64,000 nt of DNA, from the NCBI RefSeq assembly GCF_001577775.1, contig NZ_CP010835.1, positions 1,744,264 to 1,808,263 of the forward strand. The letters run 5' to 3'. The notes under the pieces were generated by a model, which was not told the DNA's origin, made no database searches, and saw nothing but the letters and a program-made list of their open reading frames with translations. The DNA is from Pyrococcus kukulkanii. GTDB lineage: Archaea; Methanobacteriota_B; Thermococci; Thermococcales; Thermococcaceae. Below are positions 1-64,000 of this stretch, piece after piece. Made by a program: the position numbers and the translations under genes. Each line of letters opens with the position of its first letter. Position 1 is the stretch's first letter.

Positions 1-2
1 TC

Positions 3-1868
3 CCTTACGTTAGGAAGCATGGCAAATGGCCTTTCGGGGAGGAATGGCTTTTTGAGGCTATATCGGAGAGCTATCTTCCCCTTCTAATGGAACTCGAAAG
101 GCTGAGAAATAAGGGTGTAAAGTTTGAACTTGTGATAAGCTTTACCCCGGTTCTTATGGAACAGTTAGCTGATGAATACCTTAAAAGAGAATTCGAGAGG
201 TACATGGAAAGGAAGCTTAGAGCAATGGCTAAAGATCTTGAGAAGTTCGAGGATGTCAAACTAAAGGAAGCGACATCATATATGATAGGGTACTTTGAGA
301 GGGTTTACTCTTATTGGAAGTCAATAAACGGTGATATCTTGGGCAAATTTAAGGAGCTACAAGATGCTGGCTACGTTGAAGTTATAACCTCAGCGGCAAC
401 CCACGGTTATCTTCCCCTCCTTGACAGAGACGAAGCAATAGAAGCACAGATCGTTAATGGTATCAAAACATATGAGAAATACTTCGGTAGAAAGCCAAGG
501 GGAATTTGGTTGCCTGAGTGTGCTTATAGACCCGATGGCCTTTGGAGAAGTCCTAGCGATGGAGAAGTTAGATGGAGGAAGGGGATAGAGCATTTCCTAA
601 GAAAACATGGGATTGAATATTTCTTTGTTGAAAGTCATCTTGTTGATGAAGGACCTGCAACATCAAAATATGGAAAAGTACTCCCAGCAAAGACAAAAAA
701 ATCGACCTTAAGGCCATATTTTCTCAAGAATGGAATTGCTGTGTTTGCCAGGAACAGAGAAACTGGTATCCAAGTTTGGAGTGCTGATATTGGATATCCT
801 GGGGACTTCTGGTATAGGGAGTTCCACAAGAAAGCTGAGGAGAGTGGTGGACAATACTGGAGGGTTACAGGAACAAAGGATCTTGGAGCGAAGGAACCTT
901 ATGAACCTGAAAAAGCCTTGGGAAGAGTTGAGGAACATGCAAGGCATTTCGTTTCCCTTGTAAAATCTCTATTGGAGGACTTTGAGAGGAAAGAAGGGGA
1001 GAAAGGAATAGTTATTGCACCTTACGATACAGAACTGTTTGGTCACTGGTGGTTTGAAGGAGTTAAATGGCTAGGTAGAGTTTTAGAGTTGGCCCAGGAA
1101 GAGGGAATAAAAACAACGACGATAAGCAACTTCTTAGACTCATTTTCTGGAGAGAGGTACGAAATAGATCTTCCCGAAGGATCCTGGGGAATGTTCGGGA
1201 CTCACTACACATGGTGGAACCCAGAGGTGGGGTGGACGTGGCCTATAATACACCTAGCCGAGAGAAGAATGGTATCGCTGGTAAGTAGATATTTAGGTAG
1301 AGATGACCTGACGGATAGAGTTCTTGACCAGTTGGGGAGGGAGCTATTGCTAATGGAGGCAAGTGATTGGCAGTTCCTTATAACTACCGGCCAAGCTAAA
1401 GAATATGGGAAGAGGAGACTCCTTGAACATGCTCATGTATTCCACAGGCTTGCAAATGCTTTGGAAGAGTATGTGAAGACAGGGACGTTTGAAGAAATGG
1501 AGTTACTTGAGGAAAGTGAGGACATTGACAACGTTTTCAAGCCAATAGTGCTTGGTCCCTATATTAGTGAAGTACCTCCAGATGTTCCTAAGTACGTGGA
1601 ACCTCCTGAAATACCTACGGAAGCTCAGGAAAACGAGGAGGGGGAGGGGAAATTCTTAAGTGGTCAGAGTGAAGATACCGTGAACTTCGAGAAATTCCTG
1701 CTCTCGATAAAAGGTGTTGGACCTAAAACCGTAGAGAGACTTAAGAAAGCTGGAATAACATCCCTAAAAGAGCTCTCCAAGTGGAGGGTAGAGGAACTGG
1801 CTAAGAAAACAGGAATACCCAGGAGCAGATTAAAAAAGATATTTAGGAGGATGAAGTCAGCCTTTTAG
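3..1868 (+). CDS. GH57 1,4-alpha-glucan branching enzyme (5' truncated by window edge)
   Basis: This enzyme transfers alpha-1,4 glucan segments to make alpha-1,6 branches in the storage glucan. The reading frame is open from base 3, so the gene starts outside the window. From remembered Thermococcus branching enzyme, only about a dozen N-terminal residues are missing. The family motifs are present: the nucleophile glutamate in GIWLPECAY (codon at 516) and the acid aspartate in APYDTELFGHWW. An insert rich in Pro/Glu then leads to a C-terminal helix-hairpin-helix (SIKGVGPKTVERLKKAG), an addition typical of the Thermococcales enzymes. The 3' end overlaps the end of the opposite-strand serA by 12 bp. 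Confidence 0.9.
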   Translation, partial: PYVRKHGKWPFGEEWLFEAISESYLPLLMELERLRNKGVKFELVISFTPVLMEQLADEYLKREFERYMERKLRAMAKDLEKFEDVKLKEATSYMIGYFERVYSYWKSINGDILGKFKELQDAGYVEVITSAATHGYLPLLDRDEAIEAQIVNGIKTYEKYFGRKPRGIWLPECAYRPDGLWRSPSDGEVRWRKGIEHFLRKHGIEYFFVESHLVDEGPATSKYGKVLPAKTKKSTLRPYFLKNGIAVFARNRETGIQVWSADIGYPGDFWYREFHKKAEESGGQYWRVTGTKDLGAKEPYEPEKALGRVEEHARHFVSLVKSLLEDFERKEGEKGIVIAPYDTELFGHWWFEGVKWLGRVLELAQEEGIKTTTISNFLDSFSGERYEIDLPEGSWGMFGTHYTWWNPEVGWTWPIIHLAERRMVSLVSRYLGRDDLTDRVLDQLGRELLLMEASDWQFLITTGQAKEYGKRRLLEHAHVFHRLANALEEYVKTGTFEEMELLEESEDIDNVFKPIVLGPYISEVPPDVPKYVEPPEIPTEAQENEEGEGKFLSGQSEDTVNFEKFLLSIKGVGPKTVERLKKAGITSLKELSKWRVEELAKKTGIPRSRLKKIFRRMKSAF

Positions 1869-2771
1869 TATTTTTACGACTTTTTCAGCCACCTCTACTC
1901 CTGCTCTTTCTTGCGCTTCATAAGTTGAAGCTCCTATGTGTGGTGTTAGAACTACGTTGTCGAGTTTTATTAGGGGATGGTCTTTAGGCAAGGGCTCCTC
2001 CTCATAAACGTCCAATCCTGCTCCTGCTATCCATCCTTCTTGAAGGGCCTTGACTAGTGCCTTTGTATCAACAACAGCTCCCCTCGCGGCGTTTATGAGT
2101 ATTGCATTTTTCTTCATTAGCTTGAGCCTCTCCTCGTTTATTAGGTGGTACGTTGAGTCTAGTAATGGAACATGGAGTGTTACAATGTCACTTTCCTTAA
2201 GCAGAGTCTCAAGATCAACGAATTTCCCTCCAACTTCCTTCGCTCTCTCCTCGTTTGGGTATATATCGTATAGCAGGATGTTCATTCCCAGTGCCCTAGC
2301 TATCTTCGCTACTTGGTACCCAATCCTTCCGAACCCTACAATTCCTATAGTCTTACCTTCGAGCTCTATGCCCATACACTCCTTTTTTGCCCAAACCCCC
2401 TCCCTCATCCTTCTGTCAGCGTAGGCTATCTTTCTTGCCACGGCGAATATTAATCCAATTGCTAGCTCAGCAACGCTCCTTGAGCTAGCCCCAGGAGCGT
2501 TTACAACCTCAATTCCCTTCTCCTTTGCTGCCTCGACATCAATATTGTCCAAGCCCACGCCAGCCCTTGCAATGACTTTAAGCTTTGGGGCATTCTCTAT
2601 GACTCTCCTAGTTACTTTTGGCTTACTTCTAACTATTATAGCATCAACATCTTTAACAAGCTCAAGCAACTTCTCTTCGTCAGGGTACTCTTCGTAGATA
2701 ACTTCTAACCCTGCATCCTTTAGAATTTGAATTGCCTTCTCATGTAGAGGGGCTGCAACCAGTACCTTCAT
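1857..2771 (-). CDS. serA: D-3-phosphoglycerate dehydrogenase (short form)
   Basis: It catalyses the first committed step of serine synthesis, oxidising 3-phosphoglycerate with NAD. Visible features are the Rossmann motif [10 protein letters not shown], the substrate arginine in NAARGAVVD, the catalytic Glu in GLDVYEEEP and the His in TPHIGAST. At about 304 residues it lacks the C-terminal ACT regulatory domain of the long enzymes, as in other Pyrococcus copies. I chose the ATG at 2771 because GGAGGTGAT lies just upstream. A GTG at 2780, overlapping the stop of the upstream gene, would add three residues. It is the last gene of a panE-DUF47-serA operon. Confidence 0.92.
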
Positions 2772-2776
2772 CTCTA

Positions 2777-3415
2777 TCACCTCCTTTTAACTGCCATTAA
2801 CATTATGTGATCTGACGCATCTTCGGCTCTATCAGCAATGTCACCAATCTTCGTGATTACTTGGTTCCAGATAAGCTTTGCGTATGTTGAAATATTCTTG
2901 TCAGAGAAAATTTTCCTAAGTACTTCATATTCAATTTTGTCAGCTTTCTCCTCTTGAATCTCAGTTTCTTTTGCCAAGTCTAATGCTTTGTCTACATCTT
3001 TTTCAAGGGCTAAAGCTGAAAGTTTTAGATATTCGAATGTTTTAAGTGAGTCATCGACGAGTTTGAGAAGTTCCTCCTTAAGATTTTCGGGAACGTTAGG
3101 TTTGGCAAAAATTAAGGTATGAGCGGCACTTTCTGCGGCATCTGCTATATTATCTATAAGTTCGCTAAGCCTTATGTAATCCCCTCTATTAGCTGGAATA
3201 AACGCTCCAGCATATAGCATTAATTCAATTTCCCTCCTAAGATCATCAGCTTTTCCTTCATTTCTCTCAACGTCTTTAAGTAAATCTTCAGCTTTTTTAA
3301 TATCCCTATTCAAATATGCATGGAACATTTCCCTAAATCGTTCTAGTGTTTCTTCAACTGCGTTTAAATGATCTTCAATCTTAGTGAACACATCATTTTC
3401 CTTTCCGCCAAACAT
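2777..3415 (-). CDS. DUF47/PhoU-like phosphate transport regulator family protein
   Basis: A 212-residue all-helical protein resembling the DUF47/TIGR00153 family, which is related to PhoU. Charged heptad-like segments such as LNAVEETLERFREMF and LIDNIADAAESAAHTLIFA are typical. Members usually sit next to PitA-type phosphate transporters and probably regulate them, but no transporter is adjacent here. It overlaps the end of panE by 23 bp and precedes serA closely, so the three genes are probably co-transcribed. No catalytic residues are recognisable. The family assignment is fairly secure; the biological role is inferred from the family only. Confidence 0.8.
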   Translation of the reverse strand: MFGGKENDVFTKIEDHLNAVEETLERFREMFHAYLNRDIKKAEDLLKDVERNEGKADDLRREIELMLYAGAFIPANRGDYIRLSELIDNIADAAESAAHTLIFAKPNVPENLKEELLKLVDDSLKTFEYLKLSALALEKDVDKALDLAKETEIQEEKADKIEYEVLRKIFSDKNISTYAKLIWNQVITKIGDIADRAEDASDHIMLMAVKRR

Positions 3416-4310
3416 TATTCCTCAGCTCCTCCTTCGCTTTTACAAGTGCCCACAGGAGAGAATTCATTGGTGCTTCAAGATTAACGTACTTTCCGTATTC
3501 AACTATTTTACCACTTATATAATCTATTTCGGTTCGTTTCCCTCTCCATAGATCTTGGAGCATCGAATTGTAGTTATCCTTAGTTTGTTCTAAGGTTTGA
3601 AAAAACAGTTCCATTGGGGGAACTTCAAACTCTATACCATTCTGTAATGCAATTCTGCATCCTTCCTTTATAACTTCCATAGCTGCTGATAGTAGATATT
3701 GATTATCTTTTATGAGCCCATTCTTTATTTCCAATATACTACCAATTGTGTTTATAGCGGAGTTAACTATTGCCTTTGCCCATATCCATCCGATGATATT
3801 ATCACTAGTATGAGTCTCGAGCCCTGCTTTATTGAATAGCTCTGCAACTTCTTCAACAAATTCATTGTGTCCCTGCGGGTATAAGCCTATAATTGTGATT
3901 CCTTTTCCCTTCCATTCAACGATTCCTGGTTCTTTAAGAATGGCACCATTGGTTGTAATTCCACCAATGGCTTTTCCTCCAACCCTTAATATCTTATCTT
4001 CGTTACCTATTCCATTTTGAATGCTTAAAACCCATGTTTCCCTAACGATGTCTTTTGCCGAGTTTAGCGCATCCTCAGTTGAGTATGCCTTTGTGGATAA
4101 TATTATGAGATCTGGTTTTTCTTTAGGGATTGATGTTGTTGCATTAACCCTTATTTCCTCATTAATGATACCCTTTATGACTAAACCTCTTTCTCCGATA
4201 GATTTTACATGGGGATCTCTACCTATCAAAAGAACATCTACCCCTGCCTTAGCTAGAAGACCCCCAAATAGTGATCCTATTGCCCCTGCCCCAAGGATGT
4301 ATACCTTCAA
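3393..4310 (-). CDS. panE: 2-dehydropantoate 2-reductase
   Basis: It reduces ketopantoate to pantoate with NAD(P)H, supplying coenzyme A synthesis. The N-terminus shows the classic GAGAIGSLFGGLLAKAG dinucleotide motif. The C-terminal helical domain carries the conserved lysine/asparagine segment WAKAIVNSAINTIGS. Length (305 residues) is normal. It heads a minus-strand operon with the DUF47 gene and serA. In archaea pantoate is activated by pantoate kinase and phosphopantothenate synthetase, so this enzyme is the upstream supplier. An inverted repeat about 120 bp upstream, at 4433, may be a control site for this gene or for the divergent radical SAM gene. Confidence 0.92.
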   Translation of the reverse strand: MKVYILGAGAIGSLFGGLLAKAGVDVLLIGRDPHVKSIGERGLVIKGIINEEIRVNATTSIPKEKPDLIILSTKAYSTEDALNSAKDIVRETWVLSIQNGIGNEDKILRVGGKAIGGITTNGAILKEPGIVEWKGKGITIIGLYPQGHNEFVEEVAELFNKAGLETHTSDNIIGWIWAKAIVNSAINTIGSILEIKNGLIKDNQYLLSAAMEVIKEGCRIALQNGIEFEVPPMELFFQTLEQTKDNYNSMLQDLWRGKRTEIDYISGKIVEYGKYVNLEAPMNSLLWALVKAKEELRNNVWRKGK

Positions 4311-4432
4311 TGTATATCCCCCATAGTAAGTTCCATGGGAATCTTTATAGGTTTCATCATATTCAAGTTCTTGGAACAGTTATGCTCCCTTTTGTCTATA
4401 TTCCTTAGAAGTAGCTAAATCCTTATTTGTTT

Positions 4433-4451
4433 TAGTCATGATACATGACTA
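4433..4451. promoter_or_regulatory. 19-bp inverted repeat between divergent genes
   Basis: TAGTCATG-ATA-CATGACTA is a perfect 8-bp inverted repeat with a 3-bp spacer. It lies between the divergently transcribed panE operon and the radical SAM gene. Its size and symmetry suit a dimeric archaeal transcription factor (Lrp- or TrmB-like). The factor is unknown. Confidence 0.45.
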
Positions 4452-4548
4452 TTGGAAAAATCACTTGGTCATAAGGGGGATCTCAATTTAAGTTTTGAAG
4501 AAAGACGGTAGAGATTTAAAAGGTATACCTCAAATATACATTGTGGTC

Positions 4549-5595
4549 ATGAAGGAGGCAAAATATTGGGAACCCTTAGATGGTAAAAAAGTAAGGTGTA
4601 ATCTCTGTCCCTTGAATTGCATAATAAATGAAGGAAAAAGAGGATCTTGCAGGGTTAGGATGAATATTAATGGGATGCTATATACCCTAAATTATGGAAA
4701 GGTCTCATCTATAGCTCTTGACCCTATAGAGAAAAAGCCCCTCTTCCACTTTTGGCCAGGTTCTTGTGCCTTTTCGATAGGTACTGTGGGTTGCAATATG
4801 CATTGTAGGCACTGTCAGAACTGGGAGATCAGTCAGGCTGATGAGACATTTCCGTACCTTCAGGATGCTACTCCTGAGGCGATAGTGAGGCTAGCGAAAC
4901 ATTATGAATGCGAGAGCATAGCTTACACGTACAATGAGCCGACGATTTGGTATGAATTCGTTCTTGATACTGCGAAACTTGCTAAAAAAGAAGGGCTGAA
5001 CAACATTTTAGTTACAAATGGCTATATAAATGAAGAGCCATTCAGGGAGTTGGCTCCTTACATAGATGCCATGAACATTGACATAAAGGCTTTTGATGAT
5101 CGGTTTTATATGAAAATAGCTAGCGTTCCTACCGGTGAACCAAGCAGGAAGATAGCTGAAATGGCAAAGAATGAGTTTGGAATTCATGTAGAGCTTACCT
5201 ACCTAATAATCCCAACGTTAAATGATCGTGATGAAGAAATAAGGGCTTTTGCCCGTTGGGTTGTGAATAGCTTGGGTGATGATACTCCTGTCCATTTCTC
5301 AAGATTCTTCCCTCATTATAAATTATTACATCTCCCCCCAACTCCTATCGAAACCTTAGAAAAAGCTTATAAGATAGCAAGGGAGGAAGGGTTGAAGTTC
5401 GTGTACCTTGGAAATGTACCTGGACATAGAGGGGAAAATACATACTGTCCAAGATGCGGAAAATTGCTGATAGAAAGGTGGGGATTTGAGATCCTAAGAT
5501 ATGAAATACAAGACGGTAAGTGTAAATATTGTGGGGAAAATATCCCCGTAGTCGGAGAATATAAAAGGAAAAAGTATAGGGGAATGTGGTGGTAA
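4549..5595 (+). CDS. AmmeMemoRadiSam system radical SAM enzyme (AmrS-like)
   Basis: A radical SAM protein of the archaeal/bacterial AmmeMemoRadiSam set, whose substrate is not firmly known. The SAM-cluster motif is CNMHCRHC (CX3CX2C). An N-terminal cysteine cluster (CNLCPLNC then a further Cys) precedes it, and a C-terminal zinc-ribbon pair (CPRCG and CKYCG) ends the protein. Partners AMMECR1 and MEMO are not in this window. I chose the ATG at 4549: a TATA-like AT-rich box near 4514-4523 puts transcription start about 6 bp before it, so the gene is probably near-leaderless. A TTG at 4495 would extend the frame but lies upstream of that box. The next gene follows after a single base. Confidence 0.85.
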   Translation: MKEAKYWEPLDGKKVRCNLCPLNCIINEGKRGSCRVRMNINGMLYTLNYGKVSSIALDPIEKKPLFHFWPGSCAFSIGTVGCNMHCRHCQNWEISQADETFPYLQDATPEAIVRLAKHYECESIAYTYNEPTIWYEFVLDTAKLAKKEGLNNILVTNGYINEEPFRELAPYIDAMNIDIKAFDDRFYMKIASVPTGEPSRKIAEMAKNEFGIHVELTYLIIPTLNDRDEEIRAFARWVVNSLGDDTPVHFSRFFPHYKLLHLPPTPIETLEKAYKIAREEGLKFVYLGNVPGHRGENTYCPRCGKLLIERWGFEILRYEIQDGKCKYCGENIPVVGEYKRKKYRGMWW

Positions 5596-5596
5596 T

Positions 5597-6397
5597 ATGA
5601 TAAAATTAACTTGTACTTTTTATATTGAGGCCATGGGAAATGATAAGAAAGCTGTAGAAACTTCAATTTCTGAGATTGAAGAGAAGTTAAAAAAGGAAAA
5701 AGTCGAAATTTTAGGTACTAGAAGGGAGGATGTAATAGAGACTGAGGATCCTAAGTTTAGGTATTCGACAGTTCTAGAAGTTAGATTTAAAGGAAACTTA
5801 CCGGATGTAATTAAACTTGTCTTAAAGTATGGGCCAAGTATTGTTGAGATTGAAGATGTTGATGGGAGTGAAATTGAAGCAGAGGAGTTAGTTAGTATAC
5901 TTGCAGGTATCTCTGCATTTATGGGTAATCTTATGGAGAGATTTGGAAGCTTAGCTGCTTATCCAGACCTTTCTTCTCTTCCCACCCCTAAAGTAGGTTA
6001 TGATGAAGAAGAAATTGAAAAAATGATTATCGAAAAGGGATTTATCAGGTACAGGTTCGTAATTGAGGCTTATGGTAAGAATAAAGAGGAAATCGAGGAG
6101 AACATGAAAAAAGCCCTATCATTAGAGGGGGCCTACATTAACAAATTTGTCTCTAAATTAATGGAGGAGGTTGAATATGAGGGAAAAAAGAGAGTGAAGC
6201 TTTTAATAGCCTTTGAACTATTATCTAGCATTGAAACTCTCTTTATATTAACAGCAAAGTATGCCCCTGTTGGTATAGTAATAGTTGAACCTGATGTAGT
6301 CGAGATGACTCCAAATGAGCTACAGAATTCCCTATCCGAATTGGCTTCTATGGTTAACGAATTAATTCATAGACACCTCTTAATGATGAATCAATGA
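5597..6397 (+). CDS. Uncharacterised protein with two homologous halves
   Basis: I do not recognise a named family. The 266-residue protein appears to be an internal duplication. Residues about 4-115 and 150-265 share the same order: a beta strand ending in FYIEAMG or FVIEAYG, a Glu/Lys-rich helix, a strand, a KYGP or KYAP turn, a hydrophobic strand with IVEIEDVD or IVIVEPDVVE, and a closing helix (ELVSILAGISAFMGNLM versus ELQNSLSELASMVNELI). This suggests a pseudo-dimer of small alpha/beta domains. There is no signal peptide, membrane helix or metal motif. It starts one base after the radical SAM gene, so co-transcription is very likely. Confidence 0.75.
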   Translation: MIKLTCTFYIEAMGNDKKAVETSISEIEEKLKKEKVEILGTRREDVIETEDPKFRYSTVLEVRFKGNLPDVIKLVLKYGPSIVEIEDVDGSEIEAEELVSILAGISAFMGNLMERFGSLAAYPDLSSLPTPKVGYDEEEIEKMIIEKGFIRYRFVIEAYGKNKEEIEENMKKALSLEGAYINKFVSKLMEEVEYEGKKRVKLLIAFELLSSIETLFILTAKYAPVGIVIVEPDVVEMTPNELQNSLSELASMVNELIHRHLLMMNQ

Positions 6398-6470
6398 TAT
6401 TATCGGCAAACACCGAAATTGCTGTAGACATGAGGAGAAGCTTCTCTTATTTATTACGGCAATTAGCGAG

Positions 6471-6480
6471 CTTTTTTAAT
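6471..6480 (+). terminator. Oligo-T terminator
   Basis: A run of six T (CTTTTTTAAT) follows the two-gene operon ending at 6397 and precedes the S-layer promoter. Archaeal termination commonly uses such U-runs. A small palindrome GAGAAGCTTCTC at 6435-6446 lies upstream, but its loop would be too tight for a normal hairpin. Confidence 0.4.
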
Positions 6481-6500
6481 CATAAGAAAGGGTCTGGAAC

Positions 6501-6516
6501 CGAAAAGTATTTATAC
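6501..6516 (+). promoter_or_regulatory. S-layer gene promoter (BRE/TATA)
   Basis: CGAAAAG followed by TATTTATAC is a strong archaeal BRE/TATA pair. Transcription is expected near 6535-6540, leaving a leader of about 45 nt that ends in the ribosome site AGGAGGTG at 6570-6576. Confidence 0.6.
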
Positions 6517-6583
6517 CTTACATGGACAGGATTTAAGTGAGCCCACCTAGGGCAGATACTACAACTTTAGGAGGTGTTTGGAA

Positions 6584-8434
6584 ATGAAGGTTAAGAAAAT
6601 CGCGGCACTTGCAGTTGGTGCCGCAGTGGCTGGAGCAACCCTTGGCATTGCTTCAGCTCAGGTTCAGGTTCCCGAGATCCCAAAAGAGTTCTTCGTTAAG
6701 GATGGTCAACCAAACGTTAAGATTGTTGTTGGTAGCGAAGGAGCTGCCATGGATGTTGTGAGTGCAGCTGACATTGCCGCTGCGATTGGAAGCCTACTCT
6801 ACACGGAGAAGGACATTAAAGTTGAGGACGTTAGTGTCGTTGTTAAGAAGGACATAACAGAGCCACTTGGTAAGATACCTGTATTTAACAACTATGACAC
6901 GAACTCAGCTCACTTGTACACTGAGGACATGAACCTTACTGATGTTGAGGCTTGGTGGAATGGAGCTGCATTCTCGGCAACATTTGACAACTCAGTTTGG
7001 GCTGATGCCCTCTACAACGCTAGTGAGGATACTGGTAACTACCTAAAGATGAGGGTTGACAACGTTGCAATGCTTGATGATACCGAGCTTTCAGCTGCAC
7101 TTCAGCTCAGTGGAATTAGGCTCGTTGGCATAAATGAAACTGAAGAGAAAGACATTGAGGACTTCAAGGACTTCAAGGTCGAGGTTCCCGAAGTAGTTGC
7201 TAACATCTCATTTGTCATATACAACTACACAATTGAAGGTCCAACCACGACTGACAAGATAACCAAGGAGAGCACAACTCCAACAGACAACCTAATTACA
7301 AACTTAGTGCTCGACAACTCAACCCTAGGGGTCTACTACCCGGAGTATGATGGTTACACGATTATCAGTGAGTCTGTTGTAGATGACACTGGAGTTACTG
7401 ACGGGACAACTCTCAAGATCTTGGACAAGGAGTTCCCAATAATAAAGGTCGGAGAGGACGTTGTAAACGGAAAAACATGTGACGATTGCTTCACCTACGG
7501 TAAGGACTGGGGAGAGGACTACTATAATAGAGGCCAGACTGCAGAATTTGATGGGTACAAGGTAACTGTCCTTGATATTGACGCTTACAAGGACAAGGCT
7601 CTCCTCAAGGTCGTAAGCCCAAGCGGTGACGAGGAGACAGTTTCACTAGCCCTAGAAGGTACTGAGTCAGTAGTTCTCTTCGGTGGAGGAATTAGGATTC
7701 AGCTCCTTGACACATTCGTCGGTGTCGCTGGAACGACAAGCGTTAAGCTACACGTCTGGACCGACCTTAAGGTCTTCAAGAGCGGTGATGAAGTAGTTTC
7801 AGGCTGGGTAGCAGAGTTCAAGGTCGAGGACGGGGCAATCAAGTGGCTCGCCCTTAAGAACAAAGAATCACTTTCAGGCGACACTGTAAAGCTCTTCGAT
7901 ACCTATGTTGTCGACTACAAGTCAACAATCTATGGGCCTAAGAAGAGATCGGATGATAAGAAGGCTTACGCAATGGAGGCTTATGTCTACATTGAGCCAG
8001 CTGAGAGGCAGTACGACGTCGAGACGGTCTCACTTGGAGACGAGATCAGTGACACTGGATACAAGGTTGAGGACATCAAGGTTGAATTCAGCCCAACTAA
8101 GGCTTACATAGCAAACAAGATTACTGAGCCAATAACAGTCCTTGACACCGAGGTTATGGAGCAGGGACTTGAGAACGTCAAGAGCAACCTTATCCTCGTT
8201 GGTGGTCCAGTTGTTAACAAGGTTACTGCCGCCTTGGCAGAAGATCTTGGAGTTCCAGCAGACTATGAGGGCTGGAAGGAGAAGTATGGCACCGGTGCTG
8301 AGAGCGGTCAGGTCATCTACAAGCCTGAGTGCAGCAAGATCGGCGGCTATGGCGTTGTCCTCGTCGCTGGTACTGACAGAGAAGGAACCAGAGCAGCTGC
8401 TGAGGCATTACTTGAGTACATTTCAAAGCTCTGA
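6584..8434 (+). CDS. S-layer surface protein
   Basis: Main structural protein of the cell-surface lattice. The N-terminus has a Sec-type signal peptide (KKIAALAVGAAVAGATLGIASA), so the mature protein is extracellular. The N- and C-terminal regions match the Thermococcales/methanogen S-layer N and C domains. The C-terminal stretch beginning ILVGGPVVNKVTAALA, with the closing segment VVLVAGTDREGT, is characteristic. The composition is acidic with many Asn-X-Ser/Thr sites, as expected for a glycoprotein. The ATG at 6584 lies after AGGAGGTG; an in-frame TTG at 6578 is less likely. Codon use looks biased to frequent codons, in line with high expression. The next gene follows after 41 bp. Confidence 0.92.
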   Translation: MKVKKIAALAVGAAVAGATLGIASAQVQVPEIPKEFFVKDGQPNVKIVVGSEGAAMDVVSAADIAAAIGSLLYTEKDIKVEDVSVVVKKDITEPLGKIPVFNNYDTNSAHLYTEDMNLTDVEAWWNGAAFSATFDNSVWADALYNASEDTGNYLKMRVDNVAMLDDTELSAALQLSGIRLVGINETEEKDIEDFKDFKVEVPEVVANISFVIYNYTIEGPTTTDKITKESTTPTDNLITNLVLDNSTLGVYYPEYDGYTIISESVVDDTGVTDGTTLKILDKEFPIIKVGEDVVNGKTCDDCFTYGKDWGEDYYNRGQTAEFDGYKVTVLDIDAYKDKALLKVVSPSGDEETVSLALEGTESVVLFGGGIRIQLLDTFVGVAGTTSVKLHVWTDLKVFKSGDEVVSGWVAEFKVEDGAIKWLALKNKESLSGDTVKLFDTYVVDYKSTIYGPKKRSDDKKAYAMEAYVYIEPAERQYDVETVSLGDEISDTGYKVEDIKVEFSPTKAYIANKITEPITVLDTEVMEQGLENVKSNLILVGGPVVNKVTAALAEDLGVPADYEGWKEKYGTGAESGQVIYKPECSKIGGYGVVLVAGTDREGTRAAAEALLEYISKL

Positions 8435-8475
8435 TTCTCCAAACTTCTTTTCTTCATTATTAAGGAGGTTCTAAG

Positions 8476-9249
8476 TTGAAAAGGAGTATTCTGGCGGTTC
8501 TTTTATTTATAATTGTATTTGGGGGGGTTGTTAGCTACTATATATATGGCTATTCTAAGTTTAATGACGTGATTAACCCAAACAGGAAGATTTTTGCGAG
8601 TAAATATGTTGTCATTCAATATCCTCCTCTTAAAGATGTTGGACCTAAGTTCCTCGTTCTAAGTCCTGTAGAGTATGTTAATCTCACAGTTAAGGGGTGG
8701 GAGCCCCCTAAAGGATCCAAAGGGTACCTAATTGAAATAAAAGGATACATAACAGGGATCCCTGAGGTTGATTTGAATTTAACAATGTTACCTAAATATA
8801 ATGAATTCACAATAGTAGTAGGATCTCCCGAAGTTAGAGTTTGTTCTTCTGACCCTGAGTCTTTCTTGGGAAGCTGTGAGGATAGAACACTAGCTGTCTC
8901 CGAAATTAGTATTATCACTTCGATGCTCTTTAAGAGGTATTACTATTGGGATGCTTTGAAAAAAGGACTTGATAATGAGTCCGCTAAACAGTATGCCTAT
9001 GAGGAAACTATGAAAAGGAAAAATATAAGATACCTAAGCTTTTTAACGAAAGCAAAGATAGGACTTGAAAAACTTGGAAATAAGGAGAATCTTTGCATAG
9101 TATTAATGGGTCCAGCCGAGGGGGCCACTTCAAATGAGATATTGATACTTAGGCCTGGCCTTATAGTGCTAAAGGGCAAAACTGATGGTGCATTAAGGGC
9201 AGAGGCCGTATTAATTGAAAAGCTCCTAAATATCACGATCTCTTCTTAA
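8476..9249 (+). CDS. Membrane-anchored hypothetical protein
   Basis: Unrecognised 257-residue protein. Residues 4-24 form one N-terminal hydrophobic segment (SILAVLLFIIVFGGVVSYYIY), a signal anchor or uncleaved signal. The rest appears soluble and exported. Two cysteines (VCSSDPESFLGSCED) could form a surface disulfide. The closing part (ILILRPGLIVLKGKTDGALRAEAVLIEKLL) resembles the closing helix of the preceding S-layer C-terminal domain (AGTDREGTRAAAEALLEYISK), which hints at a cell-surface role; this is only inference. The start is TTG at 8476, chosen because AAGGAGGT lies 7 bp upstream. It may be co-transcribed with the S-layer gene. Confidence 0.7.
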   Translation: MKRSILAVLLFIIVFGGVVSYYIYGYSKFNDVINPNRKIFASKYVVIQYPPLKDVGPKFLVLSPVEYVNLTVKGWEPPKGSKGYLIEIKGYITGIPEVDLNLTMLPKYNEFTIVVGSPEVRVCSSDPESFLGSCEDRTLAVSEISIITSMLFKRYYYWDALKKGLDNESAKQYAYEETMKRKNIRYLSFLTKAKIGLEKLGNKENLCIVLMGPAEGATSNEILILRPGLIVLKGKTDGALRAEAVLIEKLLNITISS

Positions 9250-9259
9250 CCACTTTTGG

Positions 9260-9272
9260 GAAAACTTAAAAA
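9260..9272 (+). promoter_or_regulatory. FKBP gene promoter (BRE/TATA)
   Basis: GAAAAC followed by TTAAAAA upstream of the FKBP gene. The expected start near 9296 lies close to the ribosome site GTGGGGGGT. It separates this transcript from the upstream membrane-protein gene. Confidence 0.45.
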
Positions 9273-9305
9273 TTAACTCTCAATAGCCGGAGTGGGGGGT
9301 TAAAA

Positions 9306-10100
9306 ATGAAAGTGGAAAAGGGAGATGTTATTAGGCTACACTACATTGGCAAGGTAAAAGAAACGGGAGAGATATTTGACACAACTTACGAGGATGTTGC
9401 CAAGGATGCTGGAATTTATAATCCTAAGGGAGTCTATGGCCCGGTTCCAATTGCCGTTGGAGCAGGTCATGTTATATCTGGGTTAGATAAGAGACTTATT
9501 GGCCTTGAGGTTGGGAAAAAGTACACTATAGAAGTCCCTCCAGAGGAGGGATTCGGAGTTAGAGACCCAAGGTTGATCAAAGTATTTACTCTTGGTCAGT
9601 TCAGAAAGCAGGGAATTGTACCCTTCCCAGGACTTGAGATAGAAGTGACGACGGATGATGGAAGAAAACTGAAGGGTAGGGTTTTAACAGTTAGCGGAGG
9701 AAGGGTTAGAGTTGATTTTAATCATCCCTTAGCAGGAAAAACGTTAGTTTATGAAGTTGAAATTGTGGAAAAAGTAGAAGACCCGATAGAAAAGATAAAA
9801 GCCTTAATAGAGCTTAGACTGCCAATGATTGATACCAAAGACGTTATGATTGAAGTAGGCGAAAAAGATGTTAAGATAGACTTCACTAGGGTCGAAATAG
9901 ATCCAAAAACTCTCATTTTGGGAGAAATTCTCCTTGAGAGTGACATAAAATTCATTGGATATGAAAAAGTTGAGTTCAAGCCGACTGTGGAGGAATTACT
10001 TAAGCCAAGAGATCAGGTTTCTGAATCTGAGTCTGAGGAGGCCAAAAAAGAGGAGAAAGAAAACGGGGATAGCAATAGGGAACAAACACAATCCTCTTAA
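9306..10100 (+). CDS. Long FKBP-type peptidyl-prolyl isomerase (SlyD-like)
   Basis: A folding helper that isomerises X-Pro bonds. The FKBP part spans residues 1 to about 155. It contains the IF (insert-in-flap) chaperone domain found in SlyD and archaeal FKBPs. Motifs include GDVIRLHYIGKVKETGEIFD, GAGHVISGLDKRLIGLEVG and the flap region RVDFNHPLAGKTLVYEVEI. A further domain of about 80 residues follows (MIDTKDVMIEVGEKDVKIDF), and the protein ends in a low-complexity Glu/Lys/Ser/Gln tail from about residue 240. This is the large archaeal FKBP class (26-29 kDa). No signal peptide, so cytosolic. Confidence 0.9.
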   Translation: MKVEKGDVIRLHYIGKVKETGEIFDTTYEDVAKDAGIYNPKGVYGPVPIAVGAGHVISGLDKRLIGLEVGKKYTIEVPPEEGFGVRDPRLIKVFTLGQFRKQGIVPFPGLEIEVTTDDGRKLKGRVLTVSGGRVRVDFNHPLAGKTLVYEVEIVEKVEDPIEKIKALIELRLPMIDTKDVMIEVGEKDVKIDFTRVEIDPKTLILGEILLESDIKFIGYEKVEFKPTVEELLKPRDQVSESESEEAKKEEKENGDSNREQTQSS

Positions 10101-10123
10101 ACCCTCTTCTTTTATCTTTTATC

Positions 10124-11020
10124 ATGAGCAGGATTGAGAGACTATTAAATGATCTTAAAATAAGATTCCCTGAAAAGGATATTCAGAAAGCAGGTAATGT
10201 AATTCTAGCTTTTAGAGAGTTAGCTACCGTTCCAGTTTCCCCAGTATACCCTCGAGGCTTTCATCCTATTATAAGGCTAAAGAAAAGACTTGGGGGGATA
10301 GATAAAGAAGTTCTGATATCCCCAATTGACTTGGTAATAGTTACAAAAGCAAATATGCCAGCGTGGAGGAGGGTCTTTGATTTTCACTTGGACATAGATA
10401 TCATTGAGAGAACATCAATAAGAGGTGTTGAAAGTCTTTTAATTGGTAATAGGGATAATTTGAGAAGGGTGTATTCCGTCCTATCAAACGTTATCCCGGC
10501 AATGAGAGAACCACCCAAGAAGCTGTATTCCTTCAGAGATGAAGTTTACCTAAAATTTGAAGGTGAGAGATTTGTAAAGCTAAGAATGATTGGTTCTACC
10601 CTTGAGTTGGGCTCCTATAATATACCGTTATCTCAATTATCGAGAATATTTGGGAGAGCAGTGTTCGTCTTAGATTCTCTGTTCCATGCAAAAAATGCTG
10701 CCTTCTATAGGTTACTTTTTGCAATTTCTCTTGGTACCTTTGGCCACTTTTATGAGTTCTTTATGAAGCATATATATCCGAAGTTACCTCTGGAGCATAA
10801 GGAGTTCCTGGAGGAAATGCATGATTACAGAAACTTTCTTCAACTTCTATACTTTCATCTTTCTAGGATGAACGTTGATAGAATTGAGAACGAAGTGGGA
10901 ATCTTAATCAGGAGAAGATCCAGACCAGAAAGACCGCTTGAACTTGGTATAATCTTTAAAGAGGGTAGGGTAGATGTCTCAGATAGGATAATGAGAGCTC
11001 AAGTAACTCTCTTGGTGTAA
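10124..11020 (+). CDS. Uncharacterised protein, operon partner of trmY
   Basis: A 298-residue protein that I do not recognise. It is basic, with several Arg/Lys-rich stretches (IIRLKKRLGG, VGILIRRRSRPERPLELG) and a predicted helical segment with hydrophobic face (FVLDSLFHAKNAAFYRLLFAI). A nucleic-acid role is possible but nothing catalytic is evident. The start ATG at 10124 follows the FKBP stop by 23 bp. The stop is 3 bp before trmY, so it is most likely transcribed with that tRNA methyltransferase. I see no transmembrane helices long enough to be convincing. Confidence 0.65.
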   Translation: MSRIERLLNDLKIRFPEKDIQKAGNVILAFRELATVPVSPVYPRGFHPIIRLKKRLGGIDKEVLISPIDLVIVTKANMPAWRRVFDFHLDIDIIERTSIRGVESLLIGNRDNLRRVYSVLSNVIPAMREPPKKLYSFRDEVYLKFEGERFVKLRMIGSTLELGSYNIPLSQLSRIFGRAVFVLDSLFHAKNAAFYRLLFAISLGTFGHFYEFFMKHIYPKLPLEHKEFLEEMHDYRNFLQLLYFHLSRMNVDRIENEVGILIRRRSRPERPLELGIIFKEGRVDVSDRIMRAQVTLLV

Positions 11021-11023
11021 GCT

Positions 11024-11632
11024 ATGAGGGTGTTTATTATAAAAGCCAATGAAGCTCATACGGACTTTGATTTCAGTCTTAAGGATTTGCCAGGGACTAG
11101 TGGACGAATCGATTTAATATGTAGGGCATTAAATGCTGCATTCCATTTATCTCATTCTTTTCGTAAAAATGTTAGGGTTTATGTAACGTTTCTGGGACCT
11201 CCCGATCCTCCTAAGACTATAAGATTCGAAGGACCAAAGATAAGACCTAAGATTTTAAATCCTGATGAGATTTCAATTGCAAAGGTAATTGGAAAGGCAT
11301 TGAAAGTTGGGAGGAATATAAGAAACCCCACTAAAGAGGTTGAAGTTCTTCCTGGAATTTTTATAAGTAGAATGACCTTTGAAGACGTTGTTAAGAGGAA
11401 CGTGAAGATGAATCTTTATCTTCTTGAGGAGGGAGGTAAAGATATATCCAAGCTTGTGTTTCCAAAAGATAATTTAGCTTTTATCCTTGGAGACCACCTA
11501 GGCCTAACTAAGGAGGATCTATCATTCCTAGAAGGGATTGCTGAGAAAATAAGCATCGGGCCAAAGGCATACCTTACTTCCCATGTAATCTCGTTTGTTA
11601 ACATTTATCTCGATAGAGTGGGAATCCCTTAG
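11024..11632 (+). CDS. trmY: tRNA (pseudouridine54-N1)-methyltransferase
   Basis: It methylates pseudouridine 54 in the T-loop of archaeal tRNAs, giving 1-methylpseudouridine. It belongs to the SPOUT (trefoil-knot) superfamily. Visible features are the N-terminal [18 protein letters not shown], the [19 protein letters not shown] helix, and the C-terminal SAM-binding knot around [13 protein letters not shown] and [19 protein letters not shown]. Length (202) fits the family. It is the second gene of a pair with the unknown upstream ORF (3-bp gap). Confidence 0.92.
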
Positions 11633-11633
11633 T

Positions 11634-11650
11634 CGAAAGTTTTATAAATA
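11634..11650 (+). promoter_or_regulatory. Proteasome operon promoter (BRE/TATA)
   Basis: CGAAAGT followed by TTTATAAATA, directly after the trmY stop. Start of transcription is predicted near 11675, giving a leader of about 35 nt. It probably drives psmB, fttA, the threonine-synthase-like gene and pyrH. Confidence 0.6.
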
Positions 11651-11709
11651 TTTTATCGGATCCTCATTCAGGAACTTTCCTTCTATTCTGGAACAGCTAC
11701 ATTGAAGGG

Positions 11710-12333
11710 GTGTTGCACTTGACTGAGAAACTTAAAGGAACAACAACTGTAGGCATTGTTTGTAAGGATGGAGTGGTACTAGCTGCAGACAAAAGGGCAA
11801 GTTTTGGGAATATGGTGTACACCAAGAACGTCACTAAAATACATAAGATAGATGAGCACTTAGCCATAGCAGGGGCTGGCAGTGTTGGAGATATTCTTAA
11901 CTTGGTGAGAGTATTGAGGGCAGAGGCTAAGTTATACAGGGCAAATGTTGGAAAGCCAATGAGTGTTAAAGGTTTAGCAACACTCTTGGCGAATATACTT
12001 AATGGAACAAAGTATTTCCCGTATTCTGTGTGGTTCTTAGTAGGAGGTTATGATGACAAGCCAAGAGTCTTTTCTGTGGATATGGTAGGGGGTGTTACAG
12101 AAGATAACTATGTTGCTGCTGGTAGTGGAATGGAATTTGCGTATTCGGTGCTTGACTCTGAATATAGAGAGAATATTGGGGTAAAGGAGGGCATTAAACT
12201 TGCTATTAAGGCAATTAATGCCGCAACAAAAAGGGATGTATTCTCGGGAGATGGTATTCTTGTAGTTACCATAACCGAGGAGGGCTACAGAGAACTCAAA
12301 AATTCGGAACTGAAAACCCTTCTGAGGCAGTGA
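11710..12333 (+). CDS. psmB: Proteasome beta subunit
   Basis: Catalytic subunit of the archaeal 20S proteasome. A short propeptide of ten residues ends in Gly, and self-cleavage before Thr (LKG|TTTVG) would expose the N-terminal threonine nucleophile. The lysine in LAADKRAS and the GAGSVGDI and [11 protein letters not shown] motifs of the Ntn-hydrolase fold are present. The GTG at 11710 is taken as start because related Pyrococcus proteins begin Met-Leu-X-Leu-Thr-Glu. TTG codons at 11713 and 11719 are alternatives. Pyrococcus genomes carry two beta genes; neighbourhood with fttA matches the beta-1 locus. It is first in a tight operon. Confidence 0.93.
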
Positions 12334-12337
12334 GGAG

Positions 12338-14293
12338 GTGATATATTTGATTAAGAGAGAGACCCAAGTTGATCAGATATTGAAAGACATTAGAGCTATT
12401 GTTAGTCAGATGGTGCCTAAGGAAGCAAGAATTACTGAGATAGAGTTCGAAGGACCAGAGCTTGTAATTTATGTTAAAAATCCTGAGGCTATAATGAAGA
12501 ATGGAGAGTTAATTAAGGACTTGGCAAAAGTTCTTAAAAAGAGAATAAGTATTAGGCCAGATCCTGAAGTTTTGTTACCCCCTGAGGAAGCTGAAAAAAT
12601 GATCTATGAAATTGTCCCCAAAGAGGCTGAGATTACAAATATTTCTTTTGACCCTTCTGTTGGTGAAGTTCTTATTGAAGCCAAGAAACCTGGTCTCGTT
12701 ATTGGTAAAAATGGTGAGACTCTTAGGCTAATAACTCAAAAGGTCAGATGGGCACCTAGGGTAGTTAGGACTCCTCCCTTACAAAGTCAGACGATATATT
12801 CTATAAGACAAATCCTTCAGACTGAGAGCAAGGATAGGAGAAAGTTTCTTAGACAAGTTGGGAGGAATATTTACAGGAAACCTGAATACAAAAGTAGATG
12901 GATAAGGATTACAGGTCTTGGGGGATTTAGAGAAGTTGGTAGAAGCGCTCTTTTGGTGCAAACCGATGAGAGCTTTGTCTTGGTAGATTTTGGAGTTAAT
13001 GTTGCTGCAATGAACGATCCATACAAAGCCTTCCCACATTTTGATGCACCTGAGTTTCAATACATCTTAAAAGAAGGTCTATTGGATGCGATAATAATTA
13101 CCCATGCTCATCTTGATCATAGTGGGATGCTCCCCTACTTATTTAGGTACAACCTCTTTGATGGTCCAATATATACTACCCCTCCCACTAGGGATTTGAT
13201 GGTTCTCCTTCAGAAAGACTTTATAGAGATTCAACAAAGCAATGGTCAGGAGCCTCTTTATAGGCCTAAAGATATTAAGGAAGTCATAAAGCATACAATA
13301 ACTCTTGATTATGGGGAAGTTAGGGATATATCCCCTGATATAAGATTAACTCTCCATAATGCAGGTCATATCTTAGGGTCAGCTATAGTTCATTTACACA
13401 TTGGTAATGGTCTTCACAACATAGCAATAACTGGAGACTTCAAATTCATACCAACGAGGCTCTTGGAACCAGCGAATGCAAAGTTTCCTAGGCTCGAGAC
13501 TCTCATTATGGAGTCAACGTATGGTGGGAGTAATGACATCCAAATGCCAAGAGAAGAAGCAGAGAAAAGGCTCATTGAAGTGATACATCAAACTATAAAG
13601 AGAGGAGGGAAAGTATTGATTCCAGCAATGGCCGTTGGGAGAGCCCAGGAAGTTATGATGGTTCTTGAAGAATACGCGCGGATAGGAGGTATTGATGTAC
13701 CAATATACCTTGATGGCATGATCTGGGAGGCTACTGCTATTCACACGGCTTATCCAGAGTACTTAAGCAGGAGACTTAGGGAGCAGATATTCAAGGAAGG
13801 TTATAATCCATTCCTAAGTGAGATATTCCATCCAGTGGCAAACTCCAGGGAAAGGCAAGATATCATAGACAGTAAGGAACCTGCAATAATAATAGCATCC
13901 TCGGGTATGCTAGTAGGCGGACCTAGCGTTGAATACTTTAAGCAATTAGCTCCTGATCCAAAGAACTCGATAATCTTTGTAAGTTATCAGGCTGAAGGAA
14001 CTCTTGGAAGACAGGTTCAAAACGGAGCTAGAGAGATTCCAATGATTGGGGAGGAGGGTAGAACGGAAGTTATTAAAGTGAACATGGAAGTGTATACAAT
14101 AGATGGCTTTTCAGGTCATGCCGATAGGAGAGAGCTCATGAATTATGTCGCTAAGGTGAGACCTAGGCCCGAGAGAGTGATAACAGTCCATGGAGAGCCT
14201 CAGAAATGTCTTGATCTTGCAACAAGCATACATAAGAAATTTGGACTCTCCACAAGAGCTCCAAATAACTTGGATACAATAAGGTTGAGGTGA
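12338..14293 (+). CDS. fttA: KH/metallo-beta-lactamase termination factor aCPSF1 (FttA)
   Basis: Ribonuclease that cuts nascent transcripts and terminates archaeal transcription (shown in Thermococcus and Methanococcus relatives). Residues 1-140 hold the archaeal KH domains with the GLVIGKNGETL loop. The metallo-beta-lactamase core follows, with the zinc motif THAHLDHSG, and then the beta-CASP domain. Further metal ligands lie in LHNAGHILGSA, AITGDFKF, GFSGHADRRE and VHGEP. The length equals the Pyrococcus orthologue of known structure. GTG at 12338 gives 651 residues; TTG at 12347 has the better-spaced GGAGGTGAT and would give 648. The gene begins 4 bp after psmB and is followed 4 bp later by the next gene. 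Confidence 0.93.
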   Translation: MIYLIKRETQVDQILKDIRAIVSQMVPKEARITEIEFEGPELVIYVKNPEAIMKNGELIKDLAKVLKKRISIRPDPEVLLPPEEAEKMIYEIVPKEAEITNISFDPSVGEVLIEAKKPGLVIGKNGETLRLITQKVRWAPRVVRTPPLQSQTIYSIRQILQTESKDRRKFLRQVGRNIYRKPEYKSRWIRITGLGGFREVGRSALLVQTDESFVLVDFGVNVAAMNDPYKAFPHFDAPEFQYILKEGLLDAIIITHAHLDHSGMLPYLFRYNLFDGPIYTTPPTRDLMVLLQKDFIEIQQSNGQEPLYRPKDIKEVIKHTITLDYGEVRDISPDIRLTLHNAGHILGSAIVHLHIGNGLHNIAITGDFKFIPTRLLEPANAKFPRLETLIMESTYGGSNDIQMPREEAEKRLIEVIHQTIKRGGKVLIPAMAVGRAQEVMMVLEEYARIGGIDVPIYLDGMIWEATAIHTAYPEYLSRRLREQIFKEGYNPFLSEIFHPVANSRERQDIIDSKEPAIIIASSGMLVGGPSVEYFKQLAPDPKNSIIFVSYQAEGTLGRQVQNGAREIPMIGEEGRTEVIKVNMEVYTIDGFSGHADRRELMNYVAKVRPRPERVITVHGEPQKCLDLATSIHKKFGLSTRAPNNLDTIRLR

Positions 14294-14297
14294 CCCT

Positions 14298-16309
<2,012 letters not shown>

Positions 16310-16382
16310 TCACGATGAGTGATGTATAACTTTGGTCGTAAAATACTCACTATATTCCATGAACATTAAACGTATACGAAAA

Positions 16383-16400
16383 AACATGTTACATAATGTT
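16383..16400. promoter_or_regulatory. Inverted repeat upstream of dpp operon
   Basis: AACAT-GTTACATA-ATGTT, a 5-bp inverted repeat with AACATGTT nested in it. It lies about 75 bp upstream of the dpp BRE/TATA box. It may be a regulator site for the peptide transporter, but in AT-rich DNA the evidence is weak. Confidence 0.25.
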
Positions 16401-16474
16401 TTATTTATTCCTATTTTTAATCACATAATCACCATAATATTTTAGTATAATTTATCAAACTGCCTTAACATGAA

Positions 16475-16488
16475 CGAAAAGTTTATTA
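16475..16488 (+). promoter_or_regulatory. dpp operon promoter (BRE/TATA)
   Basis: CGAAAA followed by GTTTATTA. The predicted start near 16511 leaves a short leader carrying the ribosome site GAGGTGAT at 16525-16532. Confidence 0.55.
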
Positions 16489-16538
16489 GCTCGATGAACT
16501 CTTACATTCATTCGTGGAGCTCTTGAGGTGATGCAGGT

Positions 16539-18695
16539 ATGAATAGGGCTTTGTTGACTATTCTGTTAGTTGGAATCCTCGTGTTTGGAACATTTGCTAG
16601 TGGATGTATAGGAGGAGGAACTACAACCCAGAGCCCAACACAGACCCAGTCTCCAACACAGACACAGTCACCGACTCAGACTCAATCTCCAACACAAACA
16701 GCAACGCAAACCCAGGCAGGAAAGGTTACTGACGCTATCCTCGAGCTTGGTAAGGTTACAGTCGTTGACACTAGGACTTCAATAATTATTGTAGGGCCAA
16801 AGGGATCTGAACCCTCAGTTTCAATACCAAGTGGTAAGAAGGTTATTAGGGTTACGTACGTAGTTGATGAAAAGAACACTGTTCCAGTCAAAAAGTTAAT
16901 GGAAGAAGGACAGGGATTTGGTGCAATTAACCCAGCGTTCTTCAGGGACACTAATGTTGACGCACTAGTAATTGCCGCAAGAAGGGAAACCAACCCGACG
17001 ATAAGAACTGAGCTGTTCAAGGCTCTCTATATCCTAGGTAACTACTACGTTCCAGAGGTAATCCTTGGACAGAACAGGCAACTACGTGTCTACTGGAGCT
17101 GGGTTAAGGGAAGATACTATCACCCAACTCTTCCAGAGAGGTATGACCTTCTCTGGGAAGACAAAAACGCTCCAGTTGTTGATACTGGAATTGGAACTTA
17201 CAAGAACGATCCAGAGACATACGTTATAGCAACTATCGGATGGCCAGAGAGCTTTGACCCTGCATGGACATATGAGACTTTTGGATGGGAAATCTGGCAT
17301 GAAATCGGTGACACCCTAGTTACTTATTGGAAAGAAGAAACTGAGGAAGTCACCCCAGATCTTGCAGTCGCTTGGGCTCACAACAAGGAGGGCACGGAGT
17401 GGTACTTTGTCATCAGGGGTGGTGTCAAGGCTTATGATCCATGGAATGATAAGACATATCCAATTGATGCCACTGATGTAGTCTTCACATTCTGGCGTGT
17501 TGCAAGACTTGGGCACTCTGTTAGTTGGATGGTCACGGAATTCATGAACGTTTCAGCATCTCAAGCCTTAACTGAGGAGGAGTTCGATAAGTATCTGAAG
17601 GAGCACTCACTCATTGCAGAGTACAAGGGTAAGACGGCTGAAGTGAAGTCACTCAAGGAGCTCCTTGAGTTCTTCGGTTACAATGGCCCAACTGCTGGAG
17701 TATTCAAGCTCGTTCTGCCACATCCATATGCTGCAGTACTTAACATCCTTGCAGATCCATTCCTTAGTGTAGTCCCAATGGAGTACCTCCTTGGAGACAA
17801 GTACGAAGAGGCTCTTAAGAAGAGCAACTATGGAAAGAACCCAGATGCTTGGGCTGAATATGTCCAGAAGGGTGCAAATGATGCAACTCACCAGCTCATG
17901 CACAAGAAACCCGTTGGCACTGGGCCATTCTACGTCAAGGACTACCAGGAGAACAGCTACATAGTCCTTGAGTACAATCCATACTACTGGAATGCAACCG
18001 ATAACCCAGGCCACAAGAGAGTTATCTACATAATCAACAACGACGCTGTGGCAAGAGTACAACTATTGACGACTGGAACAGCTGATGTTGCTGCAATACC
18101 AACCGATAAGATCGAAGATGTAAAGGGAGTTACTAAGGGCAACTTCAAGATTATTGTACAAACTGAGTTACTCCAGCCAATTCTAACGTTCATAGTCTAT
18201 AACACCCAGAGAGAGCCATTCAACAACGTGAAGGTTAGGCAGGCACTAGCATTTGCAATACCGTATGACCAGATCGCTAAGGTAGTCTACAATGGTCTCC
18301 TTGAGAGGAACTGGGGACCAATACCCAAGCCATGGCCAGGTTACACTGAATACGGAATAATCAAGTACACTTACAATATAGCCAAGGCTAAGCAGATGTT
18401 GCAAGAAGCAGGCATTGACCCAGCCAAGTACAAGATCAAGCTAATTTACAACGCAGGTAACGCACAGCGTGAGAAAGTCATGACACTAATCCAGAACATC
18501 TGGAGTCAGCTTGGTTTCCAGGTCACTGTTGAGAGCTATGAGTGGCCAGTCTACCTAGGGAAGACAGAGAAAGGTGACTTCGATGTCTACATCGTCGGTT
18601 GGGTTCCAGACTACCTAGACTCTGACAACTGGGTTGGCCCATTCCTCTATGGTGCCACTAAGTTCGAGGAAGTAAACATCCAGGTTTCTGGCTGA
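16539..18695 (+). CDS. dppA: Dipeptide/oligopeptide ABC transporter binding lipoprotein, circularly permuted
   Basis: Surface receptor of a peptide importer (SBP family 5). A lipoprotein signal ends at Cys23 (TFASGC), followed by a Thr/Gln/Ser/Pro linker of four TQSPTQ repeats. The order of the binding fold is unusual. Residues about 64-209 look like the normal C-terminal part of family 5 proteins (DALVIAARRETNPTIRTELF, VPEVILGQ, WSWVKGRYYHP). The usual mature N-terminus (ETYVIATIGWPESFDPAWTY) begins only at residue 226. The protein then ends at DSDNWVGPFLYGATKF, exactly where other members continue into that C-terminal part. It therefore reads as a circular permutation, not a truncation. No coding continuation follows the stop. 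Four transporter genes follow. Confidence 0.85.
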   Translation: MNRALLTILLVGILVFGTFASGCIGGGTTTQSPTQTQSPTQTQSPTQTQSPTQTATQTQAGKVTDAILELGKVTVVDTRTSIIIVGPKGSEPSVSIPSGKKVIRVTYVVDEKNTVPVKKLMEEGQGFGAINPAFFRDTNVDALVIAARRETNPTIRTELFKALYILGNYYVPEVILGQNRQLRVYWSWVKGRYYHPTLPERYDLLWEDKNAPVVDTGIGTYKNDPETYVIATIGWPESFDPAWTYETFGWEIWHEIGDTLVTYWKEETEEVTPDLAVAWAHNKEGTEWYFVIRGGVKAYDPWNDKTYPIDATDVVFTFWRVARLGHSVSWMVTEFMNVSASQALTEEEFDKYLKEHSLIAEYKGKTAEVKSLKELLEFFGYNGPTAGVFKLVLPHPYAAVLNILADPFLSVVPMEYLLGDKYEEALKKSNYGKNPDAWAEYVQKGANDATHQLMHKKPVGTGPFYVKDYQENSYIVLEYNPYYWNATDNPGHKRVIYIINNDAVARVQLLTTGTADVAAIPTDKIEDVKGVTKGNFKIIVQTELLQPILTFIVYNTQREPFNNVKVRQALAFAIPYDQIAKVVYNGLLERNWGPIPKPWPGYTEYGIIKYTYNIAKAKQMLQEAGIDPAKYKIKLIYNAGNAQREKVMTLIQNIWSQLGFQVTVESYEWPVYLGKTEKGDFDVYIVGWVPDYLDSDNWVGPFLYGATKFEEVNIQVSG
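16626..16697 (+). repeat. Four 18-bp tandem repeats (TQSPTQ linker)
   Basis: Four consecutive copies of an 18-bp unit encoding Thr-Gln-Ser-Pro-Thr-Gln, residues 30-53 of the binding protein. The unit forms the flexible, probably glycosylated stalk after the lipid-anchored cysteine. Synonymous differences between units show the repeat is not brand new, but length variation between strains is likely. Confidence 0.75.
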
Positions 18696-18801
18696 CCTTT
18701 TCTTTACCTTTTATCACTTTTAATGACCAAATTATTTTTATTTGGATATTCATATTCTTAGACGCGGATTTAAATGTGACAATGTTCATGGAGGGACAAA
18801 A

Positions 18802-19800
18802 ATGGCGAATCTGAAAAAGTTCCTAATAAGAAGGATGTTAACATTTATACCAACAATAATTGGAGTTACCCTAATAGTATTCCTAATTGCATACAAGATA
18901 CCTGCGGATCCAGTAAAGGCATGGGCTGGTGGAGAAAAGGCTACAAAGGAGGCTATGGAACTTATAAGAAAACAATACCACTTAGATAAGCCTTGGTATG
19001 ACCAATATATATTTCTAATGAAGGGACTTTTGACGAATACAATAATTGACCCTAGGACCTCAAATCCGGTAATGTATGATGTAGGAAAGAGATTCCCAGT
19101 CACTTTACAGCTTGCTATAATAGCTTTCATATTCATGCTAATTATAGGTATTCCATTAGGTATAATCTCGGCTTTGAAAAGGAATAGCTGGATAGATACA
19201 GCAGTCAGAATATTCGCCCTATTGGGAGTTTCAACACCGGCATTTTGGCTTGGTTATTTAATGTTGTACATATTTTTCGTTAAATACAGAATAACAACAA
19301 TTGCAGGAGTACCTCCAATCCCAGAACCAATAACCCGTATTCCAATGATAGATGCACTACTTCGGGGACAATTTGACATATTCAAGCAACACTTAGCTAG
19401 ATTCTGGCTACCTGGATTTACTTTAGGGTTCCTGGGGATGGGAGTTACAGCGAGATTCGTCAGAAATAGTTTCCTTGAAGCTTTAAGCTCGGATTTTGTT
19501 CAGTTCCTTAAAGCAAAAGGAGCACCAAAGATGAAAATATATAAGCATGCGTTAAAGAATGCACTTGTTCCGATAGTCACAGTTCTCGGATTACAGTTTG
19601 GTGGTCTCCTTGGAGGAACCCCAATTACTGAGACAGTCTTCGGTCTTCCAGGAATGGGTAGCTATGCCGTACAGGCAATCCAGAATTTGGACTTTCCAGT
19701 AGTTGTCGCGATAACGTTCATTTACGCCCTAATCTATGTAATAACGAACCTAATAGTGGACATCCTATACGCTATCATAGACCCGAGGGTTAGGTACTGA
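18802..19800 (+). CDS. dppB: Dipeptide/oligopeptide ABC transporter permease 1
   Basis: Integral membrane subunit of the peptide importer. It has the N-terminal membrane helix MLTFIPTIIGVTLIVFLIA, about six helices overall and the DppB/OppB-type cytoplasmic loop that docks on the ATPase (SSDFVQFLKAKGAPKMKIYK). It ends IVDILYAIIDPRVRY, as DppB-type permeases do. I chose the ATG at 18802, which follows GGAGGG. An in-frame ATG at 18742 would add 20 residues but has no ribosome site and lies in the spacer after dppA. It is separated from dppC by 11 bp. Confidence 0.9.
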   Translation: MANLKKFLIRRMLTFIPTIIGVTLIVFLIAYKIPADPVKAWAGGEKATKEAMELIRKQYHLDKPWYDQYIFLMKGLLTNTIIDPRTSNPVMYDVGKRFPVTLQLAIIAFIFMLIIGIPLGIISALKRNSWIDTAVRIFALLGVSTPAFWLGYLMLYIFFVKYRITTIAGVPPIPEPITRIPMIDALLRGQFDIFKQHLARFWLPGFTLGFLGMGVTARFVRNSFLEALSSDFVQFLKAKGAPKMKIYKHALKNALVPIVTVLGLQFGGLLGGTPITETVFGLPGMGSYAVQAIQNLDFPVVVAITFIYALIYVITNLIVDILYAIIDPRVRY

Positions 19801-19811
19801 GGTGATTTAGA

Positions 19812-20966
19812 ATGAGGGAGGAATATAAAAAGAGCATCCTAGATAAGCTTGCAGATAAACTAGTTATTGGTATCGGGAAGTTCATCACGTTGTTCAAGAA
19901 AGACTGGATGGAAAAGAACAGATCAAAGCTTGAAGAATGGAGGTTAATGCTTTATGCGCTTAATAGGTCACCACCGGCCTTAATAGGGCTATTCCTTGTG
20001 ATCTTGTTTATATTTGTAGGAATATTTGGGCCTTATCTAGCTCCCTGGAAGTATAACTTCTTCCCAACCCTATACACTTCCAACTATAGCCAGGTTTACC
20101 TAGTGCCCCCAGGAAGCAAAGCTACTCTCGAATTTTACAACAATACCGTGATTAATTATCCACTAGGTTCGGATCATTACGGTAGAGATCTCCTGAGCTT
20201 AATTTTGCAAGGTGCTAGAACAAGCTTTGTGATTTCAATAATAGTTATCGCCTTGGGAGTACCCTTAGGGATACTCTTAGGACTCATAGCAGGATACTAT
20301 GGTGGGAAAGTCGACGAGCTGATAATGCGTATAACTGATATGTTTCTATCGTTCCCAGCGCTAATACTCGCAATAGCATTCTCTGCAGTTCTTCCGGATA
20401 GGCTTCAAGCTTTAATTACTAGCCACCCTCTCTTGGAGAAGATAGTACTGGCTATATTTGCCCTAGACAAGAGAGAGGCTGGTAACTTAGGAAGGTTGCT
20501 TGCAGTCATAGTTGCAATGATTATAGTATGGTGGCCTGGGTATGCTAGAATTACAAGAGGATCAACTTTAACAGAAAGGGAAAAGTTGTACGTTGAAGCG
20601 GCAAGGGCTATAGGTCTACCTACAAGAACTATACTCTTCAGGCATATCTTGCCAAATATTATTGGCCCAATCTTAGTTTATATCACACTCGACTTTGGTG
20701 GCGTTGTTCTAATGGAAGCTGGCCTCAGCTTCCTGGGTCTTGGTGCTACGCCTCCAATAGCGGACTGGGGTAGAATAGTATACGACGGTGCCCAATACTT
20801 CCCAAGATGTTGGTGGCTCGTCTTTTATCCGGGACTTGTTGTACTGCTAACGGCCCTAGGATGGAACTTGCTTGGTGATGGTCTAAGAGACATCCTCGAT
20901 CCAAAGACAAGAAGAAGTATAGAATTCAAGGTTAAGAAGCAAAAGGAGGGTGAGGAAGGTGCCTGA
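19812..20966 (+). CDS. dppC: Dipeptide/oligopeptide ABC transporter permease 2
   Basis: Second membrane subunit of the importer. The N-terminal cytosolic segment of about 60 residues precedes LIGLFLVILFIFVGIFGPYL. An extracellular loop follows, then the DppC/OppC core with NYPLGSDHYGRDLLSLILQG and the ATPase-docking loop EREKLYVEAARAIGLPTRTI. It is longer (384) than typical bacterial DppC (about 300) because of the N-terminal extension and an insertion around residues 190-215. It overlaps the start of dppD by 8 bp and so is translationally coupled to it. Confidence 0.9.
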   Translation: MREEYKKSILDKLADKLVIGIGKFITLFKKDWMEKNRSKLEEWRLMLYALNRSPPALIGLFLVILFIFVGIFGPYLAPWKYNFFPTLYTSNYSQVYLVPPGSKATLEFYNNTVINYPLGSDHYGRDLLSLILQGARTSFVISIIVIALGVPLGILLGLIAGYYGGKVDELIMRITDMFLSFPALILAIAFSAVLPDRLQALITSHPLLEKIVLAIFALDKREAGNLGRLLAVIVAMIIVWWPGYARITRGSTLTEREKLYVEAARAIGLPTRTILFRHILPNIIGPILVYITLDFGGVVLMEAGLSFLGLGATPPIADWGRIVYDGAQYFPRCWWLVFYPGLVVLLTALGWNLLGDGLRDILDPKTRRSIEFKVKKQKEGEEGA

Positions 20967-21939
20967 ACCTATCCTCCAAGTTAGAAACCTTACTGTTCAT
21001 TTTTACACTTATGCTGGAATAGTCAAGGCGATAGAGAAGGTTTCGTTTGACGTGTACAAAGGTGAAACGTTCGCCCTAGTTGGTGAAACTGGATGCGGAA
21101 AGAGCGTAACGTCAAGGGCATTAACTCAGCTAATAGAGAGTCCAGGAAGAATAGTTGAGGGTCAGGTCTTATATTACAGAGAAGATGGGAGTGTCGTTGA
21201 TCTTCTAAAACTAAGCGAAGAAGAAATAAGACAGATAAGGGGAAATGAAATAGCATATATTTTCCAAGATCCCCATGCTTCACTTGATCCTCTTTACACG
21301 GTTGGTTATCAGATAGCTGAAGCTATGGAAGTACATGGAAAGATCAAGAGTATTAAAGAGGGTATCCAGAGAGCGATTCAAATTCTGAAGTCAGTTTTAA
21401 TTCCTGATCCAGAGAGGAGAGTAAACAACTATCCGCATGAGCTTTCAGGTGGTATGAAGCAGAGAGTCGTCATTGGAATTGGAGTTTCAAATAATCCGAG
21501 AATACTAATAGCTGATGAACCGACTACGGCCTTGGATGTTACTGTTCAGGCTCAGATCCTTGAATTATTAGAGAAAATGAAAAAGGAATATAAGGCAACG
21601 ATTATCTTAATTACCCACAATCTTGGAGTAGTTGCAGAAACTGCTGATAGAGTTGCTGTTATGTATGCAGGAAAAATCGTTGAGATCGGAAGTGTTGACC
21701 AGATATTCAAGAATCCTCTACATCCTTACACTCAAGGTTTACTAAAGGCCGTACCTAATCCAATGACAAAGATAGAGAAACTAGAGGCTATACCTGGAAC
21801 AGTTCCTAATCTAATTACGCCACCGTCGGGATGTAGGTTTCACCCAAGATGTCCTAAGGCTATGGAGGTATGTAAACAGAAAGTTCCCGAGATGAAAGAA
21901 ATTGAGCCGGGTCACTTTGTTGCCTGTCATCTTTACTGA
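20959..21939 (+). CDS. dppD: Dipeptide/oligopeptide ABC transporter ATPase 1
   Basis: One of two ATPases energising the importer. Walker A is GETGCGKSV, the signature is LSGGMKQRV, Walker B is ILIADEPTT, and the switch histidine is in LITHNLG. The C-terminal oligopeptide-transporter extension, with a cysteine cluster ([14 protein letters not shown]), is present and may bind an Fe-S cluster. I prefer GTG at 20959, which is well spaced from AGGAGGGTGA inside the end of dppC. GTG at 20950 would add three residues. Confidence 0.9.
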
Positions 21940-21949
21940 GGTGGTATAG

Positions 21950-22930
21950 ATGAGTGAGCCAGTACTTAAAGTTGAAAATCTAAAGAAATACTTCCCGGTA
22001 AGAGGACTCTTTAGAACAGTGGGATGGGTCAAGGCTGTGGATGGTGTAAGCTTTGAGATATACAAGGGCGAAACTTTTGGTTTAGTGGGGGAAAGTGGTT
22101 GCGGTAAAACAACTACTGGAAGAACAATTCTTAGACTTATAGAGCCGACTGATGGCAAAATAATCTTCATGGGTAGGGATGTTACGAAACTGAAGGGAGA
22201 AGAGTTAAAGTGGTTCAGAAGGAAAGCCCAGATAATGTTCCAGGATCCCTACTCCTCTCTTAACCCCAGACAGACCGTGTTCCAAATAATTATGGAGCCC
22301 GTTAGATTCCATGGAATTCAAGTTGATGACCCTGAGGAATTTGTAATAAGACTACTAGAGAGTGTTGGACTCAATGAGATGCATCTTTATCGTTATCCCC
22401 ATGAATTTTCAGGTGGTCAAAGGCAGAGAATAGCCTTAGCAAGGTTGTTAGCCCTAAAACCAGAGTTTATAGTCTTGGATGAGCCTACTTCAGCTTTGGA
22501 TGTTTCAGTTCAGGCTAACATCTTGAACACTTTGAAAGATCTCCAGGAAAAACATGGTTTCACGTACCTGTTCATTAGCCATGACCTTGGTGTCGTGAAA
22601 TACATGAGTGACAGGATAGGAGTTATGTACTTAGGCAAGCTCGTTGAAGTGGGTCCCTCAGATAAAATATTCGAGAATCCGCTTCATCCATATACAAAAA
22701 TGCTTCTTTCCGCTATCCCAATACCTGATCCTGACATAGCCAGGGAGATGAAAAAGAAGAGAATGAAAGTTACAGGTGAACCACCAAGCCCAATAAATCC
22801 ACCTAAAGGATGTAGGTTCCATCCAAGATGTCCATATGCCAAGGCAGGTCTCTGCGATAAAGAAGAACCTCCAATGGTTGAGGTAGAAAAGGATCACTAT
22901 GTTGCTTGTTGGCTCTATGCTAAGGCTTAA
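21950..22930 (+). CDS. dppF: Dipeptide/oligopeptide ABC transporter ATPase 2
   Basis: Partner ATPase to DppD. Walker A is GESGCGKTT, the signature is FSGGQRQRI, Walker B is [12 protein letters not shown], and the switch histidine is in FISHDLG. The C-terminal cysteine motif [15 protein letters not shown] is again present. It begins 10 bp after dppD with ribosome site GAGGTGG. It is the last recognisable transporter gene; only 29 bp separate it from the following small membrane-protein gene. Confidence 0.92.
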
Positions 22931-22959
22931 ATAATATATTTTCTCTCAATTTTTTCGCA

Positions 22960-23328
22960 ATGCGGGATGGCATTGTTTCTCTACTAAGCTCGATATTTGA
23001 TGTAATTGTGGCAATACTGGAAGTAGTTATTATAGGATTTATAGCTATCTCACTATACAAAACTGTGATCCCACTTTCTGTGGGTGATCTAGAATTGGCT
23101 CTTGAAAATTTCCTGTTGGTTTTGATACTGCTGGAGATGTATGAACTGCTGTCTTTATATCTGAAAGAGCATCATGTAAGTATGAGAAGAATTGCTGAAT
23201 TAGGGATAATGGCGATAGTTAGAAAGATAATGATTGAGAAGATATATGATCCGCTACAGCTCTTAGGCTTTGCAGCTGTTATTTTCGTTCTCGGGTGGAT
23301 ATATGTTAACCTTCGTAGGGAATATTAA
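22960..23328 (+). CDS. Small PsiE-like membrane protein
   Basis: A 122-residue protein with about four transmembrane helices, matching the phosphate-starvation-inducible PsiE family. The helices lie near residues 10-35, 45-67, 80-92 and 100-116. The family segment LLSLYLKEHHVSMRRIAELGIMA carries the typical histidines and arginines, followed by IVRKIMIEKI. The cellular function of the family is unknown. It follows dppF closely, so read-through from the dpp operon is likely. The leader of fen1 follows. Confidence 0.75.
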   Translation: MRDGIVSLLSSIFDVIVAILEVVIIGFIAISLYKTVIPLSVGDLELALENFLLVLILLEMYELLSLYLKEHHVSMRRIAELGIMAIVRKIMIEKIYDPLQLLGFAAVIFVLGWIYVNLRREY

Positions 23329-23390
23329 CAACCTTATCTTTTTTAGGATCTAAAGGGATTGATTTTTAACTTCTTTAATTTGAATATATC

Positions 23391-23446
23391 CTGATGATGA
23401 ACCTTCCCCTCATCTGAATGATGATGAGCACACCGGTAGGCTGAGG
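23391..23446 (+). ncRNA. C/D box guide sRNA in the fen1 leader
   Basis: All four boxes of an archaeal C/D RNA are present in order. C box ATGATGA is at 23394-23400 and D' box CTGA at 23414-23417. C' box ATGATGA is at 23421-23427 and D box CTGA at 23441-23444. Guides of 13 nt sit before each D-type box. By the N+5 rule they would direct 2'-O-methylation in targets ATGAGGGGAAGGT and CCTACCGGTGTGC. A TATA-like GATTTTTAAC at 23361-23370 is at the correct distance for a start near the C box. The D box overlaps the fen1 ribosome site, and fen1 starts 9 bp later. Confidence 0.85.
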
Positions 23447-23453
23447 TGATCCT

Positions 23454-24479
23454 ATGGGTGTTCCTATTGGTGAGCTAATCCCTAAGAAGGAAATAGAGCT
23501 TGAGAACTTATATGGGAAAAAGGTCGCTATTGATGCACTAAATGCCATTTACCAGTTCCTCTCAACGATAAGGCAGAGAGATGGTACTCCACTAATGGAT
23601 TCTAAGGGGAGAATAACTTCTCACCTCAGTGGCCTTTTCTATAGAACGATAAACCTGATGGAAGCAGGAATTAAGCCAGCTTACGTTTTCGATGGGAAGC
23701 CCCCAGAGTTTAAAAAGAAGGAGTTAGAAAAGAGGAAGGAGGCTAGGGAAGAGGCGGAAGTTAAATGGAGGGAAGCACTCGCGAGGGGTGACATGGAGGA
23801 AGCGAGGAAGTATGCTCAGAGAGCCACTAGGGTTAATGAGATGTTAATTGAGGATGCAAAGAAGCTACTTGAGCTAATGGGGATTCCAGTTGTCCAAGCC
23901 CCAAGCGAAGGTGAGGCTCAGGCAGCTTACATGGCATCTAAGGGTCATGTTTATGCTTCCGCTAGCCAGGATTATGACTCCCTCTTATTTGGAGCCCCCA
24001 GGTTGGTTAGGAACCTAACCATAACTGGAAAGAGGAAACTCCCTGGGAAGAACGTTTATGTGGAAGTTAAGCCAGAGCTTGTTGTACTTGATGAAGTTCT
24101 CTCCTCGCTAAAGCTTACGAGGGAGAAGCTGATTGAACTAGCTATCCTCGTTGGCACGGACTATAACCCTGGGGGAATAAAGGGTATAGGGCCAAAGAAG
24201 GCGTTAGAGATAGTTAGGCACTCAAAAGACCCCTTGGCCAAGTTCCAGAAGCAGAGCGAAGTTGACTTATATGCCATCAAGGAATTCTTCCTCAACCCTC
24301 CTGTGACCGATGAGTATAAATTGCAGTGGAAGGAACCTGATGAAGAAGGAATTCTAAAGTTCCTCTGCGATGAGCATGACTTTAGCGAAGAGAGAGTTAA
24401 AAATGGGCTGGAGAGGCTTAGAAAGGCAGTAAAAGCAGGAAGACAGTCGACACTGGAGAGCTGGTTCATGAAAAGGTAA
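23454..24479 (+). CDS. fen: Flap endonuclease 1
   Basis: Structure-specific nuclease that removes 5' flaps in Okazaki fragment maturation and base-excision repair. Metal-binding acids are in [50 protein letters not shown] and [17 protein letters not shown] (helix-hairpin-helix). The C-terminus QSTLESWF is the PCNA-interacting PIP box. Length (341) is that of the Pyrococcus enzyme. It begins immediately after the C/D sRNA with ribosome site GAGGTGAT shared with the D box. Its 3' end overlaps the opposite-strand trm5b by 14 bp. Confidence 0.96.
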
Positions 24480-25467
24480 CCTTGAAGTCTATGGCTACGT
24501 TGTACTGCCTGGGAGCATAGTTCCTTATTATCCTTTTATCCAATATTTCAACATTCGCATTGAATTTTCGAGCTGTCATCTTAATAGCCTCAATGTGATC
24601 TCCGAAGGGGTCTTTCTCCGGTCCAAATCCATAGTAGTGGATAATTGTCTCATCCTTCGCGCTCGCGAATGCCTCCTTTAAGAAATCTTTGGCAAACCTT
24701 GGCAAGTTCATTATTATCCTGTCCGCCTTGACTTTTTTCGCAACTTCTCTGGCATCTCCCAGGATTGGAATGACATTCCATGTCTTGTTTAACCTTATAT
24801 TCTCCTTCAAGTATCTTATGGCCCAGGGGTTTATATCGCAGGCAAAGACTGTTTTTACTTTCTTTGCCAGCAGTATTGAATAGGGACCAACGCCTGCAAA
24901 CATGTCAAACACGATCTCTCCTGCTTTGGCTTTATTGAATATTCTCATTCTCTCAGTTGCTAAGCGGGGAGAGAAGTAGACTTTAGCAACATCAAGCTTC
25001 AGCCTTATTCCATTCTCCCTGTGAATGGTTTCAGTTCTTTTTTCTCCCGCTATAGGAATGAGTTCCCTAACCCTGTACTCCCCCTCAACTTTCCCACCCT
25101 TCATGAAGACTGCCTTGACATTCTTATGAACCTTTATTATTGCCTCTCCAATTTCCCTCTCGTATCCCTGAAGCTCCTCGGGTATCTCTATTATTGCTAT
25201 ATCCCCTATTATGTCAAAGGAGCTTGGAAGGAATTTCCGTAGACTCTCCGGTATCTTTACTACTTCTCTATAACTATGAGGTCTTCTCTCCGCTTTTTCA
25301 AGCTCAACATCAACAGTTTCAAACCCTACAACCTCGGAAGTTATGGGAATTAAAATGTAATTTCCCTCAACCTTTATTTTATATCTCCTATCGAGCACGC
25401 CACGCTCGAGTAGCTTTCTTCTGACTTTCTCTCCCTCAGTCCTGGGAACTTTTACCGCTAGAACCAT
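24466..25467 (-). CDS. trm5b: tRNA (guanine37-N1)-methyltransferase Trm5b
   Basis: Makes m1G37 next to the anticodon, preventing frameshifts. It has the N-terminal D1 domain ([20 protein letters not shown]), the linker [11 protein letters not shown] and the Trm5 motif [12 protein letters not shown]. The SAM-binding loop [16 protein letters not shown] and the catalytic [10 protein letters not shown] follow. Sequence recalls Pyrococcus Trm5b rather than Trm5a, which also acts on imG biosynthesis. I take ATG at 25467; GTG at 25479 would add four residues. It lies downstream of two broken small genes and may be the last gene of the transcript that starts with the fluoride-type riboswitch at 27.1 kb. 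Confidence 0.9.
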
Positions 25468-25508
25468 TTTCCGCCCCACTGAATACTAGGTACCTCTTTA
25501 TAAGTTCT

Positions 25509-25856
25509 TTAGCCTCTCGGTAGTTCCCTTCTCCTTAACCCAAGTATTTTCCTGAGCCTCGCATTTCCGGTCATCATGCCTGACAGTTGAATTGTCAAGT
25601 TTTTATTATCCAGGGCCAGTTGATAGGCTTTGAATCGAATTGAGGACCATTTGCCTTCTACTTCAAAGGGGCCTTTCTCTAATCTCTATATCTTCTCAAG
25701 ATTATCATTAGAGAATCCATTTTTAAGTTCCCCACCGTATATAGCTTTTATCACTTCGATTAACTTGAAGTCGCTCTCTTCTATCATTCTTAGGGCTTTT
25801 TCGGGAACGTTTATGGAAATCTTCTTCCACCTACCTGCTTTGAATACGACTTTCAT
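25509..25856 (-). pseudogene. Small gene interrupted by an in-frame amber stop
   Basis: Starting from ATG at 25856 the frame reads 56 codons (MKVVFKAGRWKKISINVPEK...), meets TAG at 25688-25686, then continues open in the same frame for 58 more codons (GPFEVEGKWSSIRFKAYQLA ... LRKILGLRRRELPRG) to TAA at 25509. The two parts together look like one protein of about 115 residues that I do not recognise. Amber read-through by pyrrolysine is not expected in this lineage, so I treat it as a nonsense-inactivated gene; a sequencing error is an alternative. It overlaps the end of the preceding broken gene. Confidence 0.6.
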
Positions 25857-26144
25857 TTAGTTGCCTCCTTAACTTTTCATTCTCCATGTGGAGCTTAAGC
25901 CTTAGTTCCATCATTTTTACCTTGTCCCTTTCTGCTTGCATATAGAACCTTATGAGTCTTTCATACTCTTCGGAAACTTTGTTTAGCCTATCCTCTAAGG
26001 CAGACCTCCGTTCTCTAAGAAATTTAATTTGAGGGAAAGAAGGAGCCTCCCGAGTTTATCTTTTGACCTAAGAACTTGTTCTATCTTCCCCTTGTTGGCT
26101 TTTATCAACTCAACATCCTCTTCAGATACCCAAATCTCCATCAT
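25831..26144 (-). pseudogene. Frameshifted coiled-coil gene
   Basis: The frame starts at ATG 26144, overlapping the toroid-protein stop in an ATGA junction. It encodes MMEIWVSEEDVELIKANKGK... and stops at 25995. A second frame, entered near 26035, continues naturally (PSFPQIKFLRERRSALEDRL ... MQAERDKVKMMELRLKLHME) to TAG at 25831. That second part is a strong coiled coil with no start codon of its own. One frameshift joins them into a protein of about 104 residues. Either the gene is inactivated, or there is a sequencing indel or programmed shift; no slippery run is obvious at the junction. Confidence 0.6.
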
Positions 26145-26995
26145 AACCACCTTACAAGAACATCTAAGCTTGCAAGTGCCCTGTACGTGTTCTGGAAGTT
26201 TGAAATTCCTAGCTCATAACTTCTCCTGAATCCTCCATTTGGGTTTTGCAGAGCCTTTATGAACTTGATGTGCCTTTTTATGCACGTGGCTCTCTTTCCG
26301 AGCATCTGTAGTCCTCTTAATGCGTAGAACGTTGGCTCTATGTACGGGGGCAGAGAGTTGGGAACTTCTGTGAAACCTCCCCTGTCCCCGCAGACTTCGC
26401 AGAGCTCAAAATGCACAGTATCAATTCTCTGCCCCAGGAAGTTAAGTGAGTATAATGCCTGGTAAGTCATCGTTGTCGTTGGACGCTCTACACCGAAACC
26501 ATCTCTAATTTTGTATTGCATTATGAATTCTATCATTCTCTCCTTCATCTCTGGGGATGGTCTGTAACCTACGGATTCCATAGCTCTGGAGGCCCAGTAG
26601 GTTGCTTCAAGTGGTGTTGCCGTTCCAAACTCTTCGCTTCCTCCTAATCCAACCGCGAATTTTCCTTTTACTGGATTGTACTTTTTAAACAGCAGTTCCA
26701 GTTTTTCCCTGGCTAAATCCTTGGCCCCTAGGATTGCTAGGGCCTCGATGGCCATTGCAACTCCAACGGTTGCTGTCTGCATTTGAGCTGAGTTATAGAG
26801 GAACTCTATTGTCTTCTCCTTCTTTGGAACTTCTATTCCTAATAGGGTGTAGATCTTTACGGCATAGTACGTGTCATTTATGTTTGTATCGGCTAGTTGG
26901 GATACGAAGCAGTACCCTCCGTCATCGTGCCTTCTCCTCTCAACATATTCGAACACCTTTTCTAAGTTAATAAACTCCCCTAGCTTCGAGCCCAT
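26141..26995 (-). CDS. Prenyltransferase/squalene-cyclase-type toroid repeat protein
   Basis: A 284-residue protein built from alpha-alpha toroid repeats like those of terpenoid cyclases and protein prenyltransferases. Repeat cores are DDGGYCFVSQLADTNINDTYYA, then CGDRGGFTEVPNSLPPYIEPTF and NPNGGFRRSYELGISNFQNT. No cyclase acid motif (DXDD) is visible, so the fold is assigned but not the activity. The CEVCG pair may bind metal. The gene has a 5' leader with a fluoride-type riboswitch, and its ribosome site GGAGG at 27007-27003 is one arm of the predicted switch helix. Two broken small genes and trm5b follow on the same strand. A role in fluoride response is inferred only from the leader. Confidence 0.75.
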   Translation of the reverse strand: MGSKLGEFINLEKVFEYVERRRHDDGGYCFVSQLADTNINDTYYAVKIYTLLGIEVPKKEKTIEFLYNSAQMQTATVGVAMAIEALAILGAKDLAREKLELLFKKYNPVKGKFAVGLGGSEEFGTATPLEATYWASRAMESVGYRPSPEMKERMIEFIMQYKIRDGFGVERPTTTMTYQALYSLNFLGQRIDTVHFELCEVCGDRGGFTEVPNSLPPYIEPTFYALRGLQMLGKRATCIKRHIKFIKALQNPNGGFRRSYELGISNFQNTYRALASLDVLVRWL

Positions 26996-27090
26996 ACTCT
27001 CGCCTCCCGTAAAGCTTTCAGAACAGGCGCCATCAGCCTCCCGACGGGAGGCGGTTCGGGCTCGAAGCCCCGGGCGGGCGCCATCGCCCC
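26996..27090 (-). promoter_or_regulatory. Fluoride (crcB-type) riboswitch with SD-sequestering switch
   Basis: Read on the minus strand, the aptamer matches the fluoride riboswitch. P1 is GGGCG/CGCCC enclosing AUGGCGCC (27088-27072). After an extra UUCG-type hairpin (about 27071-27057) comes AACCGCC, and the second helix is GCCUCCC/GGGAGGC. It is followed by UGAUGGCGCC, whose GGCGCC can form the pseudoknot with the P1 loop. The published Thermotoga petrophila aptamer has the same layout as I remember it. Downstream, ACGGGAGGCG (27010-27001) contains the ribosome site and is a perfect 10-bp complement of CGCCUCCCGU (27053-27044), the arm of the second helix. The two pairings exclude each other, suggesting translation is switched on by ligand. 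No Rfam search was possible. Confidence 0.8.
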
Positions 27091-27152
27091 AACGGAACGC
27101 CAGGATTACCTACTCCCGTTGCCGGTTTCGGTTCATCTCCTGGGTTCCGGCC
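27091..27152 (-). other. Unidentified structured RNA domain at the 5' end of the riboswitch leader
   Basis: On the minus strand, GGAAC-CCAGGA (27148-27138) pairs with UCCUGG-C-GUUCC (27105-27094), giving an 11-bp helix with one bulge. An inner hairpin CCG-GCAA-CGG has a GNRA tetraloop (27125-27116). The large asymmetric internal loop between them is purine-rich, with GAUGAACCGAAA on one side and GAGUAGGUAA on the other, which looks like a folded motif. It lies between the predicted transcription start (about 27153) and the fluoride aptamer. I do not recognise it as a known riboswitch class. Confidence 0.5.
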
Positions 27153-27171
27153 ATTTTAAATTTCTTCAGTT

Positions 27172-27187
27172 GTTAATTTAAAAACCT
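27172..27187. promoter_or_regulatory. Shared AT-rich box of two divergent promoters
   Basis: GTTAATTTAAAAACCT can act as TATA box in both directions. On the minus strand GGTTTTTAAATT is about 26 bp from the first G of the structured leader (about 27152). On the plus strand TTTAAAAA is about 26 bp from a start near 27207, just before the phosphatase ATG. Confidence 0.45.
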
Positions 27188-27214
27188 TAGTTTAATAGTG
27201 GTGAAGGTGGTTAG

Positions 27215-29262
<2,048 letters not shown>

Positions 29263-29312
29263 TTATTCTCACCCAGGAAAGGTTGGAGAACAGACTTTTA
29301 ACTTTAAGCTCG

Positions 29313-29326
29313 AAAATGATCATTTT
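29313..29326. promoter_or_regulatory. 14-bp palindrome upstream of aminotransferase
   Basis: AAAATGATCATTTT is perfectly palindromic. It sits about 10 bp upstream of a TATA-like stretch (minus strand GCTTAAAGTTAAAAG, about 29296-29310) of the aminotransferase gene. This is the usual place for an activator of the Lrp/AsnC type in archaea. Confidence 0.4.
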
Positions 29327-29357
29327 TGTTCGAAAAATTTTCAGAGAAAAGGAAAGT

Positions 29358-30350
29358 TCACTCAATACTCTTTCCGTTCCAGCTTTCTATAAACTCCTTA
29401 GCTGAGTTTGCGGCAATTGCACCCTGCCCAACTGCCACTGCAATCTGCTTGAATACGTTGGTAATGTCACCTGCCGCGAATATTCCTGGAACTTTTGTTC
29501 TCATGTACATGTCAACCTTAATGTAACCGTACTCGTCGGTAATTCCAAGGTGTTTAACGAAGTCTGTTTTTGGCTCGTAGCCGATGAATATGAATACTCC
29601 ATCGACTTTCTTCTCGAATACCTCTCCAGTCTTAACGTTCTTCAAAACAACGCTTTCTACCTTGTTTGTTCCCTTGATTTCTGTAACAACAGTGTTTAGG
29701 ATGGTTGGTATCCCAGCTTCCTTAAGCCTGTCTTGGAGTATCTTATCCGCTCTGAACTTGTCCCTCCTGTGAACTAGGGTAACCTTAACTCCAATGCTGT
29801 GCAAATACAAAGCTTCCTGAAGTGCCGTATTCCCTCCGCCAACTACGATGACTTCCTTACCAACGAATAGCGGTCCGTCACAAGTTGCACAGTAGCTAAC
29901 CCCTCTTCCAGTAAACTCTTTCTCTCCTGGGACGTTTAATTTCCTAGGCTCTGCTCCAACTGCTATGATTATTGTCTTGGACTTGTACTCCTTCCCGTTA
30001 GCTGTTTTAACGCTGAAGTGACAGGGGCCTTCATAATATGCACACTCTGTTGGGTCTATTCTCACAACCTCGTCAAATATAACATCAACTCCGTACTTCT
30101 TAACTTGCTCGTACATCCTGTTTGAGAGCTCTGAACCACTTATCCCCTCTGGAAATCCGGGATAGTTCTCTATTAGATCGGTTATGGCCATGTTTCCTCC
30201 AAGATCCTTTGTGATAATTATTGTCTCTAGTCCAAATCTCGCGGCATAAATTGCTGCTGTATATCCTGCTGGCCCAGCTCCGATGATTATCACATCCCAG
30301 ACCTTGCTCTCGTCGATGGTGCTCTTTGTTAATCCTCCCAAGCTAAACAT
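29358..30350 (-). CDS. trxB: Thioredoxin reductase
   Basis: FAD flavoprotein that passes electrons to thioredoxin or protein disulfide oxidoreductase. The FAD motif is IIGAGPAGYTAAIYAARFG. The redox disulfide is SYCATCDGPLF, and the pyridine-nucleotide motif is VVGGGNTALQEALYL. The C-terminal FAD motif is VPGIFAAGDITNV. Length 330 is standard for the low-molecular-weight type. A strong ribosome site AAAGGAGGTGA precedes ATG 30350. It is divergent from frhAGB, with 242 bp between. In Thermococcus onnurineus the frhAGB hydrogenase has been reported to exchange electrons directly with thioredoxin reductase, so this neighbourhood is meaningful. Confidence 0.93.
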   Translation of the reverse strand: MFSLGGLTKSTIDESKVWDVIIIGAGPAGYTAAIYAARFGLETIIITKDLGGNMAITDLIENYPGFPEGISGSELSNRMYEQVKKYGVDVIFDEVVRIDPTECAYYEGPCHFSVKTANGKEYKSKTIIIAVGAEPRKLNVPGEKEFTGRGVSYCATCDGPLFVGKEVIVVGGGNTALQEALYLHSIGVKVTLVHRRDKFRADKILQDRLKEAGIPTILNTVVTEIKGTNKVESVVLKNVKTGEVFEKKVDGVFIFIGYEPKTDFVKHLGITDEYGYIKVDMYMRTKVPGIFAAGDITNVFKQIAVAVGQGAIAANSAKEFIESWNGKSIE

Positions 30351-30502
30351 CTTGATTCACCTCCTTTCCTCGCTGGCACACAATAGTTGGTGAATATTTA
30401 AAAGCATTTTGGAACATAATTGGGTATTAAAAATAGAGAGTTGTCTTACCCAAATGGATAAACAAAAGCGTTTATAATTTCGATAACCATGACAAAAATT
30501 CT

Positions 30503-30519
30503 GTTCTAAACCTCCAGTT
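30503..30519 (+). promoter_or_regulatory. SurR-type operator before frhAGB
   Basis: GTT-CTA-AAC-CTCCA-GTT fits the full SurR consensus GTTn3AACn5GTT at every fixed position. It ends 9 bp before the TATA box at 30529. SurR is the thiol-switch regulator that, when reduced, activates hydrogenase genes in Pyrococcus furiosus. Location just upstream of BRE/TATA suits activation. Confidence 0.7.
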
Positions 30520-30528
30520 CAAAAAACG

Positions 30529-30540
30529 CTTTTATTTATT
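30529..30540 (+). promoter_or_regulatory. frhAGB promoter TATA box
   Basis: GCTTTTATTTATT preceded by the A-rich BRE AAAAAAC. The expected start is near 30560. The leader carries GGGGGTGATT before the GTG start. Confidence 0.5.
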
Positions 30541-30592
30541 GAGCTTTAAGACAGAAATAGGTGTGGGGAATTTTATCGTTGGGGGTGATTAA

Positions 30593-31768
30593 GTGAGTGA
30601 GACCGTCATAAATGAAGTCTGTCGAATAGCTGGTGAAGCTAAGTTAGTACTCTACGAGGAGGGGGGAGTTGTTCAAGATGCTTTCTTCGTTGCAACGGCC
30701 CCTGTTAGAGGGTTCGAAAAGCTCGTCGTCGGTAAGAATCCTCTCTTCGCTGTTGAAGCTGTGATGAGGATATGTGGTCTCTGTCATGCCTCTCACGGCA
30801 TAGCAGCGAGTGAAGCCATTGAGAATGCAATAGGTATAACACCCCCAAGAAATGGACTTCTGATGAGGGAAGCCATTGGACTAATTAACAGGGTTCAAAG
30901 CCATATCCTTGAGTTCCTTATGGTTACTGGTGACCTCCTCGCTAAAGAGAAGAGGAACGAAGTTCTTTTCAAGCTTATGAAGTTCCATGCGAAGATAAGT
31001 GATTACCTTTTAAAGCTTGGAGGAGCAGCGACCCATCCGTCAAACCTGACCATTGGGGGAATGTTAAGTGTTCCTAAATGGAGCGTCTTTAACAACCTCA
31101 AAGCCTGCTTACCAGCCCTTATGAATGAGTGGGAAGAGCTTAGACACCTTCTCACCGATGAGGATATCCAGACAGAAGTTGCGGAAGAGTTGAGAGAAAA
31201 GAAGGTTGAGAATGAATACCTTGCAACCGGTCTCTTTTATGGGGATAGATTTAACATTGATATAAAAACCATCGAAACAATACCATACTATGAATTTAGA
31301 AAGGAGAACCAGCATTCTAAAGATTCGACAACTCTTGTGGCCTTCTACGGGGGACATAAAGTAGAAACCGGACCAAGAGCAAGGATGAAAGTTTACAGAA
31401 ACTTTAGGGACTCTTCCCTTTATGGGCTCCATTTGGCCAGGATAGAGGACACAACGCTTGCCCTTTTAAGATTTGAAGAAATTTTAGAAGGAATAAAAAT
31501 GAATCAGCCCTTTAGAACTGGGAATATAATTTTTGGACCTGGTAAGGGTGTTGGTGTCTATGAGGCACCGAGGGGAACATTGATACATATTGTAGAGCTT
31601 GGCGAAGAGGGTAGGGTCATGTCTCTGAAGATAATAGTTCCGACGATGTTTAACATACCAGTAATGGAAGAAATGACCAAGGGGCTGAGCGTCAAAGCAG
31701 CTGAGGCCGTAATACGCCTTTACGATCCATGTATCCCATGTACAACTCACGTCGTTAGGTTGAGGTGA
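30593..31768 (+). CDS. frhA: F420-reducing-type [NiFe] hydrogenase large subunit
   Basis: Catalytic subunit of a soluble group 3 hydrogenase. The nickel-iron site ligands are RICGLCHASHG at the N-terminus and DPCIPCTTH at the C-terminus. A five-residue tail (VVRLR) after the histidine is the expected target of a maturation protease. Length 391 is normal for FrhA. The start is GTG at 30593, after GGGGGTGATT. Thermococcales are not known to make F420, so the partner electron carrier must differ from that in methanogens. Genes frhG and frhB follow with 5 bp and an overlap, a complete frhAGB operon. Confidence 0.92.
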   Translation: MSETVINEVCRIAGEAKLVLYEEGGVVQDAFFVATAPVRGFEKLVVGKNPLFAVEAVMRICGLCHASHGIAASEAIENAIGITPPRNGLLMREAIGLINRVQSHILEFLMVTGDLLAKEKRNEVLFKLMKFHAKISDYLLKLGGAATHPSNLTIGGMLSVPKWSVFNNLKACLPALMNEWEELRHLLTDEDIQTEVAEELREKKVENEYLATGLFYGDRFNIDIKTIETIPYYEFRKENQHSKDSTTLVAFYGGHKVETGPRARMKVYRNFRDSSLYGLHLARIEDTTLALLRFEEILEGIKMNQPFRTGNIIFGPGKGVGVYEAPRGTLIHIVELGEEGRVMSLKIIVPTMFNIPVMEEMTKGLSVKAAEAVIRLYDPCIPCTTHVVRLR

Positions 31769-31773
31769 TTTAG

Positions 31774-32454
31774 ATGGAGAAGCTTAGGGTTCTCCATGTT
31801 GATATTGGAGGATGTGAGGGTTGCAACGTCAGCATAATCCGTGCATATCCTAAGCTCATAGAGTTAATTGACCTAGATATATCTTATCTTAGAGACAATG
31901 GCTTCAAGTTTGATGACTATGACGTTGCTATTATAACTGGTGGAGTCTGCATGAACGAACCAAGTAAAATTGAAAAGCTCAAGGATATCAGGAAGAAGGC
32001 AGATGTCGTGATAGCTTTTGGTTCCTGTGCGGCCTTCGGTGGAATCTTACGCTTCTGCCGTGGTGGGCAAGAGCCGAGGCCGGATCATAGGAACTTTCAG
32101 CCCATAAATGCAGTGATAAACGTAGATTATTCCATTCCTGGCTGCCCACCTACACCTCAGATGCTTCAGTCCTTCTTTAAGTTCTTTATGAGTGGCAATG
32201 AAGCAAGATTGAGACTCTTCAAAGTCAGCGCAAATATAAAGAAGTTGAGTGGCTTTGACTTGCTCGATGACATCGTTCTCACGGGCCTTTGCATCGGATG
32301 TGGCGCATGTGAACTCTCTTGCCCGACAGGAGCTATAAAACTCATCGACAGGAGACCTACATTGGCTCAAGAAAGATGTATTCGATGCGGAACGTGTTAT
32401 ATAAGATGCCCGCGCGCTTCTCAGCTTCTCTCTATGGGGGGTGAGAAAAGATGA
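31774..32454 (+). CDS. frhG: F420-reducing-type hydrogenase small (gamma) subunit
   Basis: Electron-transfer subunit. The N-terminal half carries the proximal [4Fe-4S] ligands (GGCEGCN, GSCAAFGG and the SIPGCPPTP segment). The C-terminal half adds two ferredoxin-type clusters (CIGCGACELSCPTGA and CIRCGTCYIRCPR). Together they wire the NiFe site of FrhA to FrhB. It overlaps frhB in an ATGA junction. The length (226) and arrangement are as in Thermococcus and methanogen FrhG. Confidence 0.92.
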   Translation: MEKLRVLHVDIGGCEGCNVSIIRAYPKLIELIDLDISYLRDNGFKFDDYDVAIITGGVCMNEPSKIEKLKDIRKKADVVIAFGSCAAFGGILRFCRGGQEPRPDHRNFQPINAVINVDYSIPGCPPTPQMLQSFFKFFMSGNEARLRLFKVSANIKKLSGFDLLDDIVLTGLCIGCGACELSCPTGAIKLIDRRPTLAQERCIRCGTCYIRCPRASQLLSMGGEKR

Positions 32455-33281
32455 TAGGCATAACCGATAATTTGCTCGGTAGCGTAGTGGGCGTATACCT
32501 CGCAAGGGCAAAGGACGAAGAGATACTTAAAAGGAAGGTTGCGAGTGGTGGTGCAGTTACTGCCATGCTAATCTATGCTCTTGAAAAAGGTCTTATAGAT
32601 GGTGTTGTGACGGCAAAGAGAGTTAGGGGATTTGAAGGACAGGCTATTGTTGCGAGAACTAGGGAGGAGATCCTTGAGGCTGCTGGCAACAAGTGGAGTA
32701 TAGTACCCTTTGCAGCAAGAGTGAGGGCTAAGATTGAAGAAGAAGATCTCAAAAAAGTGGCAGTTGTCTGTCTGCCTTGTCAGGCTCAGTTCTTCGGTCA
32801 AATGAGAGAGTTCCCAATACTAGAAACGGACTTTGGGGAAAGGATAAGATATATAATAGGTCTATTTTGTACGGGAACCTTTGCCTTTGAAGCTCTCCTG
32901 AACTACTTAAGGATAAAATATAACATAAAGGCGGAGGATATAAAGAACATTACTCTCAAGGAAGGCTTCCTTGAGATACAACATGACGACTCTCTCCTCC
33001 AACTACCTCTCAAGGAGGTCTACTCTTATCTTCAGACTGGCTGCCTTGTATGCACCGATTATACAGGAATGTGGAGTGACATATCGGCGGGCTTTATAGA
33101 AAAGGAGAAAGGCTGGACTGTCCTCATAACGCGTAACATCCGTGGAGAGGAACTAGTTAAGGGGGCAGAGAGAGAGGGGTACCTTGAGGTGCGTGATGGT
33201 TCTCATGTGATGGGAGATATTCTCAGAGCAGCGAGGGAGAAACTTGCTAGGGCGCAAAAGAACATGATGAGCTTGCTTTGA
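32451..33281 (+). CDS. frhB: Coenzyme F420 hydrogenase/dehydrogenase beta-type subunit
   Basis: Flavin and Fe-S subunit that normally passes electrons to F420. Features are the VASGGAVTAMLIYALEKG N-terminal segment, VVCLPCQAQFFGQM, IGLFCTGTF and the iron-sulfur cysteine region (GCLVCTDYTGMWSDISAGF). In an organism without F420 it must use another acceptor; thioredoxin reductase, encoded next door, is the best-supported candidate from work on Thermococcus onnurineus. It ends the frhAGB operon. A 568-bp gap with a decayed gene remnant follows. Confidence 0.9.
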   Translation: MIGITDNLLGSVVGVYLARAKDEEILKRKVASGGAVTAMLIYALEKGLIDGVVTAKRVRGFEGQAIVARTREEILEAAGNKWSIVPFAARVRAKIEEEDLKKVAVVCLPCQAQFFGQMREFPILETDFGERIRYIIGLFCTGTFAFEALLNYLRIKYNIKAEDIKNITLKEGFLEIQHDDSLLQLPLKEVYSYLQTGCLVCTDYTGMWSDISAGFIEKEKGWTVLITRNIRGEELVKGAEREGYLEVRDGSHVMGDILRAAREKLARAQKNMMSLL

Positions 33282-33390
33282 TTATGTTCACTTTTTCGGG
33301 TGGTTGGGTTGGGGTCAGAAAAATAAAAAAAAGAAGGATCCATAGAAACACAGTATTATGCTAGGAGAGATCTAGGGATATTTGCAGGGT

Positions 33391-33620
33391 GTGAAGGTCA
33401 GAAAGAATTTATCATTTGGTTTTAGCTTATCTAAACCCAAAGATAACATCACAGTTTTTCAGCGAGGGTATTGGGTAGATGTGTCTCTATTAATGAAGTC
33501 ATTAGCCACCTAAGCGAGATGAGGTCTAGTCACAATGTGAGACGCAGTAAGACCTCCTTCAGGTTTCTCACCATTCTAAACCTAATAAAGGAGTGCTTTT
33601 TAGGTGATTCTGTGCCATAA
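33391..33620 (+). pseudogene. Possible decayed gene remnant in the 568-bp gap before fdhA
   Basis: The gap from 33282 to 33849 has no intact gene. A GTG at 33391 opens a frame reading MKVRKNLSFGFSLSKPKDNI... VFQRGYWVDVSL, which stops shortly afterwards. A frame change near 33490 would join it to INEVISHLSEMRSSHNVRRS... LIKECFLGDSVP, ending at TAA 33620. The product is unrecognised. I suggest a degraded gene at the junction of the formate cluster, with low certainty. The rest of the gap holds a SurR core site and promoter. Confidence 0.35.
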
Positions 33621-33718
33621 ATTATTTTTGTTTACCTTAAGAAGGCGCAGTATACAAATTGAGTTAATAAACTCTCTGATGACTCTATTTGAGCCATGCT
33701 AGATGATTATAACCTTTT

Positions 33719-33752
33719 GTTAAAAACTAGGCGGATAAAAAAGAGTTTTAAG
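33719..33752 (+). promoter_or_regulatory. Core SurR-like site and promoter of the formate cluster
   Basis: GTT-AAA-AAC (33719-33727) matches the SurR core GTTn3AAC but lacks the extra GTT. A TATA-like AGTTTTAAGC follows at 33743-33752, predicting a start near 33775 and a 75-nt leader to fdhA. The core alone could occur by chance in AT-rich DNA. Confidence 0.4.
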
Positions 33753-33849
33753 CGAGAGCAGGAAACTACTCGTGAGGGACAAAAACATGCAGGGGATCAT
33801 TTAAGAACTACAGTGATCAAAATAGTCCATCAATGTGGGGGTGTGATGA

Positions 33850-35982
33850 ATGAGTGAAAAACTCGTCCCTGTAGTCTGCCCCTACTGTGGTGTGGGGTGC
33901 AGACTTTACATTAGGAGTGTTGATGGGTATCCCGTGGGCATAGAATATGCCAAGGATATTCCCGGCATTGCGAACGAGCTCGGTAAGCTCTGTCCCAAGG
34001 GTAATGCCGTCATCGAATACCTCCTAGCCAAGGATAGGCTCAAAAAGCCGCTCAAAGCCAAGGAGCATGGTAAGTTCGTTGAGATCAGCTGGAGTGAGGC
34101 GATAAGGGAGGTAGCTGAGAGACTCAAGGAGTATGCCAAAGATGATCCGAATCAGCTTATGTTCTTTGGTTCTGCGAGAACTTTCAACGAGCCTAATTAT
34201 CTCATTCAGAAGCTAGCTAGAATGCTCGGCACTAACAATGTGGATCACTGTGCAAGGCTCTGCCACTCATCCACTGTTACTGGCCTTAAGGCCGTTTTTG
34301 GCGCCGGTGCAATGACTAACACCTACAAGGATATCGAAGAGGCAGATGTTATCTTCATAATCGGGCACAATTATGCTGAGACTCATCCAGTTGGTTTCCG
34401 CTACGTCCTTAAGGCTAAGGAGAGGGGTGCTAAGATTATAGTTGCTGACCCGCGCTTTACAAGAACTGCCTGGTTCGCTGATATATTCCTCCAAAACTAC
34501 CCTGGAACAGATATAGCTCTACTTAACGGTCTTATCCACGTCATTATTAAGGAAAAGCTCTATGATGAGAAGTTTGTCCAGGAGAGATGCGTGGGCTTTG
34601 AGGATGTTGTTGCAGTTGTCGAGAAGTTTACACCAGAGTTCGTTGAGGAAGTGACAGGTGTCCCTGCGGAACTTATAGTTGAGGCCGCGAGAACCTTCGC
34701 AACTGCAGGAAAAGGCGTTATAACATGGGCGATGGGTCTGACTCAGCACACCCACGGGCATGATAATGTCAGACTTGCTGCTACACTTTCAGCCATATGT
34801 GGTTACCAGGGAAGGGAAGGATGTGGAGTTTCACCCATGCGTGGCCAGAATAATGTTCAAGGAGCGTGCGACCTCGGAGTCCTTCCAAACGTCTTCCCGG
34901 GTTACCAGGCAGTTACCGACCCTGAGAAGAGGAAGTTCTTCGAGGAATTCTGGGGCGTTGAGCTGAGTGGTGAGGTGGGCCTAACAGTCATCGAGGCGAC
35001 CCACGCTATAGAGAAGGGTAAGGTGAAGGCCTATTACGTCATGGGTGAGAACCCAGCCATAAGCGACGCCAACATGAACCATGTTCTAAAGGCCCTTGAA
35101 AAGCTTGAGTTTATGGTTGTCCAGGACATAGTTCCGACTCCAACTATGGAATTTGCCGATATAGTTCTGCCCGCAGCTGCAATGCTCGAGAATGAAGGTT
35201 CACTAACCAATACTGAGAGACGCGTACAGTGGAGCTTCCAGGCGGCAAAGCCACCTGGAGAAGCGAGGCCAGATTGGTGGATTATAAGTGAGATCGGAAG
35301 GGCCATTGGCTTCTCCGGAAATGGAGCGAAGGGATTCGAGTACGCTGGACCGGAGGATATCCTCAGGGAAATCAATGCATGCACACCCCAGTACAGGGGC
35401 ATAACACCTGAGAGGCTTAAGGCCAACTTAGCGGGAATTCACTGGCCGTGCCCAAGTGAGGATCACCCTGGAACGAGGGTTCTCTACAAAGATAGGTTCC
35501 TGACTCCAGATGGGAAGGCCCACCTCGCGGCGGTTGACTACAGAGGGCCAGCCGAAATGCCAGACGAGGAGTACCCGTTCCTGCTTACCACGGTAAGGTA
35601 CGTCGGTCAATACCATACGCTCACGATGACAGGAAGGAGCAGGGCTCTCGTCAAGCGCTGGCCGGAGCCTTTAGCCGAAATACACCCGGAGGATGCCAAA
35701 AAGTTCGGCATAAAGACCGGTGACTGGATAAAGATAGAGACGAGGAGGGGTGTTTACCCGGTCAGGGCCAAGGTCACAAGGACGGTTAAGAAGGGGGTAA
35801 TAGCCGTTCCGTGGCACTGGGGAGCAAACGTCCTCACCAACGATGTCCTCGATCCGGTCTCAAAGATACCGGAGACCAAGGCCTGTGCCTGCAGAATAGC
35901 GAAGATAAGCGAAGAGGAAGCGAGGGAGCTGATGAAGGCAGTTCCAAAGATTATACCCGAGTTTGAGGTCGTGAAGGGGTGA
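33850..35982 (+). CDS. fdhA: Formate dehydrogenase catalytic subunit (Cys form)
   Basis: Molybdenum/tungsten-bis-MGD enzyme oxidising formate to CO2. The N-terminal [4Fe-4S] site is CPYCGVGC with CPKG. The metal-binding position reads DHCARLCHSSTV, i.e. cysteine where the E. coli and many methanogen enzymes have selenocysteine, followed by the expected His. A C-terminal molybdopterin-binding domain (EYPFLLTTVRYVGQYHTLTM) is present. Length 710 is typical. It begins the formate dehydrogenase-hydrogenase-antiporter cluster, followed 5 bp later by its ferredoxin subunit. GC content of this gene is visibly higher than in the flanking regions. Confidence 0.93.
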   Translation: MSEKLVPVVCPYCGVGCRLYIRSVDGYPVGIEYAKDIPGIANELGKLCPKGNAVIEYLLAKDRLKKPLKAKEHGKFVEISWSEAIREVAERLKEYAKDDPNQLMFFGSARTFNEPNYLIQKLARMLGTNNVDHCARLCHSSTVTGLKAVFGAGAMTNTYKDIEEADVIFIIGHNYAETHPVGFRYVLKAKERGAKIIVADPRFTRTAWFADIFLQNYPGTDIALLNGLIHVIIKEKLYDEKFVQERCVGFEDVVAVVEKFTPEFVEEVTGVPAELIVEAARTFATAGKGVITWAMGLTQHTHGHDNVRLAATLSAICGYQGREGCGVSPMRGQNNVQGACDLGVLPNVFPGYQAVTDPEKRKFFEEFWGVELSGEVGLTVIEATHAIEKGKVKAYYVMGENPAISDANMNHVLKALEKLEFMVVQDIVPTPTMEFADIVLPAAAMLENEGSLTNTERRVQWSFQAAKPPGEARPDWWIISEIGRAIGFSGNGAKGFEYAGPEDILREINACTPQYRGITPERLKANLAGIHWPCPSEDHPGTRVLYKDRFLTPDGKAHLAAVDYRGPAEMPDEEYPFLLTTVRYVGQYHTLTMTGRSRALVKRWPEPLAEIHPEDAKKFGIKTGDWIKIETRRGVYPVRAKVTRTVKKGVIAVPWHWGANVLTNDVLDPVSKIPETKACACRIAKISEEEARELMKAVPKIIPEFEVVKG

Positions 35983-35987
35983 TTTGA

Positions 35988-36488
35988 ATGGCTAGGAAGA
36001 CCATCTTTATCGACTTTTCAAAGTGCATTGAGTGCCGCGCCTGTGAGGTCGCCTGTGAAAGGGAGCATAACGGAAGGTCCTTCATCAACGTATTCGAGTG
36101 GCAGGAAATGGCTGCTATGGCGCTCAACTGCCGCCACTGTGAGAAGGCACCGTGTGTTGAGGTCTGTCCGACAAATGCGCTCTATCGCGACGAGGATGGT
36201 GCGGTTCTGCTGGCACCGCAGAAGTGTATCGGCTGTCTCATGTGTGGTATAGTCTGTCCCTTCGGAATACCGGAACTTGACCTCATTAATAAGATCATGA
36301 TGAAATGTGACCTCTGTGCCCACAGAAGGGCTGAAGGGAAGTTGCCTGCCTGTGTTGAGACTTGTCCAACGGATGCCCTTCTCTACGGTGACTTCAACGA
36401 AATAATGAGAGAGAGAAGGAAGAAATTCACAGAGAAAGCCATCAGGCTAGCAAAGACTGCGGAACGCATCAAGCTGACTGGAGTGTGA
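35988..36488 (+). CDS. Four-cluster ferredoxin subunit linking FdhA to the hydrogenase
   Basis: A 166-residue HycB/FdhB-like polyferredoxin. Sixteen cysteines form four [4Fe-4S] motifs: CIECRACEVAC, CRHCEKAPCVEVC, CIGCLMCGIVC and CDLCAHRRAEG...CVETC. It is soluble and would carry electrons from formate dehydrogenase to the membrane hydrogenase module. It lies 5 bp after fdhA and 6 bp before the first antiporter-like subunit. A related copy at 52190 belongs to another cassette. Confidence 0.88.
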   Translation: MARKTIFIDFSKCIECRACEVACEREHNGRSFINVFEWQEMAAMALNCRHCEKAPCVEVCPTNALYRDEDGAVLLAPQKCIGCLMCGIVCPFGIPELDLINKIMMKCDLCAHRRAEGKLPACVETCPTDALLYGDFNEIMRERRKKFTEKAIRLAKTAERIKLTGV

Positions 36489-36494
36489 ATAATT

Positions 36495-37937
36495 ATGGAG
36501 GAACTTTTCCTTTTTTCCTTTTTAATTTCACTGATTGGAGGTCTTTTACTGTTTAAACTCGACGGTAAGAGGGCAGACTATTTCATGCTCATTACGGTCA
36601 TCTTAGCAACCATCCTGAATCTTGTGGGTGCTTATGAATTCTATTCTGCGGGAATGCCATCAATCCATAAGGTTTTTGTGAGCTCCGCGAGCTTTGGTGA
36701 GGTCTATGGCCTTTTAATAGATCCGATGAGCGTGTGCGTAGGTTTGGTCGTCATAACGGCAGGTCTGCTCTTCATGCTCTATGCTAAGGACTACATGAGC
36801 CCAGACAACAAGGAACATCCAGTTTACGAGGGTAAAGGCCGCTTTTACGCTTGGATGGTTCTCTTCATAGGTGCAACGTTGGCCTTCATTTACTCCTCTT
36901 CCGTTCTTCAGCTTCTGATATTCTTTGAGCTCATGAGTCTTGCCTGTTGGGGTGTGGTTAGCTATTACAGGACGAACAAGGCCAAGAGGGCCGCTTACAA
37001 GGCGCTGATAGTTACTAACTTTGGAGCGATGATAGGCCTATACACGGCAGTTGGAATCGGCCTGACTAGGCTTCATGACCTCAGCCTGTTCGCGTACTCG
37101 GGCCTTGACAACCACCTCAAGCTTATCGTTTTCATAACGGTGATGATAGCGGCCTTCACGAAGAGCGCTCAATTCCCACTATACTCATGGCTTCCAGATG
37201 CTATGGAAGCTCCAACACCAGCAAGCGCTTTTCTCCATGGGGCGGCGATGGTTGAGATGGGCGTCTTCCTCCTCGCGAGGTTCATCCAGTTTATGCACCC
37301 AATCCCCAGGGAGGGCTTTTACGTCATGGCTGCCCTGATAATAGCCACCCAGATAATCTGCATCCTCATGTATCCGCTCCAGAGGGATGCAAAAAGACTC
37401 CTCGCATACTCGACCATAGCCGAGTCGGGCCTAATGTATGTAGCCCTCGCGACAGCTGTCCTCGGATTACAAGGCGGACTGCAGGCCTCCATCTTCCAGC
37501 TATTCAACCACGCCTACATCAAAGGCCTGGCATTTCTAACGGCCGGAACCTTCAGCTACGCCCTCGGAACGCTCGATATGAACAAAATAAGAGGCCTAAT
37601 CAAAGCTCCGACAGTCGGCTACAGCTGGACCTTCGCGCTACTCGGCTTGGCAGGAGTCCCACCCTTTGGTGTCTTCTTCGGTAAGCTTGGCATACTCAGC
37701 AATGCTCAAGCGATGAGTGAGAGTGCCCTCGTTATTGCCATGTTTATCCTGCTACTCATAGACTCAGCCGTATTCCTCATGGTGTCCCTGAAGAGGATAC
37801 ACGGCATGGTTTTCAGCGAAGGTGATGTGAAGGTCGAGATAACGCCTCTGATGAAGGCGGTGATGATTATCTTACTCGTACTCGCGATAATAGCTCCATA
37901 CATAGCCTATCCACTCGTCATCAAGGTGAGGTGGTGA
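36495..37937 (+). CDS. Membrane hydrogenase antiporter-like subunit (MrpD/HyfF-like) 1
   Basis: Proton- or sodium-translocating membrane subunit of the formate-linked hydrogenase, with about 14 helices. Core motifs are ITAGLLFMLYAKDYM, FFELMSLACWG (conserved Glu), FTKSAQFPLYSWLPDAMEAP (conserved Lys and the loop to helix 8), and YSTIAESGLMYVALA. It is one of three antiporter-like proteins in tandem here, homologous to complex I NuoL/M/N. In Thermococcus onnurineus the equivalent genes are part of the formate-dependent H2-producing complex. Confidence 0.85.
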   Translation: MEELFLFSFLISLIGGLLLFKLDGKRADYFMLITVILATILNLVGAYEFYSAGMPSIHKVFVSSASFGEVYGLLIDPMSVCVGLVVITAGLLFMLYAKDYMSPDNKEHPVYEGKGRFYAWMVLFIGATLAFIYSSSVLQLLIFFELMSLACWGVVSYYRTNKAKRAAYKALIVTNFGAMIGLYTAVGIGLTRLHDLSLFAYSGLDNHLKLIVFITVMIAAFTKSAQFPLYSWLPDAMEAPTPASAFLHGAAMVEMGVFLLARFIQFMHPIPREGFYVMAALIIATQIICILMYPLQRDAKRLLAYSTIAESGLMYVALATAVLGLQGGLQASIFQLFNHAYIKGLAFLTAGTFSYALGTLDMNKIRGLIKAPTVGYSWTFALLGLAGVPPFGVFFGKLGILSNAQAMSESALVIAMFILLLIDSAVFLMVSLKRIHGMVFSEGDVKVEITPLMKAVMIILLVLAIIAPYIAYPLVIKVRW

Positions 37938-37940
37938 GGA

Positions 37941-39155
37941 ATGTTCGAGTTCACTCTCACACTCTCACTCGACAGGACGGCTGTCCTATTTGTCTTCAAC
38001 GTTGCGATACTCGGCTTGGCAGCAATACTCGCATCGGTGAGATACCTAGAGATTTACACCTTCAGGCCGAAGATCCCTTACTATCCAACCCTGCTAATCT
38101 TCATCGTCTCAATGCTTCTCATACCTCTCGTCCACGACTGGCTCAGCTTTCTCTTTCTCTGGGAGATAATGACGCTTGCATCATATTTCCTCATAATCTA
38201 TGACTGGCCTGAGGAGAGTGCCAAGAAGGCCGGGTGGAAGTACTTTGCAACAATGCATCTCCTTGATACCTCGCCACTGATGCTAGCTATCGCAATATAC
38301 TATGCCTCCCATGGCACCTTCAACTTTGGATCTATAACTGCTCACGGGAATATTATCGTTGCTCTGTTTCTCCTTGGATTCGCGGCCAAGGCGGGTCTCT
38401 TCCCGTTCCACTTCTGGCTACCGGATGCCCATCCAGCAGCACCCAGTCCAGTCTCGGCATTGTTAAGCGGTGCAATGGTCGAACTTGCCCTATATGGAAC
38501 AATAAGGGTGCTTAAAAGCGTTGGCTGGAGCACCTCAGAGTGGATAATCTATACGCTCGGAGCTATGGCGGTTCTTAGCATGCTCACTGCGATGCTCAGC
38601 TATTCTATCCAAGATGACGTCAAGAGGCTCTTTGCCTGGTCAACAATAGATAACATGGGTTGGATGTACCTGCTGATCTTAGCTGGTCTACTTGGAGTTA
38701 CTGGCGTTGAAAAGAGCATTGGTTACTATGTTGTTTCCCACGGTCTGGCTAAGGCAGCAGCCTTCATCTCGACGGGAGCTCTTCTCTATGTCTTTGGAAC
38801 GAGGAATCTTGATGAAGTCAGAGGAATAATGAACTCCGACCAGCTCACCGCTGGACTACTGATGACCTCAATATTTGCCCTAGAGGGTGTTCCACCCTTT
38901 AACCTTTTCCTGAGCAAGCTTGACGTCATAAGAATCCTCTTGGCAGTTAGTCCGGGTCTAGCTTACTTCGCCGCCATTGAGTGGGTGGTGGCGTTTGTTC
39001 TGTTCCTCAGGGTGATTCACACGTACATAATCAGCGACGGTAGGCCGGAACCTAAGAGGAAGCTCGCGGGAAGCATAGTGATAGCGGTGGCAATGCTCCT
39101 GCTCCTCTCGATGGTGAGCCAGTTCGTCTGCGAGTATTTATGGGTAAGGTGGTGA
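37941..39155 (+). CDS. Membrane hydrogenase antiporter-like subunit 2
   Basis: Second antiporter-type subunit, 404 residues, about 11-12 helices. It has LFLWEIMTLASYFLIIYDW (key Glu), FAAKAGLFPFHFWLPDAHPA (key Lys) and FAWSTIDNMGWMYLL. It is shorter than the other two because it lacks N-terminal helices. It lies 3 bp after the first antiporter gene and 3 bp before the third. The strong similarity of FHFWLPDAHPAAPSPVSALL to the third subunit indicates ancient tandem duplication. Confidence 0.83.
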   Translation: MFEFTLTLSLDRTAVLFVFNVAILGLAAILASVRYLEIYTFRPKIPYYPTLLIFIVSMLLIPLVHDWLSFLFLWEIMTLASYFLIIYDWPEESAKKAGWKYFATMHLLDTSPLMLAIAIYYASHGTFNFGSITAHGNIIVALFLLGFAAKAGLFPFHFWLPDAHPAAPSPVSALLSGAMVELALYGTIRVLKSVGWSTSEWIIYTLGAMAVLSMLTAMLSYSIQDDVKRLFAWSTIDNMGWMYLLILAGLLGVTGVEKSIGYYVVSHGLAKAAAFISTGALLYVFGTRNLDEVRGIMNSDQLTAGLLMTSIFALEGVPPFNLFLSKLDVIRILLAVSPGLAYFAAIEWVVAFVLFLRVIHTYIISDGRPEPKRKLAGSIVIAVAMLLLLSMVSQFVCEYLWVRW

Positions 39156-39158
39156 GGG

Positions 39159-41219
39159 ATGATGGAGTTTTTCACTCTCACGTTAGGCCTTTATATGGCT
39201 TCGATGCTTGCAGTCCTACCCCTCAGGAACAACTATGAGAAGTCAATTCGCGTTGGGCACGCCTTCACGGCGTTGGCTTCACTGGCACTGTTGGCCTTCG
39301 TAATCGAGGCCTTACCCACCGCGGTAAGGGGAGGGGCCATCGACTTAACCTTGGTCGGAATTTCCTTCCACATTGATGGGCTCTCTTTGATACTCTGCAT
39401 GGTTCTTGGCATCCTTGGGCTAGCTACCTCACTTTACTCCCCGCGCTACATGGAGTCCTACAAGAAGCTCGGAAGAGGATGGGTCTACATAATTCTCTAC
39501 TCGACCTTCATGCTTTCAATGATACTCATAGTAACGGTGGCCAACTTGCTCTGGTTCGTGTTCTTCTGGGAAGTGATGACCCTAGCCTCTTACCTGCTTA
39601 TGATATGGGAGCACAACGAGGATCACGTCAGGAAGGCCGGCTGGAAGTACTTCGTCACCATGCACATTACTAGCACACTGCCTCTTCTCTTGGCCCTGGC
39701 CTTGCTCTACGCCAAGACAGGTTCAGTGGAGGGCTTGGACTTCGCGAACCTGTCCAAGCTCCATCTTGGGGCAATCTACTACCTCTTGTTTCTCATAGGC
39801 TTTGGCAGCAAGGCCGGCGTTGTTCCGATTCACTTCTGGCTACCGGATGCCCATCCGATAGCCCCAAGCAACGTTTCAGCATTGATGAGCGGTGCCATGA
39901 TTAAAGTTGCCGTCTACGGCCTAGTCAGGCTCACATGCTTCGTCATGAAGCCGACAGAGATTTTTGGCTACATTGTTGGGGCCATAGGTGCAATAACCTT
40001 AACCGTTGGAACGCTCTATGCCCTCAAGCAGACCGATGCCAAGAGGCTTCTCGCCTATCATAGCGTTGGTCAGATGGGTTACATCTGGCTCGGAGTAGGC
40101 ACCGGAATCCTCTTCCTCGCCAAGGGCGGCGAGTGGGCAGCCTTCGGAGCGATAGCTTTGACCGCTGGGCTTTATCACCTCCTTAATCATGCAATCTTTA
40201 AGGGTTTGCTCTTCCTCTCGGCCGGTTCCATCCTCTACAGGACGAGAAGTAAGGATCTCAACAAGCTCGCCGGACTTGCAAAGCTCATGCCAGTCACTGC
40301 GGTCTTCACTTTCGTGGCGGCAATGTCGATAGCTGGAGTTCCTCCCTTCAACGGTTTTATGAGCAAGTGGATGATATATCAAGCTACCTTCCTTTCAAGA
40401 AACATCGTCATCGTCATCTTTGGCATCTTTGCCCTCTTCATAAGCTCTGTGACCCTTGCATCTTTCCTCAAGTTCTATACGACAGCCTTCGGAGGTGAGC
40501 CCAACGAGCTGACCAAGGAGGCCAAAGAGGTTCCAATTGAGATGCTTATTGCTAAGGGTCTCTTGGCACTGTTGTGCCTTCTCTTCGGCCTGATACCCTC
40601 CACTGTAGTTCCACTGCTAGTCTCGCCCGGAAAGATCCTTAGTTGTTCTGATCTCTCGGGGTGGCTCACCATAACGCCCTCATTCATCATGATAAAGGTT
40701 CCTGGAATGCCTGCTGGAGGGGAGACGCTCTTCAAACCGCTCCTCTTCGTGATAGTCTTCGGCGTGGCTTTTACTGTGCTCTATGTGGCATTCCCGATTC
40801 ACAAGAGAATCTACAAGCCCTGGACACTCGGAGAACCCGTTCCAATAGACGCCTACAAGATGAAAGCTGGCAACTACTACGAGGCCTTCGAGGAATACAT
40901 ACACTTCCTCTATCGTTGGGGGAATGAACTAAGCAAGCTCGGCAGAAAGATAACAGATAGTACGAGTCACGCTTACCTCTGGCTCTGCACGAAGCTCCAC
41001 GAAATATCTGGTACGATATCAAAGGATCTAACCAACGCCGGTCTACTATATCTACGCTCTGCCAGCGAACTCTACCTCGATGAGTTCATCTTCGCACCCT
41101 TCGTCAAGATACTGTGCGGGCTTGGCCTTGTGCTCGACGAGGAAAGCAGGAAGGTCAACGCGGGCTTAACGCTGGCCTTTGTGACTTTGGCAATAATTTT
41201 AGTCTTGACACTTCTGTGA
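39159..41219 (+). CDS. Membrane hydrogenase antiporter-like subunit 3 (HycC/HyfB-like)
   Basis: Largest antiporter-like subunit, 686 residues. The N-terminal 440 residues contain the antiporter core (FFWEVMTLASYLLMIWEHNE, FGSKAGVVPIHFWLPDAHPI, AYHSVGQMGYIWLGVG). The remainder holds extra helices and a hydrophilic segment of the HyfB/HycC type (YKMKAGNYYEAFEEYIHFLY) with a final hydrophobic helix. Start ATG 39159 or the adjacent ATG 39162. It is followed by the HycD-like subunit with ribosome site GAGGTGGTG across its own stop. Confidence 0.86.
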   Translation: MMEFFTLTLGLYMASMLAVLPLRNNYEKSIRVGHAFTALASLALLAFVIEALPTAVRGGAIDLTLVGISFHIDGLSLILCMVLGILGLATSLYSPRYMESYKKLGRGWVYIILYSTFMLSMILIVTVANLLWFVFFWEVMTLASYLLMIWEHNEDHVRKAGWKYFVTMHITSTLPLLLALALLYAKTGSVEGLDFANLSKLHLGAIYYLLFLIGFGSKAGVVPIHFWLPDAHPIAPSNVSALMSGAMIKVAVYGLVRLTCFVMKPTEIFGYIVGAIGAITLTVGTLYALKQTDAKRLLAYHSVGQMGYIWLGVGTGILFLAKGGEWAAFGAIALTAGLYHLLNHAIFKGLLFLSAGSILYRTRSKDLNKLAGLAKLMPVTAVFTFVAAMSIAGVPPFNGFMSKWMIYQATFLSRNIVIVIFGIFALFISSVTLASFLKFYTTAFGGEPNELTKEAKEVPIEMLIAKGLLALLCLLFGLIPSTVVPLLVSPGKILSCSDLSGWLTITPSFIMIKVPGMPAGGETLFKPLLFVIVFGVAFTVLYVAFPIHKRIYKPWTLGEPVPIDAYKMKAGNYYEAFEEYIHFLYRWGNELSKLGRKITDSTSHAYLWLCTKLHEISGTISKDLTNAGLLYLRSASELYLDEFIFAPFVKILCGLGLVLDEESRKVNAGLTLAFVTLAIILVLTLL

Positions 41220-41229
41220 GGTGGTGAAG

Positions 41230-42156
41230 ATGATCGAGAGGGCTATCTTTGGGATTTCCTCCCTCCTCGTAATCCTCGTCCTTCCACCTCTCCTCGACGG
41301 AATCAGCAGAAAGATCAAGGCGACAATCCAGGAGAGGCAGGGACCTCCGATCTTCCAGACCTATTATGACCTAGCCAGCCTGCTCTCCATGGAGCCCACT
41401 CTTCCAACCGACAGGCTAGGCTTCATATTGGCCCCCTATGTCGCCCTTGCCGCTGTCATTTCAGCTGGAATGCTACTTCCCTATGGTAACTTCACCCCGA
41501 TAGCGTTTTCCGGGGATATCTTCGTCTTCGTCTACGTGCTTGGGGTATTCTCCGTTTCCCTCATGATGGCTGGCTTCCTCATGAATAACACCTACGCAAA
41601 CGCTGGGGCAAATAGGGAGATGATGCTAATCCTTAGTGTCGAGCCGATACTGGGCATAGCTGTTGGAATAATGGCCTTGAGGGAGGGCACACTTAGTATC
41701 AGTAGCTTAACCTTCAACTCAACACCCAACCTTGCGATGCTGTTAGCCCTAGCCTTCCTAGGCTACTGGGCCTACGTCGAGTGCGCCTTCATACCCTTCG
41801 ACATAGCGGAGGCGGAGACGGAGATACTCGAAGGTTCGCTCGTAGAGTATAGTGGAAGGTTGCTTGGGCTATTCAAGTGGGCTCTATTAGCTAAAAGAGT
41901 CGTCTTGATATGGCTCTTCGCGAGCATGCTATTGATACCTCTCCTGAAGAACTACGTTGACATCTCAACGCCACTTGGCGGTGCTATGATATTCATAGGA
42001 CAGCTAACTCTCCTAATTATCCTCTACGCCCTGTCGGCGGTTATAGAGGCAACAACGGCGCGCATGAAGGTAATTCAAGCTCTCAGGCAGAACACCATGA
42101 TATTTGTTATCGGGCTCGTTCTCTTGGTGCTCGCCTCCTTGGGGGTGGGAATGTGA
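41230..42156 (+). CDS. Membrane hydrogenase anchor subunit (HycD/NuoH-like)
   Basis: Membrane subunit that anchors the hydrogenase arm, homologous to NuoH and to MbhM. About eight helices. Conserved complex I motifs include IQERQGPPIFQTYYDLASLL and the acidic loop FIPFDIAEAETEILEGSLVEYSGR near the quinone-like cavity. ATG at 41230 is preceded by GAGGTGGTG; a GTG at 41221 would add three residues. It overlaps the next gene in a GTGA junction. Confidence 0.9.
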   Translation: MIERAIFGISSLLVILVLPPLLDGISRKIKATIQERQGPPIFQTYYDLASLLSMEPTLPTDRLGFILAPYVALAAVISAGMLLPYGNFTPIAFSGDIFVFVYVLGVFSVSLMMAGFLMNNTYANAGANREMMLILSVEPILGIAVGIMALREGTLSISSLTFNSTPNLAMLLALAFLGYWAYVECAFIPFDIAEAETEILEGSLVEYSGRLLGLFKWALLAKRVVLIWLFASMLLIPLLKNYVDISTPLGGAMIFIGQLTLLIILYALSAVIEATTARMKVIQALRQNTMIFVIGLVLLVLASLGVGM

Positions 42157-43901
42157 GCGAGAGGGTTAGTAAAGACGCTCCTGCGGGAAGATCAAAGCCC
42201 ATTGAGGGGAGGGTTGAAGTTACGCGGAAGTATCTTGACGATATCATCGAGAAATTTGGGGAGAAGATAAAGGACGTCAAGCAGGTTGCCTACAATCAAT
42301 GGCTCATCACTGTCGAGAGGGAAGATTTGCCTGAGATCGTTCTCTACTTCCTCGATCATCCTGAGTGGAAGGAAACTCAGCTCTCTACAATGGTAGCGAC
42401 CGACGAGAGGCCCCTGAACGGTAAGTTCAGCATCATATACTGGCTCAGCGTGAACGGAAAGGCCGGGGACTTCTACCTCGGTGTTAAGGCTTACATACCC
42501 GAGAACGAGTCATGGTTCATCTCGATAACGCCGAAGCACAGGGGCGCCAACTGGTACGAGAGGGAAGCTATGGAAATGCTGGGCCTTGAAGCGAGGGGTC
42601 ATCCAGACCCGAGAAGGCTCGTCCTCCCCGATGACTGGCCGTCCTATGTTTATCCCCTCCGGAAGGACTTCCACTACTCGGACAGCCCACCTGGAGAGAA
42701 GTTCTACCCCTACAAGAAGCCCAAAGAGAACGAGTTTGTCGTTCCCTATGGGCCCTACCACGTCGCCCTCGAGGAGGCGGCCCACTTCAGGCTTTACGTC
42801 AGGGGAGAAACAATAACGGATGTTGACTACCGTGGCTTCTATGCCCATAGGGGGATAGAGAAAATAGTGGAGGGAAGGCTGACCTATGACCAGGTCTGCT
42901 TCATAGCGGAGAGGATATGCGGAATATGCGGTTGCACTCACTCAACTGCCTACTGTCAGGCCGTTGAGAGGGCCGGTGAGATAGAGGTTCCTGAGAGGGC
43001 TGAATACATAAGGACAATAGTTCTCGAAATAGAGAGGCTCCACAGTCACCTCCTTCACCTCGGAATAGTCTGTCACCTCACAGGCTACGACTACGGCTTC
43101 ATGAAGGCCTGGAAGATAAGGGAGCACGTCATGTGGCTGGCTGAACGCTTAACGGGCAACAGGAAAACTTACGGAATGCTCCTCATAGGAGGAGTTAGAA
43201 GAGACATTCTCGAGTACAGGCGCTCTCTCATAGAGAAAACCATCAAGAATATCAAGACTGAATTCGAGGAGTTCGTTGACGTTACAATTTCTACGAGAAC
43301 CTTCGTGAAGCGCTGTGAGGAAGTTGGTGTTCTCCCCTATAAGCTCGCCAAGGAGTGGGACGTTGATGGTCCCCTTGGAAGGGCCTCGGGCAGAGACTTC
43401 GACGTCAGGAGGGATCATCCGTATGCGGCCTACAAGGATCTAGACTTCAAGGTTCCTGTTTACAAGGAGGGCGACGTCCTCGCTAGGGCCCTCCTTAGGA
43501 TCGAAGAGGTCAGGGAGAGTATCTGGATCATCGAGCAGGCCCTCGACATGATGCCTGGGGGCGACATTCTGGCGGAATACAAGGATATACCTGCCTACAG
43601 GGAGGCAATAGGAGTCACCGAAGCTCCGAGGGGGGAGAACGTCCACTATGTTATGACTGGACCTGGGAATAAGCTCTATCGGTATCGCGTAAGGGCAGCG
43701 ACCTACAACAACCTTCCGGCCGTTCCAGACATGATGAGAGGGTACACCATAGCCGACGCACCGCTCATAGTGGCCTCAATAGACCCATGCTACTCCTGCA
43801 CTGAGAGGGTGCAGATAGTGGATGTCGAGACTGGAAAGGTAAAAGTTCTGACGCAGGCCCAGTTCAACAAGCTGTCCATAAAGGCCTCAAGGAGGGTCTG
43901 A
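42153..43901 (+). CDS. Formate hydrogenlyase-type [NiFe] large subunit with fused 30-kDa domain
   Basis: Catalytic subunit that reduces protons. The N-terminal ~190 residues are a NuoC/HycE-type 30-kDa domain (PKHRGANWYEREAMEMLGL, VYPLRKDFHY). The large hydrogenase subunit follows with AERICGICGCTHSTAYC and C-terminal DPCYSCTER. The fusion is as in E. coli HycE, whereas MBH downstream keeps the two parts as separate genes mbhK and mbhL. No clear short cleavable tail: about 32 residues follow the last cysteine. The start is GTG 42153, overlapping the previous stop. Confidence 0.92.
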   Translation: MSERVSKDAPAGRSKPIEGRVEVTRKYLDDIIEKFGEKIKDVKQVAYNQWLITVEREDLPEIVLYFLDHPEWKETQLSTMVATDERPLNGKFSIIYWLSVNGKAGDFYLGVKAYIPENESWFISITPKHRGANWYEREAMEMLGLEARGHPDPRRLVLPDDWPSYVYPLRKDFHYSDSPPGEKFYPYKKPKENEFVVPYGPYHVALEEAAHFRLYVRGETITDVDYRGFYAHRGIEKIVEGRLTYDQVCFIAERICGICGCTHSTAYCQAVERAGEIEVPERAEYIRTIVLEIERLHSHLLHLGIVCHLTGYDYGFMKAWKIREHVMWLAERLTGNRKTYGMLLIGGVRRDILEYRRSLIEKTIKNIKTEFEEFVDVTISTRTFVKRCEEVGVLPYKLAKEWDVDGPLGRASGRDFDVRRDHPYAAYKDLDFKVPVYKEGDVLARALLRIEEVRESIWIIEQALDMMPGGDILAEYKDIPAYREAIGVTEAPRGENVHYVMTGPGNKLYRYRVRAATYNNLPAVPDMMRGYTIADAPLIVASIDPCYSCTERVQIVDVETGKVKVLTQAQFNKLSIKASRRV

Positions 43902-43902
43902 G

Positions 43903-44400
43903 ATGACGGTAACGCTGAAGTATCCGTTTGTAAAGCTCGAGGCCCCACCCGAATACAGGGGCATCCCGCAGATAGACCCAATGCTCTGTATTGGCTGTGG
44001 GGCTTGCATCAACGCCTGTCCACCCGATGCCATCCTTAGGATAGACGACTACGAGAAGGGAACGAGGAAGATTGTCCTCGACGTGGGAAGATGCATCCGC
44101 TGTGCTCGCTGTGAGGAAGTCTGCCCGACCGGTGCGATAAAGCTCACCAACTTCTTTGAGGCAGCATCATCCGATAGGAAGGATCACGTGGAAGTCGTTG
44201 AGCTCAGACTTGTGAGGTGCAAGAACTGCGGCAGGTACGCTGACTTTACCGTCAGGCAGGTTCAGAAGGCCCTTCAGATACTTCCGAAGAAAGTCTTGGA
44301 AGAAGACGCGCTTGAGGAAAAGATTTGGCTCTGCAGGGATTGCAGGAGAAAGGGAACAGTTGACAGGATGATAAGGGCCAGCAGGGAGGTGGTTCTATGA
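43903..44400 (+). CDS. Membrane hydrogenase ferredoxin subunit (HycF-like)
   Basis: A 165-residue electron-transfer subunit with two [4Fe-4S] motifs, CIGCGACINACPPDA and CIRCARCEEVCPTGA. A C-terminal extra domain carries two further cysteine pairs (CKNCG and CRDCR) that could bind zinc. The same tail architecture recurs in the small ferredoxin at 50738. It overlaps the next gene in an ATGA junction and lies 1 bp after the large subunit. Confidence 0.9.
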   Translation: MTVTLKYPFVKLEAPPEYRGIPQIDPMLCIGCGACINACPPDAILRIDDYEKGTRKIVLDVGRCIRCARCEEVCPTGAIKLTNFFEAASSDRKDHVEVVELRLVRCKNCGRYADFTVRQVQKALQILPKKVLEEDALEEKIWLCRDCRRKGTVDRMIRASREVVL

Positions 44401-45212
44401 AGCCCAAACTCCGCTCCATATGGGTTTTCCACCTCAATACGGGCTCGTGCAACGGTTGCGACATCGAGATAATCGACGTGCTCACGCCGTTCTATGACGT
44501 CGAGCGCTTTGGAATAAAGCTAGTTGGAAGTCCGAGACATGCGCACGCGCTTCTTGTCTCTGGTCCGCTCACGAGGCAGGCCTACTACAGTGCTAAGGAG
44601 ACGATAAAGGCGATGCCACCACAGCCAAGGGTGATGGTAGCCATAGGAACCTGTGCCTGTAGTGGAGGAATATTCTACAACGGCTATCCAATCTATAGAA
44701 GGCCCGAGAGCGGCAGAGAGAGTTGCGAGTACCCCCGGAAGGGAGGTATAAACGAGCTCTTGGAAGATCTCAAGGAGGAGGGAGAGCCGATAGGGCCGGT
44801 CATCTACATCCCCGGCTGCCCACCGAGGCCAGAGGAAATAATCTATGGGATAGCTCAGCTTATAGGACTCGTCGAAAAGAGGCTAAGCTATCAGGAGTAC
44901 AGCGATGATACCATGAAATTTAGACTCCCAGAAGGTCCGATTGAGGAAAGGATAAGGCTAACCCTTAGGGAGAGGCTCAGGCACCTCGTCGGCTACCTAG
45001 ATAGGGAAAGAATCCTGGAGGACTTCATGAAGCTCGTCGAGCAGGTAGAGAAGAGTGAGAACCCAAGAGAGGAGCTGGCAAGGCTCGTTAAAGATTATGC
45101 CGCCAAATGCGGCGATGTCAGACTGGCCTTCTGCATGGCACTACTGGAAAATGAGTATTGGAGGGTCAGGGATGCCTTGGATGCTGGTAAAGAGTTTGTA
45201 TATTGGATTTAA
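44397..45212 (+). CDS. Membrane hydrogenase small subunit (HycG-like)
   Basis: Carries the single [4Fe-4S] cluster (N2-like) next to the NiFe site. Ligands are in GSCNGCDIEII, GTCACSGG and GCPPRPEEI. The core matches NuoB/HycG over about 170 residues. A further ~100-residue helical, charged C-terminal extension (ERIRLTLRERLRHLVGYLDR...) is absent from MbhJ, the counterpart at 57200. Its final 32 bp overlap the start of the next small gene. Confidence 0.9.
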   Translation: MKPKLRSIWVFHLNTGSCNGCDIEIIDVLTPFYDVERFGIKLVGSPRHAHALLVSGPLTRQAYYSAKETIKAMPPQPRVMVAIGTCACSGGIFYNGYPIYRRPESGRESCEYPRKGGINELLEDLKEEGEPIGPVIYIPGCPPRPEEIIYGIAQLIGLVEKRLSYQEYSDDTMKFRLPEGPIEERIRLTLRERLRHLVGYLDRERILEDFMKLVEQVEKSENPREELARLVKDYAAKCGDVRLAFCMALLENEYWRVRDALDAGKEFVYWI

Positions 45213-45447
45213 GACCCACATAGGAGCTGGTCTTGCTCACATAGAGGGGGACTTCGAGGTGAAGGAGGTAGTCGGGGAGATAAGCCCCAAAGCAGCTCAT
45301 ATCCTTAGGAAGCGCTTCCCATATATCACGCTCGCTGATGCCCCTCTGATTCCCCTCGAGGAGCTGGATGAGAGGGATAGGCAACTGCTGATTAAAGCCC
45401 TTGCGGGTCTAAAGGAGGATGAAAGGCTCAAAATAGAGTGGAGGTGA
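45181..45447 (+). CDS. Small HycH-like protein of the formate hydrogenlyase cluster
   Basis: About 88 residues, starting at ATG 45181 inside the end of the small-subunit gene; TTG 45196 is an alternative. The sequence (YIGFKTHIGAGLAHIEGDFE, SPKAAHILRKRFPYITLADA) resembles HycH, which in E. coli aids maturation of the hydrogenase large subunit. The resemblance is from memory and position, so moderate certainty. A longer frame reaching back to 45055 is open but lies entirely inside the previous gene and is not convincing. Confidence 0.65.
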   Translation: MLVKSLYIGFKTHIGAGLAHIEGDFEVKEVVGEISPKAAHILRKRFPYITLADAPLIPLEELDERDRQLLIKALAGLKEDERLKIEWR

Positions 45448-45453
45448 AGGATT

Positions 45454-46482
45454 ATGGCCGAGACTAAGGAAAAGGTTCTGTACGGAGTTGATATGACCTT
45501 CGAAGCGATAGCCAAGAAAGCCACGCCAAAGTTCAAGACGACACCAGGCAGGTTGCTCTTCGCTGGCTTTATGGCAGGTGCCTTCATAGCCTTTGGGTTC
45601 CTACTCGCTGTAGTTGCCGCCACGGGGTACAGTCCTAAGTTGTTCCCTGATAAGGGCAATATCTCAGCGTTCAAGTTGCTCCTCGGTGCTGTCTTCCCAG
45701 TCGGCCTCATAGCGGTCATCTTGGCTGGAGCAGATCTCTGGACGGGCAACGTGCAGTTCCTCAGCTCCGCTAAGGTCAAGGGCTACGCCGACTTCAAGTG
45801 CGTCCTCTATAACTGGTTCGGAAGCTACGGCGGGAACTTCATAGGCTCAATATTCCTCGCACTCCTAGCTGTTCCACTGACTGGCCTCTTTGGTCACGTT
45901 GGCGACCCGAACTACTTCGGCCAGGTCACGGTCAGCATAGCAACGGGCAAGGTCTCGAAGGACATACTGGCGTTGTTCTTCCTTGGTATTGGCTGTAACT
46001 GGCTCGTCAATGTGGCCATATGGCAGTCAGCAAGGGTTCAGGATGGTGCCGGTAAGATACTTGCCATCTGGTTCCCAATCTTCGCCTTCGTCGCCATAGG
46101 CTTCGAGCACGCTATAGCCAATATGTGGGCAATTCCGGCCGGCATATTCCTCAGCGACTACACCATAACCTGGAGTCAGTTCTTCCACAACCTCATACCG
46201 GTCACCTTCGGTAACGCAGTCGGCGGCTTCCTCTTCGTGGCCTTCTACTACTGGTACCTCAGCCACCCAGAGCTAACCACGGACAGAATCATCAAGGAGC
46301 TCGTTGACTTCTTCGTCGTCTTCATGGCTTTCTGGGCCGTTGCGACCCTTATCCCCGCAGGAATTGGCATAGCCCTCGACAAGGCTTTCGGGAAGGGCGC
46401 CATGTATCTCGTCCCGCTGGTGCTATCTCTCTATTACATCGTTGGTACCTTCCTTCTCTACAAGAAAACCAGGCGTGACTGA
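45454..46482 (+). CDS. focA: Formate channel (FNT family)
   Basis: Membrane channel importing or exporting formate. FNT features are GRLLFAGFMAGAFIAFGFLL, the GADLWTGNVQ loop, GIGCNWLVNVAIW and the FEHAIANMWAIP motif. Six family helices are followed by two extra C-terminal helices (VFMAFWAVATLIPAGIGIAL and VPLVLSLYYIVGTFLLY), making it longer (342) than bacterial FocA (about 285). It sits between the hydrogenase module and the Mrp antiporter genes, as in the formate cluster of Thermococcus onnurineus. Confidence 0.9.
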   Translation: MAETKEKVLYGVDMTFEAIAKKATPKFKTTPGRLLFAGFMAGAFIAFGFLLAVVAATGYSPKLFPDKGNISAFKLLLGAVFPVGLIAVILAGADLWTGNVQFLSSAKVKGYADFKCVLYNWFGSYGGNFIGSIFLALLAVPLTGLFGHVGDPNYFGQVTVSIATGKVSKDILALFFLGIGCNWLVNVAIWQSARVQDGAGKILAIWFPIFAFVAIGFEHAIANMWAIPAGIFLSDYTITWSQFFHNLIPVTFGNAVGGFLFVAFYYWYLSHPELTTDRIIKELVDFFVVFMAFWAVATLIPAGIGIALDKAFGKGAMYLVPLVLSLYYIVGTFLLYKKTRRD

Positions 46483-46527
46483 CTCTTTCATTCTTTCATT
46501 TTTCATTCAGCATGAGAGGTGGTATAG

Positions 46528-46809
46528 ATGCTCGAAGACGCGTTCATGACGCTCATGAAGCTTGTGATTCCACTGTACCTGCTGGCAATAGTTATCTACG
46601 CGGTTAGGGCCTTTAGGGGGCCAACGGTTCCAGATATAATACTTGCAGTGGACTGCATAAGCTTTGACCTAGCCGCCTTCATGGCTATCCTTGCCATTTA
46701 CTTTAAGAGCGTCTTTCTGATCGGGGGAGCCATAACCCTTGCCCTCTGGGCGTACCTCCTGGACATATACGTTGCCAAACACTTGGCGAGAGGGGAGGTG
46801 GGAGCATGA
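46528..46809 (+). CDS. mrpF: Mrp-type Na+/H+ antiporter subunit F
   Basis: Small three-helix membrane protein (93 residues) with the MrpF signature (RAFRGPTVPDIILAVDCISF). It opens the antiporter part of the cluster, which would exchange the proton gradient made by the hydrogenase for sodium. A 45-bp gap after the formate channel carries ribosome site GAGAGGTGG. Counterpart in the MBH operon is MbhB at 53354. Confidence 0.88.
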   Translation: MLEDAFMTLMKLVIPLYLLAIVIYAVRAFRGPTVPDIILAVDCISFDLAAFMAILAIYFKSVFLIGGAITLALWAYLLDIYVAKHLARGEVGA

Positions 46810-47165
46810 GCGAGATCCTCTTCTATCTCGGAGCATTCATGATCATCATCGGTGGAATCTGTGATATTTTTGGGGCCATAGGACTACTTCGCTTCCCCAA
46901 CTTCTATATCAGGCTACACGCCGCAACGGTAGGTACAATTGGCGGTGCAGTTATTCCTCTATTTGGAACATCACTCCTCGCCCTCGGGGCTGACTTTCTC
47001 CCTCACAAGTATGCGATAGCGGGAGCAAGCTTTGTCACAGGAGTTATCGTCCTCCTTGCGGCTCCGGCTGGAGCAACGGCTTTAGCCTATGCTACCCACA
47101 AGGCCAAACTCGTGAAGTGGGAGCCAAAAGTTGACGATCTTGCAGAGGTGAGAAGGAATGATTGA
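46806..47165 (+). CDS. mrpG: Mrp-type Na+/H+ antiporter subunit G
   Basis: Three-helix subunit of 119 residues with the MrpG motif FGAIGLLRFPNFYIRLHAATVG. It overlaps mrpF by 4 bp (ATGA) and the next gene by 8 bp, so translation is coupled through the whole block. Counterpart: MbhC at 53605. Confidence 0.88.
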   Translation: MSEILFYLGAFMIIIGGICDIFGAIGLLRFPNFYIRLHAATVGTIGGAVIPLFGTSLLALGADFLPHKYAIAGASFVTGVIVLLAAPAGATALAYATHKAKLVKWEPKVDDLAEVRRND

Positions 47166-47412
47166 AGTTCACCTAATAATCCTAGCGATCGTGGCGATCC
47201 TTGGAATGGCCTTTTCATACCTCGCTGTGACCGAAAAGGATCTTCTCAAGGCCGTAGGTTACTCGGCAGCTCAGGCTGTGTCCTATGCTGTGGCCTTCTA
47301 TATCCTGATGGCACCGGACGTTCTCCTAGCCTACATTGCCATCGCTGTTGGAATTTATTCAGCTCTTCTCATCTTTGTTATAAGCAAAACTGAAAGATAT
47401 GAGGTGGTGTGA
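47158..47412 (+). CDS. MbhD-like (MrpA C-terminal/DUF4040) membrane subunit
   Basis: Small protein (84 residues) with three helices, matching MbhD and the C-terminal DUF4040 part of MrpA. Core: VTEKDLLKAVGYSAAQAVSY followed by APDVLLAYIAIAVG. In bacterial Mrp this piece is fused in MrpA; here it is a free subunit as in MBH. Its stop directly abuts the start of the next gene. Confidence 0.82.
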   Translation: MIEVHLIILAIVAILGMAFSYLAVTEKDLLKAVGYSAAQAVSYAVAFYILMAPDVLLAYIAIAVGIYSALLIFVISKTERYEVV

Positions 47413-48156
47413 ATGAAGCGCTTGCTTGGCCTGCTTATCCTGTTTACTGTGGTCATTGGCTTGGCACTTTATCTGAGCCTACCCACCCAGGAGAATCTTA
47501 GGAGTCTTGGCGAGTTCTACCTAAAGAACAGTTATTTTGGGAATTATTCGGCCAAGAGCCCGGAGGTTGTCACCTCAATCCTCTGGGACTATCGTGGTGT
47601 TGACACGCTCTTCGAGACTTCAGTGTTCTTCCTCGCGATAATAGGGAGCCTCACAATCTTCAGGGTGGAGATGAAGAAGAAGGAGAGAGGCGAAGCCAAG
47701 AGTTCCCTGCCTCTGCCGGTTCCAGTAGTTACCAAGTTTATCGCCACCCTCCTCCTAGCTATCTCGGCATCAATAGCACTCCACGGTCAGGTTACCCCAG
47801 GTGGTGGTTTCCAAGGTGGTGCGGCCTTAGCGGTTGCGCCGCTCCTCATAATTGCCGCATACTCTAAGTATGCACTCGAAAACAACGGCCTAGACAAGAC
47901 GAAGGCGATAGTCCTCCGTTCAATAGGCCTCCTAGGTATAGTCCTTATCGCCTTAGCCCCCCTCCTCAGTGGAGGCTACGCAATGCAGAACCAGCCGATT
48001 TTTCCGGCCGAAGCTTTAGGCGTCCCCCTCGGAGGCTCGCTGGTCTACTACAACATCTTTGAGTTCCTTGCTGTGGGAGCGGGTTTCACGGCGGTGTTCC
48101 TCCTGCTTGCTATTCCTGAGGAAGAGTTCAAGGGGAAAGGGGGTGCTTATGAATGA
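47413..48156 (+). CDS. mrpB: Fused MbhE-MrpB-like antiporter subunit
   Basis: 247 residues. The first ~95 correspond to MbhE (two helices around DYRGVDTLFETSVFFLAIIG). The rest is MrpB/MbhF with the family signature HGQVTPGGGFQGGAALA. In the adjacent MBH operon the same two parts are separate genes, mbhE and mbhF, overlapping by 14 bp. The fusion is therefore a structural difference between the two complexes. It overlaps mrpC by 4 bp. Confidence 0.87.
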   Translation: MKRLLGLLILFTVVIGLALYLSLPTQENLRSLGEFYLKNSYFGNYSAKSPEVVTSILWDYRGVDTLFETSVFFLAIIGSLTIFRVEMKKKERGEAKSSLPLPVPVVTKFIATLLLAISASIALHGQVTPGGGFQGGAALAVAPLLIIAAYSKYALENNGLDKTKAIVLRSIGLLGIVLIALAPLLSGGYAMQNQPIFPAEALGVPLGGSLVYYNIFEFLAVGAGFTAVFLLLAIPEEEFKGKGGAYE

Positions 48157-48554
48157 TTGCGTTTCTCTGGACTCTAACGCTACTCTCGATAATAGCCACC
48201 ATGCTCATCGGCCTTTATGGGATAGCAAGGAGGCCAAGCCTCGTCAAAAAGCTCATAGCATTAACGATCTTCGGTGATGCGGTCAACCTCTTCGTGGTCG
48301 CCCTCGGCTATCGCCTGATATACCCGGTCGAGCCTCCGATCCTTCCTGAGTGGGAAAAGGGGGCGCTGAGCAACTTTATTGCCCACTCAGTTGACCCGCT
48401 CCCTCAAGCGTTGGTGATTACTGCGGTTGTCATTGGAATGGCCGTCAACGTCCTTATAGCCTTTGCGATAATCCAGATGTATCGCATCTATGGGAGCACT
48501 GACGTTAGGAATCTCAGAAGGAAGTTACCTGAAATACTAAGGGAGGGATTGTGA
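48153..48554 (+). CDS. mrpC: Mrp-type antiporter subunit C
   Basis: NuoK-like three-helix subunit of 133 residues with PLPQALVITAVVIGMAVNVLI, the MrpC motif. The loop between helices 2 and 3 is slightly extended (YPVEPPILPEWEKGALSNF). Start ATG 48153 overlaps the previous stop. Counterpart: MbhG at 54964. Confidence 0.88.
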   Translation: MIAFLWTLTLLSIIATMLIGLYGIARRPSLVKKLIALTIFGDAVNLFVVALGYRLIYPVEPPILPEWEKGALSNFIAHSVDPLPQALVITAVVIGMAVNVLIAFAIIQMYRIYGSTDVRNLRRKLPEILREGL

Positions 48555-49040
48555 ATGAGAGGCTTTCTACCTACGGCCCTCCTGGCATTCGTGACTTACA
48601 TCATCTTCACAGGTTCAGCGACTCCTTATGACTTAGCTACCGGTGCGATCGTTGCCCTAGTTACCGGGGCCTTAATGGGGAAGTTCCTCATCAGGAGCGA
48701 TGTCAAGGCCCTCAATCCGATTAGATGGCTTTGGGGGGCCATCTATTTCGTCTGGTATATGCTGGTGGCTGAAACGAAGGCTCATCTAGATGTCATGGTT
48801 AGGATAATCACTGGAAATGTTAATCCGGGCATAGTGAGGGTTCCCATCAGGGTGAAAACTGATTACGCGAAGACTCTAGTTGCCAATTCTATTACAAACA
48901 CGCCGGGAACTGTTGTTGTGGACATGGATGAGAACTATCTCTATGTGAACTGGATTAACGTAACGAGTGAAGACCCGGAGAAAGCTAGGGAAAAAATCTC
49001 GGCTGACTTTGAGAAGTTCGCGAAGAGAATGTTCGAATGA
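48555..49040 (+). CDS. mrpE: Mrp-type antiporter subunit E
   Basis: 161-residue membrane protein with two or three N-terminal helices and a cytosolic tail, with the MrpE motif ANSITNTPGTVVVDMDENYL. Counterpart: MbhA at 52854 (SNSITLTPGTLTVDA). Position differs: E lies between C and D here but is first in the MBH operon. The start codon follows the mrpC stop directly. Confidence 0.88.
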   Translation: MRGFLPTALLAFVTYIIFTGSATPYDLATGAIVALVTGALMGKFLIRSDVKALNPIRWLWGAIYFVWYMLVAETKAHLDVMVRIITGNVNPGIVRVPIRVKTDYAKTLVANSITNTPGTVVVDMDENYLYVNWINVTSEDPEKAREKISADFEKFAKRMFE

Positions 49041-49050
49041 GGTGATGGAA

Positions 49051-50616
49051 ATGAATGTCATTGGGCTCACACCCATAATCCCAATCGTCTTCGCCTTTGC
49101 ACTCCCGCTAACATCAATACTCGTGAAGGGGAATAAAAAGATCATCCAGGCGTATGCTCTGCTCGGCACGGGTTTGACATTGCTCGCTACCTGCAAGCTT
49201 TTCAGGATAACTTATGCCACAGAAAAGCCGCTAATCTATACCTTCGGTGGCTGGAATGCACCAGTGGGCATAATCTACGAAGTCGACAAGATGAGCGCCC
49301 TCCTTGCTCTGGTCACAGCCGTGCTCATGTTTCTCATTGCCATTTACAGTTACCAGTACCTTGAAAGGGAAGGTAGCCTTGAATGGTACTACACACTTTA
49401 TCTCGGCCTTGAAGCCGGCCTATTGGGGGTTTTACTAACAGGTGACGCCTTCAACCTCTTCGTCATGATAGAAGTCACCAGCATCGCAGCATACGCTCTT
49501 GTTATGTACTACAAGGACAGAGGCGATTCAATCTGCGCTGGTCTGAAATATGCCTTCATAGGTGCCGTTGGAACCACTATATATTTCTTGGCCCTAGGTG
49601 TCATATATTATGCCTTTGGAACCCTAAATATGGCTAACCTAAGCGCGATAATCCACGGAATAAACTTTCCGATTGCCACTGAGACCTACTATAACATAGC
49701 CGTTGCCTCCGGAATCGCCTTAGCCTTGGCCTCTTGGGCGTTTTTAATTAAGGCAGCAATAGTTCCCAACCACTTCTGGCTTCCTGAAGCTCACCCTGCA
49801 GCTCCGAGTCCTGTATCAGCGATCCTTTCAGGACTGGTCGTAAACGTCGGAATTTACTCCCTGGCAAGGTTCCTCTACACAATCTATGGCGGCCAGTTAA
49901 GTGGCCAGCTTGGTGATGTTGTTCATCTCATAGGCACGATCATCATTACCCTCGGCGCGGTTTCGGCGCTCTTCGGAGCTCTGATGATGAACGTCCAGAG
50001 GGATGTGAAGAAGCTCATAGCATACTCAACTATAATGCACATGGGCTACTTGGCCATGGCCGTGGGAATTGGAACACAGTTAGCCCTCCAGGCGGCGGTC
50101 TTTCACATGGTAAACCATGCAGTTACTAAGGCGTTGCTCTTCCTTGCCGTGGGAGTCTTCGTTCACGCGGCCGGCTCTAGAAACATTAACGACCTGGCTG
50201 GCCTAGGAAGGAAAATGCCTCTTGCAACCTTTAGTTTGGCCATAGCTTCCCTGGGTCTCGTCGGAATACCACCACTTAACATCTTCTTCAGCAAACTGCT
50301 ACTGTTCAACGCCTTCATGGAGAAGAGCTTTGTTCTGGCATTGATCCTTGTACTGAGCTCGATCATAGCACTCGTTGCCTACGTCAAGGTGCTCTACGAG
50401 ATATGGCTCGGAAAGCGCACGGAAGAAGTGAACGTCAAAGAGCCTATGAGCATGAGCATAATCTGTCTGTTGCTAGCTATAGTCTCCATAGCTCTCGGTT
50501 TGCTGGCCCCGTACATAATTGAGCACTATATCAACCTAGCCGTGAATCAAACTATGGATTACGAACTCTATATAAAGGCGGCGCTCGAGAGTGCAACAAA
50601 GCTAAAACTCCCCTAA
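49051..50616 (+). CDS. mrpD: Mrp-type antiporter subunit D
   Basis: Large proton-channel subunit of about 520 residues and 14 helices. Motifs: EVTSIAAYALVMYYKD (key Glu), FLIKAAIVPNHFWLPEAHPA (key Lys) and YSTIMHMGYLAMAVG. I start at ATG 49051, preceded by GAGGTGATG; the frame is open further upstream to 48967 inside mrpE but has no ribosome site there. It is the last gene of the formate cluster. Counterpart: MbhH. Confidence 0.9.
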   Translation: MNVIGLTPIIPIVFAFALPLTSILVKGNKKIIQAYALLGTGLTLLATCKLFRITYATEKPLIYTFGGWNAPVGIIYEVDKMSALLALVTAVLMFLIAIYSYQYLEREGSLEWYYTLYLGLEAGLLGVLLTGDAFNLFVMIEVTSIAAYALVMYYKDRGDSICAGLKYAFIGAVGTTIYFLALGVIYYAFGTLNMANLSAIIHGINFPIATETYYNIAVASGIALALASWAFLIKAAIVPNHFWLPEAHPAAPSPVSAILSGLVVNVGIYSLARFLYTIYGGQLSGQLGDVVHLIGTIIITLGAVSALFGALMMNVQRDVKKLIAYSTIMHMGYLAMAVGIGTQLALQAAVFHMVNHAVTKALLFLAVGVFVHAAGSRNINDLAGLGRKMPLATFSLAIASLGLVGIPPLNIFFSKLLLFNAFMEKSFVLALILVLSSIIALVAYVKVLYEIWLGKRTEEVNVKEPMSMSIICLLLAIVSIALGLLAPYIIEHYINLAVNQTMDYELYIKAALESATKLKLP

Positions 50617-50737
50617 CCCTTCCTATTTAACCCTTGGTTAGGAAGAGAAGGTTCAAAAAAGTCTTTTATAGGCTGGGAGAAAGCTAAAATTGAAAGAAGG
50701 GAAAATTCAAGCCAAATCAGAAGAGAGGGAGTAGGGT

Positions 50738-51115
50738 ATGCTTAACGAAGATAGATGCATTGGTTGTGGTGCATGTTCAAAGGCATGCCCTCATGGAGCC
50801 ATAATTGTTCGCGAGGGACAAATAAGGATCTTGGAGTTCCACCCTGAACTCTGCAAAGACTGCGCATTTGAATGTAACACCTCTTGTCCCACGAGGGCAA
50901 TTGAAGGAAGGCCCTCTTTCCAAATATTGGAGTTCGAATATGCCACCTGTGCTATGTGCGGACGGAGGCTTCCACTCACAAGGAAAGAGGCAGAATATCT
51001 TGCCCAAATACTCATAAAATCTGGTGAAAGACCCGAATTCGTGTATTTGTGTGATGAATGTAAGATAAAACTCCAGTCACGTGCATCAAAAGCCTATTAT
51101 GGATATATGATCTGA
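50738..51115 (+). CDS. Small two-cluster ferredoxin with zinc-type tail
   Basis: 125 residues. Two [4Fe-4S]-type motifs (CIGCGACSKACPHGA and CKDCAFECNTSCPTRA) are followed by a domain with two cysteine pairs (CAMCG and CDECK), as in the HycF-like subunit at 43903. A TATA box (GTCTTTTATAGG, about 50660) precedes it, so it probably starts a separate transcript. It is first in a cassette with a GltD-like flavoprotein and a four-cluster ferredoxin, between the formate and MBH operons. Confidence 0.82.
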   Translation: MLNEDRCIGCGACSKACPHGAIIVREGQIRILEFHPELCKDCAFECNTSCPTRAIEGRPSFQILEFEYATCAMCGRRLPLTRKEAEYLAQILIKSGERPEFVYLCDECKIKLQSRASKAYYGYMI

Positions 51116-51128
51116 GAGGTGATCCGCC

Positions 51129-52184
51129 GTGAAGGGTATAAGATTTGCCTTCCTATGTAGGGAGAAACCTGAACCTACTGGAAAGAAGGTGGCTGTTATT
51201 GGTGCCGGTCCAGCTGGCCTTGCAGCTACTGGCTACCTCGTTTGCCACGGACACGAGGTTCATGTTTATGACAAGCTTCCCGAACCTGGCGGTCTAATGC
51301 TTTTTGGAATACCGGAGTTCAGGATTCCCATTTATAGGGTCAGACTAGGTTACAAAGAGCTCGAAGAAGTCTTTGGCGTGAAGTTCTTCACTAGAACGAA
51401 GGTCATCTTCGGCGAAAGAAAGGATGAAGGGGATGAGTACGTCGAAAGAACCGTGAATTTTGAGGATCTTGTCAGGGATTATGATGCCGTGCTCATAGCT
51501 ACAGGAACTTGGAAGTCCTGGGTGGCAAACATCGAGGGTATAAACCTGGAGGGGGTTTATCCGGCGCTTGAGTATCTATTTAAGATAAAATCTGCCAAAC
51601 TCGGATATATGAACTGGACCGAAATTCCTCCGATAGAAGGGAAGAGGGTCATGGTTATAGGGGCTGGGCACACAGCTGTCGATGCCGCAATGGAGAGTCT
51701 CCTTCTTGGGGCTGACACTGTATATATGAGCTATCGCAGGACGATTAAAGAAGCTCCAGCAGGAGCATATGAGATAAACCTTCTGAGGAGCAAGGGCGTT
51801 AAATGGCTTGAACTTACAATCCCAGTAAGGATAGTAGGGGAGAACGGGAGAGTAAGAGCAATAGAGCTCCAGAAGTGTAAGCTTGGCGAACCCGATGAGA
51901 CGGGAAGGAGAAAGCCAATTCCAATCGAAGGATCTAATTTCCAAGTGGAGGTTGATTATGTTGTGTGTGCAATAGGTCAGACGCCAACGCCTCCCTTCGC
52001 CGAGGATGTGGGTATAGCAGTTGACAAGAAGGGTAGGATAGTTGTTGATTCAAGACATATGACAAGTAGAGAGGGAGTTTTCGCGGCTGGAGATGTCGTT
52101 TTGGGCCCCTCAAAGGTTGGAAGGGCCGTTAAGGATGGGCTTTATGCAGCTGAAAGCATTCATAACTGGCTGAGTGGGAGGTGA
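51129..52184 (+). CDS. GltD-like NAD(P)H-binding flavoprotein oxidoreductase (short)
   Basis: 351 residues. FAD motif VIGAGPAGLAATGYLVCHG, the GltD-type EPGGLMLFGIPEFRIP, NAD(P)H motif VIGAGHTAVDAAMESLLLG and closing GVFAAGDVVLGPSKVGRAVKDG are present. It lacks the N-terminal Fe-S domain of GltD, NfnL and sulfide dehydrogenase. The flanking ferredoxin genes could supply those clusters as separate subunits. Likely role: moving electrons between NAD(P)H and ferredoxin-type carriers in hydrogen/formate metabolism. Start is GTG 51129, after GAGGTGAT. Confidence 0.85.
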   Translation: MKGIRFAFLCREKPEPTGKKVAVIGAGPAGLAATGYLVCHGHEVHVYDKLPEPGGLMLFGIPEFRIPIYRVRLGYKELEEVFGVKFFTRTKVIFGERKDEGDEYVERTVNFEDLVRDYDAVLIATGTWKSWVANIEGINLEGVYPALEYLFKIKSAKLGYMNWTEIPPIEGKRVMVIGAGHTAVDAAMESLLLGADTVYMSYRRTIKEAPAGAYEINLLRSKGVKWLELTIPVRIVGENGRVRAIELQKCKLGEPDETGRRKPIPIEGSNFQVEVDYVVCAIGQTPTPPFAEDVGIAVDKKGRIVVDSRHMTSREGVFAAGDVVLGPSKVGRAVKDGLYAAESIHNWLSGR

Positions 52185-52189
52185 TGAAA

Positions 52190-52696
52190 ATGAGAAGAAG
52201 GATTCTCCACGTTGATTATAGCCTCTGCATAGGATGTGAGACCTGCCAGTCCGTTTGTGAGTTCATCCATAACGGGAGGCCTAACATAAGGATATATTAT
52301 ACCGTCTCGGGTCTGCCAGTTCCAATAAGTTGTAAACACTGCGATAAAGCTCCGTGTATGGATGTTTGCCCTGCAGGGGCAATTCATCGCGATACTGATG
52401 GGGCCGTCATAATTGACCCCAAGAAGTGCATTGGTTGTCTCATGTGCCTTGCCGTCTGTCCTTTTGGCGCGCCGAGCTATGATGTGAGAATCAGGGCTGT
52501 TACCAAGTGCGACATGTGCGCCAACAGGAGAATGCTTGGAATGGAACCTGCATGTGCTGAGATGTGCCCAGCAGAGGCTATATTCTTTGGAAAGCCTGAG
52601 GAAATCGAGGACGAAATAAGGAGAAGAACGGCCGAGAAGATAGCTCGCGAAAGAATTTCTATTGGGAGCATGGAAAGTGTAGGACGGCTTCTTTAG
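52190..52696 (+). CDS. Four-cluster ferredoxin subunit (HycB-like)
   Basis: About 168 residues with four [4Fe-4S] motifs: CIGCETCQSVC, CKHCDKAPCMDVC, CIGCLMCLAVC and CDMCANRRMLG...CAEMC. It is homologous to the FdhA partner at 35988. ATG 52190 is preceded by GGGAGGTGATG; GTG 52181 or ATG 52184 are alternatives. It overlaps or abuts the GltD-like gene and is probably its electron-transfer subunit. Confidence 0.87.
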   Translation: MRRRILHVDYSLCIGCETCQSVCEFIHNGRPNIRIYYTVSGLPVPISCKHCDKAPCMDVCPAGAIHRDTDGAVIIDPKKCIGCLMCLAVCPFGAPSYDVRIRAVTKCDMCANRRMLGMEPACAEMCPAEAIFFGKPEEIEDEIRRRTAEKIARERISIGSMESVGRLL

Positions 52697-52717
52697 CCTC
52701 TCTTTTTTCAACCTTTG

Positions 52718-52734
52718 GTTGAAAACAGCCGGTT
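52718..52734 (+). promoter_or_regulatory. SurR-type operator before the mbh operon
   Basis: GTT-GAA-AAC-AGCCG-GTT matches the full SurR consensus GTTn3AACn5GTT. It overlaps a perfect 9-bp inverted repeat, TTTTCAACC-TTT-GGTTGAAAA (52705-52725). SurR is known to activate the MBH operon in Pyrococcus furiosus and to release DNA when sulfur oxidises it. Confidence 0.75.
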
Positions 52735-52762
52735 TTATACTTCAATTTACAATTCTAAGCTT

Positions 52763-52780
52763 CAGAAAAGCATTTTAAAA
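52763..52780 (+). promoter_or_regulatory. mbh operon promoter (BRE/TATA)
   Basis: CAGAAAAGC followed by ATTTTAAAA, with start expected near 52803. The leader ends with AGGAGGTG before the TTG start. A second TATA-like GGTTTTATAC at 52731-52740 overlaps the SurR site and may be an alternative. Confidence 0.5.
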
Positions 52781-52853
52781 GCTTGCGAGAATCAACCCTC
52801 AAAGTTAAAGATAAACAAAACAATATAACACTCAAGCCCAGGAGGTGTCGAGG

Positions 52854-53357
52854 TTGTCGTTTATCGCAGCCTTTGTTTGGTCTTATATCTTCTGGCTTGT
52901 CCTCACCGTGGGCAGTAAAGGATTACTGTGGAGTACGCAGGAACTTATAGCTGGTCTAATATTCTCGACTATCGTGGGCTACGCGACGAGGGGAATAATA
53001 GGAGATAGGGCGATAAGATTCCTAAATCCTATGAAGTGGATCCTTGCGGTAGCCTATACTCCTGTGCTTTTCTGGGGCATGGTCAAAGCAAACTTTGACG
53101 TTGCCTATAGGGTGATAACAGGAAAGATAAGGCCGGGCATAGTCAGAGTTCCAGTCAACCTTGAAAACGACGCTCAGTATGCAATTCTTAGCAATTCAAT
53201 AACCCTAACGCCGGGAACCCTAACGGTGGATGCCTGTCCCGAAGAGAAGGTTCTCTACGTTCACTGGATAAATATTCCTAAAGGTCTTGAGTGGCCCGAG
53301 AACTCAGAACCTGTTTCAGGCCCATTCGAAAAATGGGCAAGGAGGTTGGGAGAATGA
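52854..53357 (+). CDS. mbhA: Membrane-bound hydrogenase subunit A (MrpE-like)
   Basis: First gene of the 14-gene MBH operon. MrpE-type membrane protein with SNSITLTPGTLTVDACPEEK. The TTG at 52854 gives MSFIAAFVW, like the P. furiosus protein, and follows AGGAGGTG; GTG 52845 is possible but lies within the ribosome site. It belongs to the sodium-translocating half of MBH. Overlaps mbhB by 4 bp. Confidence 0.92.
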   Translation: MSFIAAFVWSYIFWLVLTVGSKGLLWSTQELIAGLIFSTIVGYATRGIIGDRAIRFLNPMKWILAVAYTPVLFWGMVKANFDVAYRVITGKIRPGIVRVPVNLENDAQYAILSNSITLTPGTLTVDACPEEKVLYVHWINIPKGLEWPENSEPVSGPFEKWARRLGE

Positions 53358-53608
53358 TATTCTTTTACGCTGCACTCCTAGTGGGAGTAGCGGCTCTCTT
53401 GGCTGTGGCTAGACTCATCCTTGGCCCTAGCGTTCCAGATAGGGTCGTGGCCCTTGACACGCTCAACACCTTAGTAGTTGCTGCGATGGTTCTCTTAGGA
53501 GCTGCTTACAGCAGAACCATTTACATCGACATAGCCATTGTTTATGCCTTGCTAAGTTATATTGGAACGCTAGTTATAGCTAGATACCTGCAGGGGGGAT
53601 TAATGTGA
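53354..53608 (+). CDS. mbhB: Membrane-bound hydrogenase subunit B (MrpF-like)
   Basis: 84-residue three-helix subunit with ARLILGPSVPDRVVALDTLN. ATG 53354 forms an ATGA overlap with mbhA; the open frame continues upstream within mbhA but has no signal there. Part of the antiporter-like module. Confidence 0.92.
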   Translation: MIFFYAALLVGVAALLAVARLILGPSVPDRVVALDTLNTLVVAAMVLLGAAYSRTIYIDIAIVYALLSYIGTLVIARYLQGGLM

Positions 53609-53988
53609 TAGAGTACGTGATCTATAGTTTCCTCACAATTAGCATTGTCTTTAATTTCCTAGGGAGCATAGCACTTCACCGCTTTCCTGACGTCTACACA
53701 AGGCTTCATGGAGCGACGAAGTGCACCACCTTTGGCACGATATTTGCTGTTCTGGCCGTCGTTGTCCATGCTCTTGACATGCTTCATAGAACGGGGAATC
53801 CTAAGTACCTTCAGATGGTCTTTCACAGTGTCGTTGCCCTTATAGCTCTCCTACTAACGAATCCAACAGGTGCTCACGCCATCGCTAAGGCGGCCCACTT
53901 GAGTGGATATTTGCCGAAGAGGGCTGTTGTTGATGCATACCTCTTGAAGAGGAAGGAGGGGGAGAAAAATGAACCCTGCAACTCTTGA
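53605..53988 (+). CDS. mbhC: Membrane-bound hydrogenase subunit C (MrpG-like)
   Basis: 127 residues, three helices, with GSIALHRFPDVYTRLHGATK, the MrpG signature. It starts with GTG overlapping the mbhB stop and ends with a short charged tail after the third helix that overlaps mbhD by 20 bp. Confidence 0.92.
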   Translation: MIEYVIYSFLTISIVFNFLGSIALHRFPDVYTRLHGATKCTTFGTIFAVLAVVVHALDMLHRTGNPKYLQMVFHSVVALIALLLTNPTGAHAIAKAAHLSGYLPKRAVVDAYLLKRKEGEKNEPCNS

Positions 53989-54235
53989 CATGATAATCCA
54001 GGTGATAATATTGGTAAGTATTATAGTGACCTCTGTCCTTATCATAACCCTTCGCGATCTCCTCTCGGCTGCTCTCGCCTCAGCTGCCATGAGCTTACTC
54101 CTCAGTCTTGAGTTCTATATGCTTCACGCTCCTGACGTAGCTATAGCTGAGGCTGCTGTTGGTGCGGGTGTCGTTACGGCTGTTGTGGTTTATGCGATAG
54201 CCAAGACGGAAAGATGGGAGCGTGAGGCCCCATGA
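53969..54235 (+). CDS. mbhD: Membrane-bound hydrogenase subunit D
   Basis: 88-residue three-helix protein related to the DUF4040 end of MrpA (LRDLLSAALASAAMSLLLSL then APDVAIAEAAVGAG). Free-standing in MBH and in the formate cluster (47158). Overlaps both neighbours. Confidence 0.9.
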   Translation: MNPATLDMIIQVIILVSIIVTSVLIITLRDLLSAALASAAMSLLLSLEFYMLHAPDVAIAEAAVGAGVVTAVVVYAIAKTERWEREAP

Positions 54236-54531
54236 AGAAGGCACTGGCATTTCTCTCGTTACTCGTGATCTTTGCGGCTCTTCTTCTTGCGACACATCCT
54301 GATTATGGGATAAAGTTTGGCCTTAGTGGCAAGGACTGGCTCAAGTATCGCTACACTGATCAATACTACATAGAGCACGGTATTGAAGAGGTTGGAGGAA
54401 CAAACATCGTAACTGACATAGTATTTGACTATCGTGGCTATGATACGCTTGGTGAAGCCACGGTTCTGTTCACGGCCATAGCTGGTGCCATAGCACTGTT
54501 AAGACCCTGGAGGAGGGATGAGAATGAATGA
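54232..54531 (+). CDS. mbhE: Membrane-bound hydrogenase subunit E
   Basis: 99 residues with two helices and the motif DYRGYDTLGEATVLFTAIAG; an N-terminal helix is followed by a polar loop. It corresponds to the first part of the fused gene at 47413. Overlaps mbhF by 14 bp. Confidence 0.9.
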   Translation: MKKALAFLSLLVIFAALLLATHPDYGIKFGLSGKDWLKYRYTDQYYIEHGIEEVGGTNIVTDIVFDYRGYDTLGEATVLFTAIAGAIALLRPWRRDENE

Positions 54532-54967
54532 CATGGGACTCATTGTAAGGACGCTTGCGAGGGCTACAATACCTCTTATAGGGATATTCGGAGCTTACAT
54601 TGTTTCACACGGCCATCTTACACCTGGTGGTGGTTTCCAGGGGGGAGCTACAATAGCTGGAGCTGGAATACTCTTCCTTATCGCCTTTGGTCTTGAGGAG
54701 GCTAAGAAGAGGATAAATAAGAACCTGTATTCTGCCCTCGAGGGAATCGGTGGGCTTGTGTTCCTTGGGGCGGCAATGCTTGGTCTGAGTGTAGCCTTCT
54801 TCTACAACCTCCTCTGGCATAAAGGACCTATCCTCAACGGTCATCCTGGATCTCTCCTCTCGGCAGGTTACCTCCCGATAATGAACCTTGCCGTTGGTCT
54901 AAAGGTGTTCACAGGCCTTGTTTCAGCACTCATGGCAATAGCCCTCTACAGGAGGTGGCAGAAGTGA
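54518..54967 (+). CDS. mbhF: Membrane-bound hydrogenase subunit F (MrpB-like)
   Basis: 149-residue, four-helix MrpB-type subunit with SHGHLTPGGGFQGGATIAG. ATG 54518 is used; ATG 54524 would remove two residues. The stop overlaps the likely mbhG start in GTGA. Confidence 0.91.
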   Translation: MRMNDMGLIVRTLARATIPLIGIFGAYIVSHGHLTPGGGFQGGATIAGAGILFLIAFGLEEAKKRINKNLYSALEGIGGLVFLGAAMLGLSVAFFYNLLWHKGPILNGHPGSLLSAGYLPIMNLAVGLKVFTGLVSALMAIALYRRWQK

Positions 54968-55317
54968 TAGCCCTTCAATATCTCACAGCCTTAATAATGA
55001 TAGCCCTCGGAATATATGCCTTCCTATACAAGCGCAACCTTATCAAGCTGATACTTGCTCTGGATCTAATTGACTCGGGAATTCACCTCCTTCTCATCAG
55101 CGAAGGATACAGGATGGAAAATGGCCTCCCACCAACCGCCCCAGTCTATACTGGATATGAAGGTGGGGCAATGGTTGCGCCGATTCCTCAGGCATTAGTT
55201 CTGACGAGCATAGTCATTGGAGTTTGTGTCCTTTCCTTGGCTGTTGCATTGGCTATTAACGCTTATAGACACTACGGAACGCTTGATGTAACAAAGCTCA
55301 GGAGGTTGAGGGGATGA
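54964..55317 (+). CDS. mbhG: Membrane-bound hydrogenase subunit G (MrpC-like)
   Basis: 117-residue NuoK/MrpC-type subunit with DLIDSGIHLLLISEGYRMEN and PIPQALVLTSIVIGVCVLSL. GTG 54964 is well spaced from GGAGGTGG; GTG 54955 would add three residues and lies within that site. Overlaps mbhH in ATGA. Confidence 0.9.
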   Translation: MIALQYLTALIMIALGIYAFLYKRNLIKLILALDLIDSGIHLLLISEGYRMENGLPPTAPVYTGYEGGAMVAPIPQALVLTSIVIGVCVLSLAVALAINAYRHYGTLDVTKLRRLRG

Positions 55318-56846
55318 CGTGGTTACCGTTCCTAATAATCATTCCGTTATTTGGAGCATTTTCAATGCCAATCGTGAGCTTGCTAAAGGGAAAGGCTAAG
55401 GAGGTATGGGCCACAATAGTGAGCTTTGCCACCCTTATGGTTGGCATTCAAGTGTTTAGGGAGGTATGGAGCAAGGGGACGCTTCTTTATACACTAGGGG
55501 CTAGGAACCCCTTCGGCAAGGCAGATTTCCCGATTAGGATCGTTTGGGAGGTTGATAAGTTCGGGGCGATAATGGTTCTCATAATAACGTTTGTGAGCTT
55601 TCTCGCGGTTCTATACTCAATAGAATACATGAAGCATGACACGGGTCTTGAGAAGTTTTACACCTTAATCCTAATACTTGAACTTGGGATGCTTGGCATA
55701 GTGATAACAGGAGATATATTTAATTTTTACGTATTCCTTGAAATAATGAGCATAGCCAGTTATGCCTTAGTCGCCTTCAGGAACGACACTTGGGAGGCCA
55801 TTGAAGCAGGCATAAAGTATATGTTCGTAGGTTCCCTCGCCAGCTCCTTCATTCTGCTTGGTGTAGCACTTCTCTATGGTCAGTATGGAACGCTAACCAT
55901 GGGCTACTTGGCCGTCAAGATGGCTGAGAATCCAACAATAGTTGCCAAGGTAGCCTTAGCTTTATTCCTTGGGGGGCTGTTGTTCAAGAGTGGTGCCTCC
56001 CCAGTTCACATGTGGCTTGCAGATGCCCACCCAGCTGCTCCGAGCTCGATCTCAGCAATGCTTTCAGGTCTCGTGATTAAGGCCGGTGGAGTATATGCAA
56101 TGGCAAGGATAATCTTCAGCGTATTCTGGCCAGCCCTCAACCCGATAACCGTTGGATGGATAATAATATTCTTTGCTTGCATAACGCTCATAGTAGGAAA
56201 CGCCATGGCAGTTGTGCAGGAAGACATGAAAAGGTTACTTGCATATTCATCGGTGGGTCAGATAGGTTACATCCTCCTCGGTTTGGGTATAGGAATAGTC
56301 GCTTATGGGACAAAAATTGGAGAGATTGCCCTGGCTGGAGCAATTTATCACGTGGTTAACCATGCGATAATGAAAGCCCTTCTCTTCCTTGTTGCTGGAG
56401 CAATAATCCATGAAATTGGAACAAGGAACCTCAACGAACTGAGCGGACTGGCAAAGACAATGCCGAAAACCTCATTTGCATTCCTAATTGGTGCTGCAGC
56501 AATAGTTGGTATGCCACCACTAAACGGCTTCGCGAGTAAGTGGTTGATCTACGAGAGCTCGGCATTGTTCAATCCAATACTTGGTGCTATAGCAATAATA
56601 GGAACTGCATTCTGTACCGCGGCTTACGTAAGAGTCCTCTTCACGTTCTTTGGAAGGCCAAGAGAGAAGGTACTCAACGCCAAGGATCCTGGAATTTCAA
56701 TGTTGCTTCCCATGCTCATCCTAGTATTGGCAATAATAGTTATGGGACTTTTCCCATGGCAGATAAGTGACAAGTTTATGATTCCTGCAGCGAGAGGTCT
56801 TTGGGATGTTCTCGGTTATGTTGCAACCCTGATGGGAGGTGGTTAA
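55314..56846 (+). CDS. mbhH: Membrane-bound hydrogenase subunit H (MrpD-like)
   Basis: Main ion-channel subunit of MBH, 510 residues and about 14 helices. Key Glu in FLEIMSIASYALVAFRND, key Lys in LFKSGASPVHMWLADAHPAA, and YSSVGQIGYILLGLG. Homologous to NuoM/N and the gene at 49051. In the MBH structure it is the proximal proton-translocating unit. Confidence 0.93.
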   Translation: MTWLPFLIIIPLFGAFSMPIVSLLKGKAKEVWATIVSFATLMVGIQVFREVWSKGTLLYTLGARNPFGKADFPIRIVWEVDKFGAIMVLIITFVSFLAVLYSIEYMKHDTGLEKFYTLILILELGMLGIVITGDIFNFYVFLEIMSIASYALVAFRNDTWEAIEAGIKYMFVGSLASSFILLGVALLYGQYGTLTMGYLAVKMAENPTIVAKVALALFLGGLLFKSGASPVHMWLADAHPAAPSSISAMLSGLVIKAGGVYAMARIIFSVFWPALNPITVGWIIIFFACITLIVGNAMAVVQEDMKRLLAYSSVGQIGYILLGLGIGIVAYGTKIGEIALAGAIYHVVNHAIMKALLFLVAGAIIHEIGTRNLNELSGLAKTMPKTSFAFLIGAAAIVGMPPLNGFASKWLIYESSALFNPILGAIAIIGTAFCTAAYVRVLFTFFGRPREKVLNAKDPGISMLLPMLILVLAIIVMGLFPWQISDKFMIPAARGLWDVLGYVATLMGGG

Positions 56847-56847
56847 A

Positions 56848-57195
56848 GTGTTTGGTTATTGGGATGCCCTTTACTTCGTCCTCGTCTTTATCATCGGTCT
56901 AATCCTTGCCTACCTCCTTGAGAGATGGGCAAAAAGTGCTGGAATGGGCACAAGGGAAGTTGGGGATGGTACAAAGATATTCATAAGCGGTGAAGATCCG
57001 GAGAAGACAATTCCAGGATTTGAGCACCTTGAAGGCTTCCATACAGGAAAGAACACCATGTGGGGTCTAATAAATGGAGCAAAGAGGTTCTTTGCTACCC
57101 TTAGGGCCGACCATACTGGATTGCTAACGGACTACGTTAGTTACCTCCTAATGACCACGGCATTCATACTTGTCGTGATACTGCTTAGGGGGTGA
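56848..57195 (+). CDS. mbhI: Membrane-bound hydrogenase subunit I
   Basis: 115 residues with an N-terminal helix (ALYFVLVFIIGLILAYLLE), a soluble linker and a C-terminal helix. In the MBH structure this subunit ties the hydrogenase and antiporter halves together. GTG 56848 follows GGGAGGTGG; GTG 56839 would lie within mbhH. No counterpart was found in the formate cluster, where large antiporter subunits with extra tails occur instead. Confidence 0.88.
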   Translation: MFGYWDALYFVLVFIIGLILAYLLERWAKSAGMGTREVGDGTKIFISGEDPEKTIPGFEHLEGFHTGKNTMWGLINGAKRFFATLRADHTGLLTDYVSYLLMTTAFILVVILLRG

Positions 57196-57199
57196 GGAA

Positions 57200-57721
57200 A
57201 TGACGATTAAGGTTCCCGCCGATCAAGGTAATTCGCAGGAAAGGAAGAGGCTTGAAAAGAGAATTGCACAACTCTGCAGGTTCATTGGGAAATCCCCCTG
57301 GGTATTCCACGTAAACAGCGGAAGCTGTAACGGGTGTGATATCGAGATAATTGCCGCTTTAACTCCGCGATACGATGCTGAGAGGTTTGGAGTAAAGCTC
57401 GTAGGGAGCCCCAGGCATGCAGATATTTTGATAGTCACCGGACCAGTCACAAATCAGAGTTTGGAAAGGGTAAAGCTCGTGTACGAGCAAACTCCTGACC
57501 CAAAGGTGGTAATTGCAGTAGGAGCTTGCCCAACGGGTGGGAGTGTTTTCTACGAGAGTCCATTTACAAATGCCCCCCTTGATAACGTCATTCCAGTAGA
57601 CGTCTTCGTTCCAGGATGTCCACCTAGGCCAGAAGCAATACTTTATGGTGTTGTTTTGGCTCTGGAAAAGCTTGCGAAGATGGTTAAGGGAGAGGTACCT
57701 CCTGAGGAGGGAGGAGAATGA
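57200..57721 (+). CDS. mbhJ: Membrane-bound hydrogenase small subunit J
   Basis: 173-residue [4Fe-4S] small subunit of the group 4 hydrogenase. Ligands in GSCNGCDIEI, GACPTGGSVF and GCPPRPEAI. It lacks the long C-terminal tail of the formate-cluster counterpart at 44397. Overlaps mbhK in ATGA. Confidence 0.94.
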   Translation: MTIKVPADQGNSQERKRLEKRIAQLCRFIGKSPWVFHVNSGSCNGCDIEIIAALTPRYDAERFGVKLVGSPRHADILIVTGPVTNQSLERVKLVYEQTPDPKVVIAVGACPTGGSVFYESPFTNAPLDNVIPVDVFVPGCPPRPEAILYGVVLALEKLAKMVKGEVPPEEGGE

Positions 57722-58236
57722 GCAAGGAGGAAGAGTTCGTTGAAATAGTCAAACAGAAGTTTCCTGATGTTAGTGTTGTAATCAAGGAGAATAAGTGGGG
57801 TAGAAAGAGAGTGTGGATAAATGTACCTAGGGAGAGTTTTAGGGAGTTCATGAAGTTCCTGAAGGAGTATGATGAGGATGCCCACTATTCTATAGCTATA
57901 GGGGAAGACGTTGGCAAGGCGATAGATTTCAGCATTCACTTCCTACTAAAGTACGAAGATGCTCCGGCCATTTCATTGATAGTTAAGACAAGCGTTCCCA
58001 AAGATGATCCGGTGCTTCCCGACATAAGTGACATATTCCCAATCTCCCTCCAGTTCGAGAGGGAAGTCATGGAGATGATAGGAATAGACTTTGAAAATGC
58101 TCCTGACAAGAGAAGGTTATTCCTCCCCGACGACTTCCCAGAGGGTATCTATCCTCTAAGGCTTGACGACAAGGGAATTCCAGAGGAGATGGTGAAGAAC
58201 GCTGGTCATCCTTACCTATTGAGGAGGGGTGAGTGA
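57718..58236 (+). CDS. mbhK: Membrane-bound hydrogenase subunit K (30-kDa type)
   Basis: 172-residue NuoC-like soluble subunit with DIFPISLQFEREVMEMIGID and FPEGIYPLRLDDKG. It supports the catalytic large subunit. In the formate cluster this domain is fused to the large subunit. Confidence 0.93.
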   Translation: MSKEEEFVEIVKQKFPDVSVVIKENKWGRKRVWINVPRESFREFMKFLKEYDEDAHYSIAIGEDVGKAIDFSIHFLLKYEDAPAISLIVKTSVPKDDPVLPDISDIFPISLQFEREVMEMIGIDFENAPDKRRLFLPDDFPEGIYPLRLDDKGIPEEMVKNAGHPYLLRRGE

Positions 58237-59528
58237 TGACGAAGAAAGTTGAATACTGGGTTAAGATTCCATTCGGCCCAATTCATCCTGGACTTGAGGA
58301 GCCTGAGAAGTTCATTCTAACGCTCGACGGTGAGAGGATAGTTAGCGTTGACGTTAAGCTCGGGTATAACCTTAGAGGCATTCAATGGATAGCAATGAGA
58401 AGGAACTACGTTCAGATTATGTACCTGGCTGAAAGGATTTGTGGAATATGCTCATTTTCACATAATCACACGTACGTTAGAGCAGTTGAGGAGATGGCCG
58501 GAATAGAAGTTCCAGAGAGGGCGGAGTACATAAGGGTTATTATAGGTGAACTTGAGAGGATACACTCTCATCTTCTTAATCTAGGTGTCGTTGGGCATGA
58601 CATAGGCTACGATACCGTCCTTCACTTAACTTGGCTGGCTAGAGAAAAGGTCATGGACGTGCTCGAGGCGATAACGGGAAACAGGGTTAACTATTCGATG
58701 ATGACCATTGGTGGCGTTAGAAGGGACATAGAGGAGAAGCATAAGAGATTGTTGCTGGAGATGATCAAGTACTACCGAGAAGTACTTCCCCAAATTGAAG
58801 ATGTGTTCTTGCATGACTCAACCATTGAGGCTAGATTGAGGGACTCGGCTATAATTCCTAGGAAACTCGCAATTGAGATGGGAGCAGTCGGTCCCACTGG
58901 TAGAGGTTCGGGAGTTAAGGATGATGCAAGATGGAGCGAGAGATTAGGAGTTTATCCTGATCTTGGAATCAAGCCAGTAATGCCTGAAGATGTCACAGGG
59001 GAAAAGGCCAGGGGAGATATATATGATAGGATGGCCGTTAGAATAGGCGAATTGTGGCAGAGCCTCGAGCTGATAGAGCATGCTCTCGATCAGATGCCTG
59101 AGGGTAAGATAAAGACCTTCCCAAAGGACAATGTCCTAGTGGCGAAGTTAAAGATCCTTGGAGATGGGGAGGGCATAGGAAGATATGAGGCCCCGAGAGG
59201 TGAGCTTGTCCACTACGTTAAGGGCAAGGAGGGAAGGGACGGTCCAGTAAGGTGGAAGATGAGAGAGCCAACGTTTCCGAATATCTTCGCTATAGCTAAA
59301 GGATTAGAAGGTAACCAGCTAGCTGATGCCGTCGTTGCAATTGCATCAATTGATCCCTGCCTAAGCTGTACCGATAGAGTTGCTGTGATAAAGGATGGGA
59401 AGAAGTTCATACTGACAGAGAAAGATCTTCTAAGGCTTTCTATAAAGAAGACGAGGGAGATAAATCCCGAAGTTAAGGGAGATCCAACTCCCGCAGGAGT
59501 TGGGTGCTCTAGGGGGGTGTTGTTATGA
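58236..59528 (+). CDS. mbhL: Membrane-bound hydrogenase [NiFe] large subunit L
   Basis: Catalytic subunit that makes H2 from reduced ferredoxin electrons. NiFe ligands: AERICGICSFSHNH and SIDPCLSCTDR. About 55 residues follow the last motif, ending GVGCSRGVLL; a C-terminal part may be processed. Length about 430. ATG 58236 follows GAGGAGGGGTGAG; GTG 58233 also possible. Overlaps mbhM in ATGA. Confidence 0.95.
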   Translation: MTKKVEYWVKIPFGPIHPGLEEPEKFILTLDGERIVSVDVKLGYNLRGIQWIAMRRNYVQIMYLAERICGICSFSHNHTYVRAVEEMAGIEVPERAEYIRVIIGELERIHSHLLNLGVVGHDIGYDTVLHLTWLAREKVMDVLEAITGNRVNYSMMTIGGVRRDIEEKHKRLLLEMIKYYREVLPQIEDVFLHDSTIEARLRDSAIIPRKLAIEMGAVGPTGRGSGVKDDARWSERLGVYPDLGIKPVMPEDVTGEKARGDIYDRMAVRIGELWQSLELIEHALDQMPEGKIKTFPKDNVLVAKLKILGDGEGIGRYEAPRGELVHYVKGKEGRDGPVRWKMREPTFPNIFAIAKGLEGNQLADAVVAIASIDPCLSCTDRVAVIKDGKKFILTEKDLLRLSIKKTREINPEVKGDPTPAGVGCSRGVLL

Positions 59529-60490
59529 ACCTAGTTTATGCTCTCCTCGGGCTACTTGGCCTCTATATCTACGTTTCCGTAATGTCACTATTGTTCGCGG
59601 GAATTGATAGAAAGCTAGTTGCGAGAATGCAGAGGAGAATAGGGCCACCAATATTGCAGCCTTTCTATGACTTCCTAAAGCTCGTTAGCAAGGAAACCAT
59701 AATCCCCAATACGGCAAACTTCATGTTTAAAGTCGCTCCAGTGTTAATGCTTGCAACGACTATAGCTTTGTTAGCTTACACTCCTTTTGGTTTCGCTCCC
59801 CTCTTTGCGACCAAGGGTGATATAATTGTGTTCATCTATCTACTAACCCTTGCGGACTTCTTCCTTGTGATAGGTGTTATGAGCTCAGGAAGCCCCTACG
59901 GTAGGATAGGTGCATCGAGAGAAGTTGCAATGCTCGTCTCAAGGGAGCCAGCAATGATGCTTGGAGTTTTCGCCGTGATGTGGGGAATCTCAAAGTTTGG
60001 AGTTCAAAAACCCTTCAGTCTCTCAAGCCTGTACGAGCATAACATCTGGGAGCTAGGTCCCATGGCTTGGGTGGCAGGGGCAATACTCGTTTACGTCTTC
60101 ATGTCATGGCTGGCAAGTGAGATAGAGGCGGGATTTTTCAACATTCCTGAGGCTGAGCAGGAAATTGCCGAGGGAACCCTTGTCGAGTACAGCGGCAGAT
60201 ACTTAGCGATAATAAAGCTCGCTGAGTCAATGAAGGAGTTTATAGCGGCTTCACTCGTGGTTGCAGTGTTATTCCCCTGGCAACTCAACATGCCTGGGAT
60301 TCAGGGTTATATAGTCAACCTACTCATTCACACCCTCAAGGTGTTTATAGTCCTGTTCGTTGCAAAGACGATATTTAGGACAGTTACTGGTAGGCTGAAG
60401 ATTAGCCAGGCAGTAAACCTGCTGTGGACTAGGGTGTTTGCCGCAAGTGTTATCGGAGCCTTAATTCTCGCAATGGGGGTGAGCCTATGA
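59525..60490 (+). CDS. mbhM: Membrane-bound hydrogenase subunit M (NuoH-like)
   Basis: 321-residue membrane anchor with eight helices, MQRRIGPPILQPFYDFLKLV and FFNIPEAEQEIAEGTLVEYSG. It forms the interface between the hydrogenase arm and the ion channels. Counterpart of 41230. Confidence 0.94.
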   Translation: MNLVYALLGLLGLYIYVSVMSLLFAGIDRKLVARMQRRIGPPILQPFYDFLKLVSKETIIPNTANFMFKVAPVLMLATTIALLAYTPFGFAPLFATKGDIIVFIYLLTLADFFLVIGVMSSGSPYGRIGASREVAMLVSREPAMMLGVFAVMWGISKFGVQKPFSLSSLYEHNIWELGPMAWVAGAILVYVFMSWLASEIEAGFFNIPEAEQEIAEGTLVEYSGRYLAIIKLAESMKEFIAASLVVAVLFPWQLNMPGIQGYIVNLLIHTLKVFIVLFVAKTIFRTVTGRLKISQAVNLLWTRVFAASVIGALILAMGVSL

Positions 60491-60912
60491 TAAGACTCCC
60501 ACTATTATCTACCGTTATCAAGAACCTCTTCAAGAAGCCGGCAACTAATCCCTTCCCTAAGACTGAACCTGTTCCTGTTCCTGAGAACTTCAGGGGCAAG
60601 ATAGTGTACAACGTCGACAAGTGCGTTGGCTGTAGAATGTGCGTTACCGTGTGCCCTGCTGGAGTTTTCGTGTACCTCCCGGAGATAAGGAAGGTTGCAC
60701 TATGGACGGGCAGGTGCGTGTTCTGCAAGCAGTGCGTCGATGTCTGTCCGACAAATGCGCTTCAAATGAGCGATGAGTTCCTGCTTGCGAGTTACGACAA
60801 GTACGACTCAAAGTTCATCTATGTAACCCCGGAGGAAGCTGAGGAGATCAAGAAGAAGCAGGAGGAACTAAAGAAGGCCAAGGCACAGGCTAAAGCTAAG
60901 AAGGATCAGTGA
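60487..60912 (+). CDS. mbhN: Membrane-bound hydrogenase ferredoxin subunit N
   Basis: 141 residues, last gene of the operon. Two [4Fe-4S] motifs, CVGCRMCVTVCPAG and CVFCKQCVDVCPTNA, receive electrons from ferredoxin. The C-terminus is a Lys/Ala/Glu-rich helix. Its stop codon lies within a C/D sRNA on the other strand. Confidence 0.94.
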   Translation: MIRLPLLSTVIKNLFKKPATNPFPKTEPVPVPENFRGKIVYNVDKCVGCRMCVTVCPAGVFVYLPEIRKVALWTGRCVFCKQCVDVCPTNALQMSDEFLLASYDKYDSKFIYVTPEEAEEIKKKQEELKKAKAQAKAKKDQ

Positions 60913-60955
60913 ACCGGTCCTCATCACCCTTCAGGTCAGGGAGTTCTCATCATTC
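60904..60955 (-). ncRNA. C/D box guide sRNA antisense to the mbhN 3' end
   Basis: On the minus strand: C box ATGATGA (60953-60947), 12-nt guide, D' box CTGA (60934-60931), 3-nt spacer, C' box GTGATGA (60927-60921), 11-nt guide, D box CTGA (60909-60906). GA/TC ends can pair. Targets predicted by the N+5 rule lie in GTCAGGGAGTTC and TGAACCGGTCC. A TATA-like ATTAAAAG around 60980-60987 is correctly spaced for its start. The D box lies in the last codons of mbhN. Confidence 0.85.
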
Positions 60956-60991
60956 AAAATATTATAAACCCTTCTCTTCTTTTAATTCTTG

Positions 60992-62275
60992 ATGTTCAAC
61001 ATAATAGTTAGAGCAAGGAAAGATGCGAAGGCGATTCAGTACATCAATGAGAGAAATTATGGAGGCTATCTAAGAGTTTCGAGCTTGGGTGGAGGAAGGA
61101 GGTTTGAAGAAGTAGAGGGTAACCTCCATGATGCTTTAAGCGACCCTTACATCCCAATACTCCTTTTTGGGGAGAAGGAAAAAGAATTAGCAGAAGAGAT
61201 CGCAAATGAGTTGGAAGGCCCTTACTTCATAAGAGTTCTTAGAACAAAGAGAGTTAGAAACATGAGGGTTGATGAGTTATACTCTCATATAGAGGAAATA
61301 AAGGCAAGATTTAGGCTTGGTATTGCTTGGAACGTTAATCATTATCGATTCACCCCGGACAATCCTATGGGCTTGGAAATAAATCCAGACTACGATCTCT
61401 ACTTTGCAGTGGGGGAAGGTTTTCGGAGGAACATGGTTGAGCTACTAGGTGTTGATCCTGGGGATGTATCTTTGGTTCTTAGGAAAACCATGAATGTGGA
61501 GGAATACTACTCCGGTCCAAACAAGATAGCAGAAATAAGTAAGGTGCTGGGTCAGCCCACGGAGGTTAAGTTGAGAATACCTGTACTTGAGGAAGTTTCC
61601 CTCACGGAAACAATCAAAGCTAACAAAGAGTATATAGAAGCCTTTGAGAGGGCAAGTATTTTCTTCCTAAAAGACTTTACCGACAAAACTGCGGTAGTGC
61701 CATGGAGTGGTGGAAAGGATTCTACTGCCACCCTGATATTGGCAAGTAAAGTGTTCGATGAAGTTACAGCTATTTACGTAAAAATGGAATATGAAATGCC
61801 CCTTACCGATGAGTACATTGAGGAGATATCAAAAAAGCTTGGGATAAATCTCGTGAAAGTTGAAGTTCCAATGCCCATCCATAAGTATGGCCTGCCAACC
61901 CATGCCAACAGATGGTGCACGAAGATGAAGGTCGAAGCCCTCTATAATGCCGTTAAGGAAATTGAGAATCCAATTCTTATCGTAGGTGATAGGGATGCTG
62001 AAAGTGCTAGGAGAAGGCTTAAGCCACCTGTTGTAACCAGAAAGACACCCATGGGGGATATAACAGAGGTAATGCCGATTAAGTTCTGGAGCGGGGCAAT
62101 GGTTCAGCTGTATATCCTCATGAATGGATTTGAGTTGCACCCCCTATATTATCAGGGATTCTATAGGTTAGGTTGCACGGTATGTCCAAGCTTAGCCCAG
62201 TGGGAAATTGATCTGCTTGATAAGCTTGGATATCTTCCAAAATTTATGAAAGAAAGGAAAATCAATGACGCCTAA
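60992..62275 (+). CDS. PAPS-reductase-family PP-loop protein
   Basis: About 427 residues. The N-terminal ~220 residues are a poorly characterised alpha/beta domain. The C-terminal half holds the adenine-nucleotide PP-loop AVVPWSGGKDSTATLILASK. Cysteines occur in THANRWCTKMKVEAL and GCTVCPSLAQWE, and GDRDAESARRRLKPP is a conserved family segment. It resembles archaeal PAPS-reductase-like proteins whose substrate is unknown (sulfur transfer or nucleotide activation). ATG 60992 follows a TATA box (AATATTATAAAC) closely, so it is probably near-leaderless. The 3' end overlaps the opposite-strand gene by 14 bp. Confidence 0.8.
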   Translation: MFNIIVRARKDAKAIQYINERNYGGYLRVSSLGGGRRFEEVEGNLHDALSDPYIPILLFGEKEKELAEEIANELEGPYFIRVLRTKRVRNMRVDELYSHIEEIKARFRLGIAWNVNHYRFTPDNPMGLEINPDYDLYFAVGEGFRRNMVELLGVDPGDVSLVLRKTMNVEEYYSGPNKIAEISKVLGQPTEVKLRIPVLEEVSLTETIKANKEYIEAFERASIFFLKDFTDKTAVVPWSGGKDSTATLILASKVFDEVTAIYVKMEYEMPLTDEYIEEISKKLGINLVKVEVPMPIHKYGLPTHANRWCTKMKVEALYNAVKEIENPILIVGDRDAESARRRLKPPVVTRKTPMGDITEVMPIKFWSGAMVQLYILMNGFELHPLYYQGFYRLGCTVCPSLAQWEIDLLDKLGYLPKFMKERKINDA

Positions 62276-64000
62276 AGATCGCCGCTAGACCTCCTATTAG
62301 CACTATTATCGCGGGCCCGCATATCTTTGTCCCTGTTCCACTTACCGTTTCCGTCTTTGTTACCGTTATCGTTGTCGTGACCTCTGTGCTGTTTTGGCTT
62401 ATAGGTGGAGAGATCGTCGTTGTTTTTGCGCTTTCACCGCTAGACTTCCAACCCAGGAACACCATTGCCGTTTCCTTCGCGTACTGGTAGAATATCATTG
62501 CTGTTATTATATCCTGGAGATCTCCTTTTGCTTCATAGCTTTCTGCGAACTCATAGTATGCCATTGAGAGTAGGGGAACCGTTCCTCCTTCTTCAGCAAG
62601 CCCAATTGCAGTCTTGGCTTCTTCTTTCATCATGTTTAACTTGTCTTTAAGAACGCTTACATTGTCAATTCCAATAGTGTCAAGTATTACCTCTCCTCTA
62701 ATCCTAGCTTCCATGGCAGAGAATAGCGCTGCTGAGTATTTGCCGTCCTCATAATATTGCTCTCCTTTATTAAGCGTATTTATTAGATCCTGCAGGTTTT
62801 GCTGACCAAGCATTGAAGTTACGTAGGTGACGATTAATCTCGCATTATCGAGCTGATTCCGTGCTGCTCTCTTAATTGCTTCCCGCGATATAACCTCCCC
62901 CCTTGCATACCTCTCCCCAAGCTCTGCCCAGAGCTTAGCGGTTTTTGCTCTCTCATATGCGTATGCAGCATTGCTTACGGCATCCCAATAATCCTGTTTG
63001 TAGTATGAGGCTTGGGCCTCTTTTAGATACTCCTTTGCATCTTCAATTCTAGTTTCACTGGCGGCTACTGCTTGAAGCATAGTTACTCCCCTTATAGTAA
63101 GGTTTGAGACGTAAGTTTCAACGTTGTCTATCTCTTTCTTGACCTCTAAGAATATGTCCTCGAGATCCCTGCCTTCATATACATCTATATACCAGTCGAC
63201 ATGCCTAATTACGATCCTGGCTTGGAAATCTAAACTCATTGCGGTGTAATATCTACCACTATCTATTGCCCTTTTTGCATTTTGAAGGGTATTGTGGGCA
63301 TCATCTAAGGCTGCCCTTAGGTAACTGTACGTAGAGTAGCTTACCTCGCTATTTTTCAGCTTCTCACTAACAGTATTGTAATACTGGACTGTTTCATCGT
63401 AGTCTTTCTTTGCGTCCTTCTCAAGGAAGCTCGTGCTTATTATTATATGTCCTTTTGGCTTGGGTCTTTCAAGCTCGTGACCTGTGAAGTAGTAGACAGC
63501 ATCATATATATCCCTCACTTCTATTACTTTTAGTCCCCATCTCTCCTCCGCGTACTTTGCAACATCAACTCTTCTCTGGGTGGTTGTAATTTGTGTCACT
63601 GGGCCAATCTGCTTTCTCTGAGTTTCGGTGACTACTTGAATTCTCTGCCCCTCTGGAATTAGGAATATCCTTGCTCCTGCCTGATGAGCTGCGGAAGCCT
63701 TTTCCAAGATTCCTCCTACCGGCCCTATGCTACCATCGGGATTTATCATTCCAGTCATCATTACGTCATTTCTGACCTTCCATCCCATTAGCGCCGCAAT
63801 TATACCGACCGTCATTGTACCTCCTGCCGAAGGTCCGCCGATTATTGGGGAATCTGCCTTAACTTGAATGAAGACGTCATATTTGCTCATGTCTATACCA
63901 AGAACCCTTCCTGCAACCTCTGCTGCAAGCCTCGCCGATGCTTGCATATCAACCTCCGTTAGAGGCCAAGTTTCGACGTATACATGTCCGCTTCCTGGGG
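62262..64000 (-). CDS. Lon-type (S16) surface protease with CGP-CTERM-like tail (5' end beyond window)
   Basis: The frame is open to the right edge (GSGHVYVETWPLTEVD...), so the N-terminus with any signal peptide is outside the window. The Lon catalytic Ser/Lys dyad is visible: the serine in GGPSAGGTMTVG and the lysine in GILEKASAAHQAGA. A helical region of about 350 residues follows, then a Thr/Ser-rich linker. The C-terminus, CGPAIIVLIGGLAAIFRRH, has the CGP plus hydrophobic helix plus arginines of the Thermococcales CGP-CTERM sorting signal. No AAA ATPase domain lies in the visible part; it is the archaeal COG1750-like type. Likely anchored outside the cell. Confidence 0.85.
   Translation of the reverse strand, partial: PGSGHVYVETWPLTEVDMQASARLAAEVAGRVLGIDMSKYDVFIQVKADSPIIGGPSAGGTMTVGIIAALMGWKVRNDVMMTGMINPDGSIGPVGGILEKASAAHQAGARIFLIPEGQRIQVVTETQRKQIGPVTQITTTQRRVDVAKYAEERWGLKVIEVRDIYDAVYYFTGHELERPKPKGHIIISTSFLEKDAKKDYDETVQYYNTVSEKLKNSEVSYSTYSYLRAALDDAHNTLQNAKRAIDSGRYYTAMSLDFQARIVIRHVDWYIDVYEGRDLEDIFLEVKKEIDNVETYVSNLTIRGVTMLQAVAASETRIEDAKEYLKEAQASYYKQDYWDAVSNAAYAYERAKTAKLWAELGERYARGEVISREAIKRAARNQLDNARLIVTYVTSMLGQQNLQDLINTLNKGEQYYEDGKYSAALFSAMEARIRGEVILDTIGIDNVSVLKDKLNMMKEEAKTAIGLAEEGGTVPLLSMAYYEFAESYEAKGDLQDIITAMIFYQYAKETAMVFLGWKSSGESAKTTTISPPISQNSTEVTTTITVTKTETVSGTGTKICGPAIIVLIGGLAAIFRRH

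Follow-up and report, generated by a model that had tools for sequence, protein, structure and literature searches.

Both bacteria and archaea carry the crcB motif, now known as the fluoride riboswitch, and the genes associated with it include formate hydrogenlyase (PMC2864571). In Thermococcus kodakarensis, the crcB/fluoride RNA lies before TK0513 and not before the crcB gene TK0514, a gene order termed surprising when it was published in 2014, and the Pyrococcus abyssi counterpart was confirmed by RNA-seq (PMC4247193). A T. kodakarensis fluoride riboswitch has since been put to the test (Speed et al. 2018, as cited in PMC8241225); in the relevant passage of that 2021 article, it is the only natural archaeal riboswitch to have been experimentally determined, and is presumed to be translational.

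A fluoride aptamer in a Pyrococcus leader

The window analyzed here is a 64,000-nucleotide stretch of the Pyrococcus kukulkanii genome. The features discussed, all on the minus strand, are as follows.

27173..27186, putative TATA-box-like promoter element GGTTTTTAAATTAA, read from the sequence
27093..27150, extra structured leader element of ~58 nt in the promoter-to-aptamer interval, from sequence comparison
27017..27097, fluoride riboswitch aptamer (RF01734) with P1, an optional P2-type linker hairpin, P3 and a pseudoknot, from cmscan and pair counts in 44 leaders
27089-27085 with 27076-27072, P1, GGGCG with CGCCC, from a coordinate check
27077..27082, pseudoknot strand GGCGCC in the P1 loop, with its partner at 27031-27026, from pair counts and a double change
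27058..27070, linker hairpin GGGCUUCGAGCCC within the aptamer, its last 11 nt antisense to the start codon and codons 2-4, from complementarity and the synonymous freeze
27056-27050, AACCGCC strand, from a coordinate check
27052-27036, P3, from a coordinate check
27044..27053, P3 5' arm CGCCUCCCGU, antisense to the ribosome site
27026..27035, pseudoknot 3' strand UGAUGGCGCC, in which GGCGCC is 27031-27026, from the RF01734 alignment and pair counts
27001..27010, Shine-Dalgarno region ACGGGAGGCG, with GGAGG 7 nt before the ATG, from the sequence
26983..26995, putatively masked initiation region, start codon and codons 2-4, AUG GGC UCG AAG C, from zero synonymous changes
26141..26995, controlled gene for a 284-aa alpha/alpha-toroid protein (prenyltransferase fold), from PF00432, AlphaFold2 (AF2) and Foldseek
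25480..26140, remnants of two small coiled-coil operon genes, from frameshifts and stops

A sequence-only reading of this DNA had proposed a fluoride-type aptamer, to be checked with Infernal. The cmscan match at 27097-27017 scored 42.5 bits, above the curated gathering cut-off of 34 bits that defines membership of RF01734 (E-value 2e-8 when the whole window was searched, 1.1e-10 with the local stretch), and was the only match in the 1.98-Mb genome. P1, AACCGCC, P3 and the pseudoknot were all found where that reading had placed them. Across 44 leaders, the pseudoknot was paired in 264/264 cells (100%), and one of its pairs changes on both sides, from U-A to C-G. Its strands, GGCGCC/GGCGCC in the window, become GGCGUC/GACGCC in Thermococcus-type genomes, so that pairing is kept by the double change. 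In the same 44 leaders, the ligand-bound (ON) fold exceeded 500 of 500 shuffles in both cells paired and covariation score. The aptamer and the toroid gene are conserved as a pair across the family. Judged by its covariance-model score and conserved pairing, the leader in this heat-loving archaeon genuinely belongs to the established fluoride riboswitch family, and this copy would be expected to bind fluoride.

At this locus, the structured element (27150-27093) was seen in the window's genus alone, and it gave no match to Rfam, even at E 10. Its 28-nt core occurs in many Thermococcales genomes with 1-3 mismatches and in up to 8 copies each; one copy (L220) lies directly after an OrfB_IS605/Cas12f1-like_TNB domain, at the OrfB/TnpB 3' end. 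The element also resembles the P. abyssi sRkB/sRkC RNAs (PMC3124441). From the repeated core, the OrfB/TnpB 3' copy and this likeness, it may be a mobile-element RNA hairpin inserted into the leader of the window's genus. Elsewhere in the window are two Pyrococcus C/D box RNAs (RF00095), at 23390-23447 (+) and 60903-60956 (-).

An antisense strand and frozen codons

Bacterial transcriptional fluoride riboswitches share the aptamer core and pseudoknot with the window's copy, but use an intrinsic-terminator platform where the window has a duplex over the initiation site. One part of this duplex, a 10-bp helix of 27053-27044 with 27010-27001, had been proposed as a switch masking the Shine-Dalgarno region, and its coordinates and its ribosome site 7 nt before the ATG were confirmed. 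The alternative helix is real, but the proposal was incomplete. Within the linker hairpin GGGCUUCGAGCCC lies the reverse complement of GGGCUCGAAGC, a stretch of the gene start (AUGGGCUCGAAGC), so that 27068-27058 can pair with 26993-26983 (the start codon G and codons 2-4) in an 11-bp helix. The two helices, separated by an internal loop of the start codon A and U, give an OFF duplex of ~21 bp over the ribosome site and start codon, about twice the length proposed. The extra hairpin, earlier called unusual, is thus the second half of the masking duplex and is conserved in most of the family. As in a translational riboswitch, the duplex consumes aptamer nucleotides (27068-27044), and is therefore an alternative to the ligand-bound fold.

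The linker-hairpin:codon helix was paired in 99.4% of cells (44 leaders). On the Shine-Dalgarno side, the family as a whole largely retains the CCGCC:GGCGG core, while pairs beyond it occur mainly in Pyrococcus-like genomes; Thermococcus-type leaders conserve ~5 pairs, compared with 10 in the window's genus. When the pseudoknot was disallowed in folding, at least 10 crossing OFF pairs formed in 44/54 leaders. The OFF duplex gave a median gain of 12.4 kcal/mol over the aptamer and start region folded apart (54 leaders), in energies that leave out the pseudoknot, fluoride, Mg2+ and mostly the growth temperature. By general nearest-neighbour values, the six pseudoknot pairs should repay roughly this gain, so a balance between ON and OFF tuned by the ligand is plausible. 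Covariation across leaders, earlier proposed as a check, was seen for the ON fold and not for the OFF helices, which in the toroid class (44 leaders) showed no excess over shuffles; there, OFF pairs are mostly invariant or change only to G-U. Compensatory OFF-helix changes were seen in one leader, L163, of a second class described below.

Codon entropy across 143 conserved columns is lowest at codons 2-4 (GGC, UCG, AAG). On a gene tree of 67 genomes in which the hairpin is intact, these codons have zero synonymous changes, and no other column among the 152 that are conserved is free of them. The median column has 15.5, and columns elsewhere have at least 10 (Gly), 12 (Ser) or 8 (Lys). Codon 5, which lies outside the start-codon helix except for its first base, varies. 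For pairing with the aptamer strand, the real codons 2-5 were among the best four of 288 synonymous versions in 52/54 leaders; in the two that fell outside (L118 and L123), the hairpin is absent or has diverged. A set of 79 leaders shows the canonical codon block in 68/68 whose hairpin is intact and a changed block in 7/11 whose hairpin is lost or diverged; four genomes (L123, L177, L183 and L192) keep the codons with a diverged hairpin. Corrected for relatedness, the association runs in the same direction in 2-3 independent pairs with none against, a number that cannot reach significance. Given the codon freeze, the pairing rank and the confinement of codon change to genomes that lost the hairpin, the sequences say yes to selection on complementarity to the start codons.

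These observations bear on how the leader may work. A switch that sets the P3 arm against the Shine-Dalgarno region alone would draw on the 10-bp helix, which exists and is longest in Pyrococcus-like genomes, and would treat the linker hairpin as an ordinary optional P2, such as is present in other archaeal RF01734 matches too, with the codon match caused otherwise. We consider this improbable, as it leaves unexplained the exact 11-nt reverse complement, a synonymous freeze of codons 2-4 that stops at codon 5, and codon changes restricted to hairpin-loss genomes. Control of transcription, in which the aptamer competes with a terminator and start-region pairing is secondary, has precedent in the intrinsic terminators that overlap many bacterial fluoride riboswitches (PMC2864571, PMC13273304), yet the leader has no U-tract before the ATG and its alternative helix is centred on the Shine-Dalgarno region and start codon, making this reading quite unlikely. 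The least probable explanation attributes the freeze to the protein or to initiation context (an MGSK N-terminus, low structure at the start), independently of the aptamer. The MGSK residues are themselves conserved in most toroid orthologues, but third positions, beyond the reach of protein constraint, are frozen as well, the start region is strongly and not weakly structured, and change in these codons is limited to genomes that have lost the hairpin; an intact hairpin with freely varying third positions was not found among the 67 genomes.

We therefore favor a translational fluoride ON switch, which we regard as the very probable reading. In this mechanism, without fluoride, 27068-27044 (linker hairpin and P3 5' arm) would pair with the mRNA initiation region 27010-26983, and ribosome loading would be blocked by 10 bp at the Shine-Dalgarno region together with 11 bp that take in the start codon G and codons 2-4. 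Fluoride would stabilize the pseudoknotted aptamer, in which the linker hairpin and P3 would each close on themselves, consuming the antisense strand and exposing the start site. The alpha/alpha-toroid protein would then be made under fluoride stress.

A second leader design

Another RF01734-type copy was found in 14 Thermococcales leaders (L089, L138, L139, L163, L166, L167, L170, L172, L174, L176, L178, L181, L184 and L186), before a NuoH-like gene, named by eye from its sequence, in a formate-hydrogenlyase-type cluster. The aptamer family is that of the crcB motif described before formate hydrogenlyase genes (PMC2864571). As in the toroid class, aptamer strands can pair with the Shine-Dalgarno flank and early codons; the antisense here differs in being the P1 5' strand and the pseudoknot loop, and all 14 leaders are without the linker hairpin. 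UUCCGGG, on the P1 5' side, pairs with codons 2-5 (CCCGGAA), with 6 or 7 of 7 pairs kept in 14/14, in L163 through the compensatory changes. The P1-loop pseudoknot strand GGCGUC is able to pair with GACGCC between the Shine-Dalgarno sequence and the start codon. These genes have GUG or UUG starts and GGAGGUGACGCC, in which GACGCC copies a pseudoknot strand beside the Shine-Dalgarno sequence. Since the second class reaches codons and flank through another aptamer strand, two differently built leaders carry an antisense copy of the initiation region within the aptamer.

In two further leaders, L140 and L144 (G067 and G077), palindromic P2 hairpins, GCAUAUGC and GCACGUGC, were seen by eye. They could form 8 bp (one G-U) with GCAUGUGC in the opening codons of the frame that follows, crcB in the case of L140.

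The toroid gene and a partly dismantled operon

The controlled gene had been read as encoding a protein of prenyltransferase fold and not an exporter, and this was upheld. Its product matches PF00432 with E 1.8e-15, and the AF2 model (pLDDT 92, pTM 0.91) had squalene-hopene cyclases and protein prenyltransferase beta subunits as its best Foldseek matches, with a TM of ~0.7 to the RabGGTase beta subunit. The protein thus has the alpha/alpha-toroid fold in common with these enzymes, at 12-19% identity. In the family alignment of 30 homologues, none of the Asp, Cys and His positions is invariant, so that, on sequence comparison, a prenyltransferase zinc site is not apparent; several of these residues are nearly invariant within the Thermococcales. 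A scan of named genomes for toroid relatives gave a single MAG, 98% identical.

The gene at 26995-26141 is the orthologue of a crcB-adjacent gene in Thermococcus-type genomes. In 48 of 49 non-Pyrococcus-like Thermococcaceae with both genes, counted by hand and with the Pyrococcus-like label inferred, crcB lies 0.1-4 kb downstream of the toroid gene on the same strand; one genome counted (G013) has a broken toroid gene and is without the riboswitch. These arrays often include DUF6062, two small coiled-coil genes and DUF190. A genome of a distant archaeal family (G087) has toroid, crcB and DUF190 genes in the same order without a riboswitch match. A class-level relative (G062, L128) has crcB, DUF190, a fluoride riboswitch, a GTPase-like gene (582 aa), a small gene and a toroid-like gene in one array.

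The window itself is without crcB. In its genus, crcB-DUF190 is located elsewhere without a fluoride riboswitch, and a second such riboswitch before crcB was sought in the window's genome and not found. The coiled-coil genes (25480-26140) are broken in the window and intact in its closest relatives, G006 and G008. In G004, a member of the genus, the toroid gene remains, but crcB and the 5' half of the riboswitch are gone. The crcB of G006 (L136) is a damaged fragment, and G004, at 99% completeness, yielded none. Some members of the genus seem to be losing fluoride export. As relatives keep the toroid gene by crcB, and crcB has moved away in the window's genus, comparison of gene order identifies the locus as the partly dismantled remainder of an old fluoride operon. 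The earlier suggestion of a new fluoride-response locus was partly wrong, in that the locus does not stand alone; a wholly new fluoride locus was rejected, given the riboswitch-toroid pair beside crcB in relatives. The most likely role of the toroid protein is within the CrcB fluoride-export response.

The TK0513 riboswitch of T. kodakarensis is of the same RNA family, and its gene order matches the riboswitch-toroid-crcB array, with TK0513 presumably the toroid orthologue. In the window's genus, by contrast, crcB no longer follows downstream, the Shine-Dalgarno helix has 10 bp and not ~5, and the aptamer is preceded by the structured element described above. Start-codon pairing was not described in the literature searched, in which Speed et al. 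2018 was represented by papers citing it. As far as seen, the riboswitch family is established and its context partly known, while the expression platform is well supported and apparently undescribed.

More broadly, it is about an even call whether archaeal fluoride riboswitches control translation through an in-aptamer antisense of the Shine-Dalgarno region, start and first codons, in two Thermococcales designs with N-terminal codons frozen for the RNA, with the toroid protein as an undescribed component of the fluoride response. Archaeal riboswitch mechanisms are almost unstudied, and these data give a testable mechanism for the T. kodakarensis-type fluoride riboswitch. In the frozen codons, pairing of a regulatory RNA is seen to constrain a coding sequence, and the conserved, uncharacterized toroid protein is a candidate fluoride-response factor beside CrcB.
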